A DNA stretch of 64,000 nt, from positions 2,111,001-2,175,000 of the forward strand of contig NC_009943.1 in NCBI RefSeq assembly GCF_000018405.1. The letters run 5' to 3'. Below the pieces are notes generated by a model, which saw only the letters and a program-made list of their open reading frames with translations, did no database searches and had not been told where the DNA came from. The translations under genes and the position numbers were made by a program. The stretch is from Desulfosudis oleivorans Hxd3. GTDB lineage: Bacteria; Desulfobacterota; Desulfobacteria; Desulfobacterales; Desulfosudaceae. This document shows, piece after piece, positions 1 to 64,000 of the stretch (within the stretch, counting starts at the first letter, position 1; each line of letters begins with the position of its first letter).

Positions 1-79
1 AGGGGTTGAACTGACCGGTAAAAAGCGTTATGCTCTTTTTCCTCATCAACACCATTACTGGAAACAGAGGAGCCGCTGC

Positions 80-2161
80 ATGAATGCCGCCCAGAAAAAA
101 CCGCCCCTTGAAATCGTCTGCTCCCGCCACTTTCTGCCGTGGCTTCATGAACATGGCATCAGCCTGGCCTTTACCACCTACCAGTCATGCCGCCTCTTTT
201 TTATCGGCCTGAAACCCGACGGCACCCTGTCGGCCTTTGAACGGCTCTTTGACCGGGCCATGGGTCTTTACACCTCCCCGGAACGGCTCTACATGAGTTC
301 CCGGTACCAGATCTGGCAGTTTGACAACGTGCTGGCACAGGGAGAAACCTACAAGGGATACGACCGGCTTTACGTGCCCCGCATCGGATTTACCACCGGG
401 GACCTGGACGTGCATGACATCGTGGTGGACGACACCAACCGGGTGATGTTTGTCAACACCCTCTACAGCTGCCTGGCCACCCTTCACGACACCTACAGCT
501 TCACCCCCCTGTGGAAGCCGCCCTTTATCACCAAGCTGGCCCCGGAAGACCGGTGCCACTTAAACGGCCTGGCCGTGGACGAAAACCGGCGGCCCCGCTA
601 TGTCACGGCGGTGAGCCGGTCCGACATGTTCGAGGGGTGGCGGGAAAAACGGTCCTCCGGCGGTCTCCTCATGGAGATTCCTTCCGGTGAGCCGGTGGTC
701 ACCGGCCTGTCCATGCCCCACTCCCCGCGTATCTATCAGGGACGGGTCTGGCTGCTCAATTCCGGCACCGGTGAACTGGGATATGTGGACACACAGAAAG
801 GCGCTTTCGAGCCGGTGGCCTTCTGCCGGGGATACACCCGGGGCCTTGCCTTTTACGAAAATTACGCCATTGTAGGGCTTTCCAAACCCAGGGCCAACCG
901 AACCTTTACCGGCCTGCCCCTGGACGAGCGGCTGGCAACCAAGGAGACCGAACCCTGCTGTGGCCTGATGGTGATCGACATCAACACCGGCGACACGGTC
1001 CACTGGATGATGCTGGAAGGGGTCACCACAGAGCTTTACGATGTCCAGGTGCTGCCCGGTATTCACCGGCCCATGGCCCTGGGCCATAAAACTGACGAGA
1101 TCAAGACCATCATCACCCTGCCACCGGACCACCGGGCAGCCAACAATCCGGCGGTCTCCAGTCCGGCCCCTCCTCCGGCGGGAAATACACCGTCTTCGGC
1201 AGTACCGCCGGCCAATGAATTTGAATTCAAAATCAACCCGGATGCCACAGCTGTGGACATCATTAAAATCAGCGGTATCACCTTTCCAAATGTGCAGAAG
1301 CGGTGGCAGGTCAAGCCCGCCGGCCTGCCCCTGGTGCTGGTCACCGCCTCTTTAAAGGGCAGCCCCGTGGCCGCGGCAGTGGCGGAAATCCGAAAAAACG
1401 GGGAGCACGCCGAGATTCTCTCCCTTTATGTAGCGCCGGAATTTCGCAAACAGGGCATCGGCGCCCGGCTGGTGAGCCTGATGGAAAGCGCCCTGGCCCA
1501 CAAAAAATGCCGTTCCATTGAGATCAATTTCCGCACCGATTGGGAAGGATGTGCTCCGGTGGAAAAAATCATCGCCCAGCAGGGGTGGCTGCCCCCGAAA
1601 ACCCCCCGGATTCTTTGCAAATCCAGCATCGACCGGATCACCGGCGCCCCCTGGATGAAACACACCACCCTGCCCGATGGACTGGGCCTTTTCCCCTGGT
1701 CTGAACTCACCGACGCGGACAGAAACTATATCCGAAACCGCCAGGAAAAGGAAAACTGGTTTCCGCCGGTACTCACCCCTTTTCAGGAGGAGGCCAGCCT
1801 GGAACATGCCAACAGCGTGGGGCTGCGCAGAAACGGGCAGGTGGCCGGTTGGATGATCACCCACCGGACCACGGCGGACACCATTCAGTACACCAGCCTG
1901 TTTGTGGAGCCGGACCTGAGGAGCAAAAGGGCTGTTTTTCCTTTAATCGTCGAGGCGGTCACCCGCCAGATCCAGGCCGGTGTGCCCAACGGCATCTGGA
2001 TGATCGACACCCAGAACACGGCCATGCGAAAGTTTACCGAACGGCACCTCAAGAAATACCTGGTCTCCATGACCGAGCTGCGCCACTCGGTGCGCCTGCT
2101 GCGTGCCGAAGAAACGGTCGCCCCGGGCGCGACTTACACTGGAGCAGCCTACTCGGCATAA
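80..2161 (+). CDS. TIGR03032-type N-terminal domain fused to GNAT acetyltransferase domains
   Basis: The 693-residue protein begins at an ATG preceded by AGGAG. Residues about 1-350 resemble the TIGR03032/DUF4915 family, a presumed WD-like or propeller-type domain of unknown function; recognisable pieces are FTTYQSCRLFFIG and the HLNGLAVD stretch. A proline/alanine-rich linker (about 355-385) follows. Residues about 400-500 form a GNAT N-acetyltransferase domain with the acetyl-CoA loop pattern VAPEFRKQGIGARL (Q-x-x-G-x-G/A). The last 170 residues look like a second, more diverged GNAT fold (SLFVEPDLRSKRAVFPLI). A substrate cannot be named. There is no signal peptide, so it is probably cytoplasmic. 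The domain calls are from family memory; the function is unknown. Confidence 0.7.
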   Translation: MNAAQKKPPLEIVCSRHFLPWLHEHGISLAFTTYQSCRLFFIGLKPDGTLSAFERLFDRAMGLYTSPERLYMSSRYQIWQFDNVLAQGETYKGYDRLYVPRIGFTTGDLDVHDIVVDDTNRVMFVNTLYSCLATLHDTYSFTPLWKPPFITKLAPEDRCHLNGLAVDENRRPRYVTAVSRSDMFEGWREKRSSGGLLMEIPSGEPVVTGLSMPHSPRIYQGRVWLLNSGTGELGYVDTQKGAFEPVAFCRGYTRGLAFYENYAIVGLSKPRANRTFTGLPLDERLATKETEPCCGLMVIDINTGDTVHWMMLEGVTTELYDVQVLPGIHRPMALGHKTDEIKTIITLPPDHRAANNPAVSSPAPPPAGNTPSSAVPPANEFEFKINPDATAVDIIKISGITFPNVQKRWQVKPAGLPLVLVTASLKGSPVAAAVAEIRKNGEHAEILSLYVAPEFRKQGIGARLVSLMESALAHKKCRSIEINFRTDWEGCAPVEKIIAQQGWLPPKTPRILCKSSIDRITGAPWMKHTTLPDGLGLFPWSELTDADRNYIRNRQEKENWFPPVLTPFQEEASLEHANSVGLRRNGQVAGWMITHRTTADTIQYTSLFVEPDLRSKRAVFPLIVEAVTRQIQAGVPNGIWMIDTQNTAMRKFTERHLKKYLVSMTELRHSVRLLRAEETVAPGATYTGAAYSA

Positions 2162-2450
2162 CAGGATATTGTGTTATTCCTGGTCTGGATCGCCCAATCA
2201 AGTTGGGCGATGACGGAGGGGGTTGGACGATGACGAACTACCTCATCCTGTTCATCATTCATCATTCCGCACTCATCATTCCTGCTTTACCCTGCTGTGA
2301 TGCCCTTTCGGGCGCACGATAAACGGATTTTTCATCCTCCGGTTTGTAGTGACGCCGTCAGGCGTTTAAACCTGTCCATACCCGTATGGCGTCTCGTCAA
2401 TACACCCGGATTTTCCCCTCTTCTATTTACCGGCCTAACCATAAATTTAC
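2162..2450. repeat. Intergenic stretch with decayed REP/BIME remnants
   Basis: There is no convincing gene here. The stretch 2299-2325 matches the right half of the REP element found at 36-42 kb (TGATGCCC-TTTC-GGGCGCAC), and 2342-2367 matches the left half (GTAGTGACGCCGTCAGGCGTTT). The order right half, then left half is what a remnant spanning one linker of a tandem array would give. The CATCATTCATCATT filler at about 2262-2280 also accompanies the later arrays. Confidence 0.6.
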
Positions 2451-2480
2451 TTGACAAATCAGGCCTGCATTTTATATAAG
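2451..2480 (+). promoter_or_regulatory. Sigma-70-type promoter for the FG-GAP pair
   Basis: TTGACA at 2451-2456 is followed 16-18 bases later by the AT-rich TATATAAG (2473-2480), giving a good -10 in either of two registers. The leader to the ATG at 2603 is about 115 bases and contains a small hairpin (AAATGTG 2500-2506 with CACATTT 2519-2525). Confidence 0.6.
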
Positions 2481-2602
2481 CAAAGAATCCAAACACCCGA
2501 AATGTGAACAAGGGGTACCACATTTTCAAGCCTTTACAACAACGACCGATAAGCCCATAACGTTTTAACCAAAACCGACCCACATCCTTGAGGGAGGACA
2601 CC

Positions 2603-4729
2603 ATGAAACAGACCACACCCAGAATTTACGCCATCACCGGGCATGACAAGAATTTCATGCCTTTTTCATTTATGGCAAAAAGCGCGGCAACGCTCTCCCT
2701 GGCCGGCCTTGTATTTGCGGCCTCGCCGGCCCATGAAGCGGTGGCCGACATCGGCCCCTTTGAGTTAAAATTCCGGCAGGACAACCCCCTGATGCTTCCG
2801 GCCGGGGCTGATTCTTACAGCCGCCCGGCTCTGGCCGATATCGACGACGATGGGGACCTGGATCTTTTTGTGGGCACCTACGAAGGCACGATCTACTATT
2901 TTGAAAACATCGGCACCGACACAGCCGCCGATTTTGAAATGCGCATCGGAGAAGACAACCCCTTCTGGTATGCCAACACCGACACTACCATTGAGGCCCC
3001 CTACCTTCCTTATAATATAGGTTCCATGCCGTCTCCGGCCTTTTCCGACCTGGATAGCGACGGCGACCTGGACGCTTTTGTTGGGGAGGGTTATGGCGTT
3101 ATCAACTACTTTGAAAATACCGGCACCGCCTCGGCCCCTCTGTTTACCGAGCGTACCGGCAGCGACGCCCCGTCTCCCTTTTGGGTGCAGGTGGGCACCA
3201 GCACTGATTATAATCAGGCTGTTGTGGGCGGTGAAACCACGCCGGCCTTTGTAGATATTGATGCCGACGGCGATATGGACCTGTTTGTCGGTGTCAGCCG
3301 CGGAGGCTCCAGGAGCGGGCAAGAGATCTCTATTAGTAGTGGTGAGATTCTCTTTTTTGAAAACACCGGCCCTGCATCGGCACCGGCGTTTGTGGAATAC
3401 AACAGCGACGGGAACCCGCTTGACGGCTATTCAGGAGACTATAGCCCCACTCCCGTGTTTGTGGATATCGACGGTGACGGCGACATGGATGCCTTTGTTG
3501 GAAGTGATGGTGGGTCTCTATACCTCTATCGCAACATCGGTACGGCCCAGTCTCCTGAATTTGAAGAGCAGGGGGGCGACGACGGCCATCCCCTGGACAA
3601 CTTTGATGCAGGCAGCTACAGCGCGCCTGTGTTTGGGGACATGGACGGTGACGGCGATATGGACGCCCTGATCGGTAACGGCGAAGGGTTTGTACATTTT
3701 ATGAAAAACACCGGCACCGACGATGACCCCGCCTTTACCGAACTGCAAAGAAAGGCCAGCCCCACCTGGGGGTTTGACGTCGGGGGTGAAAGCGCGCCCG
3801 CGTTCGTTGACATCGACGGTGACGGCGACATGGACGCCTTTGCCGGTTCGGATCAGGGGTATATCTATTTTATGAGAAACACCGGCACGGCGAACGATCC
3901 GGTGTTTAACGCCCCGGCCGGTTTTGACAACCCGGACAATCCTTTTTACGGTGTGGATGACAACTGGGATTCTGCGCCCGCGTTCGTGGATATTGACGGT
4001 GACGGCGACATGGACGCCTTTGTGGGGACTGCTAACAATTCGGTAAACTATTTTAAAAATATCGGCACAGCCTCTGCCCCGGACTTTGTCAAAATGCCCC
4101 TTGAAAACCCCCTGGCCGATTATGCCGCAGACACCTATCGCTGGGCACCGGTTTTTGCCGACATTGATGGTGACGGCGACATGGACGCCTTCAATTTTTA
4201 TGATGCACTGGTGTTTTACGAAAACATCGGCACTGCCACGGCGCCCGACTTTACCTTTGGCCTGCCGCTGGCCGAGGTTACCACGGGCGACGAGTACGGT
4301 TTCCCCGCTTTTGTGGATGCCGATGGTGACGGGGACCTGGACCTGGTTGTGGGAACGCCTGAAGGCGCAATTCACTATTTTGAAAACACCGGCACAGCGG
4401 ACGAGCCCTTTTTCACCGAACTGACCGGCACTGACCATCCCCTTGCCGACTATCTTCTGTACCTGGAAGAAGGCGTGGATGATACTGCCCCCACCTTTGT
4501 GGACATCGACGGAGACGGGGACATGGACCTGTTTGTGGGCGAAGCCTACGGCCGATTTCTGTTTTTTGAAAACACGGAGATCGAAGGGACGGGCGGCGGC
4601 ACCACACCTGCGGTTGCCAGTGATGACGACACCTGTTTTATTCAGACGGCCAGCCAGTCAAAAGCAGGTTTTTCGCCCCTTCAAACGGTAAAAAACATCT
4701 ATGCGTCGCTGGTCTCTTTTTTGCGATAA
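2603..4729 (+). CDS. Secreted FG-GAP/VCBS repeat protein, copy 1
   Basis: The start is the ATG at 2603, with AGGGAGG at 2591-2597; an in-frame TTG at 2588 lies upstream of this site and is unlikely. A Lys-containing N-terminus and a hydrophobic stretch ending near SPAHEAVA look like an export signal. The mature part has ten repeats of about 60-70 residues. Each carries a calcium-loop core such as DIDGDGDMDAFVG followed by YFENTGT, the FG-GAP/VCBS pattern of integrin-like beta-propellers that bind Ca2+ at the Asp-rich loops. The C-terminus has a Cys in DTCFIQT about 30 residues before the end, then a hydrophobic/amphipathic tail, shared with the next gene. It is likely extracellular or outer-membrane associated. 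The ligand is unknown. Confidence 0.85.
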   Translation: MKQTTPRIYAITGHDKNFMPFSFMAKSAATLSLAGLVFAASPAHEAVADIGPFELKFRQDNPLMLPAGADSYSRPALADIDDDGDLDLFVGTYEGTIYYFENIGTDTAADFEMRIGEDNPFWYANTDTTIEAPYLPYNIGSMPSPAFSDLDSDGDLDAFVGEGYGVINYFENTGTASAPLFTERTGSDAPSPFWVQVGTSTDYNQAVVGGETTPAFVDIDADGDMDLFVGVSRGGSRSGQEISISSGEILFFENTGPASAPAFVEYNSDGNPLDGYSGDYSPTPVFVDIDGDGDMDAFVGSDGGSLYLYRNIGTAQSPEFEEQGGDDGHPLDNFDAGSYSAPVFGDMDGDGDMDALIGNGEGFVHFMKNTGTDDDPAFTELQRKASPTWGFDVGGESAPAFVDIDGDGDMDAFAGSDQGYIYFMRNTGTANDPVFNAPAGFDNPDNPFYGVDDNWDSAPAFVDIDGDGDMDAFVGTANNSVNYFKNIGTASAPDFVKMPLENPLADYAADTYRWAPVFADIDGDGDMDAFNFYDALVFYENIGTATAPDFTFGLPLAEVTTGDEYGFPAFVDADGDGDLDLVVGTPEGAIHYFENTGTADEPFFTELTGTDHPLADYLLYLEEGVDDTAPTFVDIDGDGDMDLFVGEAYGRFLFFENTEIEGTGGGTTPAVASDDDTCFIQTASQSKAGFSPLQTVKNIYASLVSFLR

Positions 4730-4766
4730 AATATAAAACCAACCCTTACACAGGATGGAGGAGAAT

Positions 4767-6959
4767 ATGACGACTCAAGATAAAATGGCGCCAAACCGGC
4801 AAAAAGGCGGCGCATGCGCTGGTCATCTGGCCCGGGGCGCGATGGCGGCATCAATTTCCGGCCTGGTCTTTCTGGCATCCCCAGCCCACCAGGCAGTGGC
4901 TGCCGACAATCCCTTTACCCTTACTTTCGGCAAGGACAACCCGCTCAAGGCGCCCATCGGCCTGTCCGACTGGCAGTATGCCAAACCCGCGCTGGTGGAC
5001 ATTGACGGCGACGGGGACATCGACATTTTCATCGGCGGTTCATACGGAGGCGACGGACAGGGCTTTGTCGCGTATTTTGAAAACATCGGGGATGCTGACA
5101 CGCCTGAGTTCGTGAAACGCATTGGCACGGCCAACCCCTTCTATGGACTGGATCTGGCGGAATACGCTGCCCCGGCCTTTGCCGACGTGGATGGCGACGG
5201 CGACATGGACGCGTTGGTGGGCGGCGATGGTGACGGCGGTCCGGGACTTGCCTATTTTGAAAACACCGGTACCGCCTCGGCCCCTGTGTTTACCCTGCAA
5301 AACGGCACCGCCAACCCCTTTGACGCGGCTGCCTCCGGGTACTACAACATGGCACCCACCTTTGCCGACATTGACGGCGACGGCGATATCGACGCCATCG
5401 TTGGGGAAAAGGGGGAAGACGGCGGATACGGATACGGCAGCCTTCACTATTTTGAAAACGTCACCACAGAGACTGATACCATGCCGGTATTCGACCACTT
5501 TGCACCGAACAATGACGCCAACCCGTTTTATCAGATTATGACCAATGATGACTCTTACACCACCCCGGCGGCCTTTGCCGACATTGACAATGATGGTGAC
5601 ATCGACCTGTTCGGCGGCGAGAACAGCAGCCACATCAGTTTGCTGGAAAACCTGGGGACAACCCCGGGTCCTGAAGGCCCCACGTTTACCGTCTATAATC
5701 TATATGACACGGAAAACCCCTTTTACATGGCCGATGTGCCATACTACTATCCGGCGCCTGCGTTTGCCGATCTGGACAATGACGGTGACCTGGACGGGAT
5801 CATCGGCGGCGGTGAAGGAAGCCTGACCTTTTTTGAAAACTTCGGCACCAACGCGGCCCCGGTATTTGCCAAACGAATCGGCGCCAACAGCCCATTTACC
5901 GGATTTGACATCGGCGAAAGCAGCCAGCCTGTGTTTGCCGACATTGATGGTGACGGTGACATGGACATGGTCTCCGGCGGTGAAATCAATACCAACGAAC
6001 TGGGCGAAGGCGCTGTGGGCGGCGAGATCGGCCAATCCCTGGACTTTTTTGAAAACACCGGCACCACCTCTGCCCCGGTATTTGAAAAACGGATGGGAGA
6101 AGACAATCCGTTTGACGGGGTGGTAACAGGCGAGGAGGATGTGGCCGCACTGGTGGATATTGACGGTGACGGGGACCTGGACCTGTTTGCATACTCCAAG
6201 TATGATGACAATGCCATCTCCTTTTACAAAAATACGGGCAGCGCCACAAACCCGGTGTTTGAAAAACAGGCCGAAGGGAACAACCCCCTCTTTTTTGTGG
6301 ATGCATGGCTGCGGGGCGCCCTGCAGTTTGTGGATATTGACGGCGACGGCGATATGGACGCCTTTACCGGCAGATACGGTTATACCGGCGGTGGCGTCTA
6401 TTTTTATGAAAACGTGGGCACGGAAACCTCACCGCGGTTTACTCCGGCCGGTGACAACCCCCTGGACATGGTCCTGGCCGGCACCTCCAATTCCAATGTC
6501 TACAGCCTGGCTTTTGCGGATATTGACGGCGACGGCGACATGGACGCCATTGTGGGTGAGTCCTCTTACAACGAAGGATGGGTACACGGCCTCCGGCTCT
6601 ATGAAAACACCGGCAGTGATACCGACCCGGTTTTTACACTGGTGGAGGATGACAACACATTTGATGCACTGGCTGACCAGGAAGAGCCCTATTACGACTT
6701 GACCCCGGTGTTTGTGGACATCGACGGTGACGGTGACCTGGACGTGTTTATGGGAGAGGAATCCGGCCGGTTCCTCTTTTTTGAAAACCACACCAACGAG
6801 CCGGCATCGGGGGGCGGCACTACAGCCGACGACCTGGGCCTTTCCGAGACCGACGGTGATGCCTGTTTTATCGACACCACCCGGTCCGATACGATTCCCG
6901 GCGTTTTTACCCGGGCCGCAAAACGGGTCTATGACGCGGTAACGGCCCTGATCCGGTAA
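4767..6959 (+). CDS. Secreted FG-GAP/VCBS repeat protein, copy 2
   Basis: This is a paralogue of the preceding gene, 37 bases downstream of its stop and probably in the same operon. The start chosen is the ATG at 4767, because the ATG at 4755 lies within the GGAGGAG ribosome site (4757-4763). A signal-like segment ends near SPAHQAVAAD. Ten Asp-rich FG-GAP cores (DIDGDGDIDIFIG to DIDGDGDLDVFMG) are spaced over the mature protein, again linked by YFENTGT-like strands. The tail DACFIDT plus an amphipathic end repeats the C-terminal pattern of copy 1. The two may form a pair of surface Ca2+-binding propellers; the function is not assignable from sequence. A strong terminator follows. Confidence 0.85.
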   Translation: MTTQDKMAPNRQKGGACAGHLARGAMAASISGLVFLASPAHQAVAADNPFTLTFGKDNPLKAPIGLSDWQYAKPALVDIDGDGDIDIFIGGSYGGDGQGFVAYFENIGDADTPEFVKRIGTANPFYGLDLAEYAAPAFADVDGDGDMDALVGGDGDGGPGLAYFENTGTASAPVFTLQNGTANPFDAAASGYYNMAPTFADIDGDGDIDAIVGEKGEDGGYGYGSLHYFENVTTETDTMPVFDHFAPNNDANPFYQIMTNDDSYTTPAAFADIDNDGDIDLFGGENSSHISLLENLGTTPGPEGPTFTVYNLYDTENPFYMADVPYYYPAPAFADLDNDGDLDGIIGGGEGSLTFFENFGTNAAPVFAKRIGANSPFTGFDIGESSQPVFADIDGDGDMDMVSGGEINTNELGEGAVGGEIGQSLDFFENTGTTSAPVFEKRMGEDNPFDGVVTGEEDVAALVDIDGDGDLDLFAYSKYDDNAISFYKNTGSATNPVFEKQAEGNNPLFFVDAWLRGALQFVDIDGDGDMDAFTGRYGYTGGGVYFYENVGTETSPRFTPAGDNPLDMVLAGTSNSNVYSLAFADIDGDGDMDAIVGESSYNEGWVHGLRLYENTGSDTDPVFTLVEDDNTFDALADQEEPYYDLTPVFVDIDGDGDLDVFMGEESGRFLFFENHTNEPASGGGTTADDLGLSETDGDACFIDTTRSDTIPGVFTRAAKRVYDAVTALIR

Positions 6960-6980
6960 GGCCGGGAAAGACCATATGAC

Positions 6981-7014
6981 AAAAAGGAGGGCCTTTTTCA
7001 GGCCCTCCTTTTTT
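6981..7014 (+). terminator. Intrinsic terminator after the FG-GAP pair
   Basis: The perfect 10-bp stem AGGAGGGCCT (6985-6994) / AGGCCCTCCT (7000-7009), loop TTTTC, is flanked by A5 on the left and a T-tract on the right. The A/T flanks would let it act in both directions. Confidence 0.9.
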
Positions 7015-7064
7015 GTTTACAATCCGTTTTGATTCGGCTTTTTACAAAGCCGGAGGCTGCCCCC

Positions 7065-7964
7065 ATGCACGCACTGGTTCGCGAAAAACACATGGCCTGC
7101 GCCTGGCAGATGAAGTGCTTTCCCCAGCCGGACCGGGACCTGGCCGCCGCCGAAGCCCTGATGAAAAAAGCCTTTGAAGTGGTGACGGCGATTGAGACGA
7201 AACTGACCGAGTTTGCGGCCAGCCCGTTTAACCGCATCAACGACCAGGCCGGCATCACACCGGTGGCCGTGGACGAGGAGATATGGGGAATCGTGCAGCG
7301 GGCCATCACCTTCGGCCGCCGGACCAACGGCGTGTTCAACATCGCCTTTGCAACGGTGATGCGATCAAAAACCCCGGACGATCCGGCGCTCAAAAAACTG
7401 GCGGACTTTCGCAACATCGAGCTGGACGAGGCGGCCCGGACCATCTTTCTGCCGGACCGGCGCATGCGCATCTCCCTGGGCGGTATCGGAAAGGGGTATG
7501 CCGTGGACCAGGCTTTTGGGTTTCTGCGGAAAAACGGGCTGGTCAACTTCATGGTCAACGGTTCCGGCGACCTGCGGGTCCACTCCCTGCCCAACGCGCC
7601 CCGGCCCTGGCGAATGGGCATACAGAACCCCTTTGATCCGCAAAAACAGATCGGCATGGTGATGATGCGGCAGAATGCCCTGGCCAGCAGCGGCAATTAT
7701 TTAAAAAAGGGGCATATTCTGTCCGACCGGCAGGAGGTCATGGCCGCCACGGTCCAGGGTGAAACCTGCGAGTTCTGCGACATGTGGGGCACCTTTCTGA
7801 TGTGCCTGCCGCTTGACGAGGCATTAAACGAACTGGACAGGGAAAAGCTTTTCGGCATCCTGGTGGACAAGAATGCCCGCGTACATCTGTCAAAGGCGGC
7901 AAAAGCGGACAGGCGGGATACAACAGATGGCGCTGGAGCGCTGCCGAGCGCTGCTGCGAGCTAG
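7065..7964 (+). CDS. ApbE-family FAD:protein FMN transferase-like protein
   Basis: The start is the ATG at 7065 with CGGAGG at 7051-7056; an upstream in-frame TTG at 7029 lacks such a site. The 299-residue product fits the ApbE fold: an early helical part (TAIETKLTEFA), SLGGIGKGYAVDQA, NGSGDLRVHS, and ASSGNYLKKGHI. ApbE enzymes transfer FMN from FAD to Thr of target proteins such as RnfG/NqrC, using Mg2+. The C-terminal metal site, usually D-A-L-A-T-A, is here CDMWGTFLM, so the Asp and Thr remain but the surroundings are changed. There is no signal peptide or lipobox, unlike most ApbE proteins, so a cytoplasmic role or a diverged function is possible. No flavinylation target is adjacent. Confidence 0.8.
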   Translation: MHALVREKHMACAWQMKCFPQPDRDLAAAEALMKKAFEVVTAIETKLTEFAASPFNRINDQAGITPVAVDEEIWGIVQRAITFGRRTNGVFNIAFATVMRSKTPDDPALKKLADFRNIELDEAARTIFLPDRRMRISLGGIGKGYAVDQAFGFLRKNGLVNFMVNGSGDLRVHSLPNAPRPWRMGIQNPFDPQKQIGMVMMRQNALASSGNYLKKGHILSDRQEVMAATVQGETCEFCDMWGTFLMCLPLDEALNELDREKLFGILVDKNARVHLSKAAKADRRDTTDGAGALPSAAAS

Positions 7965-8042
7965 CGCTGGGGTGCGCTGGGGTCGCCCACGCTAACATTC
8001 TGAATAGATAGACTAAAGGTTTAAATAACACCGTTAAAACAG

Positions 8043-8089
8043 GCTTAAAAGGGCCTTTTGAGGCATCAAAAGGTGCTTTTAAGCTTTTT
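8043..8089 (+). terminator. Strong terminator downstream of the apbE-like gene
   Basis: A long hairpin pairs GCTTAAAAGGGCCTTTTGA (8043-8061) with TCAAAAGGTGCTTTTAAGC (8066-8084), loop GGCA, with one mismatch or wobble area, then TTTTT. The rest of 7965-8259 has only a short CCCGAT triplication near 8107-8126 and no gene. Confidence 0.8.
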
Positions 8090-8259
8090 GCCACCACCGA
8101 GTTTCGATCCCGATCCCGATCCCGATAGCGATTTCGATAAAGGGAAAACACCTGTCCGGTCAGGTCTCACGGGAGGTTCCGGAGACAGACGCCTGTCTCC
8201 TGCTCCGGTCCCAATGTCTTTATTCTATCTGCCAAAAACAAAAGCCTGAAAGGCGTTAA

Positions 8260-8478
8260 TCACCGTTCTCTTCCCTCCCGGACAATATCCACGATTTCCT
8301 GAGAGGTTATTTTTGCTCTAATGGTGGGAACATCCAGCGGAGAGGCGGTGATTTTTTCCGGAACCATGGAAAAGGTTCTGCCATCCTTTCTTCGAATCAG
8401 GACTTTGCCGGTTTTTTCCGCCTGCTCCAGGACCATGGCCAGTTTCTGCCGGGCTTCGGAATATGTATAAACCTGCAT
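8260..8478 (-). CDS. Phd/YefM-like antitoxin
   Basis: The product is 72 residues, starting MQVYTYSEARQKLAMVLEQA, the N-terminal pattern of Phd/YefM antitoxins. Such proteins dimerise to bind operator DNA and block the toxin with their C-terminal tail. The start at 8478 follows a good ribosome site (CCTGGAGG). It begins two bases downstream of the PIN gene's stop, so the two are translationally linked. The antitoxin is the second gene, the reverse of the usual order. An in-frame start seven codons upstream is inside the PIN gene and less likely. Confidence 0.8.
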   Translation of the reverse strand: MQVYTYSEARQKLAMVLEQAEKTGKVLIRRKDGRTFSMVPEKITASPLDVPTIRAKITSQEIVDIVREGRER

Positions 8479-8479
8479 G

Positions 8480-8872
8480 TCAGACCTCCAGGGTTTCAAT
8501 GTTCAGGGCTTGGGCCGCGGCCTTTAATCGCAGATCCAGCGTTAATAAAGGCGACTTGTGTCTGGTTGCGCAGTCCAGAAAATAGGCGTCATATGCATAA
8601 ATATTGGCCTGTCTTGAAAGCGTTAATGCGGCGGTAAAATCCGGTTCGGTATACCGGAGGGGAATGCTCTTGAAAATCGACAGCCCCTTTTTCGCTTCTT
8701 CAAGCGTTAACCGTTTCTGTTTGAACATCGCTGAAAAGGCGTTTCCCACTTCCCAGGGGATTGAACCAGGGCCGATAAGCATATTCCCCTTTGTCTTTTC
8801 GATGATTCGTTTGCGTTCGGGCTCACCCACAATCACCGCAATCAGTGCGGACGTATCAATTACGATATCCAT
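8480..8872 (-). CDS. PIN-domain ribonuclease toxin (VapC-like)
   Basis: The 130-residue PIN protein shows the expected acidic residues: VIDTSALIAV (first Asp), PWEVGNAF (Glu), YDAYFLDCA (Asp) and LLTLDLRL (Asp). PIN toxins are Mg2+-dependent RNases, often cutting tRNA or rRNA. The ATG at 8872 has AAGGGA just upstream; a longer reading from 9046 would run through the promoter at 8901-8928 and is rejected. It precedes its antitoxin gene, so antitoxin dosage must depend on coupling or on a second signal. Confidence 0.85.
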   Translation of the reverse strand: MDIVIDTSALIAVIVGEPERKRIIEKTKGNMLIGPGSIPWEVGNAFSAMFKQKRLTLEEAKKGLSIFKSIPLRYTEPDFTAALTLSRQANIYAYDAYFLDCATRHKSPLLTLDLRLKAAAQALNIETLEV

Positions 8873-8900
8873 TTTCCCTTTCCGTGTTGTAAGTATGACA

Positions 8901-8928
8901 ATTGTACAACAGATGAATGATATGTCAA
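8901..8928 (-). promoter_or_regulatory. Promoter and probable operator of the toxin-antitoxin pair
   Basis: On the minus strand, TTGACA (8923-8928) and TACAAT (8901-8906) are separated by 16 bases. The -10 overlaps the palindrome TTGTACAA (8902-8909), a likely antitoxin binding site because TGTACA motifs also precede the second such module at 36940-36985. Confidence 0.75.
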
Positions 8929-9079
8929 TGTTTTTGAGGATAAACTTTAAATTCCGGGGACCCGAAAGACTTCCGCAATAAAAAAGGTTTCTTTTTTTAA
9001 CAAAATAGCGTATTGGTGAGGCGCTTACCTGTTTTAACCCGGACATTTTCCATTTTACAAAGCATGGAAAGAGCAGTTC

Positions 9080-9179
9080 GGGCGGTGCTTGCGGTTCTTA
9101 AAAGCTGCGGCAACACCGCCCATGAACAAAATCGCGCAGGTTAAAAACAGCCCGTCATGTGGCCATGACGGGTTTTGTT
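9080..9179 (+). ncRNA. Structured RNA with terminator ahead of typA (leader or small RNA candidate)
   Basis: Two hairpins lie between the minus-strand toxin promoter and typA. The first pairs GGGCGGTG (9080-9087) with CACCGCCC (9114-9121) and continues TTGC/GCAA after a bulged C. The second, CCCGTCATG (9151-9159) / CATGACGGG (9164-9172) followed by TTTTG-TT, is a good intrinsic terminator. No gene reads into it from the left on this strand, so it is either a short RNA or an attenuating leader of typA. No plus-strand promoter was identified with confidence. Confidence 0.45.
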
Positions 9180-9218
9180 ATTTCAATAAACAACAGAGAC
9201 ACAACGGCGGCTGTAAAA

Positions 9219-11069
9219 ATGAAGAAGACAAACAATATTCCCATCAGAAACATCGCTATCATCGCCCATGTAGACCACGGCAAGACAACACTGGTGGATG
9301 CCATGTTCCGGCAGAGCGGCCTGTTCCGTGAGGGGCAGGCAGTGGATGAGCGGCTGATGGACAGCATGGACCTGGAGCGGGAGCGGGGCATTACCATTGC
9401 CGCCAAAAACTGCGCCATCCACTGGAGAGACACCAAGATCAACATCATTGACACGCCGGGCCACGCGGATTTCGGCGGAGAGGTGGAGCGGGCACTCTCC
9501 ATGGCCGACGGCGCCATTCTCCTGGTAGACGCCTCCGAAGGTCCCCTGCCCCAGACCCGTTTTGTTCTGGACAAGGCCCTGAAAAGCGGGCTGGCGATTA
9601 TCGTGGTCATCAACAAAATCGACCGGGCCGATGCCCGTCCCGCTGAAGTGCTGGACGAGATATACAGCCTGCTCATCGACCTTGGCGCAACAGACCGGCA
9701 GATCGAGTGCCCCTGCCTCTATGCCGTGGGCCGGCAGGGTATTGCCATGAAGTCGCCGGTGGACAAAGGAGAAAACCTGCACCTGCTGCTGGACATGATG
9801 ATAGACGAAATTCCCGGGCCGTCGGCCGATCCGGAAGCCCCCTTTCAGATGCTGGTATCGGACCTGGGGTATTCGGATTACCTGGGCCGCCTGGCCGTGG
9901 GCCGGGTGGTCAACGGGTCGGTGGAATCCAGAAAAAACCTGGTCTGCCTGAAGGAAGACGGAGAGCAGGCCCCTTTAAAAATTTCCAGGCTCCAGGTATA
10001 CAGCGGCCCGGGCCTGAAGGATGCCCAGCGGGCCGATGCCGGCGATATTGTCGTGTTGTCCGGCATCGAAAATGTACACATCGGCGACACCATCTGCACC
10101 GATGAAACGCCCATTGCCCTGCCCCGCATACGGGTTGATGAACCCACGGTCTTCATGCGGTTTGCCGGCAACACCTCTCCCCTGGCCGGCATGGAGGGCA
10201 AGCTGGTACAGGCCAGCCGGATTTATGCCCGCCTGGTCAAGGAAACCCTCATGAACGTCTCTATTCGGGTGGAGGCCGGTGACGACAGGGAAAGCTTTAT
10301 CGTCAAGGGCCGGGGGGAATTCCAGATGGCCATTCTTGTTGAGACCATGCGGCGCGAAGGGTTTGAGCTCTGCGTGGGCCGGCCCCAGGTGATTTACCGG
10401 TATGAGAACGGCCGGCGACTGGAGCCGATTGAAGACCTGCTGGTCAACTGTGAGGCCGCCTACAGCGGCATTGTGACGGAAAAACTTCTGCAGCGGAAAG
10501 GGACCCTGGTCCGCATGGAACGCCAGGACAACGACCGGACCCGCCTGGCTTTTTCAGTGCCCTCCCGGGCGTTGATCGGGTTTCGGGACGAGTTTCTCAC
10601 TGATACCCGGGGCACGGGCATCATGAACAGCGCCCTTGCGGGCTACGAACCTTACCGGGGCGACTTTCCCGGGCGGTTTACCGGCAGCCTTGTATCGGAC
10701 CGCCAGGGAAAGGCCGTTGCCTTTGCCCTGTTCAACCTGGAGGCCAGGGGGAAGCTGTTTACCCGGCCCGGCGAGGTGGTGTATGAGGGCATGATCATCG
10801 GGGAGCGCAACCGGGACACCGACCTGAATGTCAACCCCTGCAAGACCAAACAGCTTAGCAACATGCGGGCCTCGGGCAAGGACGAGGCCGTCACCTTGAC
10901 CCCGGTGACGCCCATGACCCTGGAAAAGGCCATTCAGTTTATCGGTGACGATGAAATGATTGAAGTGACCCCGAAAAGCATTCGGCTGAGAAAAACCATT
11001 CTCTCGGCCCACGGACGCAAGGTGTTTGAACGACGGGGCGCTGTTGACCTATCTTCTGCCTGCGCGTAA
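9219..11069 (+). CDS. typA: TypA/BipA ribosome-associated GTPase
   Basis: This is a translational GTPase of the EF-G/LepA superfamily, acting on the 30S/70S ribosome in stress and cold growth. G motifs are clear: AHVDHGKTT (G1), RGITI (G2), DTPGHADF (G3) and NKIDRADA (G4), then EF-G-like domains and the TypA-type C-terminus (ECVTPK-like stretch reading EVTPKSIRLRK). At 616 residues it is the normal size. The start was set at the ATG of MKKTNNIPIRNIAIIAHVDH, since the family begins close to the G1 motif; the ribosome site is weak (GGCGG). A terminator lies just upstream. Its last 21 bases overlap the 3' end of the convergent waaA. Confidence 0.95.
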   Translation: MKKTNNIPIRNIAIIAHVDHGKTTLVDAMFRQSGLFREGQAVDERLMDSMDLERERGITIAAKNCAIHWRDTKINIIDTPGHADFGGEVERALSMADGAILLVDASEGPLPQTRFVLDKALKSGLAIIVVINKIDRADARPAEVLDEIYSLLIDLGATDRQIECPCLYAVGRQGIAMKSPVDKGENLHLLLDMMIDEIPGPSADPEAPFQMLVSDLGYSDYLGRLAVGRVVNGSVESRKNLVCLKEDGEQAPLKISRLQVYSGPGLKDAQRADAGDIVVLSGIENVHIGDTICTDETPIALPRIRVDEPTVFMRFAGNTSPLAGMEGKLVQASRIYARLVKETLMNVSIRVEAGDDRESFIVKGRGEFQMAILVETMRREGFELCVGRPQVIYRYENGRRLEPIEDLLVNCEAAYSGIVTEKLLQRKGTLVRMERQDNDRTRLAFSVPSRALIGFRDEFLTDTRGTGIMNSALAGYEPYRGDFPGRFTGSLVSDRQGKAVAFALFNLEARGKLFTRPGEVVYEGMIIGERNRDTDLNVNPCKTKQLSNMRASGKDEAVTLTPVTPMTLEKAIQFIGDDEMIEVTPKSIRLRKTILSAHGRKVFERRGAVDLSSACA

Positions 11070-12365
11070 GGCCGAAAACCCGTTTCGCGCCAGGTCCACA
11101 TGGTGCCTGGCCGCTCCGGAATGGAGCGACACCGTTTTTCCGGCGGCACGGCCCATGGCCGCCGCTCTTTCCGGAAAGCGAAAAAGATTGGCCACCGCCT
11201 GGGCCAGTGATTCCCGGCCGGTCACGCACATTCCGCCCCCGGCCACTTCCAGGGCATTCCGGGCCTCTATAAAATCATCCATGTGAGGCCCGTACAGCAC
11301 CGGCACCTCCCATGCCGCCGGCTCCAGCGGGTTCTGTCCGCCCAGGGGCACCAGGCTGCCTCCGCAGAAGGCCACGGTGGCCACGCTGTAAATATTTGGC
11401 AGCTCTCCCATGGTGTCGATCACCACCACCGGGCATTGCCGAAAAGCCGTCGCCTTCTCCAGGTCGCGCTTTGTTTCAGCCTTCACGCCCCGCTCCCGCA
11501 GCAGCGCAAGAACGGCATCGACCCTTTCAATGTGCCGGGGCGCAAGGACCAACACCATTTCCGGAAACTCGACCCGCAGGGCCTGATAGACATCAATGAC
11601 GATGCCGGCCTCCTCTTTTCGCGTGCTGCCCGCCACCAGCACCGGCTGTCCCTCTTTCACGCAAAAGACCTGCCGCATCCGGTCCCGCACCGCCGGCTTT
11701 CCCAGGTCCGCCAGGAACCGGAACTTGGCATTGCCGCCGACATACACCCGGTCCCCGGGCGCTCCCAGAGAGATGATACGATCGCTATCCTCCCGGCTGA
11801 CCATGCTGAAAAGGTCCACGTGGCGCAGGGTCTCCGCGACCAGGGGGGCGATGAACCGGTATCGATGGCAGGCCTGCCTGGAAATCCGGCCGTTGAGGAT
11901 GGCGGTGACAGCCCCGAACCGCTTTGCCTCAAGAATAAGGTGGGGCCATATTTCGGTTTCCAGGCAGACAAAAATATCCGGCCGCACGGTTTTCATGGCC
12001 CGCCGAACGGTAAAAATAAAGTCAAGGGGCACCAGAACACAGACGGCTTTGCCGGCCAAAGCCGTCTCGGCCACGGCATGACCCGATGCGGTCATCACCG
12101 AGAGCACAATGGTACAGCCGGGCATGGCCAGGCGAAACTCATCGATCACCGCCTCGGCCACCCGTACCTCGCCCACGGAGGCGGCATGAATCCAGATGCG
12201 GGTGGGACCTTTCGGCAAATCGACGATTCCGGAATAGCGGCCCAGCCGCTGGTCCAGGCCATACCTGTGTTTTCCGGTCAGGCGGCTGTATAACAGAAAC
12301 AGGGGAAACAGCAGCAGAAACAGGGATGTGCCCGCCAGGGTATAAAGGAAATAGGCCGGATGCAT
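11049..12365 (-). CDS. waaA: 3-deoxy-D-manno-octulosonic acid (Kdo) transferase
   Basis: WaaA/KdtA transfers Kdo from CMP-Kdo to lipid A at the inner membrane. The 438-residue protein has an N-terminal membrane anchor (LAGTSLFLLLFPLFLLY), then the GT-B features IWIHAASVGEV, ETEIWPHLI with the catalytic-type Glu, NGRIS, VAGSTRKEE, and GGSLVPLGGQNPLEPA at the CMP-Kdo site. The start is the ATG at 12365, four bases beyond the stop of the upstream lipoprotein gene. It is the last gene of the minus-strand operon. It implies an LPS-bearing outer membrane. Confidence 0.93.
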   Translation of the reverse strand: MHPAYFLYTLAGTSLFLLLFPLFLLYSRLTGKHRYGLDQRLGRYSGIVDLPKGPTRIWIHAASVGEVRVAEAVIDEFRLAMPGCTIVLSVMTASGHAVAETALAGKAVCVLVPLDFIFTVRRAMKTVRPDIFVCLETEIWPHLILEAKRFGAVTAILNGRISRQACHRYRFIAPLVAETLRHVDLFSMVSREDSDRIISLGAPGDRVYVGGNAKFRFLADLGKPAVRDRMRQVFCVKEGQPVLVAGSTRKEEAGIVIDVYQALRVEFPEMVLVLAPRHIERVDAVLALLRERGVKAETKRDLEKATAFRQCPVVVIDTMGELPNIYSVATVAFCGGSLVPLGGQNPLEPAAWEVPVLYGPHMDDFIEARNALEVAGGGMCVTGRESLAQAVANLFRFPERAAAMGRAAGKTVSLHSGAARHHVDLARNGFSALRAGRR

Positions 12366-12369
12366 CGGG

Positions 12370-14403
12370 TCAGTGATCTTTCTGTGAAGGGGCCGATGGC
12401 GGAATTTCCACGAACCGGCGTCCCTGGATTTGCAGCAGGGGAAGCCGCTTGTGGACCTCTCCGGTTTCGTCAAACGCGGTGACACCGGTCACACCGGGGA
12501 ATCCCGTCAACTGGCCCAGCCTTCTTTTGATGGAGCTGCGATACCGAAGGTCGGAATCGGTGATGATGGGAAACAGCAGGTTTGCCGTATCATAGGCCAC
12601 TGCCGCAATAAAATCGGGTTTTTCGCCAAACAGATTTTCAAACCCCTCTGAAAACCGCCTTACCTCGGGATTGCTGCCTGTTTCCGGAAACCCGGTGGGC
12701 AGTATCGCGCCGTTGACATATTTTTTTGCCATATTCACCAGCTCGGGGGAGTGCCACAGGTTGGTACCCATGAACAGCACATCCACCACGTCGTGATAGA
12801 CCAGCTGCGGAATGATCAGCCCTGCATTTGAGGGACCGTCGGGAATAAAAAGAGCGTCAAAATCCACAATGGCCGTTTCCTCTTTCTCCTCCTCCGGTTG
12901 CCTGCCTGTTGCCTGATCCGCTTCCGGCATATCCATACCGGGCTCCGGTTCCACCCACAATCCTCTTTCCCGGGCCCAGAACTCCCGCTGGGCGTCAACC
13001 GTTTCCTGAAGATCCTCAGGCACGTCGTAATAGAGGCCCACCAGTTTTTTGATGGGGCCGGCAAAATCGGTCTCTTGAGGATCATAGGATTCAAATCCGA
13101 CAACCTGTCCGCCGGATTCTTCCACATGGTCCCAGAAGGCATTGGCAAAGACCCTGCCGTAGGGCTCGTCCGGATAGAGCACGGCAAATCTGTCAATGCC
13201 CAGCACATCCCGGGCATGAGAAACAAGGGCGCGGGTCTGCATGCGCGACGTCAGAAAGTTGCGGAACACCCATCCTCCCAGGCCAGGCGCATCCGGTTCC
13301 TGGGTCAGGGTGATAATGGGAATATGGCGGTTTTGCGCCTCGACAATGGCCTCCTCAAAAAAAACAAGGGGGCCGATGATGGCCGCCACGCGGTTTTCCG
13401 CAAGCTCCTTCACTGCGGCCAGGGCCAGTTGGGGGTCGGAACCGGTATCGCGGACAAGCAGACGGACAGGCGGCGCGTTTTGCGTGCCGTAAGCGGCCAT
13501 AAAGGACTGAAACGCAAGCTGCACCCCTTTGAGTGCCCGTTCCCCGAAACGGCGATATTTGCCGGTCAGGGGCAGCAGGCACCCGATGGTATAACGTTCG
13601 TACACCGACTCCTTTGCGATCCGCTCAAACAGGTCCCGGGCCTGCCCGGTATACGGGTTGCCCGGGAATTTTTCCATGAAATCGGAAAGCACGACCTCGG
13701 CCTGTTCATACTCATCAAGCGCCATGTATTTGCCGGCCAGCTGGCACGTCAGATACCCCCGGTAACCGGGATCCCGCACACCGGCCAGAAGAGAATTAAC
13801 CCCTTCCGGGTCGATGGCGGCAACGATCTGGTCAAACAGCACCAGCATTCGTTTCCGGTTCTCCTCCCCCACTTTTTTCAATGCCGCGATCAGGATCTGG
13901 GCCGCGTCCATTGGCCTGCCCATGGACAGGTAGGCCTCCCCTACCAGTGCGTATTTACGGACAATAATAGGCTCCGGCGCGGTACGGTCATCAAGCCTGC
14001 CGGACTGTTCAATTACGGTCGAAAACGCCTTCTGCCGCAGCCAGCTCTCCAGAATGCCGATAACAGCCATGGCTTCGTACCGGCTGGCCGGGTAACGGGA
14101 TATCACCGACTCGTACCCATCCCGTGATTCAGCAAACCGGTTCTGCCGGGACCGGATGTCGGCCTTTCGCAACCGGGCGTCGGGTTCGTGGGAACCGCCG
14201 GGAAACTCCGTGAGGTAGGCCTGATAAAGGGTGAGGGCCTCGTTATAGTCCTGCCGGGAAAAAGCCGCCTCGGCCCGGGCAAACAGCTGGTCCCCCGGCG
14301 AAGGGCCGAAAAGCCCGGACATCTTCGAAGGAGCGCACGCCGCGCAAAGGACAACGCAGACCAGCACAATTAGAACAGGGAAGAACGACTGCTGCTGTTT
14401 CAT
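12370..14403 (-). CDS. TPR + periplasmic-binding-fold lipoprotein (LpoA/LppC-like)
   Basis: The 677-residue lipoprotein has a signal peptide ending in LCAAC (lipobox). Residues about 35-265 are TPR-like helices (DQLFARAEAAFSRQDYNEAL and following). From about 270 (YTIGCLLPLTGKYRRFGERALKGVQLA) it is a type-1 periplasmic-binding fold as in Leu/Ile/Val-binding proteins, including IIGPLVFFEE and DRFAVLYPDEPYGR. This TPR + PBP1 arrangement matches the penicillin-binding-protein activators LpoA/LppC, although many deltaproteobacterial members are untested. An acidic insert (PEADQATGRQPEEEKEE) sits near residue 495. ATG at 14403 is preferred over the adjoining TTG. Together with waaA and lnt it makes this an envelope-biogenesis operon. 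Confidence 0.85.
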   Translation of the reverse strand: MKQQQSFFPVLIVLVCVVLCAACAPSKMSGLFGPSPGDQLFARAEAAFSRQDYNEALTLYQAYLTEFPGGSHEPDARLRKADIRSRQNRFAESRDGYESVISRYPASRYEAMAVIGILESWLRQKAFSTVIEQSGRLDDRTAPEPIIVRKYALVGEAYLSMGRPMDAAQILIAALKKVGEENRKRMLVLFDQIVAAIDPEGVNSLLAGVRDPGYRGYLTCQLAGKYMALDEYEQAEVVLSDFMEKFPGNPYTGQARDLFERIAKESVYERYTIGCLLPLTGKYRRFGERALKGVQLAFQSFMAAYGTQNAPPVRLLVRDTGSDPQLALAAVKELAENRVAAIIGPLVFFEEAIVEAQNRHIPIITLTQEPDAPGLGGWVFRNFLTSRMQTRALVSHARDVLGIDRFAVLYPDEPYGRVFANAFWDHVEESGGQVVGFESYDPQETDFAGPIKKLVGLYYDVPEDLQETVDAQREFWARERGLWVEPEPGMDMPEADQATGRQPEEEKEETAIVDFDALFIPDGPSNAGLIIPQLVYHDVVDVLFMGTNLWHSPELVNMAKKYVNGAILPTGFPETGSNPEVRRFSEGFENLFGEKPDFIAAVAYDTANLLFPIITDSDLRYRSSIKRRLGQLTGFPGVTGVTAFDETGEVHKRLPLLQIQGRRFVEIPPSAPSQKDH

Positions 14404-14421
14404 CAATTATGGACCCTTCTC

Positions 14422-15366
14422 TTATTTACCATAACGCAGAAACCTCTTTACCAGAAAAGGCACTTTTTCTAAACCCTCTTTTTGGTCGACCCACACCATG
14501 TCCGGGTCGGCCTTAAACCAGGTCTCCTGCCGTTTGGCGTATCGCCGGGTGTCTTTCTTCATGTTTTCCACCGCTGTTTCACGGGAGATGCCGCCGGCCA
14601 GCCATGCGGTCATGTGGCGATACCCGATGGACTGCATGGCCTTCAACTCCGGCGCATATCCCCTGGCCAGCAGGCCGGCCACCTCCTTTTCAAACCCGTC
14701 GGCCAGCATGAGATCCACGCGGTGGTTGATGCGCCCATAAAGCGTCTTTCTGTCCAGGTGCAGGCAGATCTTCAGCGCGTCAAAGGGGTCTTCGGCAAAG
14801 CCGTGGGCCTGCCGGTGGCCGGAGGCCGGCAGCCCGGTGGACTCAAACACCTCAAGTGCCCGGACAATGCGGAACCGATCGTTGGGGTGAATGCGTTCCG
14901 CGGTTTCCGGATCACAGACGGCAAGCCGCTGATGCAGGACCGCCGACCCCTGATCGTTTGCCTCCCTTTCAAGCCTTTCCAGAACAGCTTTGTCCGCCGA
15001 GTGCTTGCGAAACAACCCATGCAGGCAGGCCTTGATGTAAAGGCCGGTGCCGCCGGCAAGTACAGGCAGTACGCCCTGTTCGTTCAAATCCATAAGAATG
15101 GGCCGGGCCATCCGCGCATACCGGCCCGCGCTGAAGGACTCATCCGGGTCTGCCACGTCAATCATGTGATGGGGCACCCGGGCCTGTTCGGCCGGGGTGG
15201 GCTTGGCCGTGCCGATGTCCATGTACCGGTAAACCTGCATGGAATCGGCCCCCACGATCTGGCCGCCGAACTCCTCGGCAAGGGCGATAGCAAGGCGGGT
15301 CTTGCCCACACCGGTGGGGCCGCACAGCACAATCACTCTGGGTCGTGTCGGGCATCCGCCGGTCAT
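14422..15366 (-). CDS. miaA: tRNA dimethylallyltransferase
   Basis: MiaA adds a dimethylallyl group to A37 of tRNAs reading UNN codons. The 314-residue protein shows the P-loop GPTGVGKT, the DSMQVYRYMDIGTAKP stretch with the catalytic-type Asp, HHMIDVADPDESFSAG, LAGGTGLYIKA, and the C-terminal SIGYRHMTAWL. The start ATG at 15366 is preceded by GGAG. It begins 18 bases after the thiE-thiL stop and ends 18 bases before the next gene, in line with operon transcription. Confidence 0.96.
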   Translation of the reverse strand: MTGGCPTRPRVIVLCGPTGVGKTRLAIALAEEFGGQIVGADSMQVYRYMDIGTAKPTPAEQARVPHHMIDVADPDESFSAGRYARMARPILMDLNEQGVLPVLAGGTGLYIKACLHGLFRKHSADKAVLERLEREANDQGSAVLHQRLAVCDPETAERIHPNDRFRIVRALEVFESTGLPASGHRQAHGFAEDPFDALKICLHLDRKTLYGRINHRVDLMLADGFEKEVAGLLARGYAPELKAMQSIGYRHMTAWLAGGISRETAVENMKKDTRRYAKRQETWFKADPDMVWVDQKEGLEKVPFLVKRFLRYGK

Positions 15367-15384
15367 GCCGGAATCTCCACCATA

Positions 15385-17004
15385 TCAGTCTCCGGAACCG
15401 GCATGGCCATGCTGAAACGGGGCCACGCCTTCAGGCAGGTTGCGCAGGTATTCACCATCAAAAGAAAGGCAGCGGCCCAGACGGTAAACAGGCATGACAT
15501 CCCCGATGCGCCGGGCCGTTTCCGGTGGGCAGGCAAACAGCAGCTCATAGTCTTCACCCCCGGAAAAGATCATCTCTTCGGGCCGGTTGCCGGTTTTCTC
15601 GCAGAACCGCTGAAGGTCATCGGAACAGACGGCGGTATCCACGTCAAAACAGAGTGTAATGCCCGAAGCCCTGGCAATATGGCGGGCATCCCCGGCCAGG
15701 CCGTCGCTGATATCCATGACGCAGCGCACATTGTAATCCGCCAGCACGATAGCCGCGTCAAACCGGGCGCGGGGAAACTTGAATGCCTCGACCAGAGAAT
15801 CATATCCCTCCAGGCCGGCCGCCAATGCCAGCAGCCCGGCCCTGGATCGGCCCAGGGGGCCGGTACAATACAAATCGTCACCGGGCCGGGCATTGGCGCG
15901 GGCCGGATAAAAAGGCGCCCTTGCCTCTCCCACGGCAAACAGGTTCAGGGAAACTTCCCGGCCGCCGGATAGATTGCCACCGCCCAGCGCACAATCATAG
16001 ACGGCAAGTCCTTTCTTCAGCCCCGCGTAAAGGTCTATGGCCAAAGACTCGGGCCTGTCGTGCGGAAGGGTCAGGTTGACAAACAGGGACACCGGACGGG
16101 CATAGGCGGCGGCCAGATCGCTTAACACCACGGTCACGGCCCTTTGCCCCACCTCCCCGGGCCGCTGCCAGGAAAAAGAGAAATGGACATTTTCCACCTG
16201 GGCGTCGGTGGTGATCACCGGTGTTTTCAGGGCATGCAGCACGGCCGCGTCATCCCCGGGTCCCACCTTCAAAATTTCCTCTTCTGCCGCGTTGGCCTTC
16301 TTATCCCCGGCCAGAAGCCTGTCGATCAGGCCGAACTCATCGTTCCACGGCACATTCAGCTTTTCAGAAAAAACCTCAATACCGCAGGCCCCTGCCAGAA
16401 ACCGGGCGTCTTCAAGGGGACTGTCAGCACGGCTCACGCAACTGATCACGGCCACGCCCGCAGCCCCGGCAGAGAAGCAGGCAGCGGCGTTTGCGGCATT
16501 GATACCGCCGATGGCCACCACCGGCTTTTTCGACCGGTCGATGACCGCCTTGAGCCCCGCCACCCCGATCACCGGGCTGGCGTCCGGCTTGGTGCTCGTG
16601 GCAAACACCGGTCCGGTGCCGATATAATCACAAAACTCAACAGGGGTCCGGGCAAGCTCGTCAAGAGTGGAGACCGACACCCCCACCAGCGCGTTTTTTC
16701 CCACGATGCTTCGTGCCGTCTTCAGGCTGCCGTCGGCCTGCCCCACATGAACGCCGTCAGCACCCAATGCCCGTGCCAGGACCGGGTCGTCATTGACAAT
16801 AAAAGGAATTTGATTGACCCGGCACAGACGCAAAATGGCCGTGGCCTCTTCAAAAAACCGGCCGTCAAAGGCCTTGTTGCGGTACTGAACCATGGTGGCG
16901 CCGCCGAGAATGGCCGCTTTTGCCTGTTCAAGTGGCGCCGGGCCACCGCTGTCATCGGTGATAAAATAGAACCGCAGGTGTTTTCTCAGATCTTCAGGAA
17001 GCAC
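15385..17004 (-). CDS. Thiamine phosphate synthase-thiamine monophosphate kinase fusion (ThiE-ThiL)
   Basis: One polypeptide carries two consecutive enzymes of thiamine diphosphate synthesis. The N-terminal part (about 1-205) is ThiE: LRFYFITDD, GGATMVQYRNK, GADGVHVGQ, GTGPVFATSTKPDASP and VAIGGINAANA fit the TIM barrel that joins HMP-PP and thiazole phosphate. From about 215 (DEFGLIDRL) it is ThiL, which phosphorylates TMP to TPP: VGPGDDAAVL, DAQVENVHFSF, CALGGGNLSGG, VMDISDGLAGD and FSGGEDYELLF are the PurM-like ATP and Mg2+ sites. The GTG at 17004 has AAGGGAAGGG upstream; a TTG at 17055 is possible. The two domains are in one frame without a break. Fusion would channel TMP from the first site to the second. 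Confidence 0.92.
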   Translation of the reverse strand: MLPEDLRKHLRFYFITDDSGGPAPLEQAKAAILGGATMVQYRNKAFDGRFFEEATAILRLCRVNQIPFIVNDDPVLARALGADGVHVGQADGSLKTARSIVGKNALVGVSVSTLDELARTPVEFCDYIGTGPVFATSTKPDASPVIGVAGLKAVIDRSKKPVVAIGGINAANAAACFSAGAAGVAVISCVSRADSPLEDARFLAGACGIEVFSEKLNVPWNDEFGLIDRLLAGDKKANAAEEEILKVGPGDDAAVLHALKTPVITTDAQVENVHFSFSWQRPGEVGQRAVTVVLSDLAAAYARPVSLFVNLTLPHDRPESLAIDLYAGLKKGLAVYDCALGGGNLSGGREVSLNLFAVGEARAPFYPARANARPGDDLYCTGPLGRSRAGLLALAAGLEGYDSLVEAFKFPRARFDAAIVLADYNVRCVMDISDGLAGDARHIARASGITLCFDVDTAVCSDDLQRFCEKTGNRPEEMIFSGGEDYELLFACPPETARRIGDVMPVYRLGRCLSFDGEYLRNLPEGVAPFQHGHAGSGD

Positions 17005-17081
17005 GGGATACGTCCCTTCCCTTGATAGTTGGTATTTTGTTTTTCCCGACCGCAACGGCGCAAAGGGTTGCGTTGTGACGC

Positions 17082-17663
17082 CTACAGCATGCCGGGTTCA
17101 AACCGCCTGACCCAGGAGAGAAAGGTCTCCTTCTGGCGCGGGCCATATTTTGCCATCTCCCGGGCAATTTCATCCACCGGTTTTTCCCGGTTGCCGGCTT
17201 TGGGGTTTTTGGAAAAAAACTTGTCCGCATAGGCCACAATGATCTCCTCAAGAGAGACCGGGCACATGTCCCGCACCGGCAGGGGCAGGCCGGCCGCGAC
17301 AATCTCTTCGGCGGTAATACCCGTGCCCACATGGCGCTCACACACCAGCGCATGACGGGGCAGCCCCTCCTTTTCCAGAAGCTCGCGGCCCAGTACGCCG
17401 TGGCACACATAGGGCGCGTCCCCGGTGCAGCCGATGTCCGGCGCGTGGACCTTGAAAATGCCGATGTCGTGCAGCAGGGCCGCCTCTTCAATAAATCGCA
17501 TATCGGGGTGCATGGCGGCCACGACCCGGGCCACGGCCAGGGCCTTTTCCATCACCCGGGTGCAGTGGGGAATCATGCTTTCAAAGGCCCGGCTGCCCGG
17601 ATCATAATACCGCTTTATGATCTCCAGGGGAGCGATGTCGCTTCTATTTGAATTCAAGGTCAT
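17082..17663 (-). CDS. HD-domain phosphohydrolase
   Basis: The 193-residue protein has the HD metal site: HCTRVMEKAL (first His), LLHDIGIF (His-Asp), CERHVGTGI (His), and a late Asp in YADKFFS. HD proteins of this size hydrolyse phosphate esters or nucleotides; some are annotated as uncharacterised HDIG hydrolases. The substrate cannot be predicted. It sits between prfB and thiE-thiL with gaps of 57 and 77 bases, so co-transcription is likely. Confidence 0.85.
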   Translation of the reverse strand: MTLNSNRSDIAPLEIIKRYYDPGSRAFESMIPHCTRVMEKALAVARVVAAMHPDMRFIEEAALLHDIGIFKVHAPDIGCTGDAPYVCHGVLGRELLEKEGLPRHALVCERHVGTGITAEEIVAAGLPLPVRDMCPVSLEEIIVAYADKFFSKNPKAGNREKPVDEIAREMAKYGPRQKETFLSWVRRFEPGML

Positions 17664-17720
17664 CTTAACTTTTTTCCTGTTTTACTGCGGCCGGCCGGTT
17701 CAATCGGCCTGGCGCTTTAA

Positions 17721-18828
17721 TCATCGTCCCTTCATAAGAACGGCCTCGATGAAGGGATCAATCTCGCCATCCAGCACACTGTAAACATCTCCGATTTCAA
17801 AGTCTGTCCGGTGATCCTTTGCCTTCTGGTAGGGGTGCAGAAAATAGGACCGGATCTGGCTGCCCCAGGCGATATCGTCCTTACCCGCCTCCATGTCCTG
17901 CAGTTTCTGGTTCTGCTTGTCTTTTTCAAGCTTGTAAAGCCGGGCCCGCAGCACGGCCATGGCAATTTCCCGGTTCCGAAGCTGGGACCGCTCCTGCTGG
18001 CACTGGACCACCACGCCGGAGGGATAATGGGTGATGCGCACCGCGCTGCTGGTTTTGTTGACATGCTGGCCCCCGGCGCCGCTGGCCCGAAAGGTATCAA
18101 TACGAAGGTCTTTTTCGTCGATATCAATATCGATCTGCCGGTCAATCTGGGGAAACACAAACACCGAAGCAAAGGAGGTCTGCCGCTTGCCGCTGGCGTT
18201 AAAGGGGGAAATGCGCACCAGCCGGTGAACACCGGATTCGTTCTTCAGATATCCAAAGGCATTGAGCCCTTTGGCCGAAAAGGTGGCGCTTTTGATCCCT
18301 GCCTCGTCACCGGGCTGATGGTCGATCATCTCCAGCTTGTAGCCCTTGCGTTCGATCCAGCGGGTATACATGCGAAACAGCATCTCGGCCCAGTCCTGGG
18401 CATCGGTGCCCCCGGCCCCGGCGTTGATGGCCACAATGGCGTCAGCCGGGTCGTCCTCATCGGAAAGGGTCAGATCAATGGAAAGCTTTTCAATCTTTTT
18501 CCGAACCCCTTCCACCCGGCGGGTCACTTCGGCGGCGGCATCCGAATCCGCCTCTTCCTCCGCCAGTTCCAGCAGCACCTCCGCGTCCTCCACCTCCCGG
18601 CCCAGTTCGGAAAGCAGATCAAGCCGGTCCGACAGCAGGGATCGCTCCTTTAACAGGGTGGCCGCTCTTTCCGGATCGTCCCAGGCCCCTTCCCTGGCGA
18701 CCAGAGCCTCGATCTCGGCCAGCCGTTCCCTCATGACCGGTTCGTCAAAGATAGCTCCGAAACTGTTCTACCTTTTCATAAGACTCCCGAATCGTCTGCC
18801 GAATTTCCGCGCTGTTGTTAAACACCAT
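17721..18828 (-). CDS. prfB: Peptide chain release factor 2, with programmed +1 frameshift
   Basis: RF2 ends translation at UGA and UAA. The long frame (337 codons from 18734) holds the SPF anticodon-like tripeptide (RISPFNASG) and the GAGGQ hydrolysis motif (ASGAGGQHVNKT). Upstream, a 27-codon frame starts at the ATG at 18828 (MVFNNSAEIRQ) with GGAGG ahead of it and ends in CTT-TGA-C at 18744-18750, the classic RF2 shift site. A +1 slip on CTT joins it to GAC-GAA-CCG-GTC-ATG and gives a protein of about 368 residues. A GGAG lies four bases before CTT as the internal stimulatory site. An annotation that begins at 18734 would miss the N-terminus. Confidence 0.95.
18744..18754 (-). promoter_or_regulatory. 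prfB +1 frameshift site
   Basis: The sequence TATCTTTGAC matches the known RF2 autoregulatory slip site. When RF2 is scarce, pausing at the in-frame UGA (18745-18747) lets the ribosome shift +1 and complete RF2. Confidence 0.93.
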
Positions 18829-18872
18829 TTTATCCTCCATTAAAAACACCGGTAAAAAGAACCTCAAAAAAT

Positions 18873-20501
18873 TCAATGTTTAGAGATTCCCTGAAGTTTT
18901 TGATCTGCTTTCCCGGAACCCCGGGCCGTTCTGAATATATACCACAAAACAAGGATCAAACCCACCAGGCATCCTTTTGCAAACAGGTCACCGTACCGGC
19001 AATAAACGGTCGTTGTTTGCATTACCGGCACGGCCCAGGTCTTCACGCTTTCCACGAAAAGCGGGGTGGCGCCGATGATTTGTCCCGTGGGCGCGATATA
19101 TCCACTGATCCCGGTGTTGGCCGATCGCACAACAGCCCGCCGGGTCTCCACGGCCCGGAACACCACCATGGAAAAATGTTGCCAGGGCGCGCTGGTTCTG
19201 CCGTACCAGGCGTCATTGGTGATATTGATGATCAGGCCGGCGCCGTTCTGAACAATCCGCCGGGCCTGGTAGGGAAAAATAATTTCATAACAAATCTGGA
19301 CTCCCAATGGCAGGCCGCCCATCTCCAGGGTCTGGCCGACGTTTCCGGCCGTAAAATCACCGGCTGCCGCCACAATGGTCCGCACAAAGGGCAGCCACTC
19401 CCGCAAGGGGCCCAGGGGAACGAACTCTCCGAAAGGCACCAGGTGGGTCTTGTCGTACCGGCCGGCGATTTGGCCCTGGGGCGTGATCAGGTAGGCGCTG
19501 TTATAATATTTCACCGCGCCGTTCTCCGTGGCGGCCGCGGGGGCACCGGCCAGAAACCAGGTGCCGGCCTCCCGGGCCGCCGTCAGGACCTTGCGCGTGG
19601 CCACACCGTCATACAGAAAATAAAACGGCATGGCGGTTTCCGGCAGCACCACCAGGTCCGGACCGGTATCAGCGGCCCGGCGGCACAGTGCAAGGTATTT
19701 TTCAACCGTTGCGTCCCGAAAAGCGGCATCCCACTTCTGGTTCTGGTCGATATTGCCCTGGACCACGGCAATCCTTTTTAAGGGCGCATCAGCCATGGCT
19801 CCGGACACCTCTTTCAGACGCCATGTGCCGTAAAACCAGGCACTGACGGCCATGACAAGAAACAGGACCAATAGGAGAAACGCCCCAACCGTTTCAGCTG
19901 CAGGAAACGCTTCTTTTTTGAGCAGCCGGTATATGGCCCAGGCCAGCAGGCTGTTGAACAGCACAACCAGAAAAGAGATGCCGTAGACACCGGTCAGGTC
20001 GGCCATCTGGATCAGGGGCAGTATCCGGTACTGGGAGCAGCCAACCGGCTCCCAGGGAAACCCGGACAGGATAAAGGCGCGGACATACTCCAGGGCCGTC
20101 CATGCCACCGGCGCGACAAGAATGCGAAGAACCGGCCGGTTTCTGACACCGGCGTAAACCGCTGCAAATACACCCAGGTAAAACGCCAGGTAAAGCGAGA
20201 GCAGGAGGAAACACCCGACGGCCAGAACCCAGGGAAGTGCCCCGTAGGTGCGTAGCGTGGGCACCAGCCAGTAGAGCAGGGAAAAATAGTGGGCGCACCC
20301 GGCTGCCAGGCCCGCATAAAACCCCTGCCGGACCGAAGCGCTGTCAAGAACCCGCAGCAGCGGCACAAGGGCGACCCAGGCCAGCCAGGCCATGCCGGTT
20401 TGAGGGAAGGCTCCGGTGAGCAGGAGGCCCGACACCACGGCAAAAAAAACGCCTTGTGCGGAAAACGGGTGCTGTCGATTTTCCGGGGATTGCGGCTTCA
20501 T
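18873..20501 (-). CDS. lnt: Apolipoprotein N-acyltransferase
   Basis: Lnt adds the third acyl chain to the N-terminal Cys of lipoproteins in the inner membrane. About eight hydrophobic segments occupy residues 15-235 and one closes the C-terminus. Between them lies a nitrilase domain with the E-K-C triad: Glu in LPETAMPF, Lys in RYDKTHLVPFGE and Cys in VQICYEIIFP. The length of about 542 residues is normal. The start ATG overlaps the stop of the upstream Sec gene (ATGA), showing coupling. Several lipoproteins are encoded nearby (LpoA-like, alpha/beta hydrolase, TPR). Confidence 0.95.
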   Translation of the reverse strand: MKPQSPENRQHPFSAQGVFFAVVSGLLLTGAFPQTGMAWLAWVALVPLLRVLDSASVRQGFYAGLAAGCAHYFSLLYWLVPTLRTYGALPWVLAVGCFLLLSLYLAFYLGVFAAVYAGVRNRPVLRILVAPVAWTALEYVRAFILSGFPWEPVGCSQYRILPLIQMADLTGVYGISFLVVLFNSLLAWAIYRLLKKEAFPAAETVGAFLLLVLFLVMAVSAWFYGTWRLKEVSGAMADAPLKRIAVVQGNIDQNQKWDAAFRDATVEKYLALCRRAADTGPDLVVLPETAMPFYFLYDGVATRKVLTAAREAGTWFLAGAPAAATENGAVKYYNSAYLITPQGQIAGRYDKTHLVPFGEFVPLGPLREWLPFVRTIVAAAGDFTAGNVGQTLEMGGLPLGVQICYEIIFPYQARRIVQNGAGLIINITNDAWYGRTSAPWQHFSMVVFRAVETRRAVVRSANTGISGYIAPTGQIIGATPLFVESVKTWAVPVMQTTTVYCRYGDLFAKGCLVGLILVLWYIFRTARGSGKADQKLQGISKH

Positions 20502-21472
20502 TTTCCGCTGCCCTTCCATTTTTCAATTTCATCGGTTGCCAGGCCCGCTGCGTGGCGAATGAGCATTCGGCAACGGGACGATGCGGCCATGTGGGCCTGA
20601 AAATCCTTCCGGGACGCAAACCGTTTCCCCGTGACAGCGGCACAGGTGGTACTGCCGGCAGCCTGTTTGAACCGGGCGACCACTTCCTTTCCCACGGCAA
20701 AGGGTTCCCGTTTGGGGGAGGTCTCTTCCAGCAGAAGGTTGATATGGCCGGTCAGAAACGCGCGGACGATGCCGCTGTAAGGGGTGTTTCGGACATTGAG
20801 GCCCAACAGCAGGTTGATTCCCATCACCGCGCCGGCCAGAGCCCCGCACAGGCCGCCGGAGAGCCCCACCCCGCCGTCCAGCACAACGGAAGCCTGTTCC
20901 AGATAAGGATCTCCCAGGCCGGTGTTTTGACGGATGGTCTTGAGCACATCCCCCGCGCAGTGATAGGCCGGGCCGGTTGCCGGCTCCTCAAAGGAGCCTG
21001 GAACCGGCAGTTCCCAATCCCTGGCTTCACTTAGATATCGGGCGGCGCCCCGAACCCGGGCCAGGCAACCGGCCACCTTGTCGCCGGGGATCAGGTAGCG
21101 CGCCTGTCCGGAAAGGGTATAAAAGTCAATGCCGGTACACTCACGGCAGAACTGGGAGCCGAATGCGGTCTCAAACCATTTCACATATTCGCCCACCCGG
21201 TCCAGCAGTGCGGCCTCCGAATTCCTATCACCGCTTTCCAGCGCCTCTGCGTGAACCAGCCCCAGGCCCAGGGAGCCGCCCGTAACCAGGCCGCAGGTGG
21301 CGCCGCTTGCCACGCAGCCGCCTTCCAGGCCGGTGGCGGCCTTCAGCATCCGGTTTTGAGGTGCGCCGATCATGTTCTGGACAACTTCCAGAGCGGCCAG
21401 CCCTCAATTCAGATCCTTGAGCAGGTAGAGCATGCCGCGCCTGCCCCAGTCTTCGGTTTTTTGCCGGTGCAT
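20498..21472 (-). CDS. Tandem C_GCAxxG_C_C redox protein, probable selenoprotein (UGA at residue 23)
   Basis: The open frame from 21373 gives a 291-residue protein with two copies of the C_GCAxxG_C_C family (about 140 residues each, four conserved Cys). Copy 2 is complete: AYHCAGDVLKTI, GLCGALAGAVMG, STTCAAVTG and SSRCRML. Copy 1 has TCGLVTGG, FCRECTG and AGCLARV but lacks the first Cys. Reading further upstream in the same frame gives MHRQKTEDWGRRGM..LKDLN, an in-frame TGA (21404-21406), then GLAALEVVQNMIG. The TGA falls exactly where copy 2 has its first Cys. The ATG at 21472 has GGGAG upstream, while the ATG at 21373 has no good site. A SECIS-like hairpin follows the TGA. The protein would be 324 residues with Sec23. 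A simple nonsense mutation is the alternative. Confidence 0.8.
21376..21406 (-). promoter_or_regulatory. Candidate bacterial SECIS element with Sec UGA
   Basis: After the UGA (21406-21404) come 11 bases, then the stem UCUGGA (21392-21387), loop AGUUG (21386-21382) and UCCAGA (21381-21376). The apical loop begins 18 bases after UGA and has G at its second position, within what is known for bacterial SECIS elements. The stem is short, so this is supportive but not decisive. Confidence 0.6.
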
Positions 21473-21609
21473 TTTCTTTTTCTCCCGATCTGTCTGTCAC
21501 GCATGATGATGCCAGCCCGAGCATGCGATGAAACCTGTTTCTTCCTGGTTCAGCCGGCCCAAAAAAGGCAAGGGGTCGAGGGCCAAAAAAATTGTGAACT
21601 ATACAAGTG

Positions 21610-21649
21610 AAAAAGGGCCGCTCCCACGCTAAACGAAGGATTACGGCCC
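21610..21649 (-). terminator. Possible terminator of the hydrolase operon
   Basis: On the minus strand GGGCCG (21649-21644) can pair with CGGCCC (21620-21615), followed by TTTTT. The loop is large (23 bases), so confidence is moderate. Confidence 0.5.
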
Positions 21650-21667
21650 CTGTAGAGGTTCAACAGT

Positions 21668-22639
21668 TCAGTCGGCTCTCGCGCCGGTTATTCTGCCGGA
21701 AAGAAACGCGCGTGCGTCCCTGGCGGTTTCCACCGGAATCTCCTCCATTGGCACGTGGCCCGCACCCGCATAGACAATAAACCGGGCATCCGGAAGCGCA
21801 TGGCGCCACCTGGCAATGGACTCGGCATAGGGAATCCAGGTGTCTTTGTCCCCCCACATCACCAGGGTGGGAACGCTGATTTCGTCAATCCCGTCGGACA
21901 CGCTCCGTTTTGAAAGTTCATGATCAAGCTTTTTAAAAATATCCACATAATCGCTTTTGGCCCCTTTTCGCATGGCCAGCTCAAAATAGCGTTCCCTGGT
22001 TCCTTTTTCCATGCGCCTGGGATCGCCGTAGACCTGGTTGACCGCCTCGTAAAGGATCACCTTGGGCATCATGCGACGGGAAACCATGGAAACCGGCCAT
22101 GTGGAGGCAAACTTCAGTATCCAGGGCATCTTCATCTGAAAACCGGCCGAATCGATCAGGATAAGTTTTTCCACCCGCTCCGGATGGGCATGGGTGTAGA
22201 TCCAGGCCACATGGCCGCCCAGGGAGTTACCGGCAATGGAAAACCGATCCAGCCCCATGGTCTTGACCATCTCTTCGATGACTGCGACAGCCCGTTGACG
22301 CTCATAGATATTCTTGTCGGTCAGCGGTGACAGGCCGAACCCCGGCAGGTCCACGCGAATGATGCGGTAGTGGTCCTTTAATTCTTCCACCCACCCATCC
22401 CATGTATGCAGGGAGGCGCACACGCCATGGATCAGAATCAGCACCGGGCCCTGGCCCTCGTCCCGGTAATGGATCTTCAGGCCCTGAAATTCCAGCATTT
22501 GGGAATGTTCGTTGAAATATTTTTTTTCCAGCTTTTCAACTGGAATATTTTTAATCCCCAGCATGGAACAGCCGGACACCATCAGCAACACCAGAACACC
22601 GGCAATCAGCCCTCCCCCGGTCCGATACAGCCCTTTCAT
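21668..22639 (-). CDS. Alpha/beta-hydrolase lipoprotein
   Basis: The 323-residue protein has a signal peptide with lipobox LMVSGC. The fold shows the oxyanion motif LIHGVCASLHTW, the nucleophile elbow AGNSLGGHVA (Ser), an Asp in WGDKDTWIP and a His in GAGHVPMEE. It is thus a serine hydrolase facing the periplasm; an esterase, lipase or C-C hydrolase cannot be told apart. ATG at 22639 with AGGAGAAGAG upstream is chosen over the adjacent TTG. It follows AOR by 67 bases and is probably the last gene of a tetR-aor-hydrolase unit. Confidence 0.88.
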   Translation of the reverse strand: MKGLYRTGGGLIAGVLVLLMVSGCSMLGIKNIPVEKLEKKYFNEHSQMLEFQGLKIHYRDEGQGPVLILIHGVCASLHTWDGWVEELKDHYRIIRVDLPGFGLSPLTDKNIYERQRAVAVIEEMVKTMGLDRFSIAGNSLGGHVAWIYTHAHPERVEKLILIDSAGFQMKMPWILKFASTWPVSMVSRRMMPKVILYEAVNQVYGDPRRMEKGTRERYFELAMRKGAKSDYVDIFKKLDHELSKRSVSDGIDEISVPTLVMWGDKDTWIPYAESIARWRHALPDARFIVYAGAGHVPMEEIPVETARDARAFLSGRITGARAD

Positions 22640-22706
22640 CAATCTCTTCTCCTTTTCAACTCTGGCTTACAGAATCAACACAACGTGTGCCGCGCATCTT
22701 TGCGGG

Positions 22707-24572
22707 TCATGCGGCAATGCCGAGACGCTTTAATGTCTTTTCAGTGGGAATGCCATTGTCGTCAAACCCACGGAGCTTATAATACTTGCTCAGCATTTTA
22801 TCAAGGGGCACCACCCGCTTGCGGGGATCCGAAGCCCGGCCCTCCATGAGCAGGCGGCCGGGCAGGGTGTCGTCCTTGCGGGAGATGCCCATTCGGGTGT
22901 TCATGTAGCGCTCCAGCACATGAATCCGGTCTCCGGCCGCTAAAAACGCGCCGTTGGACATGGGAATGCCGGTGACCGCGCTCCACAGGCGGGTGTAGAC
23001 GGAAAAATCAATCAGCCGAATGGCGATCTCCGGAACGTTCTGCATGAAGAAGCCCAGCACCAGATCCGGCGAATACTTTGCCGACGGCGGTTCCAGCAGG
23101 TAGGCGAACATGGTGAACTGGCAGGTGTGCAGCGAATTGACGCAGCAGGTGATGCTTTCGAAAAATTTGACGAACTCGGGTTTGGCCCGGGTCCGGTAAG
23201 GGTCGAGCAGCTTGAAATAGATCTCCTGGGCGATCATGTAAGCCGACAGGTGACAGGCGCCACGATTGGCCACGGCATAGGCCAGGCCCTGGCCCACCGA
23301 TCCCCTGGGGTCATAGGCGGCCATCTCCATGCCCTTGACATGCATGGCAAACTCTTTTCCCCCGTATTTTTCAGACAAAACCCGTACGCCTTCCGCCATC
23401 TCGGCGCCGAACCCCCGGCAGTGGGCGATATCCAGCAGGGCCTGGGACACGCCTTCGGCCGCGCCAAACCGCAGGGGGCTTTCCACCATGCCTTTTTCCG
23501 CGGCCTCCATCACCCATGCAAGCGTGCCGCCGGCGGAAATGGTGTCCATGCCCATCTCTCCGCAGACACGGTTGAACTCGGCAATGCGGTTGGTGTCAAA
23601 AATGCCGATGTTGGAGCCCAGCAGGCCCACGGTCTCAAACTCCGGTACCGGCAGTACCTCTCCGCCGAACTCCCCTTTCTGGCCGCACAGAATGGAACAG
23701 GGCTTGCAGGTGCTGTGGGAGGTGTGATGGGCCTTGTTGATCACCTCTCCGGAAAGATTGACGGCCCGGTCGTCCTGGCCGTCGAAAAAGTTGTTGATGG
23801 GCAGGATATTGGCCCTGTTGCTGGGCGTCACGTTGGCCCGGGTGCCGAAGGTGGTGTAGGTGGCCGAGGTCATGGCGTTGCCTTTGATGTATCGGGCCGC
23901 TTTCTGTTTCGTCTTTTCAAACAGTGCCGGATCGACCGGTAGAATTTTAAAGTCGCCCCCCTTTGCCACCACGGCCTTGAGGTTTTTTGCGCCCATCACG
24001 GCGCCCATACCGCCCCGGCCCAGGAACCGGTGGCCCGACGCGATGTTGGCAAACCGCACCCGGTTTTCCCCGGCCGGGCCGATGGCCAGCACGCCGGTGT
24101 TTTTGTCTGCGGCAAGGCGCTGCTGGCAGGCCGTGGTCTCCAGCCCCCACAGGTCCCCTGCATCCCGAATCTCGGCCCCGTCGGCCGTAATCATCAGGTA
24201 AACCGGGGCCTGGGCCGTTCCGGTGACCAGCAGGCCGTCCCACCCGGCGGTTTTCAACTGCATGCCGAAAGCCCCGCCGCAGGAGGCGGTCGCCATGATG
24301 CCGGTCTGGGGTGACTTGGTCACAGCGGCAAAACGTCCGGTGCACGGCGCGCCGGTACCCATAAGCACCCCGGGCATGAAAGCAAGTATGTTTTCCGGGC
24401 CCAGCGGGTCGGCGTTCAGGTTCATACGGTCAAAAATCAGTTTCAACCCCAGCCCCTTGCCGCCCAGGTACAGGGTGCGGAGCGATTCCGGAACCTTGAA
24501 AACAGTACTTTTGCCGCTGGAAAGGTCAATCTCCAGGATACGGTTGGAGGTGCCTGTCATCTCTTTTTTCAT
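22707..24572 (-). CDS. Aldehyde:ferredoxin oxidoreductase family tungstoprotein
   Basis: AOR enzymes oxidise aldehydes to acids, or reduce acids, with ferredoxin, using a tungsten bis-pterin cofactor and one 4Fe-4S cluster. The 621-residue protein has the N-terminal LYLGGKGLGLKLIFD, the pterin-binding region GAPCTGRFAAVTKSPQTG and FLGRGGMGAVMGAKNLKA, the cluster ligands CKPCSILCG (C-x2-C-x3-C) and a late Cys in CVNSLHTC. The length is typical. The start ATG has GAGGGGG upstream. The neighbouring TetR gene suggests induction by a small organic compound. The particular aldehyde is not predictable, and aromatic-acyl or other AOR subfamilies are possible. Confidence 0.92.
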   Translation of the reverse strand: MKKEMTGTSNRILEIDLSSGKSTVFKVPESLRTLYLGGKGLGLKLIFDRMNLNADPLGPENILAFMPGVLMGTGAPCTGRFAAVTKSPQTGIMATASCGGAFGMQLKTAGWDGLLVTGTAQAPVYLMITADGAEIRDAGDLWGLETTACQQRLAADKNTGVLAIGPAGENRVRFANIASGHRFLGRGGMGAVMGAKNLKAVVAKGGDFKILPVDPALFEKTKQKAARYIKGNAMTSATYTTFGTRANVTPSNRANILPINNFFDGQDDRAVNLSGEVINKAHHTSHSTCKPCSILCGQKGEFGGEVLPVPEFETVGLLGSNIGIFDTNRIAEFNRVCGEMGMDTISAGGTLAWVMEAAEKGMVESPLRFGAAEGVSQALLDIAHCRGFGAEMAEGVRVLSEKYGGKEFAMHVKGMEMAAYDPRGSVGQGLAYAVANRGACHLSAYMIAQEIYFKLLDPYRTRAKPEFVKFFESITCCVNSLHTCQFTMFAYLLEPPSAKYSPDLVLGFFMQNVPEIAIRLIDFSVYTRLWSAVTGIPMSNGAFLAAGDRIHVLERYMNTRMGISRKDDTLPGRLLMEGRASDPRKRVVPLDKMLSKYYKLRGFDDNGIPTEKTLKRLGIAA

Positions 24573-24609
24573 GAATCCCCCTCACTGTATTGATAAACCG
24601 GTACACGTT

Positions 24610-24634
24610 ACCCGGGGAAAACCACTACCCGGGT
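24610..24634. promoter_or_regulatory. Inverted repeat between tetR and aor
   Basis: ACCCGGG (24610-24616) and CCCGGGT (24628-24634) form a symmetric site in the 82-base gap. There is no T-tract, so it is more likely an operator for the TetR regulator than a terminator. Confidence 0.4.
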
Positions 24635-24654
24635 TATGAAGCAGTCTTTCAGTC

Positions 24655-25263
24655 CTATACCGACAGCTCGACGCCCTCCTTGATGATGGCAAGGGCCAGC
24701 CGGTGCATGTACTCTTTCTTTTTCTGCTTGTTCAAGCCGGGATAATGGAGAAAAGTCAGCACCACGCCGGTGACCGACGCGAAAAACGCGTGAGTGTAAA
24801 AGACATCATGGCTCTTGCCCTTGATCTGCTTGAGCTTCATGTTGAACATGTTGAGAAAGTACTCCTGGATCAGCTTGAACTTCTTTAACGCCTCCGCATC
24901 CACGATACCGCTGGTAAGAAAATGGCACATCATGTGAAAGGTGGGTTCATTGGCCAGAAAATAATCCACCACTTCAATGGCCAGATCCTCCATGCCGATG
25001 CGTTTGCCGCCCAGCAGGGTGTCCAGCCGCTTTTCTATCCGGTTGATGTCCTGCAGAAGGGCCTCCACCAGGATATCATCCCGGCTGGGAAAATAACGGT
25101 AAATGGTGGCCGGTGATATGCCTGCCTCGGCGGCGATATCCCGCATGCCGACCTCGTGAAACACGTGGGCGTTAAAGAGCTTTACCGCGGCATTGAGAAT
25201 GATCTCCTTGCGCGTTTCGCGCTCACCTTCCCGCAGGTTTTTAAATGATGCTTCTTCAGGCAT
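24655..25263 (-). CDS. TetR/AcrR-family transcriptional regulator
   Basis: The 202-residue protein has the TetR helix-turn-helix near the N-terminus: EIILNAAVKLFNAHVFHEVGMRDIA followed by AEAGISPATIYRYFPSRDDIL. The remaining helices form the ligand and dimer domain. Start ATG at 25263 with GGGAGGG; a longer frame to 25359 has no such site. It lies 82 bases upstream of aor in the same direction, so it is likely the local repressor. Its ligand is unknown. Confidence 0.9.
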   Translation of the reverse strand: MPEEASFKNLREGERETRKEIILNAAVKLFNAHVFHEVGMRDIAAEAGISPATIYRYFPSRDDILVEALLQDINRIEKRLDTLLGGKRIGMEDLAIEVVDYFLANEPTFHMMCHFLTSGIVDAEALKKFKLIQEYFLNMFNMKLKQIKGKSHDVFYTHAFFASVTGVVLTFLHYPGLNKQKKKEYMHRLALAIIKEGVELSV

Positions 25264-25573
25264 GACATGGCCCTCCCGGTTTATTATTGTGTATTTAAAA
25301 TCAGCTTCGAAAGATTGGTACGGACAGAAGAAAGAATAAATAAAATTTAGAATTAACATAGTTTAGTTGAAGAAACAAGTTTTTTCGGGCGAAAAAGATC
25401 AAAATACAGGGGACTTCTGACGGGTAAGCCGGCCTGGGTCATGGGAGTGGGAACAGCAGCAGCGGGAAAACCTTTCCCGGTCGATGCTTCCAGCCCGGAT
25501 ATGTCACGACTTGATTTGGCCGCAGATGCAAGGCGCGGGACATGAAGTCGAAAAATTTCATAAAATGTCCGGG
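25264..25573. other. Intergenic region, no gene seen
   Basis: This 310-base stretch carries the AT-rich upstream region of tetR (about 25270-25360) and the 3' flank of the TPR gene. A minus-strand frame across it (25353-25619) has no ribosome site or recognisable domain and overlaps the TPR gene, so it is not called. Confidence 0.5.
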
Positions 25574-26536
25574 CTATGGACAATGCTGTTGACGGAGGGA
25601 CTTTACTGTTTCCGAACAATCCTCTGTTTGGCAGGCCTGCGCAAAAGCCTGACAGGCGCCCGTAATATCATCGGTTTCCAGCAGCGCCATGCCTTTTTTT
25701 TCAAGCGCCGCCGCAAACTCAGGATCAATGGAAAGTGCCCGCTCATAATCTTTTATGGCCCGCGCCAGGTCTCCCTTTGCCTTCCAGGCATCTCCCCTGA
25801 GAACAAAAGCCCGCATTTCCAGGGGAAAAACAGTAAGCATCCGTCCGGCGTCATCAATCGCCTTATCATACTCTCCGAGTTCAAAATAAAGGTCTCCCCG
25901 CGCGGCATAGGCCTTGGTCAGGCCCGGTTCGATATCAATAACACGGGTAAGGTCGGCAAGCGCCTGCAAAAGCTGCCCCTTCTTTTTTAAAATCATGCCT
26001 CTGTGATAATAAGCAACAGAAGCGCTCAGTGGCTGGTCTTCAATAACCCTTGTAAAATCATCCGCGGCCGCATCAAGCGCACCCTGTTCATACAGCACGA
26101 TTCCCCTTTTCAGATACGCAACAAGGCTCTTGGGCGAAATCTCAATGGCTGTTGCAAAATCCGACAGGGCGTTCTGAATTTCCCCCTTCTGGTTAAAAGC
26201 AGTGGCCCGGCCAATGTAGGCGTCCAGGAACAAAGGATCCAGTTCAATTGCCGTTGAAAAGTCATCAATGGCGTTGTCCAGATCATGTTTGATACCGTAC
26301 GCATTCCCCCTGTGGTAGTAGGCTTTCGCCCGGTTTGGATTGTCCTCAATAGCCTTGGAAAAAAGGGCAATGGCCTGGTCCGGTTTGGACTGACGCATCT
26401 GCTCAAGCCCTTCTCTCACGTAACCGGTGGTAATGCATCCGGCACAAAACGCCACGGCCAGAGAAACACTCAAGTACCGTACCATGGCATCGTGGCGCGG
26501 TCGACCTTCCCGTTTTAATGGCCCGCTCATTTTCAT
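25574..26536 (-). CDS. TPR-repeat lipoprotein
   Basis: The roughly 320-residue protein has a signal peptide with lipobox AFCAGC and then a run of about seven tetratricopeptide repeats (AKAYYHRGNAYGIKHDLDNA, LDAYIGRATAFNQKGEIQNA and similar). TPRs are protein-interaction scaffolds. The start overlaps the stop of the transporter gene by one base (TGATG), so the two are coupled; an in-frame ATG six bases later is also possible. It may be an outer-membrane partner of the transporter, which is inference. Late Cys residues (CQAFAQACQTEDC) are notable. Confidence 0.85.
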   Translation of the reverse strand: MKMSGPLKREGRPRHDAMVRYLSVSLAVAFCAGCITTGYVREGLEQMRQSKPDQAIALFSKAIEDNPNRAKAYYHRGNAYGIKHDLDNAIDDFSTAIELDPLFLDAYIGRATAFNQKGEIQNALSDFATAIEISPKSLVAYLKRGIVLYEQGALDAAADDFTRVIEDQPLSASVAYYHRGMILKKKGQLLQALADLTRVIDIEPGLTKAYAARGDLYFELGEYDKAIDDAGRMLTVFPLEMRAFVLRGDAWKAKGDLARAIKDYERALSIDPEFAAALEKKGMALLETDDITGACQAFAQACQTEDCSETVKSLRQQHCP

Positions 26537-28983
26537 CACCTGGAATCCATTGCTGCGGCCGACGAACTTCTTTTATGTGACCCGGTGATCACGATCATCA
26601 GGGCCGGGGCCAGCAGAAAGTCGGCCAGCAGGGCGAACAGGATGGTCAGGCCGGTGAAAAACCCGAACCGCACGATATGGTTGAGGGTGGCGGCCATCAG
26701 CACAAAAAAGCCGAATGCCAGCACCACCGACGTGATCAGCAGTGCCCTGCCCACGCCCATAAACGTGGCCCGCACGGCTTCATGGGCATCCCCGGTGCGC
26801 AGGTAATATTTTCTAAAGTTGTAAACAAAATGGACCGTGTCATCCACCACCAGCCCCATGGCGATACTGGCGATCATCAGGGAGGTCATGTCCAGGGGCA
26901 CATCAAAAAACCCCATGATGCCCAGGGAGAGAAAAATGGGAAAAATGTTGGGGATCATGCTGAACAGCCCGGTCTTGATATCCCACACCAGCAGCATCAT
27001 CATGATGGCAATGACCCCAAAGGCCAGGGCGTAGCTTTTCACCATGCTGTTCAAAGCCGCGGAAATGGTGCGGGCCATCAGGGCGGACATGCCGGTAATG
27101 GTAATCCGGGCGCTGTCGCCGAACAGGGTGGTAAAATAGTGCTTTGTCTCCTGCATGAAATCATTGAGCACCACCGAGTCCACCCAGTTGGTCTTGATGC
27201 TTACCCGCGTCTTTGAAAAAAGGCTGTCCACGATGGGTTCAAGGTCATCTGACCCGGCATTTTCAAACAGCAGCAGTTCCTGGGCAATGGTGTTGTAGTC
27301 CTGGGAAATCGCGTAAAACTCGGGCCTGTTCTCATTCAGGGCCTGATGAATTTCCTTGAGAAGATCGTTTAAGGAATATATCTTTCCAACAACAATTTCA
27401 GGTGTTTCATGTTGAGACAGGTAATGGGTGGCATTGTCAATGCGGTTGAGAAAACGGGGCTCATACACGCCGTTTTCCCTGCCGGTATCGATGATCACCT
27501 CCAGTTGCAGGGAACCGTTCAACTGTTTGTCGATGGTGGCGATATCCTTTCGCACGGCCATGGACTCAGGGAAAAAACCGACCACGTAATCCGAGTAACG
27601 CAGGTCAAACATATAATAAAAGGAGACGGCAAACAGGACCAGGCTGATGCCGATAATTTTGAGCGGGTGGCGGATGGAGATATTGGCGGTTCGCAACAGG
27701 ACCCGGTCCATGACCAGGGACCGGCCCTGTTTCTGCCGCCCGGCTGACCGCGGACGAACCGGCACTACCGCCACCAGGGCCGGCAGCATGAAAAGCGTAT
27801 AGAACAGCGCCAGGAGCACACCGGCGGCGGCAAAAAGGCCAAGGTCGCCCAGGGCGGTCAGTTCGGCAAAAGAGAACGAAAGCAGGGCCGCGGCCGTGGT
27901 CAGGGAGGTCAATACCACGGCAAGGCCGGAATGGCCAACGGCATGACCGATGGCATCCTTCCTGCTCTCCCCCCGGTCCACCTCCTTGTAAAAAAGGGCC
28001 AGGATATGGACCGAGTCGGCCACGCCCACACAAAGGAGAAAGGCCGGCAGCACCGTGGTGGTCATCTTGATGGGCACGCCGAACCATCCCAACAGCCCCA
28101 GGGTGGAAAAGGTGGCGCCCTGCACAACGATAGAAGGCAGGACCACGCCGGAAACCCGGCGGAACAGCAGCCAGAGAAAAACCAGGATCACAACAAAGCT
28201 CAGCAGAAAGCATTTTTTGAGGTCCAGCATGGTATAGTCGTTAAAGACCTCCAGCACCACCGGGCCGCCGGCCAGGGCCAGAGAAAAATCGGGGGCATGG
28301 TAGGCGGCCACAACCTCCCGGACCGCTTCCACAAGGACCTCGTTCTCCATGTCGGACAGGTACCGTTTCTGCTGCGTCTCCTCTTCCCCGACAAATATCT
28401 CCTCGTCAAAACTGTCAAACGCCTCCAGCACATCCATCTGTTCCGTATGATAAACATCCGGTTCAATGATGACCGAGGTGGTGCGGCCGTCAGTGGAGAT
28501 AAACTGGTGCAGGTAGGCCGGGTTGGCCATCACCTGGTTTCTCAGTACCTCAAAATCCACGGTCCGGTCCGGCCACCCTTCCAGCAGATCCTCCACGATA
28601 AGCTCGTCGCTGTCGCCCCATGTATGCCGGGCGTTGATCAGGCTCGTCACCTCCTTGACGTAAGGGACCCGCTCCTCCAGCGCGGCCTGGAACGTGTGAA
28701 GCCTTTCAAAAAAGGATTGTGTAAAGATATGGTCGGAAGTGATGGTAATCACGACAAACCGGTCCTGGCCGAACTGGTCCCGGAACCGGTCGTATTCGAT
28801 GCGGCTTTTGTCATGCTCGTCCAGCAGGGCCTCGGCCGAGGTGTCCACGGTAATAGAGGGAATCTTGTAGAAAAACGCCCCCAGCAGCACGCAGAAAAAA
28901 ACCAGCACCTTCAGGCGATGGGTATAAAGTGTGCGGGCCAGCTGCTCAAATCCGCGCTCAATCTGGTCTTTTACCCCGGCCAT
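26536..28983 (-). CDS. MMPL/RND-family transporter
   Basis: The 815-residue protein has the RND layout in two halves. TM1 is at about 25-45, a periplasmic loop runs to about 235, and a five-helix bundle follows with GVADSVHILALFYKE. TM7 is near 440, a second loop runs to about 645, and a five-helix bundle follows with GLVVDDTVHFVYNFRKYY. These Asp-containing TM4-like motifs are proton-relay candidates. The family exports lipids, hopanoids or siderophores; the closest architecture is the MMPL/HpnN-type exporters. The cargo is unknown. It is coupled to the TPR lipoprotein. The start ATG at 28983 has AAGGGA ten bases upstream. Confidence 0.9.
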   Translation of the reverse strand: MAGVKDQIERGFEQLARTLYTHRLKVLVFFCVLLGAFFYKIPSITVDTSAEALLDEHDKSRIEYDRFRDQFGQDRFVVITITSDHIFTQSFFERLHTFQAALEERVPYVKEVTSLINARHTWGDSDELIVEDLLEGWPDRTVDFEVLRNQVMANPAYLHQFISTDGRTTSVIIEPDVYHTEQMDVLEAFDSFDEEIFVGEEETQQKRYLSDMENEVLVEAVREVVAAYHAPDFSLALAGGPVVLEVFNDYTMLDLKKCFLLSFVVILVFLWLLFRRVSGVVLPSIVVQGATFSTLGLLGWFGVPIKMTTTVLPAFLLCVGVADSVHILALFYKEVDRGESRKDAIGHAVGHSGLAVVLTSLTTAAALLSFSFAELTALGDLGLFAAAGVLLALFYTLFMLPALVAVVPVRPRSAGRQKQGRSLVMDRVLLRTANISIRHPLKIIGISLVLFAVSFYYMFDLRYSDYVVGFFPESMAVRKDIATIDKQLNGSLQLEVIIDTGRENGVYEPRFLNRIDNATHYLSQHETPEIVVGKIYSLNDLLKEIHQALNENRPEFYAISQDYNTIAQELLLFENAGSDDLEPIVDSLFSKTRVSIKTNWVDSVVLNDFMQETKHYFTTLFGDSARITITGMSALMARTISAALNSMVKSYALAFGVIAIMMMLLVWDIKTGLFSMIPNIFPIFLSLGIMGFFDVPLDMTSLMIASIAMGLVVDDTVHFVYNFRKYYLRTGDAHEAVRATFMGVGRALLITSVVLAFGFFVLMAATLNHIVRFGFFTGLTILFALLADFLLAPALMIVITGSHKRSSSAAAMDSR

Positions 28984-29034
28984 GGATAACGTTTCCCTTC
29001 TGGTTGTGTAGTGATCCCAATAAGGTTTGCATTC

Positions 29035-29230
29035 AAAAAGCCAACGTCGTAAACTTGGTACTCTCGTAAAAAGTCTATTTGGGATGGCAAAGTAAAAAGT
29101 TCAAGATCAAGGCGTCGCAAACCCCGAGGAATGATGCGTACTTGTCGTACGCCGCAGTGACGAGGGGTGCAGCGCAACGCAGATATCGGGCTTTTTACAA
29201 AGCCAGCGTCGTAAACTTGGTACTCTAGTA
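29035..29230. repeat. Interspersed repeat element with ~32-bp direct terminal repeats
   Basis: Two near-identical copies of AAGCCARCGTCGTAAACTTG and its continuation GTACTCT end a 196-base stretch (29035-29066 and about 29199-29230). Between them is the hairpin GCGTAC-TTGTC-GTACGC (about 29131-29148) and low-complexity sequence. No coding sequence is seen in 28984-29317. It resembles small non-coding repeats common between genes in Desulfobacterales, an impression from memory. Confidence 0.5.
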
Positions 29231-29317
29231 CAGGGCACAATGATTTGAAAAGAAAATTCTTTTAAAATTTCCGGCCCGGCCCGGAACCAAAAGGCCGGGC
29301 AGGCCATGGAGGGCGCC

Positions 29318-29515
29318 ATGCCGATATTTGAATACCAGTGTGAAAAATGCGGCCATGTATTCGAAGAGCTGGTCATGACCAAAAAAAAGAAACGGATCGC
29401 CTGCCCCCGTTGTCACCATGCCAAAGTCAGCAAGCTGATCAGCCGCACCGGCGCCGTTGGCAGAAACACCGCCGGTACCGGCTGCGCCGCGCCTTCAGGC
29501 TCCGGCTTTTCATGA
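29318..29515 (+). CDS. FmdB-type zinc-ribbon protein
   Basis: The 65-residue protein MPIFEYQCEKCGHVFEEL with CPRCHHAKVSKLIS has two CxxC knuckles, the FmdB/CxxC zinc-ribbon pattern. Members are small regulatory proteins of unclear function, first seen near formamidase and methanogen genes. Start at the second ATG (29318), because GGAGGG lies between the first ATG (29306) and it. The C-terminal 20 residues are Gly/Ser/Ala rich. A GC-rich palindrome (GCCCGGCC 29274 / GGCCGGGC 29300) precedes the ribosome site. Confidence 0.85.
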   Translation: MPIFEYQCEKCGHVFEELVMTKKKKRIACPRCHHAKVSKLISRTGAVGRNTAGTGCAAPSGSGFS

Positions 29516-29527
29516 GCCACCTGAGCC

Positions 29528-29548
29528 GGGGGCGGTCCGCCCCCTTTT
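29528..29548 (+). terminator. Intrinsic terminator after the FmdB gene
   Basis: Stem GGGGGC (29528-29533) / GCCCCC (29539-29544) with a 5-base loop, then TTTT. Confidence 0.65.
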
Positions 29549-29693
29549 CCCCTTAAGCGCCGGCCGTGGGTGTGATTCCGGCAACCTGCCAGAGTGATTG
29601 TGTTTTTTTGACTCCCATGATAAACAGAAACAAGTAAAATCCGGTTTCTAACAAGACACGCAACCACCATCACCCGGACTGGACGCTGAAAGC

Positions 29694-31253
29694 GTGAACA
29701 CACAGAGCCTTCGCACCATAATCGCCATCAACCTGGCGGTGCTGATTCTTATCGCCACCGTGCTGTTTGACGTGGTGGCGCTCTCCACTGACCGGCAGCG
29801 GTTTATCAGCACAAAAATCGCCGAGCACCGGCTTCTCTCCCTGGCCGTGGCCCACCAACTGACGGCAAAGGATGCGGCCGCGCCCTTTTTCCCGCCGGAC
29901 ACAGAGCCGGCCCTTGGCGCCCTGTTTCAAGCAGCCGAAGTAAAGGCCGTGGTGGTGTTAAACCCATCCGGCGGGTTTGCCCATATCACCGGCATGACCG
30001 CCCCTGAACAGGTTCCCCTGGTTGAGCTGGCGGACCGCGCTATGCAGGAAAAAAAACAGGTCACAGGGCTTTACGGCAAAACATGGGGCGTGTTCCTGCC
30101 CCGCCCCCGGTCCCTTTTAATCGCCGGACCGCTGATGACCGGAACAGACACGGTCATGGGCAGCCTGGGCACGGTGACTGACTTAAACGATCTTTACGCG
30201 GCCCAGCGGAAAGACCAGGCCCTGCTCTTCGGATACGCGCTTTTCAACCTGATCCTGCTTACCCTGCTGGGCACCTACATCATCGGCCGGTTCTCGGTCA
30301 GCCCCATCAATCGCCTGGTGCGGCGGGCCGAAGAGTACCGGGATGTGGAGGACCTGGGGTTTTTCTACGACCGGGGGAAAAACGAGTTCCGCCAGCTTTC
30401 CGGCGCCCTGAACCGCATGCTCAAGCGCATCGGCGACGACAAGCACCGCCTTGAATCCTCACTGGCCGGCCTGGAAAAGGCCAACCTTGAAATTCAGAAC
30501 CGGCAGAACGAGCTGATCCGCGCGGAAAAGCTGGCCTCCGTGGGGCGGCTGGCCGCGGGCATTGCCCACGAAATCGGCAACCCCGTGGGCATCGTGCTGG
30601 GCTACCTGGAGATGCTCAACGACCCGGCCCTTTCCCCGGCGGATCGGCAGGACTACCTGAAACGGTGCGAGGCGGAAATAAACCGGATCAACACCACCAT
30701 TCGGGAACTGCTCGACTTTTCCCGGCCCGCCGGAGAAAAGCCCTGCCCGGTGGCCCTTTCCCGTGTCATTGAGGAAACGCTCCGCATGCTGAATGTGCAG
30801 CCCGGAATGAAGGACATCACCTTTTCATGCGATTTTGCCGCGGCCAACGACACGGTGATGGCTCCGCCGGACCGGCTGCGCCAGGTATTTGTCAACCTGG
30901 TCATCAACGCGGCCGACGCTCTGGCCTCTGTTTCCGACCAGCAAGAGGGCCGCATCACCATCACCACAAAAAACCATTGTCCCGACGCCGGCAACGGACC
31001 GGAGATGGTCGAAGCGTCAGTGATCGACAACGGTCCGGGCATTGCGGCGCCGGACCTTGATCTTGTCTTTGATCCGTTTTATACCACCAAGGAGCCGGGC
31101 AAAGGCACGGGGCTGGGCCTTTCCGTCTGTTTCATGATCATCGAAAGCCTGGGCGGTACCATTCGCATCGACAGCAACCGGGGCCAGGGAACCGTTCTAA
31201 GAATTGAACTGCCGGCCGCGCAAAAAAAAGGATCAGGCCATGAAACCGGTTGA
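29694..31253 (+). CDS. Membrane sensor histidine kinase
   Basis: The 519-residue kinase has TM1 at about 8-30, a periplasmic domain of some 150 residues, TM2 (LFGYALFNLILLTLLGTYI), a HAMP-like linker (SVSPINRLVRRAEEY) and a coiled-coil. HisKA follows with the phospho-acceptor in AAGIAHEIGNPVGIVLGYLE, then HATPase boxes N (LVINAADAL), G1 (DNGPGIA), F (FDPFYTTKEPGKGTGLGL) and G2. The GTG start has no strong ribosome site. It overlaps the response regulator gene by 14 bases. The HEIGNP box and sigma-54 partner are typical of NtrB-like kinases. The signal is unknown. Confidence 0.92.
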   Translation: MNTQSLRTIIAINLAVLILIATVLFDVVALSTDRQRFISTKIAEHRLLSLAVAHQLTAKDAAAPFFPPDTEPALGALFQAAEVKAVVVLNPSGGFAHITGMTAPEQVPLVELADRAMQEKKQVTGLYGKTWGVFLPRPRSLLIAGPLMTGTDTVMGSLGTVTDLNDLYAAQRKDQALLFGYALFNLILLTLLGTYIIGRFSVSPINRLVRRAEEYRDVEDLGFFYDRGKNEFRQLSGALNRMLKRIGDDKHRLESSLAGLEKANLEIQNRQNELIRAEKLASVGRLAAGIAHEIGNPVGIVLGYLEMLNDPALSPADRQDYLKRCEAEINRINTTIRELLDFSRPAGEKPCPVALSRVIEETLRMLNVQPGMKDITFSCDFAAANDTVMAPPDRLRQVFVNLVINAADALASVSDQQEGRITITTKNHCPDAGNGPEMVEASVIDNGPGIAAPDLDLVFDPFYTTKEPGKGTGLGLSVCFMIIESLGGTIRIDSNRGQGTVLRIELPAAQKKGSGHETG

Positions 31254-32637
31254 TGAGCCGAAAAAAAACGTGCTGGTCGTGGATGACGAAGAGAACATGC
31301 GCCACATGCTGGCCGCCATGCTCACGCGGGAGGGCTACCAGGTTGAGACCGCGGCAAACGGGGCACAGGCACTGGAGATGGTTGCAAAGCAGCCCTTTGA
31401 CTTTATCCTGTGCGACATCAAGATGCCCCGCATGGACGGGCTTGCCTTTCTGGCCCATCGGACCGAGCACTTTCCCGATGCCACAGTCATCATGATGTCA
31501 GCCTACGGCACCATCGACACCGCGGTGGAGGCACTGAAGCACGGGGCCTACGACTATATATCCAAACCCTTCAAGTCCGACGAGGTGCTGCTGGCCTTGA
31601 AAAAAGCGTCGGAACGGGAACGGCTGAAACGGGAAAACATTGCCCTGCGACAACAGATCGCCACCCTTGGCCGGGGTTACACCTTTGGCAAGATCATTGC
31701 CAAAAGCAAGGCCATGCAGGCCGTTACCGACCTGATCACCAAGGTGGCGGCCCACGACACCACCGTGCTGGTCACCGGCGAATCCGGTACCGGAAAAGAG
31801 CTGGTGGCCCGCAGCCTTCATTTCAACAGCCCCAGGGCACCCAACGCGCTGATCCCGGTCAACTGCGGCGGCATACCGGAAAACCTGCTGGAAAGCGAAC
31901 TGTTCGGCCATGTGAAAGGGGCCTTTACCGGGGCGGACAAAAACAAGACCGGCCTGTGCGAAATCGCCCACAAGGGCACCCTCTTTCTCGACGAAATCGG
32001 GGAGCTGCCCGCCTCTTTGCAGGTCAAGCTGCTGCGCCTGCTTCAGGACAGGGAGATCCGGCCGGTGGGGGCGTCAGCCACCCGGACCATTGACATCCGT
32101 ATCGTGGCCGCCACAGCCAGAAACCTGGAGGCCGACGTGGCCGAAGGTGTCTTTCGCGAAGATTTGTTCTACCGGCTCAACGTGCTCCATATTCATCTGC
32201 CGCCCCTGCGCGACCGCCAGGAGGACATTCCCCTGCTGATAGAGACATTTGTCCAGGAGTTTAATAAAAAGCTGGATAAAACGATCACCGGCCTGGCGCC
32301 GGCGGCCCTCTCCCGCCTGTTGGCCCACACCTGGCCGGGCAATGTGCGGGAGCTTGAAAACCTCATCGAGCGGGCCGTGGTCCTGGCCGAGGGCGACACC
32401 ATCACACCGGACGACCTGCCCCCTGGTTTCGGCACGGATTCTGCCGGCGGGCCGGGCGACGCCCTGGCCGGATTTGACGGTTATTCCATCAAGGCGGCCC
32501 AGAAAATCTTTGAAAAGCGGCTGATTGAAAAGGCCCTTGCCAAAACCGGCGGCAATCGCACCCGGACCTCAAAGCTGCTGGAGATCAGCCACCCCTCCCT
32601 GCTGGCCAAAATGAAAGAGTATGGCATTGAAGGGTAA
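31240..32637 (+). CDS. Sigma-54-dependent response regulator (NtrC family)
   Basis: It has a receiver domain (1-120) with VVDDEEN and the phospho-Asp in [13 protein letters not shown]. An AAA+ sigma-54 activator domain follows: Walker A GESGTGKE, the sigma-54 contact loop GAFTGA, Walker [11 protein letters not shown], and the arginine-finger region [13 protein letters not shown] Fis-type helix-turn-helix closes it ([22 protein letters not shown]). Start ATG at 31240 with AGGATCAGG; the frame extends upstream only into the kinase gene. Paired with the preceding kinase. The target promoter is not identified in the window. Confidence 0.94.
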
Positions 32638-32670
32638 ATGGCGGGACATAAAAAACGAAAGGACATGTGC

Positions 32671-33855
32671 ATGAGAGACGTGGTAATTGTCAGCGGCGCG
32701 CGCACCGCCATTGGAGACTTTGCCGGTTCGCTTTCCACCCTCGGCCCGGTGGACCTGGGCGTGGTGGCCTTAAACGGCGCCCTTGAAAAGGCGAAAATAG
32801 ACAAATCGCTTGTTCAGGAGGTGGTCTGCGGCCAGTGCAACCAGGCCGGAGCACCGGGCAACACGGCCCGCCACATCGCCATGGGCGCGGGCCTGCCCGC
32901 CACCTCCTTTGCCTTTACCGTTCACCAGCAGTGCGCCTCTTCCATGCGGGGTACCGAACTGGTGGCCCAGGAGATCATGCTGGGCAAGATCGACATCGGC
33001 GCGGTGGTTGGGGTGGAAAGCATGAGCAACGCCCCCTACCTGCTGTTCGGGGCCCGCAGGGGATACCGCCTGAGCGACGGGGAGACGGTCCAGGACAGCC
33101 TGATGATCGGCGGCCTGGTGGATGCCCTGCTGGGCTACCACATGGGGGTGACCGCCGAAAACATCGCTGAAAAATACAAAATCTCCCGCCAGGAGCAGGA
33201 TGAATGGGCTTTGATGAGCCACCAGCGGGCCGTTGCCGCCATTCAAAAAGGATGGTTTGCCGAAGAGATCGTGCCGGTCACCATTAAAACAAAAAAAGGT
33301 GACACCATCTTTGACACCGATGAACACCCCCGGGCCGACACCACCCTGGAGCGGCTGGCGGCCCTGCGGCCCGCCTTTAAAAAAGAGGGCACCGTCACGG
33401 CGGGCAACGCCTCGGGCTTGAACGACGCCGGCGCCGCCCTGGTCCTGATGGCCGCCACCACCGCAAAGGAGATGGGCCTTGCCCCCCTTGCCCGGGTGGT
33501 GGCATCGGCCCCCGGCTCCGTCTCTCCGGAGATCATGGGCATGGGCGTGGTGCCGGCCGTTCACAATGCGTTAAATTTTGCCGGCATGAAACTTGAGCAG
33601 ATCGACTATTTTGAGTTCAACGAGGCCTTTGCCGCCCAGGTCATCGGGTGCAACCGGGAGCTGAAGGTGGATCCGGAAAGGCTCAACGGCGTGGGCTCCG
33701 GCATCAGCCTGGGCCATCCCGTGGGCGCCACCGGGGCCCGCCTGGTTGTTACAATGATCAACGAACTCAGGCGGCGCGGGAAAAAATTCGGCTGCGCGGC
33801 CCTGTGCGCCAGTGGTGGCCCGGCCCACGCCCTTATCGTGGAGATACCGGACTGA
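32671..33855 (+). CDS. Thiolase (acetyl-CoA C-acetyltransferase)
   Basis: Thiolases condense two acyl-CoA units or cleave 3-ketoacyl-CoA. The 394-residue protein shows the acyl-accepting Cys in HQQCASSMRG, NEAFAAQVIG, the His of GHPVGATGARL, and the second Cys in CASGGPAHALI. The length and the opening RDVVIVSGARTAIGDF are typical of biosynthetic/acetoacetyl-CoA thiolases. ATG at 32671 has AAGGA upstream; other ATGs at 32638 and 32665 are in frame. It lies directly behind the response regulator (33-base gap), so it may be co-transcribed. The chain-length preference cannot be read. Confidence 0.93.
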   Translation: MRDVVIVSGARTAIGDFAGSLSTLGPVDLGVVALNGALEKAKIDKSLVQEVVCGQCNQAGAPGNTARHIAMGAGLPATSFAFTVHQQCASSMRGTELVAQEIMLGKIDIGAVVGVESMSNAPYLLFGARRGYRLSDGETVQDSLMIGGLVDALLGYHMGVTAENIAEKYKISRQEQDEWALMSHQRAVAAIQKGWFAEEIVPVTIKTKKGDTIFDTDEHPRADTTLERLAALRPAFKKEGTVTAGNASGLNDAGAALVLMAATTAKEMGLAPLARVVASAPGSVSPEIMGMGVVPAVHNALNFAGMKLEQIDYFEFNEAFAAQVIGCNRELKVDPERLNGVGSGISLGHPVGATGARLVVTMINELRRRGKKFGCAALCASGGPAHALIVEIPD

Positions 33856-33906
33856 TTCTGGCTTAACAGCGTCCGTGGGTGAATGGTTGCATCCAGACAT
33901 ACCCCA

Positions 33907-33946
33907 AAGAAAAAGGGCCTGTGACCTTTTATCGGCACGGGCCCTT
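33907..33946 (-). terminator. Terminator of tRNA-Val
   Basis: On the minus strand AAGGGCC (33946-33940) pairs with GGCCCTT (33919-33913), followed by TTTTCTTT. The thiolase gene ends on the other side and may share it. Confidence 0.7.
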
Positions 33947-33956
33947 AGAGTTCCGG

Positions 33957-34033
33957 TGGTGGGCGCGACAAGACTCGAACTTGTGACCTCTGCCGTGTCG
34001 AGGCAGCGCTCCAACCAACTGAGCTACGCGCCC
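33957..34033 (-). tRNA. tRNA-Val (anticodon GAC), CCA encoded
   Basis: Arms pair fully: acceptor GGGCGCG/CGCGCCC, D-stem GCTC/GAGC, anticodon stem CTGCC/GGCAG and T-stem ACAAG/CTTGT with loop TTCGAGT. The CCA is encoded (33957-33959). The 7-base anticodon loop reads TCGACAC, giving anticodon GAC. Position 33 is C rather than the near-universal U, and position 21 is G rather than A, so the molecule is slightly off consensus. Confidence 0.88.
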
Positions 34034-34152
34034 GGAACAAATGTACCGTTATATTTAATCGGTGACCGTCCCGGTGTCAAGGAGAAAAAACGGTCCCGCA
34101 CCCGGTATGTCCCTCGTTGACAACACCCGGTGGGCCGGGTAATAGTAACCGG

Positions 34153-34938
34153 ATGAAAGATCAACCCCAGAGCACGGGCCGCGTTTCCGTGATGAGCCTC
34201 AATGTCCGCTTCGGCCTGGCCGATGCCGGTGAACACAGCTGGGAGAACAGAAAACCAGCGTTTGTCGAGCTGTTTAAGCAGTACCGCCCTGATTTTATCG
34301 GCATGCAGGAGGTCAATGGGTTTCAGGCCGCTTTTTTTGCCGGCCTGCTTTCCGATTATCATGCCATTGGCAAGCGGACGCCGGCCCCGGCCGGATGGCA
34401 GGATGTACTGATCTTTTACCACAAAAACTGGGAGTGCCGTGACTGTGACCGCTTCTTTTTAAGTGACACGCCGGACATTCCCAGCCGCATGCCCGACAGC
34501 CGATGGCCCCGGCAGTGCGTGATGGGGACGTTTGAAAAAGAAGGCCTCCGAATGGTCTGCGTCAACACCCACTTTGATTTTGATGAACCTGTCCAGGTCA
34601 AAAGCGCGGCCATTCTGCTGGCGCGCCTTGAAAAATTTTCAAACACCGCCCTGCCCGTCCTGATCACCGGCGATTTTAACGCGGGTCCGGGCAGCGATTG
34701 CCACCGGGCCTTTACCCATCCGGGCCGGCTGACACGACCCTTTTTTGATGTGTTTGACGGGGACAACTCCGGCACCTTCCACAAGTTTACAGGGGATGCT
34801 GTTTCCGACCGTATTGACTGGATTCTGTGCCGCAACATGGGTGGCCCGAGAGAAAAGCGAATCATCACCGACCGGTTTGCCGGTATCTTTCCGTCGGACC
34901 ACTTTCCTGTTTACGCTGAGTTTTCCCTGGATTTATAA
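34153..34938 (+). CDS. Endonuclease/exonuclease/phosphatase (EEP) family hydrolase
   Basis: The roughly 261-residue protein has the EEP motifs in order: MSLNVRFG (Asn), GMQEVNGF (metal-binding Glu), NTHFDFD (His), TGDFNAGP (Asp-Asn), DRIDWIL and SDHFPVYAEF (Asp-His). The family includes phosphodiesterases acting on nucleic acids, sphingolipids or phosphoinositides. This compact member resembles bacterial proteins often annotated as metal-dependent hydrolases. There is no signal peptide. The ATG at 34153 has a weak ribosome site. It is divergent from tRNA-Val. The substrate is unknown. Confidence 0.9.
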   Translation: MKDQPQSTGRVSVMSLNVRFGLADAGEHSWENRKPAFVELFKQYRPDFIGMQEVNGFQAAFFAGLLSDYHAIGKRTPAPAGWQDVLIFYHKNWECRDCDRFFLSDTPDIPSRMPDSRWPRQCVMGTFEKEGLRMVCVNTHFDFDEPVQVKSAAILLARLEKFSNTALPVLITGDFNAGPGSDCHRAFTHPGRLTRPFFDVFDGDNSGTFHKFTGDAVSDRIDWILCRNMGGPREKRIITDRFAGIFPSDHFPVYAEFSLDL

Positions 34939-34962
34939 TGGCATCGGGATTGACAGCCTTTT

Positions 34963-35236
34963 GTCATCGCGAGGAGCAAGGCGCAATGACACTCTTTTCC
35001 CGTCATCGCGAGGAGCGTAGCGACGAAGCGATCTCGTTCGTATCTGTTCAAGATTGCTTCGCTTCGCTCGCAATGACACTCTTTTTCCCGTCATCGCGAG
35101 GAGCAAGGCGCAATGACACTCTTTTCCCGTCATCGCGAGGAGCGTAGCGACGAAGCGATCTCGTTCGTATCTGCTCAAGATTGCTTCGCTTCGCTTCCGC
35201 CGTCGCCAAAGGCTATGGCAGACAGGCGCAATGACA
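34963..35236. repeat. Tandem pair of TCATCGCGAGGAGC-type intergenic repeats
   Basis: A 127-base unit starting GTCATCGCGAGGAGCAAGG begins at 34963 and again at 35090. Each unit contains a short copy and then a palindromic one: GCGAGGAGCGTAGCGACGAA pairs imperfectly with TTGCTTCGCTTCGCTCGCAA. The second unit is altered at its right end (35195-35236). This element family occurs between genes in many bacteria. Frames read through it are not genes. Confidence 0.8.
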
Positions 35237-35259
35237 CGTTTCTGATTTTGAGGGCACAA

Positions 35260-35907
35260 ATGTTTTTTATCGGCACCCATATAGACCCTTCCACACAGAC
35301 CGCTGTGTTTGCCGTTATTCGAAAAACCCTGAAAAACGTCCGCAACCACTATCAGGTGGTCGATGTGTGGCAGGCCCCGGCAGGCCATGCACCACGCATA
35401 CTTGCCGCTATGTATCGCCGGCCGGACCTGGTGGTAAAGAAGCGTGTATTCAGTCAGGACCGGCGGCCGAAAAAAGATGTAAGCGCCCATCCTAAAATCG
35501 TGGTGTGCGGCAGTGACGGGGCCTGTGCCGTTGAAACCGAACTCCGGTCAAAGGGGTTGCCCGTGGAAAGCGTTCTGCTCTGCCGGGGTGACGCGGTTTC
35601 CTGCGACGGAGCAACCAGAGCCGGCGCCGGGGCCGATTACCATGTGCCCGAAACCCTTCTGTGGAAAACCCTTTCTGCCGTGGCACAAGAAACTCGCCTG
35701 GGCATGGAAGCGGCCGGGGCCGTCTCAAACCCGCAAATGCAGGCGCTGGCGCCGATTCTGGCAGGCGGAGAAAATCCCTGCGCAAATCTGAATGAGGACA
35801 GCCGCTGTCTGCTCCTTGCAATCGCCGGGGCGGTATGGTTTCGGGAGACCATCCGGTACACCCAGGCCTATCGCACCAGTGCCACCAGCAAAAGGCGGTT
35901 CATATGA
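35260..35907 (+). CDS. Conserved-looking protein of unknown function
   Basis: The 215-residue frame starts at an ATG preceded by GAGGG and ends overlapping the next start (ATGA), which argues that it is real. No family is recognised. It begins MFFIGTHIDPSTQTAVFAVI and has a central VVCGSDGACAVETELRSKGL segment with a Rossmann-like feel, plus several Cys (VVCG, LLCRG, VSCDG). There is no signal peptide or membrane segment. Upstream in-frame codons run through the intergenic repeat and are excluded. Coupling to the glycerophosphodiesterase suggests joint expression only. Confidence 0.65.
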   Translation: MFFIGTHIDPSTQTAVFAVIRKTLKNVRNHYQVVDVWQAPAGHAPRILAAMYRRPDLVVKKRVFSQDRRPKKDVSAHPKIVVCGSDGACAVETELRSKGLPVESVLLCRGDAVSCDGATRAGAGADYHVPETLLWKTLSAVAQETRLGMEAAGAVSNPQMQALAPILAGGENPCANLNEDSRCLLLAIAGAVWFRETIRYTQAYRTSATSKRRFI

Positions 35908-36614
35908 CCTCTTTATCAAAAGAACCCTTGATCTGCCTGGCCCACCGGGGGGCCAGCGGCCACGCGCCGGAAAACACGCTGGCCGCCTTTGAAAAAGCCG
36001 TGGAGCTGGGGGCCGACTGGATCGAACTGGATGTGTTTGCCGTGGAAAACGCCCTGGTGGTGATTCACGACAACCGGCTGGAGCGCACCACCAACGGCGC
36101 CGGGTACGTCATGACCAGCTCGGTTGCCTATCTTCGCAGCCTGGACGCGGGCAATGGCCAGAAAATTCCCCTGCTTTCCGAAGTGCTGGAGCTGGCCGCC
36201 GGAAAAATAAAGGTCAACATCGAATTAAAAGGACCGGGCACCGCCGGCCCGGTGGCGGCTTTAATTGAATTTTACGTAAAAAATCAAGGGCGGCAATATG
36301 CAGACTTCCTTGTATCCTCTTTTGATCACCGGCAGGTGAAAAAAGCAAAAACGCTCTGCCCCGGCCTTCCCATTGCCCCGAACCTCACCGGGCCGCCCCT
36401 GAACCTGGACCGGCTGGTCGCAGACCTCTCCCCTTTTTCCATCCACGTGGACGCCGATTTCGTAACCACCGAACTGGTTGACGAGATCCACGGCCTCGGC
36501 TGCCCTGCCTTTGTCTTTACCGCCAACACGGTTGAAGAGATAAAGCGGCTGCGGGACATGGGTGTTGACGGCGTATTTACCAATTTTCCGGAACGGGTGA
36601 AGCAGGCGGGCTGA
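35904..36614 (+). CDS. Glycerophosphodiester phosphodiesterase (GlpQ/UgpQ family)
   Basis: The 236-residue protein splits glycerophosphodiesters into glycerol-3-phosphate and an alcohol. The opening LAHRGASGHAPENTLAAF carries the catalytic His and Arg, WIELDVFA the metal-binding Glu-Asp, VIHDNRLERTTNG the second His, and VNIELKG the third Glu. There is no signal peptide, so it is the cytoplasmic UgpQ-like type. The start at 35904 is set by the ATGA overlap with the gene before. Confidence 0.93.
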   Translation: MTSLSKEPLICLAHRGASGHAPENTLAAFEKAVELGADWIELDVFAVENALVVIHDNRLERTTNGAGYVMTSSVAYLRSLDAGNGQKIPLLSEVLELAAGKIKVNIELKGPGTAGPVAALIEFYVKNQGRQYADFLVSSFDHRQVKKAKTLCPGLPIAPNLTGPPLNLDRLVADLSPFSIHVDADFVTTELVDEIHGLGCPAFVFTANTVEEIKRLRDMGVDGVFTNFPERVKQAG

Positions 36615-36623
36615 GTATGCTCT

Positions 36624-36909
36624 GTTCGTAGTGACGCCGTCAGGCGTTTTCCGGCTGTCCAATTGCGATGCCCTCACGGGCACACTACAAACATCATTCC
36701 TGAGTCTCCTTCATCATTCATCATTCATCATTCCTGAGCCCCCCCCTGTTCGTAGTGACGCCGTCAGGCGTTTTCTGGCTGTCCAATTGCGATGCCCTTA
36801 CGGGCACACTACAAACGGGTCTTCGCTCCGCACTCCTTCTGCTCGTAGTGACGCCGTCAGGCGTTCTCTGGCTGTCCAATTGCGATGCCCTTACGGGCGC
36901 ACTACAAAC
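36624..36909. repeat. REP/BIME cluster B, three elements
   Basis: Elements begin near 36624, 36748 and 36841. Each has a left REP (GTAGTG + hairpin ACGCC-GTCA-GGCGT) and an inverted right REP ending GGGCA-CACTAC. The first linker is the CATTCATCATT-type filler; the second is TCTTCGCTCCGCACTCC-like. Confidence 0.85.
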
Positions 36910-36939
36910 CCTAAAACAATACCGCCTTTGAAAACAATA

Positions 36940-36985
36940 TGTACACTATTGTATTCAATGTGTACATATGATATTAAAATGTACA
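36940..36985 (+). promoter_or_regulatory. Promoter/operator of the vapBC-like module
   Basis: Three TGTACA hexamers (36940, 36961, 36980) are spaced 19-21 bases apart, about two helical turns. They overlap a possible promoter TTGTAT (36949-36954), 17 bases, TATTAA (36972-36977). Antitoxin autoregulation is likely. Confidence 0.55.
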
Positions 36986-37030
36986 TTATCATGTTTTTAT
37001 TGAGCGGCATTTTCAGACAGGAGGTTTGTA

Positions 37031-37267
37031 ATGATGGAGGTTAACGTAAAAGAAGCCAGGGAGAAAATCAGCGCGCTGCTGGACCGCACACAAAAAGGGG
37101 AAGAAATTTCCATTCTGCGGCGGGGGAAAAAGGTGGCACGGCTTCTGCCGGCGGCTGATGCGGAAAAACGGTTGCCGGACCTGGACAGTTTCAGAGCGTC
37201 CATCACGTCAAAGGGCGGCTCCTTGAGCCGGGCGGTTATCGACGGACGCAACGAGGAGCGCTACTGA
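37031..37267 (+). CDS. Phd/YefM-like antitoxin
   Basis: The 78-residue protein starts MMEVNVKEAREKISALLDRT, then GEEISILRRGKKVARLLP, the standard Phd/YefM DNA-binding half; the C-terminal tail should bind the toxin. AGGAGG lies at 37019-37024, fitting either the first or second ATG (37031 or 37034). It overlaps the toxin gene by one base (TGATG), in the usual antitoxin-first order. Three TGTACA operator-like sites lie upstream. Confidence 0.88.
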   Translation: MMEVNVKEAREKISALLDRTQKGEEISILRRGKKVARLLPAADAEKRLPDLDSFRASITSKGGSLSRAVIDGRNEERY

Positions 37268-37701
37268 TGATTTATGTGGATACAAGTGTTCTGGCGGCAT
37301 ATTACTGTCCGGAACCTCTAAGCCGCCAGGTCCAGGAACTGTTGAGAAAAGAGGCGAAACCGGCCCTGAGTTATCTTGCCGAGGTAGAGCTTGTTTCCGC
37401 AGTGGCTAGAAAAGTGCGAACAAAGGAACTGAACGATACGGACGGAAACCGCATCCTGATGAAATTCAGCAGCCATGTGAATGCCGGCCTGTTTCACGTT
37501 ATTCCGGTGGAGCGCCACCACTGGCAGATGGCAAAAGACTGGATCGGATTCTTTAAAACATCCCTGCGAACCCTTGACGCGCTGCACCTTGCCCTTGCGT
37601 CCGACCATGGACTACAACTTGTGACATCCGATAAATCTTTTTTTCAGGCCGCCGGAAAGTTTGACGTGGATGCACGACTGATAGTCCCGGGGAAGAAATA
37701 A
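37267..37701 (+). CDS. PIN-domain toxin (VapC-like)
   Basis: The 144-residue PIN RNase begins MIYVDTSVLAAYYC (first Asp), with AEVELVSAVAR (Glu), RTLDALHLALA (Asp) and LVTSDKSFFQAA (Asp) completing the metal site. Coupled to the preceding antitoxin by a one-base overlap. REP clusters flank the module on both sides, so it sits in a repeat-rich, rearrangement-prone stretch. Confidence 0.9.
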   Translation: MIYVDTSVLAAYYCPEPLSRQVQELLRKEAKPALSYLAEVELVSAVARKVRTKELNDTDGNRILMKFSSHVNAGLFHVIPVERHHWQMAKDWIGFFKTSLRTLDALHLALASDHGLQLVTSDKSFFQAAGKFDVDARLIVPGKK

Positions 37702-37732
37702 CCCACAGCAAAGACTTGTTTTCTCTCCCCCT

Positions 37733-37987
37733 GCTCGTAGTGACGCCGTCAGGCGTTTTCTGGCTGTCCGGGTGCGATGCCCTTACGGGCACACTACAAA
37801 CGGGTCTTCGCTCCGCACTCCTTCTGTTCGTAGTGACGCCGTCAGGCGTTTTCCGGCTGTCCAGATGCGATGCCCTTACGGGCACACTACAAACGGGTCT
37901 TCGCTCCGCACTCCTTCTGCTCGTAGTGACGCCGTCAGGCGTTTTCTGGCTGTCCAATTGCGATGCCCTTACGGGCACACTACAAAC
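37733..37987. repeat. REP/BIME cluster C, three elements
   Basis: Elements begin near 37733, 37826 and 37919 (93-base spacing), each GTAGTG...CACTAC with the two inner hairpins. The last ends 18 bases before the stop codon of the RAYT gene and is followed by ATTTTCTTCGTTTCGC, the linker type of cluster D. Confidence 0.88.
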
Positions 37988-38004
37988 ATTTTCTTCGTTT
38001 CGCC

Positions 38005-38598
38005 TCAATCATCCCATCCTGTGCCGTAATCTTTAATTGGATAACGATTCCACCATTGAACCAAGGTATCCCGGCCATAAACTGTCAGATAATCATGCAG
38101 GCTACTCCATGGCCAATCACTTGATTCTTCTACGTATCCATGCTTGACAGGATTGGCATGAATATAATTCAAAGTGGCGTAGAAATGCCGTTCGGAACGT
38201 ATCCGCCTATCCGTAAAACGATGCCATACCTTACGTCCGGGCATTTTGTCCTCACGATTCCATTGAGTGGACTTTCCATTGTGTAGTCTGCCGAGCCATG
38301 GCCTTAATGTGTCCAAGTCTGTTTTTACCAGTACATGATAGTGGTTGGGTTGCACAACCCATGCAACAGAATGAAGCTTTAAATCGCTCTCCATACCCCC
38401 GATGAGCGCTTCAGAGAATTCGGTCAGGCGGTTGGGGGTTGCCATAATATGATAGTGCTCAAAACATGCTGCACTGATGAGATAGATGTTTATTTCTCCG
38501 CTGTAATGGGGTGGCGCATGCCAGGGGAATCCACGTTCTTTGCGTCTGGCTAATATCTGTGTGCGCTCTTCAAGTGTCATGTTTCTATAAGTGTACAT
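38005..38598 (-). CDS. REP-associated tyrosine transposase (RAYT, Y1/IS200-like)
   Basis: The 197-residue protein has the HUH motif in QPNHYHVLVKTD and the Y1 helix region FYATLNYIHANPVKHGYV, followed by DWPWSSLHDY, the layout of RAYT proteins. These single-copy HUH endonucleases recognise REP hairpins flanked by GTAG and are thought to spread them. GGGGGG lies just before the ATG. The gene sits inside the repeat array: element C3 ends 18 bases beyond its stop and element D1 begins 11 bases upstream of its start, as if it had landed in one linker. It is the best candidate for the enzyme that mobilised these repeats. Confidence 0.9.
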   Translation of the reverse strand: MYTYRNMTLEERTQILARRKERGFPWHAPPHYSGEINIYLISAACFEHYHIMATPNRLTEFSEALIGGMESDLKLHSVAWVVQPNHYHVLVKTDLDTLRPWLGRLHNGKSTQWNREDKMPGRKVWHRFTDRRIRSERHFYATLNYIHANPVKHGYVEESSDWPWSSLHDYLTVYGRDTLVQWWNRYPIKDYGTGWDD

Positions 38599-38608
38599 GA
38601 TCCCCCCT

Positions 38609-39226
38609 GTTCGTAGTGACGCCGTCAGGCGTTCCCCGGCTGTCCAGATGCGATGCCCTCACGGGCACACTACAAACATTTTCTTCGTTTCGCACTCCTT
38701 CTGTTCGTAGTGACGCCGTCAGGCGTTCTCCGGCTGTCCAATTGCGATGCCCTTACGGGCACACTACAAACACTTTCTTCGTTTTGCACTCCTTCTGTTC
38801 GTAGTGACGGGTTCGGCGTTTTCCGGCTGTCCGGGTGCGATGCCCTTACGGGCACACTACAAACATTTTCTTCGTTTCGCACTCCTTCTGCTCGTAGTGA
38901 CGCCGTCAGGCGTTCTCCGGCTGTCCAGATGCGATGCCCTCACGGGCACACTACAAACATTTTCTTCGTTTTGCACTCCTTCTGTTCGTAGTGACGCCGT
39001 CAGGCGTTCTCCGGCTGTCCGGGTTCGATGCCCTCACGGGCACACTACAAACATTTTCTTCGCTCCGCACTCCTTCTGCTCGTAGTGACGCCGTCAGGCG
39101 TTTTCCGGCTGTCCGGGTGCGATGCCCTCACGGGCACACTACAAACATCATTCCTGAGCCCCCTTCATCATTCATCATTCATCATTCCTGAGTCCCCTTG
39201 TTCGTAGTGACGGGTTCGGCGTTCTA
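38609..39226. repeat. REP/BIME cluster D, six elements plus a half element
   Basis: Elements begin near 38609, 38703, 38797, 38890, 38984 and 39078 at 93-94-base spacing, with TTTTCTTCGTTTCGCACTCC-like linkers. The third has an altered left hairpin (ACGGGTTCGGCGT). A left half-element of that altered type starts at 39200 and runs right up to the stop codon of the NifA-like gene. Confidence 0.88.
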
Positions 39227-40747
39227 CCGGTAGGTCCGGTAATCGATGCCGTACCGCTGGGCCTTGTAGGCAAATTTGCGCACCGTGGTGCCCAGCATCT
39301 CCGCGGCGTTGGTGATGTTACCCCGGGTGTTCTTCAGCGCGTCGATGAGCATATCCTGCTCCACCGCGGCCACGGCCTCCTCCAGGGTCCGGTTGGGCAG
39401 AGTGCCGGAGTGTTCGCCGGTCTGAAGGGTGGGCGGCAGGTGGTAGCTGTGCAGCACCTCCCCCTCGCACAGCAGCACGGCCCGCTCCATGCAGTTTTCC
39501 AGCTCCCGCACATTGCCGGGCCAGTGATACTGCATCAGCATGTCAATGGCCGGGGTGGAGAGCCGCTTGATCTTGCGGTTGTTTTCCGTGGCATACTTTT
39601 CTAAAAAGAACTCGGCCAGCAGGGAGATGTCGGTTTTGCGCTCCCGCAGGGGCGGCAGGTAGATGGGGAACACGCAGAGCCGGTAATAGAGGTCTTCCCT
39701 GAAGGTATCGGCTTCCACCGCCGCCTCCAGGTTCTTGTTGGTGGCGGCAATTACCCGCACATCGGCCTTGATCACCTGATGGCCGCCGATGCGCTCGAAC
39801 TCCTTTTCCTGAAGCACCCGCAGCAGCTTGGCCTGGGCATCCATATTCATGGAGCCGATCTCGTCTAAGAAGATGGTCCCTTTGTCGGCCAGCTCAAACT
39901 TTCCCTCCTGGCGGCGAATGGCGCCGGTAAAAGACCCCTTTTCATGGCCAAACAGTTCACTTTCAATCAGGTTTTCCGGAATGGCCGCGCAGTTGACCTT
40001 GACAAACGGCCGGCCGGCCCGGTCGCTGTTGTAATGGATGGCGTTGGCCACCAACTCCTTACCGGTGCCGCTCTCTCCCCGCAGGATCACCGTGGCATTG
40101 CTGCGGCAGACCCGGGAGACCATCTGGAACACCTCCCGCATCTTGTTGCTGTTGCCGATGATGCTGGTGAAGCTGTACTTGCGCTCCAGCTCGTCCTGAA
40201 GCCGCTTGTTCTCATCTTCCAGACGCTCCTTTTCCGCGCGGATGCTTTCCAGATTGATCACGTGCCGGGCGATCATGGTGGCCACCACAGAGAGCATCTT
40301 CTTTCCGTCGGCCAGGGAGTAGTCAGCATCATAGGGTTTGTCCACGCTCAGGGTGCCTATCACCTGGTTGCCTTTTTTGATGGGCACGCAGAGAAAGGAT
40401 ATCTCCACATCAATCCCCTTTTGCCGGGAACCGGTGCGGTTTAAAAACCGGGGCTCTTCGCTGATCTTCGGGATGGCCACCCCTTTGCCGGACTTGATCA
40501 CCTCGCCGATAATCCCCTCCCCCACCTTGTAGGTGGCCTTTTTCATGGCCTGCTTGGAGATGCCGTGGGCCACTTCCATGGTGATTTCGTCACGCATGAG
40601 GTTTAAAATGGCGATATTGCCCCGCACCATGCCCATCTGGTCGGCCAGAATGCCCAGCACATTATACAAGGACCGCTCCAGGTCCAGGTGCTCGTTAAGC
40701 GCGTTGCTGATCTCGTAAAATAGAGTTATTTTTTCCAGTTCTTTCAC
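39224..40747 (-). CDS. NifA-like sigma-54-dependent activator (GAF-AAA-HTH)
   Basis: The 507-residue protein has an N-terminal GAF domain (about 20-165: [20 protein letters not shown] to [12 protein letters not shown]), a coiled linker, and an AAA+ domain with [17 protein letters not shown] (GAFTGA variant with Ser), [11 protein letters not shown] and [23 protein letters not shown] Fis-like helix-turn-helix closes it ([27 protein letters not shown]). This matches NifA and close homologues, but no nif genes are in the window, so the target is open. GTG start with AAGGAA upstream. The gene ends inside a half REP element. Confidence 0.85.
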
Positions 40748-40826
40748 GGCGGTTCCTTTTTAAAATCCGGCGGCCTGTTGAATATTACCAAAACGGATGG
40801 CTGCTTTATCCAAGTTACGTTTTTGT

Positions 40827-40855
40827 AAATTACACCGTTACGCGGGGAAAGACAA
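40827..40855 (-). promoter_or_regulatory. Possible promoter of the NifA-like gene
   Basis: On the minus strand TTGTCT (40855-40850), 17 bases, TAATTT (40832-40827), about 80 bases upstream of the GTG start. Moderate match only. Confidence 0.35.
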
Positions 40856-40944
40856 TTAAAAAGGGAAAAAAGCAATCTTGTTCCTCATTCATCATGCCCT
40901 ATGTCCGTCATTACCCGGTCCGGATCGGATCAGCACTTCCCCCT

Positions 40945-42034
40945 GTTCGTAGTGACGCCGTCAGGCGTTTTCAACTGTCCGGATGCGATGCCCTTACGGG
41001 CACACTACAAACGGGCCTCCGCCCAGCACTTCTTCCTGTTCGTAGTGACGCCGTCAGGCGTTTTCAGCTGTCCGGGTTCGATGCCCTTACGGGCACACTA
41101 CAAACGGGCCTCCGCCCAGCACTTCTTCCTGTTCGTAGTGACGCCGTCAGGCGTTTTCAACTGTCCGGATGCGATGCCCTTACGGGCACACTACAAACGG
41201 GCCTCCGCCCAGCACTTCTTCCTGTTCGTAGTGACGCCGTCAGGCGTTTTCAGCTGTCCGGGTTCGATGCCCTTACGGGCACACTACAAACGGGCCTCCG
41301 CCCAGCACTTCCCCCTGTTCGTAGTGACGCCGTCAGGCGTTTTCAACTGTCCGGATGCGATGCCCTTACGGGCACACTACAAACGGGTCTTCGCTCCGCA
41401 CTCCTTCTGCTCGTAGTGACGCCGTCAGGCGTTTTCAGCTGTCCGGATGCGATGCCCTTACGGGCACACTACAAACGGGCCTCCGCCCAGCACTTCCCCC
41501 TGTTCGTAGTGACGCCGTCAGGCGTTTTCAACTGTCCGGATGCGATGCCCTTACGGGCACACTACAAACGGGCCTCCGCCCAGCACTTCTTCCTGTTCGT
41601 AGTGACGCCGTCAGGCGTTTTCAGCTGTCCGGGTTCGATGCCCTTACGGGCACACTACAAACGGGCCTCCGCCCAGCACTTCCCCCTGTTCGTAGTGACG
41701 CCGTCAGGCGTTTTCAGCTGTCCGGGTTCGATGCCCTTACGGGCACACTACAAACGGGCCTCCGCCCAGCACTTCCCCCTGTTCGTAGTGACGCCGTCAG
41801 GCGTTTTCAACTGTCCGGATGCGATGCCCTTACGGGCACACTACAAACGGGCCTCCGCCCAGCACTTCCCCCTGTTCGTAGTGACGCCGTCAGGCGTTTT
41901 CAGCTGTCCGGGTTCGATGCCCTTACGGGCACACTACAAACGGGCCTCCGCCCAGCACTTCCCCCTGTTCGTAGTGACGCCGTCAGGCGTTTTCAGCTGT
42001 CCGGATGCGATGCCCTTACGGGCACACTACAAAC
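40945..42034. repeat. REP/BIME cluster E: 12 tandem elements at a 93-bp period
   Basis: Elements begin at 40945, 41038, 41131, 41224, 41317, 41409, 41502, 41595, 41688, 41781, 41874 and 41967. Each has a 60-base GTAGTG...CACTAC element and a 33-base linker (mostly GGGCCTCCGCCCAGCACTTC). Two versions, with CAACTGTCCGGATGCG or CAGCTGTCCGGGTTCG, largely alternate at the left end, which suggests expansion of a two-element unit. Because 93 is divisible by three, long frames stay open across it; these are not genes. The flank to 42090 is CATTCATCATT filler. Confidence 0.93.
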
Positions 42035-42130
42035 ATCATTCCTGAATCTCCTTCATCATTCATCACTCATCATTCATCATTCCTGAGCCCCCATTCACCA
42101 TTCCCTGCAGATTGATCTCGTCTCTGATTG

Positions 42131-42164
42131 ACAAATAGCGTCACTCCAAAGTGACACTATTTGT
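42131..42164. promoter_or_regulatory. Long inverted repeat upstream of the MarR gene
   Basis: ACAAATAGCGTCACT (42131-42145) and AGTGACACTATTTGT (42150-42164) form 15-base arms with one mismatch around CCAA. It lacks a T-tract, so it may be an operator or a cruciform. The rest of 42090-42401 is AT-rich, with a possible promoter nearer the gene but no other feature. Confidence 0.5.
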
Positions 42165-42401
42165 AAAAATTTGGGTGCTCAGAATCCCTCCTGGAACCTG
42201 ATGCCTAAATAATAGCTTATGATTCATTATAGTTATACCGCAAGCAGGAAATAGATCAAAAAGGCATATATTTTGCTTCAAAATTATTTAAAAATTAAAC
42301 TATTCAGTAACGGGAATGATCAGATTGTAAGCATAACACATTCGTGCGGCAATTCTTTCAACGAAACCAGGGAAAACCAGTAAAAAAAGGGAGCGCAAGT
42401 C

Positions 42402-42887
42402 ATGGCTGACAAACTGGGAAAAATGATTGACCAGCTCTGGTTCCGGGTACAACTCTTTATTGAGACCTCAGGAGGCAGACAAGGGGCCGGAGAACTCAGT
42501 GAAAGGGACTTTATTCTTCTGGATTATCTGGATAGAAAGGGTGAGGCCGGTTTCTCAGAACTATCCGATTTTTTTAAAAAGGTAAGCCCCAGCACCATGT
42601 CCGGCACATTGAAAAAACTCAACCAGAAAAAACTGGTAGCCCGCAGGGAGGACCCCAGGGATCTGCGAGCCAATATTTTTTCCCTTACACCAAAAGGACG
42701 TCAGTCTCTGGAACCGGTAAGACAATCCCAGGCGGAACTTTCCCAGATTATCGCGGATTCCCTGCAGTTGACACCGGAGGAGTCGAACCTGGTGGCCGAA
42801 GCCGTGGTGCGGGCGAACAAAACCTTTGATAAATGGATGGGCCTTTCGGACCTGCTTGAACCCGATAAGCCGGATGAGCATACATGA
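42402..42887 (+). CDS. MarR-family transcriptional regulator
   Basis: The 161-residue winged-helix protein has ERDFILLDYLDRKGEAGFSELSDFFKKVSPSTMSGTLKKL as helix-turn-helix and REDPRDLRANIFSLTPKGRQ as wing with the family Asp-x-Arg. MarR dimers repress operons and release on binding a ligand or oxidation. ATG with a GGGAGCG-type site. It lies 100 bases upstream of the first of six propeller-tailed exported proteins and in the same direction, so it may control them; this is inference from position. Confidence 0.88.
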   Translation: MADKLGKMIDQLWFRVQLFIETSGGRQGAGELSERDFILLDYLDRKGEAGFSELSDFFKKVSPSTMSGTLKKLNQKKLVARREDPRDLRANIFSLTPKGRQSLEPVRQSQAELSQIIADSLQLTPEESNLVAEAVVRANKTFDKWMGLSDLLEPDKPDEHT

Positions 42888-42987
42888 ACAAGTAAGCCTA
42901 TATAGGGCACGAGCCTTACATGGATATGGGTTGCTTCCGCTAGCAAGGGGTAGCATAAGCAATCAATTAGAACAAGGGGAGGTTGCC

Positions 42988-45900
42988 ATGAAAAAAGATC
43001 GAAAAAACCGTTTTACCGTGTTTGTTCTTTCTTCATTTCTTTGTTTGTTTTTACTTTTAACACCCATTATTGCCGGCGCCACGATCATCTATGTGGATAA
43101 AGATGCCACCGGCGCCGGCACCGGAACATCGTGGGGCAATGCCTGCCCCGAACTCGGTGATGCCCTGTATGCCGCCGTTAGCGGCGACGAAATATGGGTG
43201 GCGGCAGGCACATATTATCCGACCCGGGACAGGTACGGCAGCGCCGCGCCTGCCGACAACCGCGATAAAACCTTCTATTTTTCTCCCTCAAACAGCCTGA
43301 AGGTCTACGGCGGGTTTGACGGCACAAACGGCGGCGGCGGCGGTGCCCTGGAAACAGACCTCTCCCAGCGGAATCCGGCCGCCAATGTGACCATCCTCAG
43401 CGGCGACCTGGCCGGCGATGACGACAGCGGTGGGAACAACAGCGAGAACGCCTATCATGTAGTGTTTATGCAAGCCAACACCGCCGAGGTCCTGCTGGAC
43501 GGTTTTACCGTTACCGCCGGCAACGCCGACGCCGCTTCCGCCAGCGACAGTTATGGCGGGGGAATTTATAACAGCGGCGCCAACGGCACCGTTAATCCGG
43601 AAGTGAAAAACTGTATTATCCGGGGCAATCACGGTAAGTATGGCGGCGGCTTGGCTAACTGGGGATCGAGCGTGAACAATGTGGTCAATGCGTTTTCCCT
43701 GACTGATTGTGATATCCGGGAGAACACGGCCATGTTCGGTGGCGCCCTGTATATGACAAATAGCGAGGTAGCAATGCTGACCAATTGTCTGCTTCGCGGC
43801 AACAGCGCCACTGATAACGGCGGGGCGATTGCCAGCTACTCGAGTCTGGCCATCCTGGCCAATTGCCTGGTTACCGGCAATACCGCGGAAAATGGCGGTG
43901 GCTTTTACACCGGTAACGATGATAATGTCACCAATCGTCCCTACCGGATCCGCAACTGTACTATCAGCGGCAATTACGCTTCCAATCTGGGCGGGGCCAT
44001 GTACAATTTGGCGGACACGGACTTCCACTGTAATTCGAACCTGGCCAACACCATTATCTGGAACAATGACAGCGGTAACTCGCTGAAGGATATATACAAT
44101 GAAGGAGACGCTGAGCCCGTGTATCAGAATTGTGATATCGGCGGCTGCGAAGGCAGCGGCGCCTCCTGGGATACCGAACTGGGTATTGACAACGGCGGCA
44201 ATATTGACGCCAATCCCCAGTTTTTTGCGCCGGTCTCGCCGGCGTCGGCGCCCACCACGGCCGGCGACTTTCATATCGCGCTGACCTCCGCCTGCATCGA
44301 CGCCGGCACCGATACCATCCTGAACTTCTCTCTTTCGTATATCCCGGAGGATGACATGGACAAGGAAATCCGGGACGATGTGAATGACATCGGCGTGGAC
44401 GAGGCCCTGGACACGGATGGAGACGGAACGCGAAACCTGGACGACGCCGACGATGACAACGACAGCATCCCCGATGTGGATGAAATAGCGATCGGCACCG
44501 ATCCGCTCCTGGCCGACACGGACGATGACGGCCTTGACGATTATGAAGAAGTCTACACCTATCCGACCGATCCTTTGGACCCGGATTCGGATAATGACGG
44601 CATGACCGATGGTTGGGAAGTGGCCAACGGTCTCGATCCGATGGATGACACAGACGCTGCCGAACACTGGGACAGCGACACCCTGGACAATTTAACCGAA
44701 TTCCAGTACGGCACAGATCCGAACGATCCGGATACGGACGGTGACGGCATGCCCGATGACTGGGAAGTGGCCAATGCCCTTGATCCCCTGACGGATGACA
44801 CCGGCCTGGATCCCGACTTTGACCGCATTACCAACCTGGCTGAGTACGATACCGGTACCGATCCGCAGGTCTATCATATCTACACCAACGCCATTTATGT
44901 CAATCAAGCTGCTGCCGGTTTAGACAACGGCATCTCCTGGGCCAACGCCTTTGTCTCGCTCCAGGACGCGCTGGCCGCAGCCGGAACCGTCTCCGGTGGG
45001 GCCGACATCTGGGTGGCGACCGGAACCTATTACCCGGATGAAGGGGGCGTTCAGACCAACGGGGATCGCAACGCAACCTTCAGGGTACTCGACGGCATGG
45101 CGGTTTACGGCGGTTTTGCGGGAACAGAGTCCAGCCTTGACCAACGGGCCCTGTCGGTAGAAGTTTTATCCGTCCTGGACGGGGATCTGGACCAGAATGA
45201 CAACAACGGCGGCGACAACAGCGAAAATGCCTATCACGTGGTTCACTTCAGCGGTGTAAGCGACCAGACCATCCTGGATGGGTTTGTTATTACCGGTGGC
45301 AATGCAAACAGCACCCAATCCAGCACCGATAAAGATGGCGGCGGTATTTATAGCGCCGACGGTACGCCGCGTGTATCCAACTGTCATATTACAGGCAACT
45401 GTGCCACATGGGATGGCGGAGGCCTCTATATTAACAAAGGCAACCTTCAAATTTTCAACTGCGCCATTACCGAAAACACCGCGGGTTATAACGGCGGCGG
45501 CATGTGTAATTATACATACGCCTTGACGCTTGACCCCGTAATAGAGTGTTCCCCGATTGTAATGAACAGTGTGTTTGCGGGCAACTTCGCGGGCCATGAC
45601 GGCGGCGCAATGTATAACCATGCCTATGGCGGAACCGTCAGCCCCACAATTACCAACTGCACCTTCACAGGCAACAACGCCGCCAACGCGGGCAATGAAA
45701 TTTATAATTATATTCTGACCATACTGGGTGTGCAACTCGGTGTCTGCGAACCACAGTTTACCAACTGCATTCTCTGGAACGATTCAGCGATTTTCAACTT
45801 TATCGCCACGCCCTCCTATGCCTACTGCAACATCAAGGGCAGCGGCGGCAGCGCGTCATGGGACAGCACCCTGGGCACGGACAACGGCAACAACATAGAC

Positions 45901-46986
45901 GCCGATCCCATGTTTGCAAACCCGGCCGCCGCCGACCTGCGCCTTTTGGCCGGTTCGCCCTGCCTGGACACCGGCAACAATGTTGCCAACGGCACGTCGT
46001 TTGACCTGGATGGCGAAGCCCGTATTCAGAACAACATCATTGACATGGGGGCCTACGAAGGAGCCGAAGCCCTGCCCTTTGCCAACCTGATCAACTGGAA
46101 CGGCAACCTGGTGGCCGACTTTGGCGACAATGGCCTGTGGTACCACAACGGCACAAGTTGGAACTGGATGACCAACCGGGGCCATGTCAATCAGATGGTG
46201 GCCTGGGACGGCAAGCTGGTGGTAGACTTCGGCTCGGACTACGGCCTGCACTACTATGACGGCACCGGCTGGGCCTGGATGTCCAACAAAGGCGATGTGG
46301 CAAAAATGGTCGCCTGGAACAATGGCGCAACAGAAAAGCTGGTGGTGGACTTTGGCGCAGGCAAGCGTGTCTACACCTATAACGGTTCCTGGAGCTGGTT
46401 TACCAACAAGGATGCCGTGGCAAACATGACCGTATGGGATAACCGGCTGGTGGTCGACTTCGGTTCCGGCCGGGGCGTGTACAATAACAACGGCACCTGG
46501 AACTGGATGAGCAACAAGGACGATATCGCCAGAATGGTGGCCTGGAACAACGGTTCTGCCGAGCGACTGGTGGTGGATTTTGGCGGCGGCCGCCGGGTGT
46601 ACACCTACAACGGCGCATGGAGCTGGCTCACCAACAAGGATGATCTCAACGACATGGCCGTGTGGAACAACAAGCTGGTGGTCGACTTTGGTTCCGGCCG
46701 CCGCATGTACACCTATGACGGGGCCTGGAGCTGGATTTCTAACAAAGACGATGTGGTGAAAATGGTGGCCTGGAACGACGGTACCGACAAACTGGCCGTG
46801 GACTTAGGGGCCGGACGGGGCATGTACTATTATGACGGCGCCTGGCACTGGATGAAAAACGCCGACACCGTGCCGGAGCTGACGGCCTGGGGCAACCGCC
46901 TGGCCGTGGACTTCGGCTCCGGCGTGGGCGTCTATAACTACAACGGCGCCTGGAACTTCATGAAATCCTGGAGTACGGCGGACTGA
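42988..46986 (+). CDS. Exported beta-helix/TSP3 protein with eight-repeat C-terminal domain (member 1)
   Basis: The 1332-residue protein starts at the ATG with AGGGGAGG upstream and has a clear signal peptide (to about AGA, residue 31). Two right-handed beta-helix domains of the pectate-lyase type (about 32-450 and 635-1020; IIYVDKDATG, VWVAAGTYYP-like, ENGGGFYTGN) are separated by an Asp-rich thrombospondin-3-like Ca2+ segment (about 475-625; DTDGDGTRNLDDADDDND). Residues 1031-1332 form the eight-repeat domain common to six proteins here, ending in WSTAD. Probably a surface or extracellular carbohydrate-binding or adhesive protein. No catalytic site was identified. Confidence 0.88.
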   Translation: MKKDRKNRFTVFVLSSFLCLFLLLTPIIAGATIIYVDKDATGAGTGTSWGNACPELGDALYAAVSGDEIWVAAGTYYPTRDRYGSAAPADNRDKTFYFSPSNSLKVYGGFDGTNGGGGGALETDLSQRNPAANVTILSGDLAGDDDSGGNNSENAYHVVFMQANTAEVLLDGFTVTAGNADAASASDSYGGGIYNSGANGTVNPEVKNCIIRGNHGKYGGGLANWGSSVNNVVNAFSLTDCDIRENTAMFGGALYMTNSEVAMLTNCLLRGNSATDNGGAIASYSSLAILANCLVTGNTAENGGGFYTGNDDNVTNRPYRIRNCTISGNYASNLGGAMYNLADTDFHCNSNLANTIIWNNDSGNSLKDIYNEGDAEPVYQNCDIGGCEGSGASWDTELGIDNGGNIDANPQFFAPVSPASAPTTAGDFHIALTSACIDAGTDTILNFSLSYIPEDDMDKEIRDDVNDIGVDEALDTDGDGTRNLDDADDDNDSIPDVDEIAIGTDPLLADTDDDGLDDYEEVYTYPTDPLDPDSDNDGMTDGWEVANGLDPMDDTDAAEHWDSDTLDNLTEFQYGTDPNDPDTDGDGMPDDWEVANALDPLTDDTGLDPDFDRITNLAEYDTGTDPQVYHIYTNAIYVNQAAAGLDNGISWANAFVSLQDALAAAGTVSGGADIWVATGTYYPDEGGVQTNGDRNATFRVLDGMAVYGGFAGTESSLDQRALSVEVLSVLDGDLDQNDNNGGDNSENAYHVVHFSGVSDQTILDGFVITGGNANSTQSSTDKDGGGIYSADGTPRVSNCHITGNCATWDGGGLYINKGNLQIFNCAITENTAGYNGGGMCNYTYALTLDPVIECSPIVMNSVFAGNFAGHDGGAMYNHAYGGTVSPTITNCTFTGNNAANAGNEIYNYILTILGVQLGVCEPQFTNCILWNDSAIFNFIATPSYAYCNIKGSGGSASWDSTLGTDNGNNIDADPMFANPAAADLRLLAGSPCLDTGNNVANGTSFDLDGEARIQNNIIDMGAYEGAEALPFANLINWNGNLVADFGDNGLWYHNGTSWNWMTNRGHVNQMVAWDGKLVVDFGSDYGLHYYDGTGWAWMSNKGDVAKMVAWNNGATEKLVVDFGAGKRVYTYNGSWSWFTNKDAVANMTVWDNRLVVDFGSGRGVYNNNGTWNWMSNKDDIARMVAWNNGSAERLVVDFGGGRRVYTYNGAWSWLTNKDDLNDMAVWNNKLVVDFGSGRRMYTYDGAWSWISNKDDVVKMVAWNDGTDKLAVDLGAGRGMYYYDGAWHWMKNADTVPELTAWGNRLAVDFGSGVGVYNYNGAWNFMKSWSTAD

Positions 46987-47009
46987 TCTTTCACACCGGC
47001 GCACACCAG

Positions 47010-47053
47010 AGCCGGATCACGGGCTTCAAACCGGCCCGTGATCCGGCTTTTTT
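47010..47053 (+). terminator. Intrinsic terminator after member 1
   Basis: Perfect 15-bp stem AGCCGGATCACGGGC (47010-47024) / GCCCGTGATCCGGCT (47034-47048), then T6. An almost identical terminator follows member 5 at 58699. Confidence 0.95.
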
Positions 47054-47262
47054 CCGAACCATCACCCCAACCTTTTCTTCTGACTGCCGTGCCGTGAACC
47101 GATAATGCTAAAAAAAGTCAATTTTGTCCCGAATACACCCATCCGGTTGAGCAATGACGCATACATAATCGGAAAGGCACAGTAATAGCAGTAAATGAAT
47201 ATATTCCGGTAAAACTCATCCGTAAACAACACCCCCCTTCCCTGCCCTCCTTCATAAACCTG

Positions 47263-47291
47263 TTGACATAACAACTAAAAAACGGTTAGAA
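47263..47291 (+). promoter_or_regulatory. Promoter upstream of member 2
   Basis: TTGACA (47263-47268), 17 bases, TTAGAA (47286-47291), about 130 bases before the start. The 434-base gap 46987-47420 otherwise holds the terminator and no gene. Confidence 0.5.
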
Positions 47292-47420
47292 CAATTCCAA
47301 TCCATAAGTTTGAATGCACAAAAACCGTTTTCTTCTCTTTATCCGGCCTTGGGCATTCCAACTACCGTTCAGCCTTTTACTGTGGGGATATAACACCATT
47401 CAAAAGAAAAGGGGAAAAGC

Positions 47421-50400
47421 ATGACCGCGCTTAAATGGAAAGCAGCACCCTTCTTTTTTGGTCTAAGTGTTTTTGCATTGCTGTGCCTGTCACCGTTATC
47501 CGCATTTTCTCAAAACATCAACATTGATCCGTGTGTTGCCATACTGGGCCTTGATGGTGGCGAGTGCGGTGGATGGGCGATGGATAACAGCTTTGACTGT
47601 ATGTATGAAGAAAATTCTATTCTCCGTGTCATCAAATATCTGGATAACAAATCATTTCAATATCGAAGCGTTTTGGAGTTCAACTTGCCGACGGAGGTAA
47701 TGGATTCAACGATCAGCTCTGCTACCCTCTTTTTGCCGAACGACAGTTCCTACGGCTACCTGTACGATCGGGTGATTTTAAATGGATATAACGCGGACTG
47801 CACCGCCCGGCTTGATGATTTTGAGAATACAGATAATGCTATTGAATATTTTCCTGCCCATACCAGTGGGACGGACTATTATATAGATGTAACTGAATTT
47901 ATAAGCACAATGCAGGGAACTACGGGAACGATAGGGTTTAACCTGATTTCAAACGGTTCGGATGGGTATTTAGATGTACGAATTGCCAATACTGCTGAAA
48001 GGCGTTCCCAGCTCCGGGTGCAATATGCGGCAAAAATTGTTGTGGATTCGGATGCAACTGGCAACAATGATGGCACATCATGGACAGACGCCTATGTCTC
48101 TCTGCAGGACGCCCTCAACGCCGCCATGGCCGGCGACCAGATCTGGGTGGCGGCCGGCACCTATTACCCGGATGAGGGCAGCAGCCAGACAGACAACGAC
48201 CGCGCGTCAACATTTTTAATCCCCAGCGGTGTGGCTGTTTATGGGGGCTTCGACGGCACGGACGGTGCCGGCGGCGGCGCCCTGGAAACCACCCTTGACG
48301 AACGGGACTGGGAAAACAATCCAACCATTCTAAGCGGAGACCTGGGCCAGGATGACGATTCAGGCGGCGACAACAGCGAAAATGCCTACCATGTGGTCTG
48401 GTTTGACCGGGCCGGCAACCAGACCCGCCTGGATGGCGTTACCATAACCGCCGGCAACGCCGATGGGAGCCTCTGGAACGACAAGAACGGAGGCGGAATT
48501 TACAATGACGGTTCCGGCAGCGGAAACAGCAGCAATCCCTGCTTAAACAACTGCACCATCAGCGGGAACAATGCTTTTAATGCCGGCGGCGGTATATATA
48601 ATAACGGGTCTGACACCCTCAGCCTTACCGGGGACAGCAGCCCCACCCTGACCGACTGTGTCATCAGCGGGAATAATGCCGGTTCCGGCGGCGGCATATA
48701 TAATTACGGCAGTTATGGCAACAGCAGCCCGGTATTGACCAACTGCACGATCAACGAAAACAACGCGTACAACGGCGGTGGCATCTACAACAACAGCAGC
48801 AACGGCAACAGCAGCCCCATCCTTTTGAACTGTATCATCAACGGTAATACCGCTGAAATGGGGGGCGGGCTCCATAACGAAAGTGACGATACCGGAACCT
48901 GCATGCCTGAGCTGACCGGTTGTACCATCACCAACAACACCGCTCTCTATGAAGGCGGTGGAATGGATAACTATGCACACAATGGAACCACAAGCCCGAT
49001 TCTCACCGACTGCACCATCAGTGACAATTCTGCCGATACCGGCGGCGGATTCTCCAATAACGCTTTAGAGCATGGAATATGCAGCCCCACCCTGTATAAC
49101 TGCGTCATCAGCGGCAATGCCGCTACGGGTTTTGGGGGCGGAATGTATAATTATAACAACAGCGGAGAGACCTGCCCTGCCCTGACAAACTGCACCATCA
49201 CCAACAACACCGCAACCTATGAAGGCGGTGGCATCGGTAATTATGCGCATAATAATGGGGCATCAAGCAGCCCTGCGCTGACCAACTGTGTTATCCGTGG
49301 CAACACGGCTGAAGTGGGTGGTGGCATCAGTAACTACGCGGATAATGAGGGCACATCAAGCCCTGTCCTTACCAACTGCACCATCAGTGGCAATGCCGCC
49401 GACAACGGCGGCGGTATTTTCAATGGCGGGTTCGAAGGCATAATCAGCCCGGCCTTAACCAACTGCATCCTCTGGAACAACCATGCGGATATATCCGGCC
49501 CTGAAATATATAATGATGGTGGTTCTCCCGCTTACGCCTACTGCAACATCAAGGGCAGCGGCGGCAGCGCGGCCTGGAACACCACCCTGGGCACGGACAG
49601 CGGCAACAACATAGACGCCGATCCCATATTTGCAAACCCGGCCGCCGACCTGCGCCTGATGGCCGGTTCGCCCTGCCTGGACACCGGCAACAATGTTGCC
49701 AACGGCACGTCGTTTGACCTGGATGGCGAAGCCCGTATCCAGAACACCATCATTGACATGGGGGCCTACGAAGGCGCGGAAGCCCTGCCCTTTGCCAACC
49801 TGGTCAACTGGAACGGCAACCTGGTGGCCGACTTTGGCGACAACGGCCTGTGGTACCACAACGGCAGCAACTGGAACTGGATGACCAACCGGGGCCATGT
49901 CAACCAGATGGTGGTGTGGGATGGCAAGCTGGTGGTGGATTTTGGTTCCGACTACGGAGTGCACTACTATGACGGCACCGGCTGGACCTGGATGTCCAAC
50001 AAAGGCGGTGTGGCAAAAATGATCACCTGGAACAATGGCGCAACAGAAAAGCTGGTGGTGGACTTTGGCGCAGGCAAGCGCGTCTACACATATAACGGTT
50101 CCTGGAGCTGGTTTACCAACAAGGACGCCGTGGCAAACATGACCGTGTGGGATAACCGGCTGGTGGTCGACTTCGGGTCCGGCCGGGGCGTGTACAACAA
50201 CAACGGCACCTGGAACTGGATGACCAACAAGGACGACATTGCCAAAATGGTGGCCTGGAACAACGGTTCTGCCGAGCGGCTGGTGGTGGACTTTGGCGGG
50301 GGCCGCCGGGTGTACACCTACAACGGCGCCTGGGCATGGCTCACCAACAAGGATGACGTGGCCGACATGACCGTGTGGAACAACAAGCTGGTTGTCGATT

Positions 50401-50699
50401 TCGGTAACGGCCGGAGCGTGTACAACTATGATGGTGCATGGCACTGGATGACCAACAAGGATAACGTGACCAAAATGGTGACCTGGAAGGACGGTGCCGA
50501 CAAACTGGCCGTAGACTTCGGCTCAGGCCGGGGGATGTTCTATTATGACGGTGTATGGCACTGGATGTCCAACAAGGATGATCTTACGGATATGATCGCC
50601 TGGGGCACCCGCCTGGCCGTGGATTTTGGCTCAGGCCGGGGGATGTACAACTACGACGGTGCCTGGCACTGGATGAAAAACTGGAGTACGGCAGACTGA
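47421..50699 (+). CDS. Exported DNRLRE-like/beta-helix protein with eight-repeat domain (member 2)
   Basis: The 1092-residue protein has a signal peptide (ending about SAFSQ). Residues about 35-200 resemble DNRLRE/disaggregatase-related carbohydrate-binding modules (RSVLEFNLP, SSATLFLPNDS, IDVTEFIS). Residues about 206-790 are a right-handed beta-helix with many NCTISGN.A..GGGIYN turns, ending in the frequent ARIQN.IIDMGAYE motif. Residues 791-1092 are the eight-repeat domain ending WSTAD. AAAGGGGAAAAGC precedes the ATG. It leads a close set: the next gene starts 24 bases after its stop. The repeat DNA is nearly identical to member 1 across the first half, a sign of recent duplication or gene conversion. 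Confidence 0.88.
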   Translation: MTALKWKAAPFFFGLSVFALLCLSPLSAFSQNINIDPCVAILGLDGGECGGWAMDNSFDCMYEENSILRVIKYLDNKSFQYRSVLEFNLPTEVMDSTISSATLFLPNDSSYGYLYDRVILNGYNADCTARLDDFENTDNAIEYFPAHTSGTDYYIDVTEFISTMQGTTGTIGFNLISNGSDGYLDVRIANTAERRSQLRVQYAAKIVVDSDATGNNDGTSWTDAYVSLQDALNAAMAGDQIWVAAGTYYPDEGSSQTDNDRASTFLIPSGVAVYGGFDGTDGAGGGALETTLDERDWENNPTILSGDLGQDDDSGGDNSENAYHVVWFDRAGNQTRLDGVTITAGNADGSLWNDKNGGGIYNDGSGSGNSSNPCLNNCTISGNNAFNAGGGIYNNGSDTLSLTGDSSPTLTDCVISGNNAGSGGGIYNYGSYGNSSPVLTNCTINENNAYNGGGIYNNSSNGNSSPILLNCIINGNTAEMGGGLHNESDDTGTCMPELTGCTITNNTALYEGGGMDNYAHNGTTSPILTDCTISDNSADTGGGFSNNALEHGICSPTLYNCVISGNAATGFGGGMYNYNNSGETCPALTNCTITNNTATYEGGGIGNYAHNNGASSSPALTNCVIRGNTAEVGGGISNYADNEGTSSPVLTNCTISGNAADNGGGIFNGGFEGIISPALTNCILWNNHADISGPEIYNDGGSPAYAYCNIKGSGGSAAWNTTLGTDSGNNIDADPIFANPAADLRLMAGSPCLDTGNNVANGTSFDLDGEARIQNTIIDMGAYEGAEALPFANLVNWNGNLVADFGDNGLWYHNGSNWNWMTNRGHVNQMVVWDGKLVVDFGSDYGVHYYDGTGWTWMSNKGGVAKMITWNNGATEKLVVDFGAGKRVYTYNGSWSWFTNKDAVANMTVWDNRLVVDFGSGRGVYNNNGTWNWMTNKDDIAKMVAWNNGSAERLVVDFGGGRRVYTYNGAWAWLTNKDDVADMTVWNNKLVVDFGNGRSVYNYDGAWHWMTNKDNVTKMVTWKDGADKLAVDFGSGRGMFYYDGVWHWMSNKDDLTDMIAWGTRLAVDFGSGRGMYNYDGAWHWMKNWSTAD

Positions 50700-50723
50700 C
50701 CAAAAGAAATGGGAGGAGAGGGA

Positions 50724-53700
50724 ATGCGGCTGAAAAAAATACTCTTTATGCTGGCATTGTCTGGCCTGATGGCAATAACTGCTCATGCAAACACACCAGG
50801 CGATACGGTTCCCGGCCTGGTTAACATTGTCTGGGACGGCTCCGGCAGCATGGTCTGGACAATTGCTACTGACGAAACTTTTTATTGGATCGACTCAGAA
50901 CCGTATGCGTATGTTTTTCCGGAAACCGAATACTATTATGATGGTTCAAGCTATGGCCGGCCTTTGCCTGCCGACAACCGAAACCACTGGCAACCCCAGT
51001 GTTCTTTCTTTAATTACATGTATTACAATCCCGAAGTAAACTACACACCCTGGCCCAGATGGACCACACTGGAGGGTCATGCCGGAGAATTTGAAAATTT
51101 CCAGGCTGATATAAACACACCACTTCAACATCCCATCGACATTTCACAAGGTGTCTTTGACCTGAACGACAATTTTTTTTCCTGGGATTTAGTACTGCCG
51201 GACGGCTTGGAACCGGAAGACGTGGAGGTTGTTGTCGATAATTCAGACATTCCCTCCATTACAGTGGATGACATGGATGCAGGTTTTTTATCAGACCCGG
51301 CTATCGGTTCCTGGATACGATATGAAAATCCGGATTATATAGGAAATGATTACTATACCATACGATATAGTGGAAAACCGACAACTGCGACCTGGCAGAC
51401 GGATATAACAAACAGCGGTGAATATGAGGTCCTGATTAGTGTCCCCTTTGGAATAAACCGGACTCGAGAAGCCAATTACACTGTTTTTCACGACAACGGT
51501 TCAAATGAGCAAGCAATCAGCCAGCGGGCCGATACCCATCAGGAGTGGATATCCTTGGGTAGTTATAATTTTACTGATACAGCAAAAATTATGGTAATAA
51601 GCAGTCAAGCTTTCACTCACCTGGCTGTAGATGCTGTCATGCTTGTTCCAAAATTTGACACATCCGCCAACTTGCCTGTCGCTTTTTCCTCAACCGGGCC
51701 ATGGCAGACAGTCAGCAGCAGCCAGGCCTACCCTGACGCAACTGGAAATAGCCACTGTCTTGTTACCGCGGAGACCGGCACCCCCTGTTCCGCCACATGG
51801 CAGGCCAACAACCTGGATCCTTCCATAACCTATGATGTCTATGCCCGTTGGGTGGAAGGCAGCGACCGCTCAACCGCTGTTGAATACAATATTGATCATA
51901 TAGACGGCAGCCAGGCTGTAACAGTAAACCAGCGCCTCAATGGCGGCGCATGGTGCCTCCTGGCTTCCGGCCTGGGCTTTGGCTGCACCGGTACAGTCAC
52001 CTTGTCCCATACCCCCACGGATTTGGCATCAGACAGTGCCTGCGCCGACGCAGTCTTATTTGTTAAATCCGGGCTGCGGTTGACAGGAGATACAATCTTT
52101 GCCCATTATTTTATTCAAAAATCCCCCGACGATGTCTTTCTGATCGATCTTAACGGCGGGATCGCCTACTTCAGGGCACTGCTCGCGCCAGATGGCAAAA
52201 CCGTCGAGGCACTGACCCAGATTACGGAAGAAGAAGCCGGCGCGGAAGGGCTTGTCACCGGCCGCACCTACCTGGAGGAACGACAAAATTTTGCCAACTG
52301 GTATCAATTTTACCGCAGGCGTTATTTCACCGGTATCGCGACCCTTGGACAGATGATAAATGACTGGTCTAATGTTTTTCTGCGTATCACCTCGTTTCCG
52401 CCTGATAATTTTTTCAGAAGAATCTCTCCTGTTGATGTAACGATCCGCAATACCGATGGGGAACTGACCCACTACAACGAAAAAGACGACATCCTTTATG
52501 ATTTATACACAATGATGCACCCCTGGGGCGGGACCTTTCTGCGCGAAGGGCTGTACCAGGCCGGCCAGTTTTTCGAACTGGGCCGAAGTGACTTCTGGCC
52601 TGAGGACAGATGGGAGAACCTGCCGCCCGGGGCGTTCCAGGTATATTCCAGCCCGGATTACTACCCGTTTTTTACCCCGGAAAACGGTGGTGCGTATCAG
52701 CAGGCATTCACCGTTGTAATGACCGACGGCCTGTGGAACGGCACATTGAGATATCCGGTGGGCAATGTCGACGGGGGTTGGATGTACAACCCGCCTTTCA
52801 CCGGCGGCGTTTTCGGTGACGACTACTCTGACACTGCCGCGGATGTAGCCATGTACTTTTATTGTCGGGACCTGCGCCCGATTCTAAATGATATTGTGCC
52901 GCCAGGTGACTTTGATTTCGCCCCCCATCAACACATGGTGACATACGCTGTTGCACTAGGCGTTCGTGGGGCACACTTCAGCGAAGCGTATCGTCAGATG
53001 ACCGAACCCTATCTGAGATATGGCGCGGAGCCCCCATCCTGGATCGGCTGGCCTCAGATCGTGCCTGATACAAACAGCACTATTGATGATCTCTGGCATG
53101 CTACCATAAATGGCCGGGGGTCGTTTTTTTCAGCCATGGATGTAAATAATTTGGCTGCTGCCATGGCCGCAATACGGCAGGATATCACGCAGCGACTGGA
53201 AATTCCTTCCACCCCCGCCAATCTGATCAACTGGAACGGCAACCTGGTGGCCGACTTCGGCGACAACGGCCTGTGGTACCACAACGGCAGCAACTGGAAC
53301 TGGATGACCAACCGGGGCCATGTCAACCAGATGGTAGTGTGGGACGGCAAACTGGTTGTGGATTTCGGGGCTGACCACGGCATGCACTACTATGATGGTT
53401 CGTGGCACTGGATGACCAACAAGGATGGTGTGGCCATGATGACCGTTTGGGGCAACAAGCTGGTTGTCGATTTCGGCAACGGTCGGAGTGTCTACAACTA
53501 TGACGGTGCATGGCACTGGATGTCCAACAAGGATGACGTGGCCGACATGACCGTTTGGAACAACAAACTGGTTGTTGATTTCGGCGGCGGTCGGAGTGTC
53601 TACAACTATGACGGTGCATGGCACTGGATGTCCAACAAGGATGACGTGGCCGACATGACCGTTTGGAACAACAAACTGGTTGTTGATTTCGGCGGCGGTC

Positions 53701-54095
53701 GTGGAATGTTCAACAACGACGGCACCTGGCACTGGATGACCAACAAGGATGATGTGGCCATGATGACCGTTTGGGGCAACAAGCTGGTTGTCGATTTTGG
53801 CAACGGTCGAAGCGTCTACAACTACGACGGCTCATGGCACTGGATGACCAACAAAGATGACGTGGCGAAAATGGTGACCTGGAAGGACGGTGCCGACAAA
53901 CTGGCCGTAGACTTCGGCTCAGGCCGGGGGATGTTCTATTATGACGGTGTATGGCACTGGATGTCCAACAAGGACGATATTACGGATATGATCGCCTGGG
54001 GCACCTGCCTGGCCGTGGATTTTGGCTCAGGCCGGGGGATGTACAACTACGACGGTGCCTGGCACTGGATGAAAAACTGGAGCACGGCGGATTAA
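50724..54095 (+). CDS. PilY1-like protein with eight-repeat C-terminal domain (member 3)
   Basis: The 1123-residue protein has a signal peptide, then a PilY1-like N-terminal region: MIDAS-type WDGSGSM near residue 37, and FNYMYYNPEVNYTPWPRW, the typical PilY1 opening. Two golvesin-like beta-domains (about 195-310, 320-450) are inserted. The PilY1 von Willebrand part then resumes: FANWYQFYRRRYFTGIATLG, GGTFLREGLYQAG, FTVVMTDGLWNG, HQHMVTYAVALGV, TIDDLWHATINGRGSFFSA. PilY1 is the type IV pilus tip adhesin. Its usual C-terminal propeller is absent, and residues 832-1123 are the eight-repeat domain ending WSTAD. Start ATG at 50724, within GGAGGAGAGGGA spacing; an earlier ATG (50709) precedes that site. 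No pilin genes are adjacent. Confidence 0.88.
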   Translation: MRLKKILFMLALSGLMAITAHANTPGDTVPGLVNIVWDGSGSMVWTIATDETFYWIDSEPYAYVFPETEYYYDGSSYGRPLPADNRNHWQPQCSFFNYMYYNPEVNYTPWPRWTTLEGHAGEFENFQADINTPLQHPIDISQGVFDLNDNFFSWDLVLPDGLEPEDVEVVVDNSDIPSITVDDMDAGFLSDPAIGSWIRYENPDYIGNDYYTIRYSGKPTTATWQTDITNSGEYEVLISVPFGINRTREANYTVFHDNGSNEQAISQRADTHQEWISLGSYNFTDTAKIMVISSQAFTHLAVDAVMLVPKFDTSANLPVAFSSTGPWQTVSSSQAYPDATGNSHCLVTAETGTPCSATWQANNLDPSITYDVYARWVEGSDRSTAVEYNIDHIDGSQAVTVNQRLNGGAWCLLASGLGFGCTGTVTLSHTPTDLASDSACADAVLFVKSGLRLTGDTIFAHYFIQKSPDDVFLIDLNGGIAYFRALLAPDGKTVEALTQITEEEAGAEGLVTGRTYLEERQNFANWYQFYRRRYFTGIATLGQMINDWSNVFLRITSFPPDNFFRRISPVDVTIRNTDGELTHYNEKDDILYDLYTMMHPWGGTFLREGLYQAGQFFELGRSDFWPEDRWENLPPGAFQVYSSPDYYPFFTPENGGAYQQAFTVVMTDGLWNGTLRYPVGNVDGGWMYNPPFTGGVFGDDYSDTAADVAMYFYCRDLRPILNDIVPPGDFDFAPHQHMVTYAVALGVRGAHFSEAYRQMTEPYLRYGAEPPSWIGWPQIVPDTNSTIDDLWHATINGRGSFFSAMDVNNLAAAMAAIRQDITQRLEIPSTPANLINWNGNLVADFGDNGLWYHNGSNWNWMTNRGHVNQMVVWDGKLVVDFGADHGMHYYDGSWHWMTNKDGVAMMTVWGNKLVVDFGNGRSVYNYDGAWHWMSNKDDVADMTVWNNKLVVDFGGGRSVYNYDGAWHWMSNKDDVADMTVWNNKLVVDFGGGRGMFNNDGTWHWMTNKDDVAMMTVWGNKLVVDFGNGRSVYNYDGSWHWMTNKDDVAKMVTWKDGADKLAVDFGSGRGMFYYDGVWHWMSNKDDITDMIAWGTCLAVDFGSGRGMYNYDGAWHWMKNWSTAD
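53451..53666 (+). repeat. Two almost identical 108-bp coding repeats inside member 3
   Basis: Units 53451-53558 and 53559-53666 (36 codons each) differ at only a few bases, and the start of the following unit matches too. This marks recent internal duplication of single repeats while the total stays at eight. Confidence 0.85.
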
Positions 54096-54107
54096 GGAGA
54101 GGGGAGA

Positions 54108-56507
54108 ATGAAAGTAAGACTCGGTAGCTGTTGCAGAGCGTGTTTGATCTTTGGAGTTATTTTGTGTTTGTTTGTTTTTCTGCCGGTTGCAAGTTCTCAG
54201 GCCGCCATTATTTATGTGGACACTGATGCCACCGGAAGCAATAACGGCACATCATGGACGGACGCTTATATCTTTTTGCAGGATGCCCTGGCATCCGCCT
54301 CCTCCGGTGATCAGGTCTGGGTGGCTGGAGGGACATATTATCCGGACGAAGGCGCAAGCCAGACCGACGGTGACCGCGCCTCAACTTTTAATATCCCCAA
54401 CAACTCGAAAGTCTACGGCGGATTTGACGGTACGGAAACCAGCCTAGAGGAACGCGATTGGGAGACAAATGTCACTGTTTTAAGTGGGGATTTGAATCAG
54501 GATGACGACACAGACGGCGATAACAGTGAAAACGCTTACCATGTGGTTTATTCTGAGGGGGGCAGTGATCAGACCACATTGGATGGTTTTAGGATTACTG
54601 CGGGCAACGCCAGCGCCAGTAGTCAACCCAACTGCTGGGGGGGAGGCATTTATAATAAGAACAGCGATCCCCGATTAATTAATTGTAATATTATCGGTAA
54701 CCATAGCCGTGAGGCAGGCGGTGGAATGTATAACCAAGCTTATTCCGGTACAAGTAAACCAACTTTGGTGAATTGTGTTTTCAGCGGCAATACTGCTAAT
54801 GATGGTGCTGGGCTAAATAATCGTAGTTATTGGGGTACAAATAGTCCAACGCTAATTAGATGTACCTTCAGTGATAATAAAACTAATCCTTTTTCATATT
54901 ACGGAGGCGGAGTTAAAAACCTTGGACAATATAATGGTATAAATAACGCCACTTTCATAAACTGCGAATTCATCGGTAACAGTGCCTACTCCGGTGGCGG
55001 AATGTATAATAGAGCTATAGAGCATGGCAGCACAGTCAACCCAACGCTTATAAATTGTAGTTTTCGCGGAAACCGCGCTGCAAATGGCGGTGGGATGCAT
55101 AATTATGGTGACTGGACGGGCACATGCAGTCCGGTTTTAATCAACTGTACCTTTAGCGGCAATTACGCTGATAATGGTGGTGGGATATATAATAATCAAG
55201 ATGATACTGATGGAGGAGTATGTACGCCTGTCCTGAAAAATTGTATTCTTTGGAACAATTGGGCGGCCTATACACACGGTGCTGAAGTCTATAACCGCAA
55301 CGCAACTGCTACTTACTCTTACTGTAATATTGATGGCAGCGGCGGTAGCGCCGCCTGGGACACCGAACTGGGCACGGACAACGGCAACAATATTGATGCT
55401 GATCCCCTGTTTGTCGATCCGCCCGATCCGGCAGCCGCGCCCACCACGGACGGCGACCTGCACTTAATGACTGGATCACCCTGCATTGATACCGGTGACA
55501 ACAACGCCAACGCCGAACCATTTGACCTTGATGGCAATGCCCGCATTCAGAACAACATCATTGACATGGGGGCCTACGAAGTCGCGGGGTCCCTGCCCTA
55601 CCCCAACATGATCAACTGGAACGGCAACCTGGTGGCCGACTTCGGCGACAATGGCCTGTGGTACCACAACGGCACATCCTGGAACTGGATGACCAATCGG
55701 GGCCATGTTAATCAGATGGTGGTGTGGGACGGCAAGCTGGTGGTGGACTTCGGTTCCGATTACGGTATGCACTACTATGACGGCACCGGCTGGAACTGGA
55801 TGTCCAACAAAGGCGATGTGGCAAAAATGATCGCCTGGAACAATGGCGCAACAGAAAAGCTGGTGGTTGACTTCGGCGGGGGCCGCCGTATCTACACCTA
55901 CAACGGAGCCTGGAGCTGGTTTAACAACAAGGACGACATCAACGGCATGCTCGTCTGGGACAACAGGCTGGTCGTCGATTTCGGCAAGGGCCGGGGCGTT
56001 TACAACAACAACGGCGCCTGGAACTGGATGACCAACAAGGATGACGTGGCCACGGCAGTGGTCTGGGACAACGGGTCCACCGAACGACTGGTGGTGGATT
56101 TTGGCGGGGGCCGCCGGGTGTACACCTACAACGGCGCATGGAGCTGGCTCACCAACAAGGATGATGTCAACGACATGGCCGTGTGGAACAACAAGCTGGT
56201 GGTCGACTTTGGCAACGGCCGCCGCATATACACCTATGACGGGGCCTGGTGCTGGATTTCCAATAAAGACGATGTAGCGAAAATGGCGGCCTGGAACGAC
56301 GGCGCCGACAAGCTGGCCGTGGACTTCGGCGCCGGCCGGGGCATGTACTACTATGACGGGTCCTGGCACTGGATGAAGAACGCCAGCGACGTGCCGGAGA
56401 TGACAGCCTGGGGCAACCGCCTGGCCGTGGACTTCGGACCGGGAACAGGTGTTTACAACTATGACGGTTCCTGGAACTTTATGAAAACCTGGAGCACGGC
56501 GGATTAG
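54108..56507 (+). CDS. Exported beta-helix protein with eight-repeat domain (member 4)
   Basis: The 799-residue protein begins 12 bases after member 3's stop, with AGGAGAGGGGAG in between. A signal peptide ends near SSQA. Residues about 33-490 are a beta-helix: IIYVDTDATGSNNGTSW, VWVAGGTYYPDEG, many GGGMYN/GGGIYNN turns and RIQNNIIDMGAYE. Residues 499-799 are the eight repeats, ending MKTWSTAD. The middle of the helix domain (about 54650-55300) is visibly more AT-rich and has different codon use from the flanks, suggesting acquired or fast-evolving sequence. Function is likely surface adhesion or matrix; no active site was identified. Confidence 0.87.
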   Translation: MKVRLGSCCRACLIFGVILCLFVFLPVASSQAAIIYVDTDATGSNNGTSWTDAYIFLQDALASASSGDQVWVAGGTYYPDEGASQTDGDRASTFNIPNNSKVYGGFDGTETSLEERDWETNVTVLSGDLNQDDDTDGDNSENAYHVVYSEGGSDQTTLDGFRITAGNASASSQPNCWGGGIYNKNSDPRLINCNIIGNHSREAGGGMYNQAYSGTSKPTLVNCVFSGNTANDGAGLNNRSYWGTNSPTLIRCTFSDNKTNPFSYYGGGVKNLGQYNGINNATFINCEFIGNSAYSGGGMYNRAIEHGSTVNPTLINCSFRGNRAANGGGMHNYGDWTGTCSPVLINCTFSGNYADNGGGIYNNQDDTDGGVCTPVLKNCILWNNWAAYTHGAEVYNRNATATYSYCNIDGSGGSAAWDTELGTDNGNNIDADPLFVDPPDPAAAPTTDGDLHLMTGSPCIDTGDNNANAEPFDLDGNARIQNNIIDMGAYEVAGSLPYPNMINWNGNLVADFGDNGLWYHNGTSWNWMTNRGHVNQMVVWDGKLVVDFGSDYGMHYYDGTGWNWMSNKGDVAKMIAWNNGATEKLVVDFGGGRRIYTYNGAWSWFNNKDDINGMLVWDNRLVVDFGKGRGVYNNNGAWNWMTNKDDVATAVVWDNGSTERLVVDFGGGRRVYTYNGAWSWLTNKDDVNDMAVWNNKLVVDFGNGRRIYTYDGAWCWISNKDDVAKMAAWNDGADKLAVDFGAGRGMYYYDGSWHWMKNASDVPEMTAWGNRLAVDFGPGTGVYNYDGSWNFMKTWSTAD

Positions 56508-56665
56508 CCATCGCTCCAATCCAATCCCTTACCCCGCAAGCTGGGGCCAAACGGCTTCAGCCTGCCGGGTTTTATCCGCGTGGAATCGACACGATTGTTT
56601 TCACATCAAATCATGAAAACCTCTGGGATAAAAGAGGGAACAGCCAAACAACAAAGGAGGGAGCC

Positions 56666-58675
56666 ATGCGAACAAAAAAAACAGCAAAATTGTTGTCGGT
56701 ATTGGCCCTGCTGGGGCTGATGGTGTTTTGGCAATGTGCCATTCCACAGCAGGCCGTCGCCGAAGAGATTGGAGAAATTGATTTTGGTGACGCACCGGAT
56801 CCGACATACCCTACACGGATGGCCAGTAATGGAGCCGGTCACATCATTGTGCCGTCGTACTTTATGGGTGCCGGCATAGACGGTGAACCGGACGGGCAAC
56901 CGGATCCCAATGCCATGGGAGATGATAATGACGGGAATGACGATGAAGATGGTGTGATTTTCAACGCCGCTCTCACGCCCTGCGCCCAGATTCCGGTAAC
57001 CATCATCGCATCGGCGCCGGGTTTCATCGACGCATGGATCGACTTCAATATAGACGGCGACTGGGCAGACGCCGGGGAACAGATATTTACGAGCCATCCG
57101 GTGGTGGCCGGTGTAAATCCCTTAAACTTCTCCGTCCCCTGCAATTCGACTTTAGGGCAAACCTTTGCCCGGTTCCGGTTCAGCTCCACCGGCGGATTGT
57201 CATACACAGGCCTTGCCATGGATGGTGAGGTGGAGGACTACGCGGTATGGCTTGAAGAGTCACTGGAAGAGTATCTTGATTGCGGTGATGCCCCCGACCC
57301 TTCCTATCCGACACTGCTTGCCAATAACGGCGCGTGTCATATCATTGTGCCGCAATACTATCTTGGCAACTCCATAGACAACGAACCTGATGGACAGCCC
57401 GATCCCAACGCCCTGGGAGATGACAACAACAATCTTGACGATGAAGACGGAGTGGCCATTCCCAGCGTTCTGACACTTGGAATGCAAGCCCCCCTGATTG
57501 TCACGGCATCGGCACCCGGTTTTATTGATGCATGGATTGATTTCAACGCCGACGGCGACTGGGCAGATGCCGGAGAGCAGATATTCGTGAGCCAGCCTGT
57601 AGTGGCCGGGGCCAACATCCTGAACGTTACTCCCCCCACGAATGCAGTCCCAGGCAAAACCTTTGCCCGGTTCCGGTTCAGCTCCACCGGCGGATTGTCA
57701 TACACAGGTCTTGCCACGGATGGCGAGGTGGAGGACTATGCGGTACGCATTGAAAGAGGGATCGGTCTCAACCTGATAGAATGGAACGGCAACCTGGTGG
57801 CCGATTTTGGGAAAAATGGCCTGTGGTACCACAACGGTACAAGTTGGAACTGGATGACCAACAAGGGTTATGTGGGGCAGATGGCAGTCTGGGGCGGTAA
57901 CCTGGTGGTGGATTTCGGCGCCGGTCACGGCTTGCAGTACTATAATGGCACTTCCTGGACCTGGATGAGCAACAAAGGCGGCGTGAATGCCATGACCACC
58001 TGGCACGACGGCTCAACAGAAAGGCTGGTGGTGGACTTTGGCGGAGGACGGCGGGTCTACACCTACAATGGTGCATGGAGCTGGCTGTCCAACAAGGACG
58101 ACGTCAACGCCATGAATGTCTGGAACAACAAGCTGGTGGTCGATTTTGGGGCCGGCCGGGGTGTGTATAATTACGACACCTCCTGGCACTGGATGTCCAA
58201 CAAGGACGACATTGCGCTGTGGACCCTGTGGAACAACGGCTCCACCGAGCCCCTGGTGGTGGACTTTGGCGGAGGCCGACGGGTGTACACCTATAACGGC
58301 GCATGGAGCTGGCTCACCAACAAGGACGATGTCAATGACATGGCCGTGTGGAACAACAGGCTGGTGATTGATTTTGGCGCCGGCCGCGGCCTCTATAACA
58401 ACAACGGTACCTGGAACTGGATGTCGAACAAGGATGACACGGCGCACATGGTGCCCTGGAACAACGGCACCGGTGATCAGTTGGCCGTGGATTTTGGCAA
58501 TGGCCGGAATATGTACAACTATAACGGTGCCTGGAACTGGATCAAAAACGCCAACAACGTGCCGGAAATGGTGGCCTGGAACAATTGCCTGGCCGCGGAC
58601 TTCGGCTCCGGCGTGGGCATCTACAATTACAACGGTGCCTGGAACTTCATGAAATCCTGGAGTACGGCGGACTGA
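56666..58675 (+). CDS. Exported GEVED-domain protein with eight-repeat domain (member 5)
   Basis: The 669-residue protein has a signal peptide, then two tandem GEVED domains (about 30-195, 205-360). Each contains FGDAPD/CGDAPD, IDAWIDFN.DGDWADAGEQIF, FARFRFSSTGGLSYTGLA and the name-giving DGEVEDYAV. GEVED domains occur in exported proteins of marine bacteria; their role is not established. Residues 368-669 are the eight repeats ending MKSWSTAD. AAAGGAGGGAGCC precedes the ATG. The 158-base gap from member 4 has only a weak hairpin, so read-through from the upstream set is possible. Confidence 0.87.
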   Translation: MRTKKTAKLLSVLALLGLMVFWQCAIPQQAVAEEIGEIDFGDAPDPTYPTRMASNGAGHIIVPSYFMGAGIDGEPDGQPDPNAMGDDNDGNDDEDGVIFNAALTPCAQIPVTIIASAPGFIDAWIDFNIDGDWADAGEQIFTSHPVVAGVNPLNFSVPCNSTLGQTFARFRFSSTGGLSYTGLAMDGEVEDYAVWLEESLEEYLDCGDAPDPSYPTLLANNGACHIIVPQYYLGNSIDNEPDGQPDPNALGDDNNNLDDEDGVAIPSVLTLGMQAPLIVTASAPGFIDAWIDFNADGDWADAGEQIFVSQPVVAGANILNVTPPTNAVPGKTFARFRFSSTGGLSYTGLATDGEVEDYAVRIERGIGLNLIEWNGNLVADFGKNGLWYHNGTSWNWMTNKGYVGQMAVWGGNLVVDFGAGHGLQYYNGTSWTWMSNKGGVNAMTTWHDGSTERLVVDFGGGRRVYTYNGAWSWLSNKDDVNAMNVWNNKLVVDFGAGRGVYNYDTSWHWMSNKDDIALWTLWNNGSTEPLVVDFGGGRRVYTYNGAWSWLTNKDDVNDMAVWNNRLVIDFGAGRGLYNNNGTWNWMSNKDDTAHMVPWNNGTGDQLAVDFGNGRNMYNYNGAWNWIKNANNVPEMVAWNNCLAADFGSGVGIYNYNGAWNFMKSWSTAD

Positions 58676-58698
58676 TCTTTCACACCGGCACACACCAG

Positions 58699-58743
58699 AG
58701 CCGGATCACGGGCTTCAAACCGGCCCGTGATCCGGCTTTTTTT
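58699..58743 (+). terminator. Intrinsic terminator after member 5
   Basis: Stem AGCCGGATCACGGGC (58699-58713) / GCCCGTGATCCGGCT (58723-58737), then T7. The sequence from the stop codon through this hairpin is nearly the same as after member 1. Confidence 0.95.
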
Positions 58744-58798
58744 ATCCCTCCTGCTCTGTCCTGAAAGGGCCGGGTCCGAATCTCCTAATTCAAAAATC

Positions 58799-58838
58799 TT
58801 GACATTTGCCTGGCTCCGCCTTAAAATTGTCGACAATT
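58799..58838 (+). promoter_or_regulatory. Promoter with palindromic operator ahead of member 6
   Basis: TTGACA (58799-58804), 17 bases, TAAAAT (58822-58827): close to consensus. A perfect 14-base palindrome AATTGTCGACAATT (58825-58838) overlaps the -10 end and start region, a likely repressor site. Confidence 0.7.
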
Positions 58839-58847
58839 ATTCTTCTT

Positions 58848-59018
58848 CAACTTGCCCAAGATACCGGCGATTTTGCCACCTTGGAAACGAGTTGGATTAT
58901 AAGGATGCGAAAAGTAACCCTCTTTCAACAAAAAGACGGTTACTCCGCCATAAAAAAATATGTTTTTAAAATGTCGTTACAATCGGCCTGTCTTTTGCCT
59001 AAAGATGGGCCGTTTTTT
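58848..59018 (+). ncRNA. Structured leader with intrinsic terminator upstream of member 6
   Basis: Three hairpins follow the promoter. The first is a rod: CAACT/AGTTG, CCAAG/CTTGG and GGC/GCC with internal loops (58848-58894). The second pairs AGTAACC (58913-58919) and TCTTT with AAAGA and GGTTACT (58938-58944). The third is CGGCCTGTCTTT (58984-58995) / AAAGATGGGCCG (59001-59012) with T6 (59013-59018), a good terminator 50 bases before the start codon. This is the arrangement of an attenuator or riboswitch, or of a small RNA. It matches no riboswitch class that I recognise. Confidence 0.6.
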
Positions 59019-59068
59019 ATAGGCTTCTTTTAAACGAAATTTTTTTAACTTTTGAACCGGAGGTCTTA

Positions 59069-61867
59069 ATGAAAAAAAGAAACTTTAACTTTATCAAGGC
59101 GCTTGCCATGGCATCCACGCTGCTTTTCATGCTGGTGGCCACGGCATCTCCTCTGCTGGCGGCGATCACGATCAGCGGCACCGTCACCGACAGTGGAGCC
59201 ACTCCTGCTCCGATTGCAAACGCGTATGTCGGCTTATACACTGACTGTCAGAGCTACTATGACGGGACCATGACCGACACCAATGGCGATTACAGTTTTA
59301 CGGACATACCAGACGGCACCTATTTTGTTGCCGTCACCGACAATCCTGATCCCTGCTTGCAAAATTATGTGGCTGAATTCTGGAACGACACAGACATGGA
59401 GCCCCATACCTGCGATAACACTACACCGGTCAGCACCACCAGGGCGGATGTGGATTTTTCCCTTCAACCGGGCTATCAGATTTCAGGCACCGTTTATGCG
59501 CCGAATGGCACCACCCCGTTAGAAGATGTTTTTCTGGTTTTGCATTTCGGTGATGCCTGCGATGGTTATTGGCTTACAGGCATGTTAACAGATCAATCCG
59601 GCCAGTACTGCTTTACGGTCCCGGCCGGTGGTCCCTATTTTGTTTCAGCACAGCCACAAGGCATTGACTATGCCCCGGCATGGTACTGCTCCTGGGCTGA
59701 ACCGGGTCTCTTCGGCGAATTCTGTTGCGAAAATGCGGAATCGATAAACATTATTGACGCGGATGTTTCGGGGGCTGATTTTTACCTGGCGGATGGCGGT
59801 TCGATTTCCGGTGTGATCAAGGACAGCGCCGGCAACCCCATTGCCAATGTTCCAGTAAACATCGGCAGTGATGGCCTGGAAATAGGTTGGAATTCGATTC
59901 AGACCGGCCCGGACGGCAGTTTTCAATTTACCGGTCTGGCGCCGGGAATCTGGTATGTGCATTCACAACCCGACGTGTCTTCCGGGTATGCCCAATTGGT
60001 AAGGGACTATTATCTGGAGAGCGTCGGCGAGGACCGCAATATCGGCACCCTTACCCTTGAAGATGGCGCTTTGATTACCGGCACGTTTACTGACCCTACC
60101 GGCACCCCCATACCTGATATCGAATTTGAATGGGGTGGAAAGTTTGAAGGCGGTGAAGCGGAAACCGAGACCGGCTATTTTGAAATCCGGCTGCCGCTGG
60201 GTACCCATTCTTTGACTGTGGAACATGATCAGGATGATGGCGTATACTGCATGCTGCCGGTCCAAATCACGGTGGCAGACACCTCTGTGCCGCAGAGTCT
60301 CGGAGACGTGACTCTCTATGATCCCGCTACCGGTGCTACCATTACCGGAACAGTAACCGACAACGGCCTTTATTATGAAGGCGAACTTCAGGTTGTGGCC
60401 TTTGCTCATGGCCAGGAATTTACGCCCGATAAAGCAGGTGGCGCGGTTCCCCTGGGTTTTGGAATGCCTGATGAAAGTGGTAATTATACCTTACTCGCAC
60501 CTCCTTCCGCGACAATTGATCTTTATCTGGTAACAGGTTGGGAAAGCGAGTGCGAGGGCGCCGAGTCTGTGGTGGTGGTTGATTCACTGACAAACATCGC
60601 TACGCCGACTGCCGGCCAGGTCCTGACAGGACAAAATCTGGCATACACCAATGAGGGGGGGTACATCAACGCTATTATCGCGGACCGTAACGATCCCATG
60701 GCATCCATCTGCCGCGCAAATGCCATACTGTACAGTCAACCCGGTGATGTTTTCGCCGGATTTGCCATGTCTAACGGATGGGGCGATTTCTCTTTTTCTA
60801 ATGTCCCCGCAGGGGAGTATCGCATCGCCGTTACCCACCCCGACTATCCGGATGAAATCACCTGGAGCCCGGTGTTTACACTTAATGTATCTGACTGGCT
60901 CTGGTTTGGTCAGCCTCCTCTTTATTTGGGCGAAGAGACCGCCCCCAACCTGATGGGCTGGGGCCACAACCTCGTGGCGGATTTTGGAGACCGGGGTCTG
61001 TGGTTCCACGACGGTACCCAATGGAACTGGATGACCAACCGGGGCCATGTGGGACAAATGGCGGTGTGGGACGGTAAGCTGGTGGTGGATTTCGGACCGG
61101 ACTACGGTCTGCACTGCTATGACGGCACTTCCTGGACCTGGATGTCCAACAAAGGCGGCGTGAACTTCATGACCGTCTGGAACAACGGCTCAACGGAAAA
61201 ACTGGTGGTTGACTTTGGCGGGGGCCGCCGTATCTACACGTACAATGGCACCTGGAGCTGGTTTAACAACAAGGACGACGTAAACGGCATGCTCGTCTGG
61301 GACAACAAGCTGGTTGTTGATTTTGGGGCCGGCCGGGGTGTGTACAACTACGACACCTCCTGGCACTGGATGTCCAACAAAGACGACGTGGCCACGGCAG
61401 TGGTCTGGGACAACGGGTCCACCGAACGCCTGGTGGTGGACTTCGGCGGCGGCCGCCGCGTCTACACCTACAACGGAACCTGGAGCTGGCTCTCCAACAA
61501 GGATGATGTCAACGCCATGGAGGTGTGGAACGGCAAACTGGTGGTTGATTTTGGCTCTGGCCGGAGCATGTATAACTATGACACATCCTGGCACTGGATG
61601 ACCAACAAGGATGACGTGGCCCAAATGGTCACATGGAACGACGGCGTTGAGGACAAGCTGGCCGTTGACTTCGGCGGCGGACGGGGCATGTCTTACTATG
61701 ACGGCGCATGGAACTGGATGAAAAACGCCAGTGATGTGTCGGAGATGATTGCCTATGAGGGGACCCTCTGGAGCGATCTCCTGGCCGTGGACTTCGGACC
61801 GGGAACCGGTGTGTACTACTATGACGACTCCTGGAACTTCATGAAATCCTGGAGCACCGCGGACTGA
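59069..61867 (+). CDS. Exported carboxypeptidase-regulatory-like protein with eight-repeat domain (member 6)
   Basis: The 932-residue protein has a signal peptide ending near PLLAA. Residues about 35-620 are a string of Ig-like beta-sandwiches of the carboxypeptidase-regulatory/CnaB type: ISGTVTDSGATPAPIANAYV, YSFTDIPDGTYFVAV, GSISGVIKDSAGNPIANVPV, FQFTGLAPGIWYVHS, FSFSNVPAGEYRIAV. Such domains act as stalks in surface proteins. Residues 626-932 are the eight repeats, ending MKSWSTAD; repeat 7 carries a short insert (YEGTLWSD). The start ATG has GGAGG. Expression needs passage through the leader terminator at 58984-59018. Confidence 0.87.
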   Translation: MKKRNFNFIKALAMASTLLFMLVATASPLLAAITISGTVTDSGATPAPIANAYVGLYTDCQSYYDGTMTDTNGDYSFTDIPDGTYFVAVTDNPDPCLQNYVAEFWNDTDMEPHTCDNTTPVSTTRADVDFSLQPGYQISGTVYAPNGTTPLEDVFLVLHFGDACDGYWLTGMLTDQSGQYCFTVPAGGPYFVSAQPQGIDYAPAWYCSWAEPGLFGEFCCENAESINIIDADVSGADFYLADGGSISGVIKDSAGNPIANVPVNIGSDGLEIGWNSIQTGPDGSFQFTGLAPGIWYVHSQPDVSSGYAQLVRDYYLESVGEDRNIGTLTLEDGALITGTFTDPTGTPIPDIEFEWGGKFEGGEAETETGYFEIRLPLGTHSLTVEHDQDDGVYCMLPVQITVADTSVPQSLGDVTLYDPATGATITGTVTDNGLYYEGELQVVAFAHGQEFTPDKAGGAVPLGFGMPDESGNYTLLAPPSATIDLYLVTGWESECEGAESVVVVDSLTNIATPTAGQVLTGQNLAYTNEGGYINAIIADRNDPMASICRANAILYSQPGDVFAGFAMSNGWGDFSFSNVPAGEYRIAVTHPDYPDEITWSPVFTLNVSDWLWFGQPPLYLGEETAPNLMGWGHNLVADFGDRGLWFHDGTQWNWMTNRGHVGQMAVWDGKLVVDFGPDYGLHCYDGTSWTWMSNKGGVNFMTVWNNGSTEKLVVDFGGGRRIYTYNGTWSWFNNKDDVNGMLVWDNKLVVDFGAGRGVYNYDTSWHWMSNKDDVATAVVWDNGSTERLVVDFGGGRRVYTYNGTWSWLSNKDDVNAMEVWNGKLVVDFGSGRSMYNYDTSWHWMTNKDDVAQMVTWNDGVEDKLAVDFGGGRGMSYYDGAWNWMKNASDVSEMIAYEGTLWSDLLAVDFGPGTGVYYYDDSWNFMKSWSTAD

Positions 61868-61886
61868 TTTTTAACTCCTACTCTCC

Positions 61887-61931
61887 ATGCCGGATCTGGG
61901 CCGACTTTCGGTCCGGGTCCGGCATTTTTTT
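61887..61931 (+). terminator. Intrinsic terminator after member 6
   Basis: ATGCCGGATCTGGGCC (61887-61902) pairs with GTCCGGGTCCGGCAT (61911-61925) with a few wobbles, followed by T7. Confidence 0.85.
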
Positions 61932-61989
61932 GCCCTGCCCTCCTCTGCCCGATAAAAATCGATGCCATGGTCCCTTTGTCCTGAAAGAA

Positions 61990-62018
61990 TTGACACATCC
62001 CCGGCAGTTCGCTATAAC
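61990..62018 (+). promoter_or_regulatory. Promoter of the FN3 protein gene
   Basis: TTGACA (61990-61995), 17 bases, TATAAC (62013-62018), about 54 bases before the start codon. Near-consensus. Confidence 0.75.
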
Positions 62019-62071
62019 TGGCAAGCTACCGGTTTTATTTTGATCTGCAACCATACAAACAGAGGAAAGGC

Positions 62072-62746
62072 ATGAAAAAAATCACCATCCTCGGCATCGT
62101 GCTTGCGGTTATTATCGCCGGCGTTCTGATCTTTCCGCCACTGAGAAATAAAGAAGCTGAAAAAAATCCGGCATCCCGGCCTTCAGCCCCGGCCATGGTT
62201 ACCGCTTCTCCTGGGGTCCGGCAGATCACCCTGACCTGGCAACCCGTGGCTGAAGCGGCCGCCTACAATATCTACTGGGCCACGCAAAGTCCGGTAACGC
62301 AGGCGGACAAAAACAAAATCACCTGTACCGACGCCCGCTATATTCATACCGGCCTGGCCGGCGATACCACCTACTACTACATCGTCACCGCCGTCAACGC
62401 CCACGGGGAAAGCCCGGCCAGCCGGGAAGTGTCTGCCATGGCCTGGCCCCCCTACACTGTTCCGGAAAATGCCCAATCCGCGGCAGAGGCCGAATTTGAG
62501 CGCCAGTTGATGGAACGGCTGATGAATAGCGAACAGCCCAGCGTGGAACCGCCGGACACCGAAGAACCCACCTGGGACCCTAACGCGGAAACCCCGCCGC
62601 CCAGGGAAGAGTGGCCCGATGAAGGCCGGCCCACCTGGGACCCCAACAAGGAGGCCCCCCCGCCCAGAAGCGAATGGCCCGGCGAAGGAGAAACACAGAA
62701 GTGGTCTCCCCATGACGAGCCCCAAAAGTTTCCCACGCCTTTCTAA
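62072..62746 (+). CDS. Membrane-anchored fibronectin type III protein with Pro/Trp-rich tail
   Basis: The 224-residue protein has an N-terminal membrane segment (ITILGIVLAVIIAGVLIFP). An FN3 domain lies at about 38-125 (ASPGVRQITLTWQPVAEAAAYNIYW, HTGLAGDTTYYYIVTAVNAHGES). The last 90 residues are acidic and Pro/Trp-rich, with two copies of a PTWDPN.E.PPPR.EWP.EG unit. GAGGAAAGG precedes the ATG. Likely anchored in the inner membrane with an extracytoplasmic domain, or exported. It may bind surface polymers; no function can be assigned. Confidence 0.8.
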   Translation: MKKITILGIVLAVIIAGVLIFPPLRNKEAEKNPASRPSAPAMVTASPGVRQITLTWQPVAEAAAYNIYWATQSPVTQADKNKITCTDARYIHTGLAGDTTYYYIVTAVNAHGESPASREVSAMAWPPYTVPENAQSAAEAEFERQLMERLMNSEQPSVEPPDTEEPTWDPNAETPPPREEWPDEGRPTWDPNKEAPPPRSEWPGEGETQKWSPHDEPQKFPTPF

Positions 62747-62787
62747 CCGGAATGCCGCGAAAACAATGAATTCACGTAACCCGTAAA

Positions 62788-63714
62788 ATGGCTCAACTCA
62801 TGAACGGTCCGAACTTTCTTTGTATAGGCGCCCATAAAGCCGGCACTACCTGGCTGCAAAAAGTACTGGAAACCCATCCGGACGTATTTCTGCCCATGAA
62901 GGAGATCCATTTTTTTGACCGGGACCCAAGTTATCCTTCAAGTAACTACTTGGCGGCCCCCAGCCCATTTACTCGGCTGATGAAGAAGAAAAACCGGACC
63001 CGAAATATTAAAATCGCCAGGGCACTGGCAAAAAGTATCTTAACTGTCAATACTGAGCGGTTCCGTTTTTTTTCAAACTTTTTTTTAACAGTCAATGATC
63101 AATGGTATCCCAACCTTTTTGCGACCAAACGAAAATACAAGGTCAAAGGAGACATCACCCCTGCCTATTCCATTTTACGTGAAGAAGATGTTCAAAAAAT
63201 CCGGGACATGAACCCTGGCATGAAAATCATTTTTATAATGCGCAACCCCATCTATCGAGACTGGTCAGCTGCCCGTTATAATATTACCGAACATGGCCAC
63301 AATGTAAATTCAATCAAATATTTTGACAGGGACGAAATGATTTTAAGAGGAGACTATCTGAGAACCATCGAACACTACTCAAAATTTTTCCCGACAGATC
63401 AGATTTTATATTGTTTTTTTGAAGAATTAGTTGAAACCCCTCATGAATTCTATAATCGGCTTTGTCGCTTTCTAGGTATTGCGCCTTGTGCCGGGACATT
63501 TATTACTAAGCAGATTAACAAAAGCCCCATCCAGCTATTCAACCCGACAATTCGCCTTTATTTGGCCTCCAGGCACCTGGCGCAACTAAAAAATCTAGCG
63601 GACCGTTTTGGTGGCTACTGTGAGGGGTGGTATCAGGAGGCTAAAAAAATTATTGAACAAGGGGTTGTGGAAAGGCAAAACATACTATTTCCCAAAGTCG
63701 ATCAGAATCAATAA
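62788..63714 (+). CDS. Sulfotransferase
   Basis: The 308-residue protein has the PAPS-binding features of the sulfotransferase fold: FLCIGAHKAGTTWLQKVL (5'-phosphosulfate loop), KEIHFFDRD, and FIMRNPIYRDWSAARYNI (3'-phosphate site with Arg and Ser). It would move a sulfo group from PAPS to a glycan or other acceptor, in the cytoplasm or at the membrane. Its stop overlaps the next start (TAATG). The composition is more AT-rich than the window's housekeeping genes, as often in acquired glycan-modification genes. The acceptor is unknown. Confidence 0.87.
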   Translation: MAQLMNGPNFLCIGAHKAGTTWLQKVLETHPDVFLPMKEIHFFDRDPSYPSSNYLAAPSPFTRLMKKKNRTRNIKIARALAKSILTVNTERFRFFSNFFLTVNDQWYPNLFATKRKYKVKGDITPAYSILREEDVQKIRDMNPGMKIIFIMRNPIYRDWSAARYNITEHGHNVNSIKYFDRDEMILRGDYLRTIEHYSKFFPTDQILYCFFEELVETPHEFYNRLCRFLGIAPCAGTFITKQINKSPIQLFNPTIRLYLASRHLAQLKNLADRFGGYCEGWYQEAKKIIEQGVVERQNILFPKVDQNQ

Positions 63715-64000
63715 TGCTAAACCTGCAACCAATTTTTATTGTCGGTTTTACCCGTGGCGGTACCAATATCCTGCTGAACCTTTTGCGCTCTCATCCCGAT
63801 ATCTGCTCCCCAAGGGGGGAAATGCAGCAGGTGTTCAAGGGTAAGGGCCGACCTTTCCGTGATTTTTTGCTCCGGCACCGGTGGGATGGTGAACCGCCCG
63901 GCACGGTAGTCGGTAAGCGGCTCCGATATCTTCCGATTCTTGTTTCAGAGCGACAAGATATTTTTGATGAAAACTGCTGGGCGCTTCGTAAACCATTTAA
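63714..64000 (+). CDS. Sulfotransferase-like protein, 5' part only (cut by the window end)
   Basis: An open frame starts at the ATG overlapping the previous stop and runs off the end (95 complete codons). It reads MLNLQPIFIVGFTRGGTNIL, then LNLLRSHPDICSPRGEMQQV, a PAPS-loop pattern (GFTRGGTNIL) like the preceding gene. It is probably a second, distinct sulfotransferase in the same operon. Only the N-terminal third is visible, so the family call is tentative. Confidence 0.75.
   Translation, partial: MLNLQPIFIVGFTRGGTNILLNLLRSHPDICSPRGEMQQVFKGKGRPFRDFLLRHRWDGEPPGTVVGKRLRYLPILVSERQDIFDENCWALRKPF

Follow-up and report, generated by a model that had tools for sequence, protein, structure and literature searches.

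A predicted selenocysteine at an in-frame UGA in a two-domain C_GCAxxG_C_C protein of Desulfosudis oleivorans Hxd3

We analysed a window of 64,000 nt from the genome of Desulfosudis oleivorans Hxd3 (contig NC_009943.1), and all coordinates without a contig or locus name refer to this stretch. On its minus strand we observed a reading frame that opens with an ATG at 21472, runs through 22 codons to a TGA at 21406-21404, continues for 301 sense codons and closes with a TGA stop ending at 20498 (Table 1). The TGA at codon 23 is the sole interruption of this frame. An initial annotation of the DNA had extended the frame upstream through this single TGA to an ATG with a ribosome site, and the ATG indeed stands behind a GGGAGA at a distance of 8 nt. 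It had also expected gene callers to start at 21373, which is the earliest ATG, GTG or TTG past the TGA and opens a 291-aa ORF under translation table 11. A caller that does not handle selenocysteine (Sec) would most likely begin at this codon, and 33 N-terminal residues, the key Sec position among them, would then probably be lost from an ordinary annotation. The adjoining lnt and prfB genes are not conserved beside relatives, and no shared neighbourhood theme was found; Pfam assigned the scattered neighbours to methyltransferase, nitronate monooxygenase, DUF362, EamA and lactate racemase families, without a common theme. The prfB gene (RF2; 17721-18828, minus strand) contains a classical programmed +1 frameshift site, CTTTGAC, with its UGA at 18745-18747.

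Table 1 Features of the predicted selenoprotein gene in the window.
Feature	Coordinates	Strand	Detail
Complete coding sequence with in-frame UGA	20498..21472	-	324 aa including predicted Sec23; frame and flanks conserved
Shine-Dalgarno-like GGGAGA	21481..21486	-	8 nt 5' of ATG; direct reading
First 22 codons, motif WGRR...LLKDLN	21407..21472	-	motif kept across relatives
In-frame TGA = codon 23, predicted Sec	21404..21406	-	TGA/Cys interchange in relatives
bSECIS-type hairpin UCUGGA-AGUUG-UCCAGA	21376..21392	-	6 bp, 5-nt loop, G at position 2
Domain 1, C_GCAxxG_C_C type	21053..21424	-	conserved predicted Sec23, Cys60, Cys109, Cys136
Domain 2, C_GCAxxG_C_C type	20534..20965	-	conserved Cys172, Cys209, Cys277, Cys301, all Cys codons

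Pfam recognizes two C_GCAxxG_C_C domains in the protein. The in-frame TGA had been placed opposite the first conserved Cys of the second copy, and a profile-profile alignment of the N-terminal against the C-terminal half paired residue 23 with C172 (probability 97.8, E 7e-13). When the TGA is counted as Cys, positions 23, 60, 109, 172, 209, 277 and 301 are invariant in 27 sequences (the gene's own product and 26 relatives), and Cys136 is nearly so. The protein scores above the cut-offs of both PF09719 (113.5 vs 27) and TIGR01909 (51.4 vs 47.4), and the NCBIfam name of TIGR01909 already includes "(seleno)protein". C-GCAxxG-C-C has been named among the selenoprotein families (PMC9312934), and its selenoproteins have been given as "form 1" and "form 2", with MGD8741185.1 and WP_012158890.1 as published representatives (PMC13188914). 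The present protein shares the TIGR01909/PF09719 domain and signature with these selenoproteins, a match at the level of the family, of which it may represent "form 1"; its two domains lie in tandem, and Sec is predicted at a single position, Cys 1 of domain 1. Two further families align in part. Domain 1 aligns with the DVU_1555 family (NF045669) over residues 19-113, with the whole protein at 54.4 bits and thus below the cut-off of 103 for membership. Residues 16-139 align with the HUGP/GUXX-star fusion selenoprotein (NF045501), a selenoprotein by name too, at 49.6 bits compared to a cut-off of 325, and the GUXX C-terminus is absent here.

We assessed the codon at the Sec site among relatives of the gene. 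Of 389 genomes sampled from the class, 38 (own included) yielded a match with an E of at most 1e-10, and the 30 loci that were read, own gene included, had TGA in 27 cases and TGT or TGC in 3. A scan of contigs brought in further named organisms, among them Smithella (Cys), Desulfobacula, Desulfocicer, a Spirochaetes MAG and many Actinomycetota MAGs; the copy in a MAG named Desulfocicer vacuolatum (L081) bears the TGA. Once duplicates and one short fragment had been discarded, the final set comprised 67 distinct sequences including our own, with TGA in 53, TGC or TGT in 13 and GCA (Ala) in one (L105), whose codon was placed by extrapolating the alignment. This is the interchange that the initial annotation had proposed to look for in orthologues; the random stops that would speak against the Sec reading were not seen, the codon being TGA or Cys with the one Ala apart. 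Relatives with TGA or Cys come from Thermodesulfobacteriota, Actinomycetota MAGs and others. A quick tree, built without bootstrap, requires at least seven Sec/Cys changes, six of them forced by starred, well-supported branches. Loss of the Sec machinery was considered as a general cause of the Cys forms and rejected, since two Cys-form genomes retain selB.

A hairpin with an apical loop AGUUG had been described at a suitable distance past the UGA, and we found it there, its loop separated from the UGA by 17 nt. The bSECIS model specifies a loop of 3-9 nt with a G in the first two positions, a stem of 4-16 bp, a spacing of 16-37 nt and an energy no higher than -7.5 kcal/mol (PMC13188914). Judged by these published constraints, the hairpin conforms in geometry (loop AGUUG, 6 bp, 17 nt); the 6-bp hairpin alone reaches -6.4 kcal/mol, compared to the -7.5 of the model, and the longer local fold reaches -11.8 to -15.5 kcal/mol. 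An Rfam scan of the region returned chance hits only and no SECIS family. We also compared the hairpins with synonymous-codon shuffles that keep the protein, taking other windows of the same genes as controls. The mean z was -1.56 for 27 TGA relatives vs -0.20 for the control windows, and that of the gene itself was a modest -1.9; p-values from these comparisons overstate and are only indicative because the relatives are not independent. The best model-conforming hairpin had a mean energy of -8.2 kcal/mol after the TGA (53 genes), -4.6 kcal/mol at the Sec site of non-TGA relatives (14) and -3.0 kcal/mol after other Cys codons (553), and the hairpin is mostly lost in relatives with Cys at the Sec codon.

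The loop lies 17-18 nt from the UGA in most Desulfobacterota relatives, 26 nt from it in another clade (hairpin GGAGUGCA-GGA-UGCACUCC) and 23 nt from it in most Actinomycetota relatives (GUACCCU-GGU-AGGGUAC). Within the clade with the 17-18-nt spacing, all 6 pairs are kept in 12 of 12 distinct hairpins, and 3 pairs show compensatory changes on both sides. One Cys form from Actinomycetota (L096) keeps an 11-bp SECIS-type hairpin of -13.2 kcal/mol just past its Cys codon, which is consistent with a recent change from Sec to Cys.

The Sec machinery was a further check proposed at the outset, and selA (597 bits), selB (374), selC, the gene for tRNA-Sec (75.1), and selD (374) were all found above their cut-offs in the genome. 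An absence of selB or selC, which would have counted against the Sec reading, was thus not observed. The tRNA-Sec has a UCA anticodon, G73 and CCA. A clear tRNA-Sec(UCA) was present in 26 of 28 gene-bearing genomes; a true tRNA-Sec was not seen in G065 and G158, where the best matches were read as tRNA-Trp by ARAGORN. We detected selB in 14 of 19 gene-bearing genomes tested. Of the five in which selB was not detected, four have selA, whereas the remaining one (G235, 83% complete) has a Cys form; some draft genomes in which selB was not detected bear the TGA. In the Hxd3 genome, selD (locus L019, G000:C1:3893407-3894333) has an in-frame TGA in its GUASK motif, and SelD is itself probably a selenoprotein. 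A second UCA tRNA (locus L003, 1501-1593) scores 54.7 bits to tRNA-Sec, has no encoded CCA, directly follows the ferredoxin-thioredoxin reductase beta gene and resembles a selC* tRNA-Cys; a comparable tRNA occurs in G002 (L147). In two other genomes a second selB stands beside a second tRNA-Sec-like gene (G143:C38:23736-25745 and G087:C31:144350-146832), a selC*-selB* arrangement that has already been described (PMC7609411).

We considered whether the UGA is read as Cys by a selC*-type tRNA-Cys(UCA) acting beside the true tRNA-Sec. Such tRNAs have been reported from delta-proteobacteria, in some cases accompanied by selB* and cysS* (PMC7609411), and the second UCA tRNA of this genome (G000:C1:3561047-3561140, minus strand), with its tRNA-Sec shape, U73, G1-C72 and position ~20 nt past ftrB, would suit this role. 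However, most genomes with a TGA relative have the ordinary tRNA-Sec only, only one selB of the Hxd3 genome scores above cut-off, with no selB* partner seen, and the selection acting on a hairpin of SelB type is in line with Sec and argues against Cys insertion. Since most TGA genomes show no such second tRNA and the genome's own selB is single, we regard Cys insertion as very unlikely to be the main reading.

A second alternative is that the TGA is a true stop, with the protein starting at the ATG at 21373 and the upstream part representing a remnant or a leader peptide. The 291-aa ORF under table 11 agrees with such a start, but domain 1 would then lack its first Cys position, which is invariant, and the upstream residues are conserved in distant relatives, where the codon is TGA or Cys, with one Ala. 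The 22 residues ahead of the TGA are conserved as protein, also in these distant relatives, and protein conservation is present on both sides of the TGA. Nearly all relatives with the TGA lack any other internal stop. Because the same codon is TGA or Cys across relatives, a chance origin of the TGA is excluded, and we give the true-stop reading even less credence than Cys insertion. A frame that is open but for one TGA may at first sight suggest a sequencing error or a pseudogene, but these and unspecific stop read-through, to which we assign a negligible probability, are ruled out by the conserved TGA or Cys at codon 23, the same TGA occurring in dozens of independently sequenced genomes from several phyla, in nearly all without other internal stops.

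On the comparative evidence, the UGA at codon 23 is very probably read as Sec in a two-domain PF09719 protein. The initial annotation had proposed a probable selenoprotein with Sec replacing the first family Cys, and the interchange, the hairpin and the sel genes all agree with this. At the level of sequence it is well supported that the UGA is decoded, that the predicted Sec corresponds to the first family Cys and that the machinery is at hand. The ribosome would read UGA23 as selenocysteine, with the SECIS hairpin 17 nt 3' of the UGA, bound by SelB with Sec-tRNA(Sec), directing the insertion. Sec23, Cys60, Cys109 and Cys136 may form one site in domain 1, and Cys172, Cys209, Cys277 and Cys301 may form one in domain 2. 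With Sec, the selenol/thiol chemistry of domain 1 may be faster or of lower potential, or Sec may help to bind a metal cluster. Since direct reading revealed neither an evident signal peptide nor haem motifs, the protein is probably soluble and cytosolic.

To characterize the fold, we modelled the protein with AlphaFold2 from a 27-row alignment (mean pLDDT 91.9), and the predicted structure is almost all-helical. Neither the protein nor its 27-row profile retrieved a relative from the PDB by sequence, and Foldseek found no significant match in the PDB; the split-Soret cytochrome c 1h21 surfaced only with VIA-align. There, domain 1 matched 1h21 over 134 residues at an rmsd of 2.6 and 16% identity, with a Z of 9.8 compared to 2.5 for the runner-up, where a Z near 10 alone is weak evidence for helical proteins. 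PF09719 also matches the genome's own split-Soret cytochrome at 40.5 bits, and the PF09719 domain of split-Soret cytochrome c carries the same four Cys, lined up by sequence. The similarity is one of PF09719-domain fold only (Z 9.8, 134 residues), not of membership: against the split-Soret cytochrome c family NF047622 the present protein scores 15.9 bits compared to the 400 required, it lacks the CxxCH haem motifs and an evident signal peptide, and its Cys 1 is the predicted Sec. The split-Soret cytochrome c gene of this genome (L055, 1129-1950, minus strand) scores 421 bits to NF047622, has a PF09719 domain and matches 1h21 at E 2e-73.

Abreu et al. in 2003 reportedly described, from 1h21, an iron centre of a new type, possibly [2Fe-2S], for split-Soret cytochrome c. 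The fold match of the model suggests a metal-cluster role for Sec, and we hypothesize a cluster that would be Sec-ligated or Sec-adjacent. The more specific proposal, in which an Fe-S cluster in domain 1 is naturally ligated by the selenium of Sec23 and domain 2 has an all-Cys site of like design, is tentative and, in our estimate, rather unlikely.

Since TIGR01909 and the reviews already name such selenoproteins, the gene adds one member to a known selenoprotein family, and its comparative support is unusually full. What is new in the present analysis is the link to split-Soret cytochrome c, which suggests a possible structure for the Sec site of the PF09719 "putative redox-active proteins". 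The relatives assembled here, 53 with Sec and 13 with Cys, together with at least seven switches and an all-Cys domain in the same chain, offer a clean test set for the role of Sec in a PF09719 domain. If Sec23 does ligate a cluster, the protein would hold a matched Sec-ligated and Cys-ligated pair in one polypeptide, with several natural Sec/Cys switches to compare.
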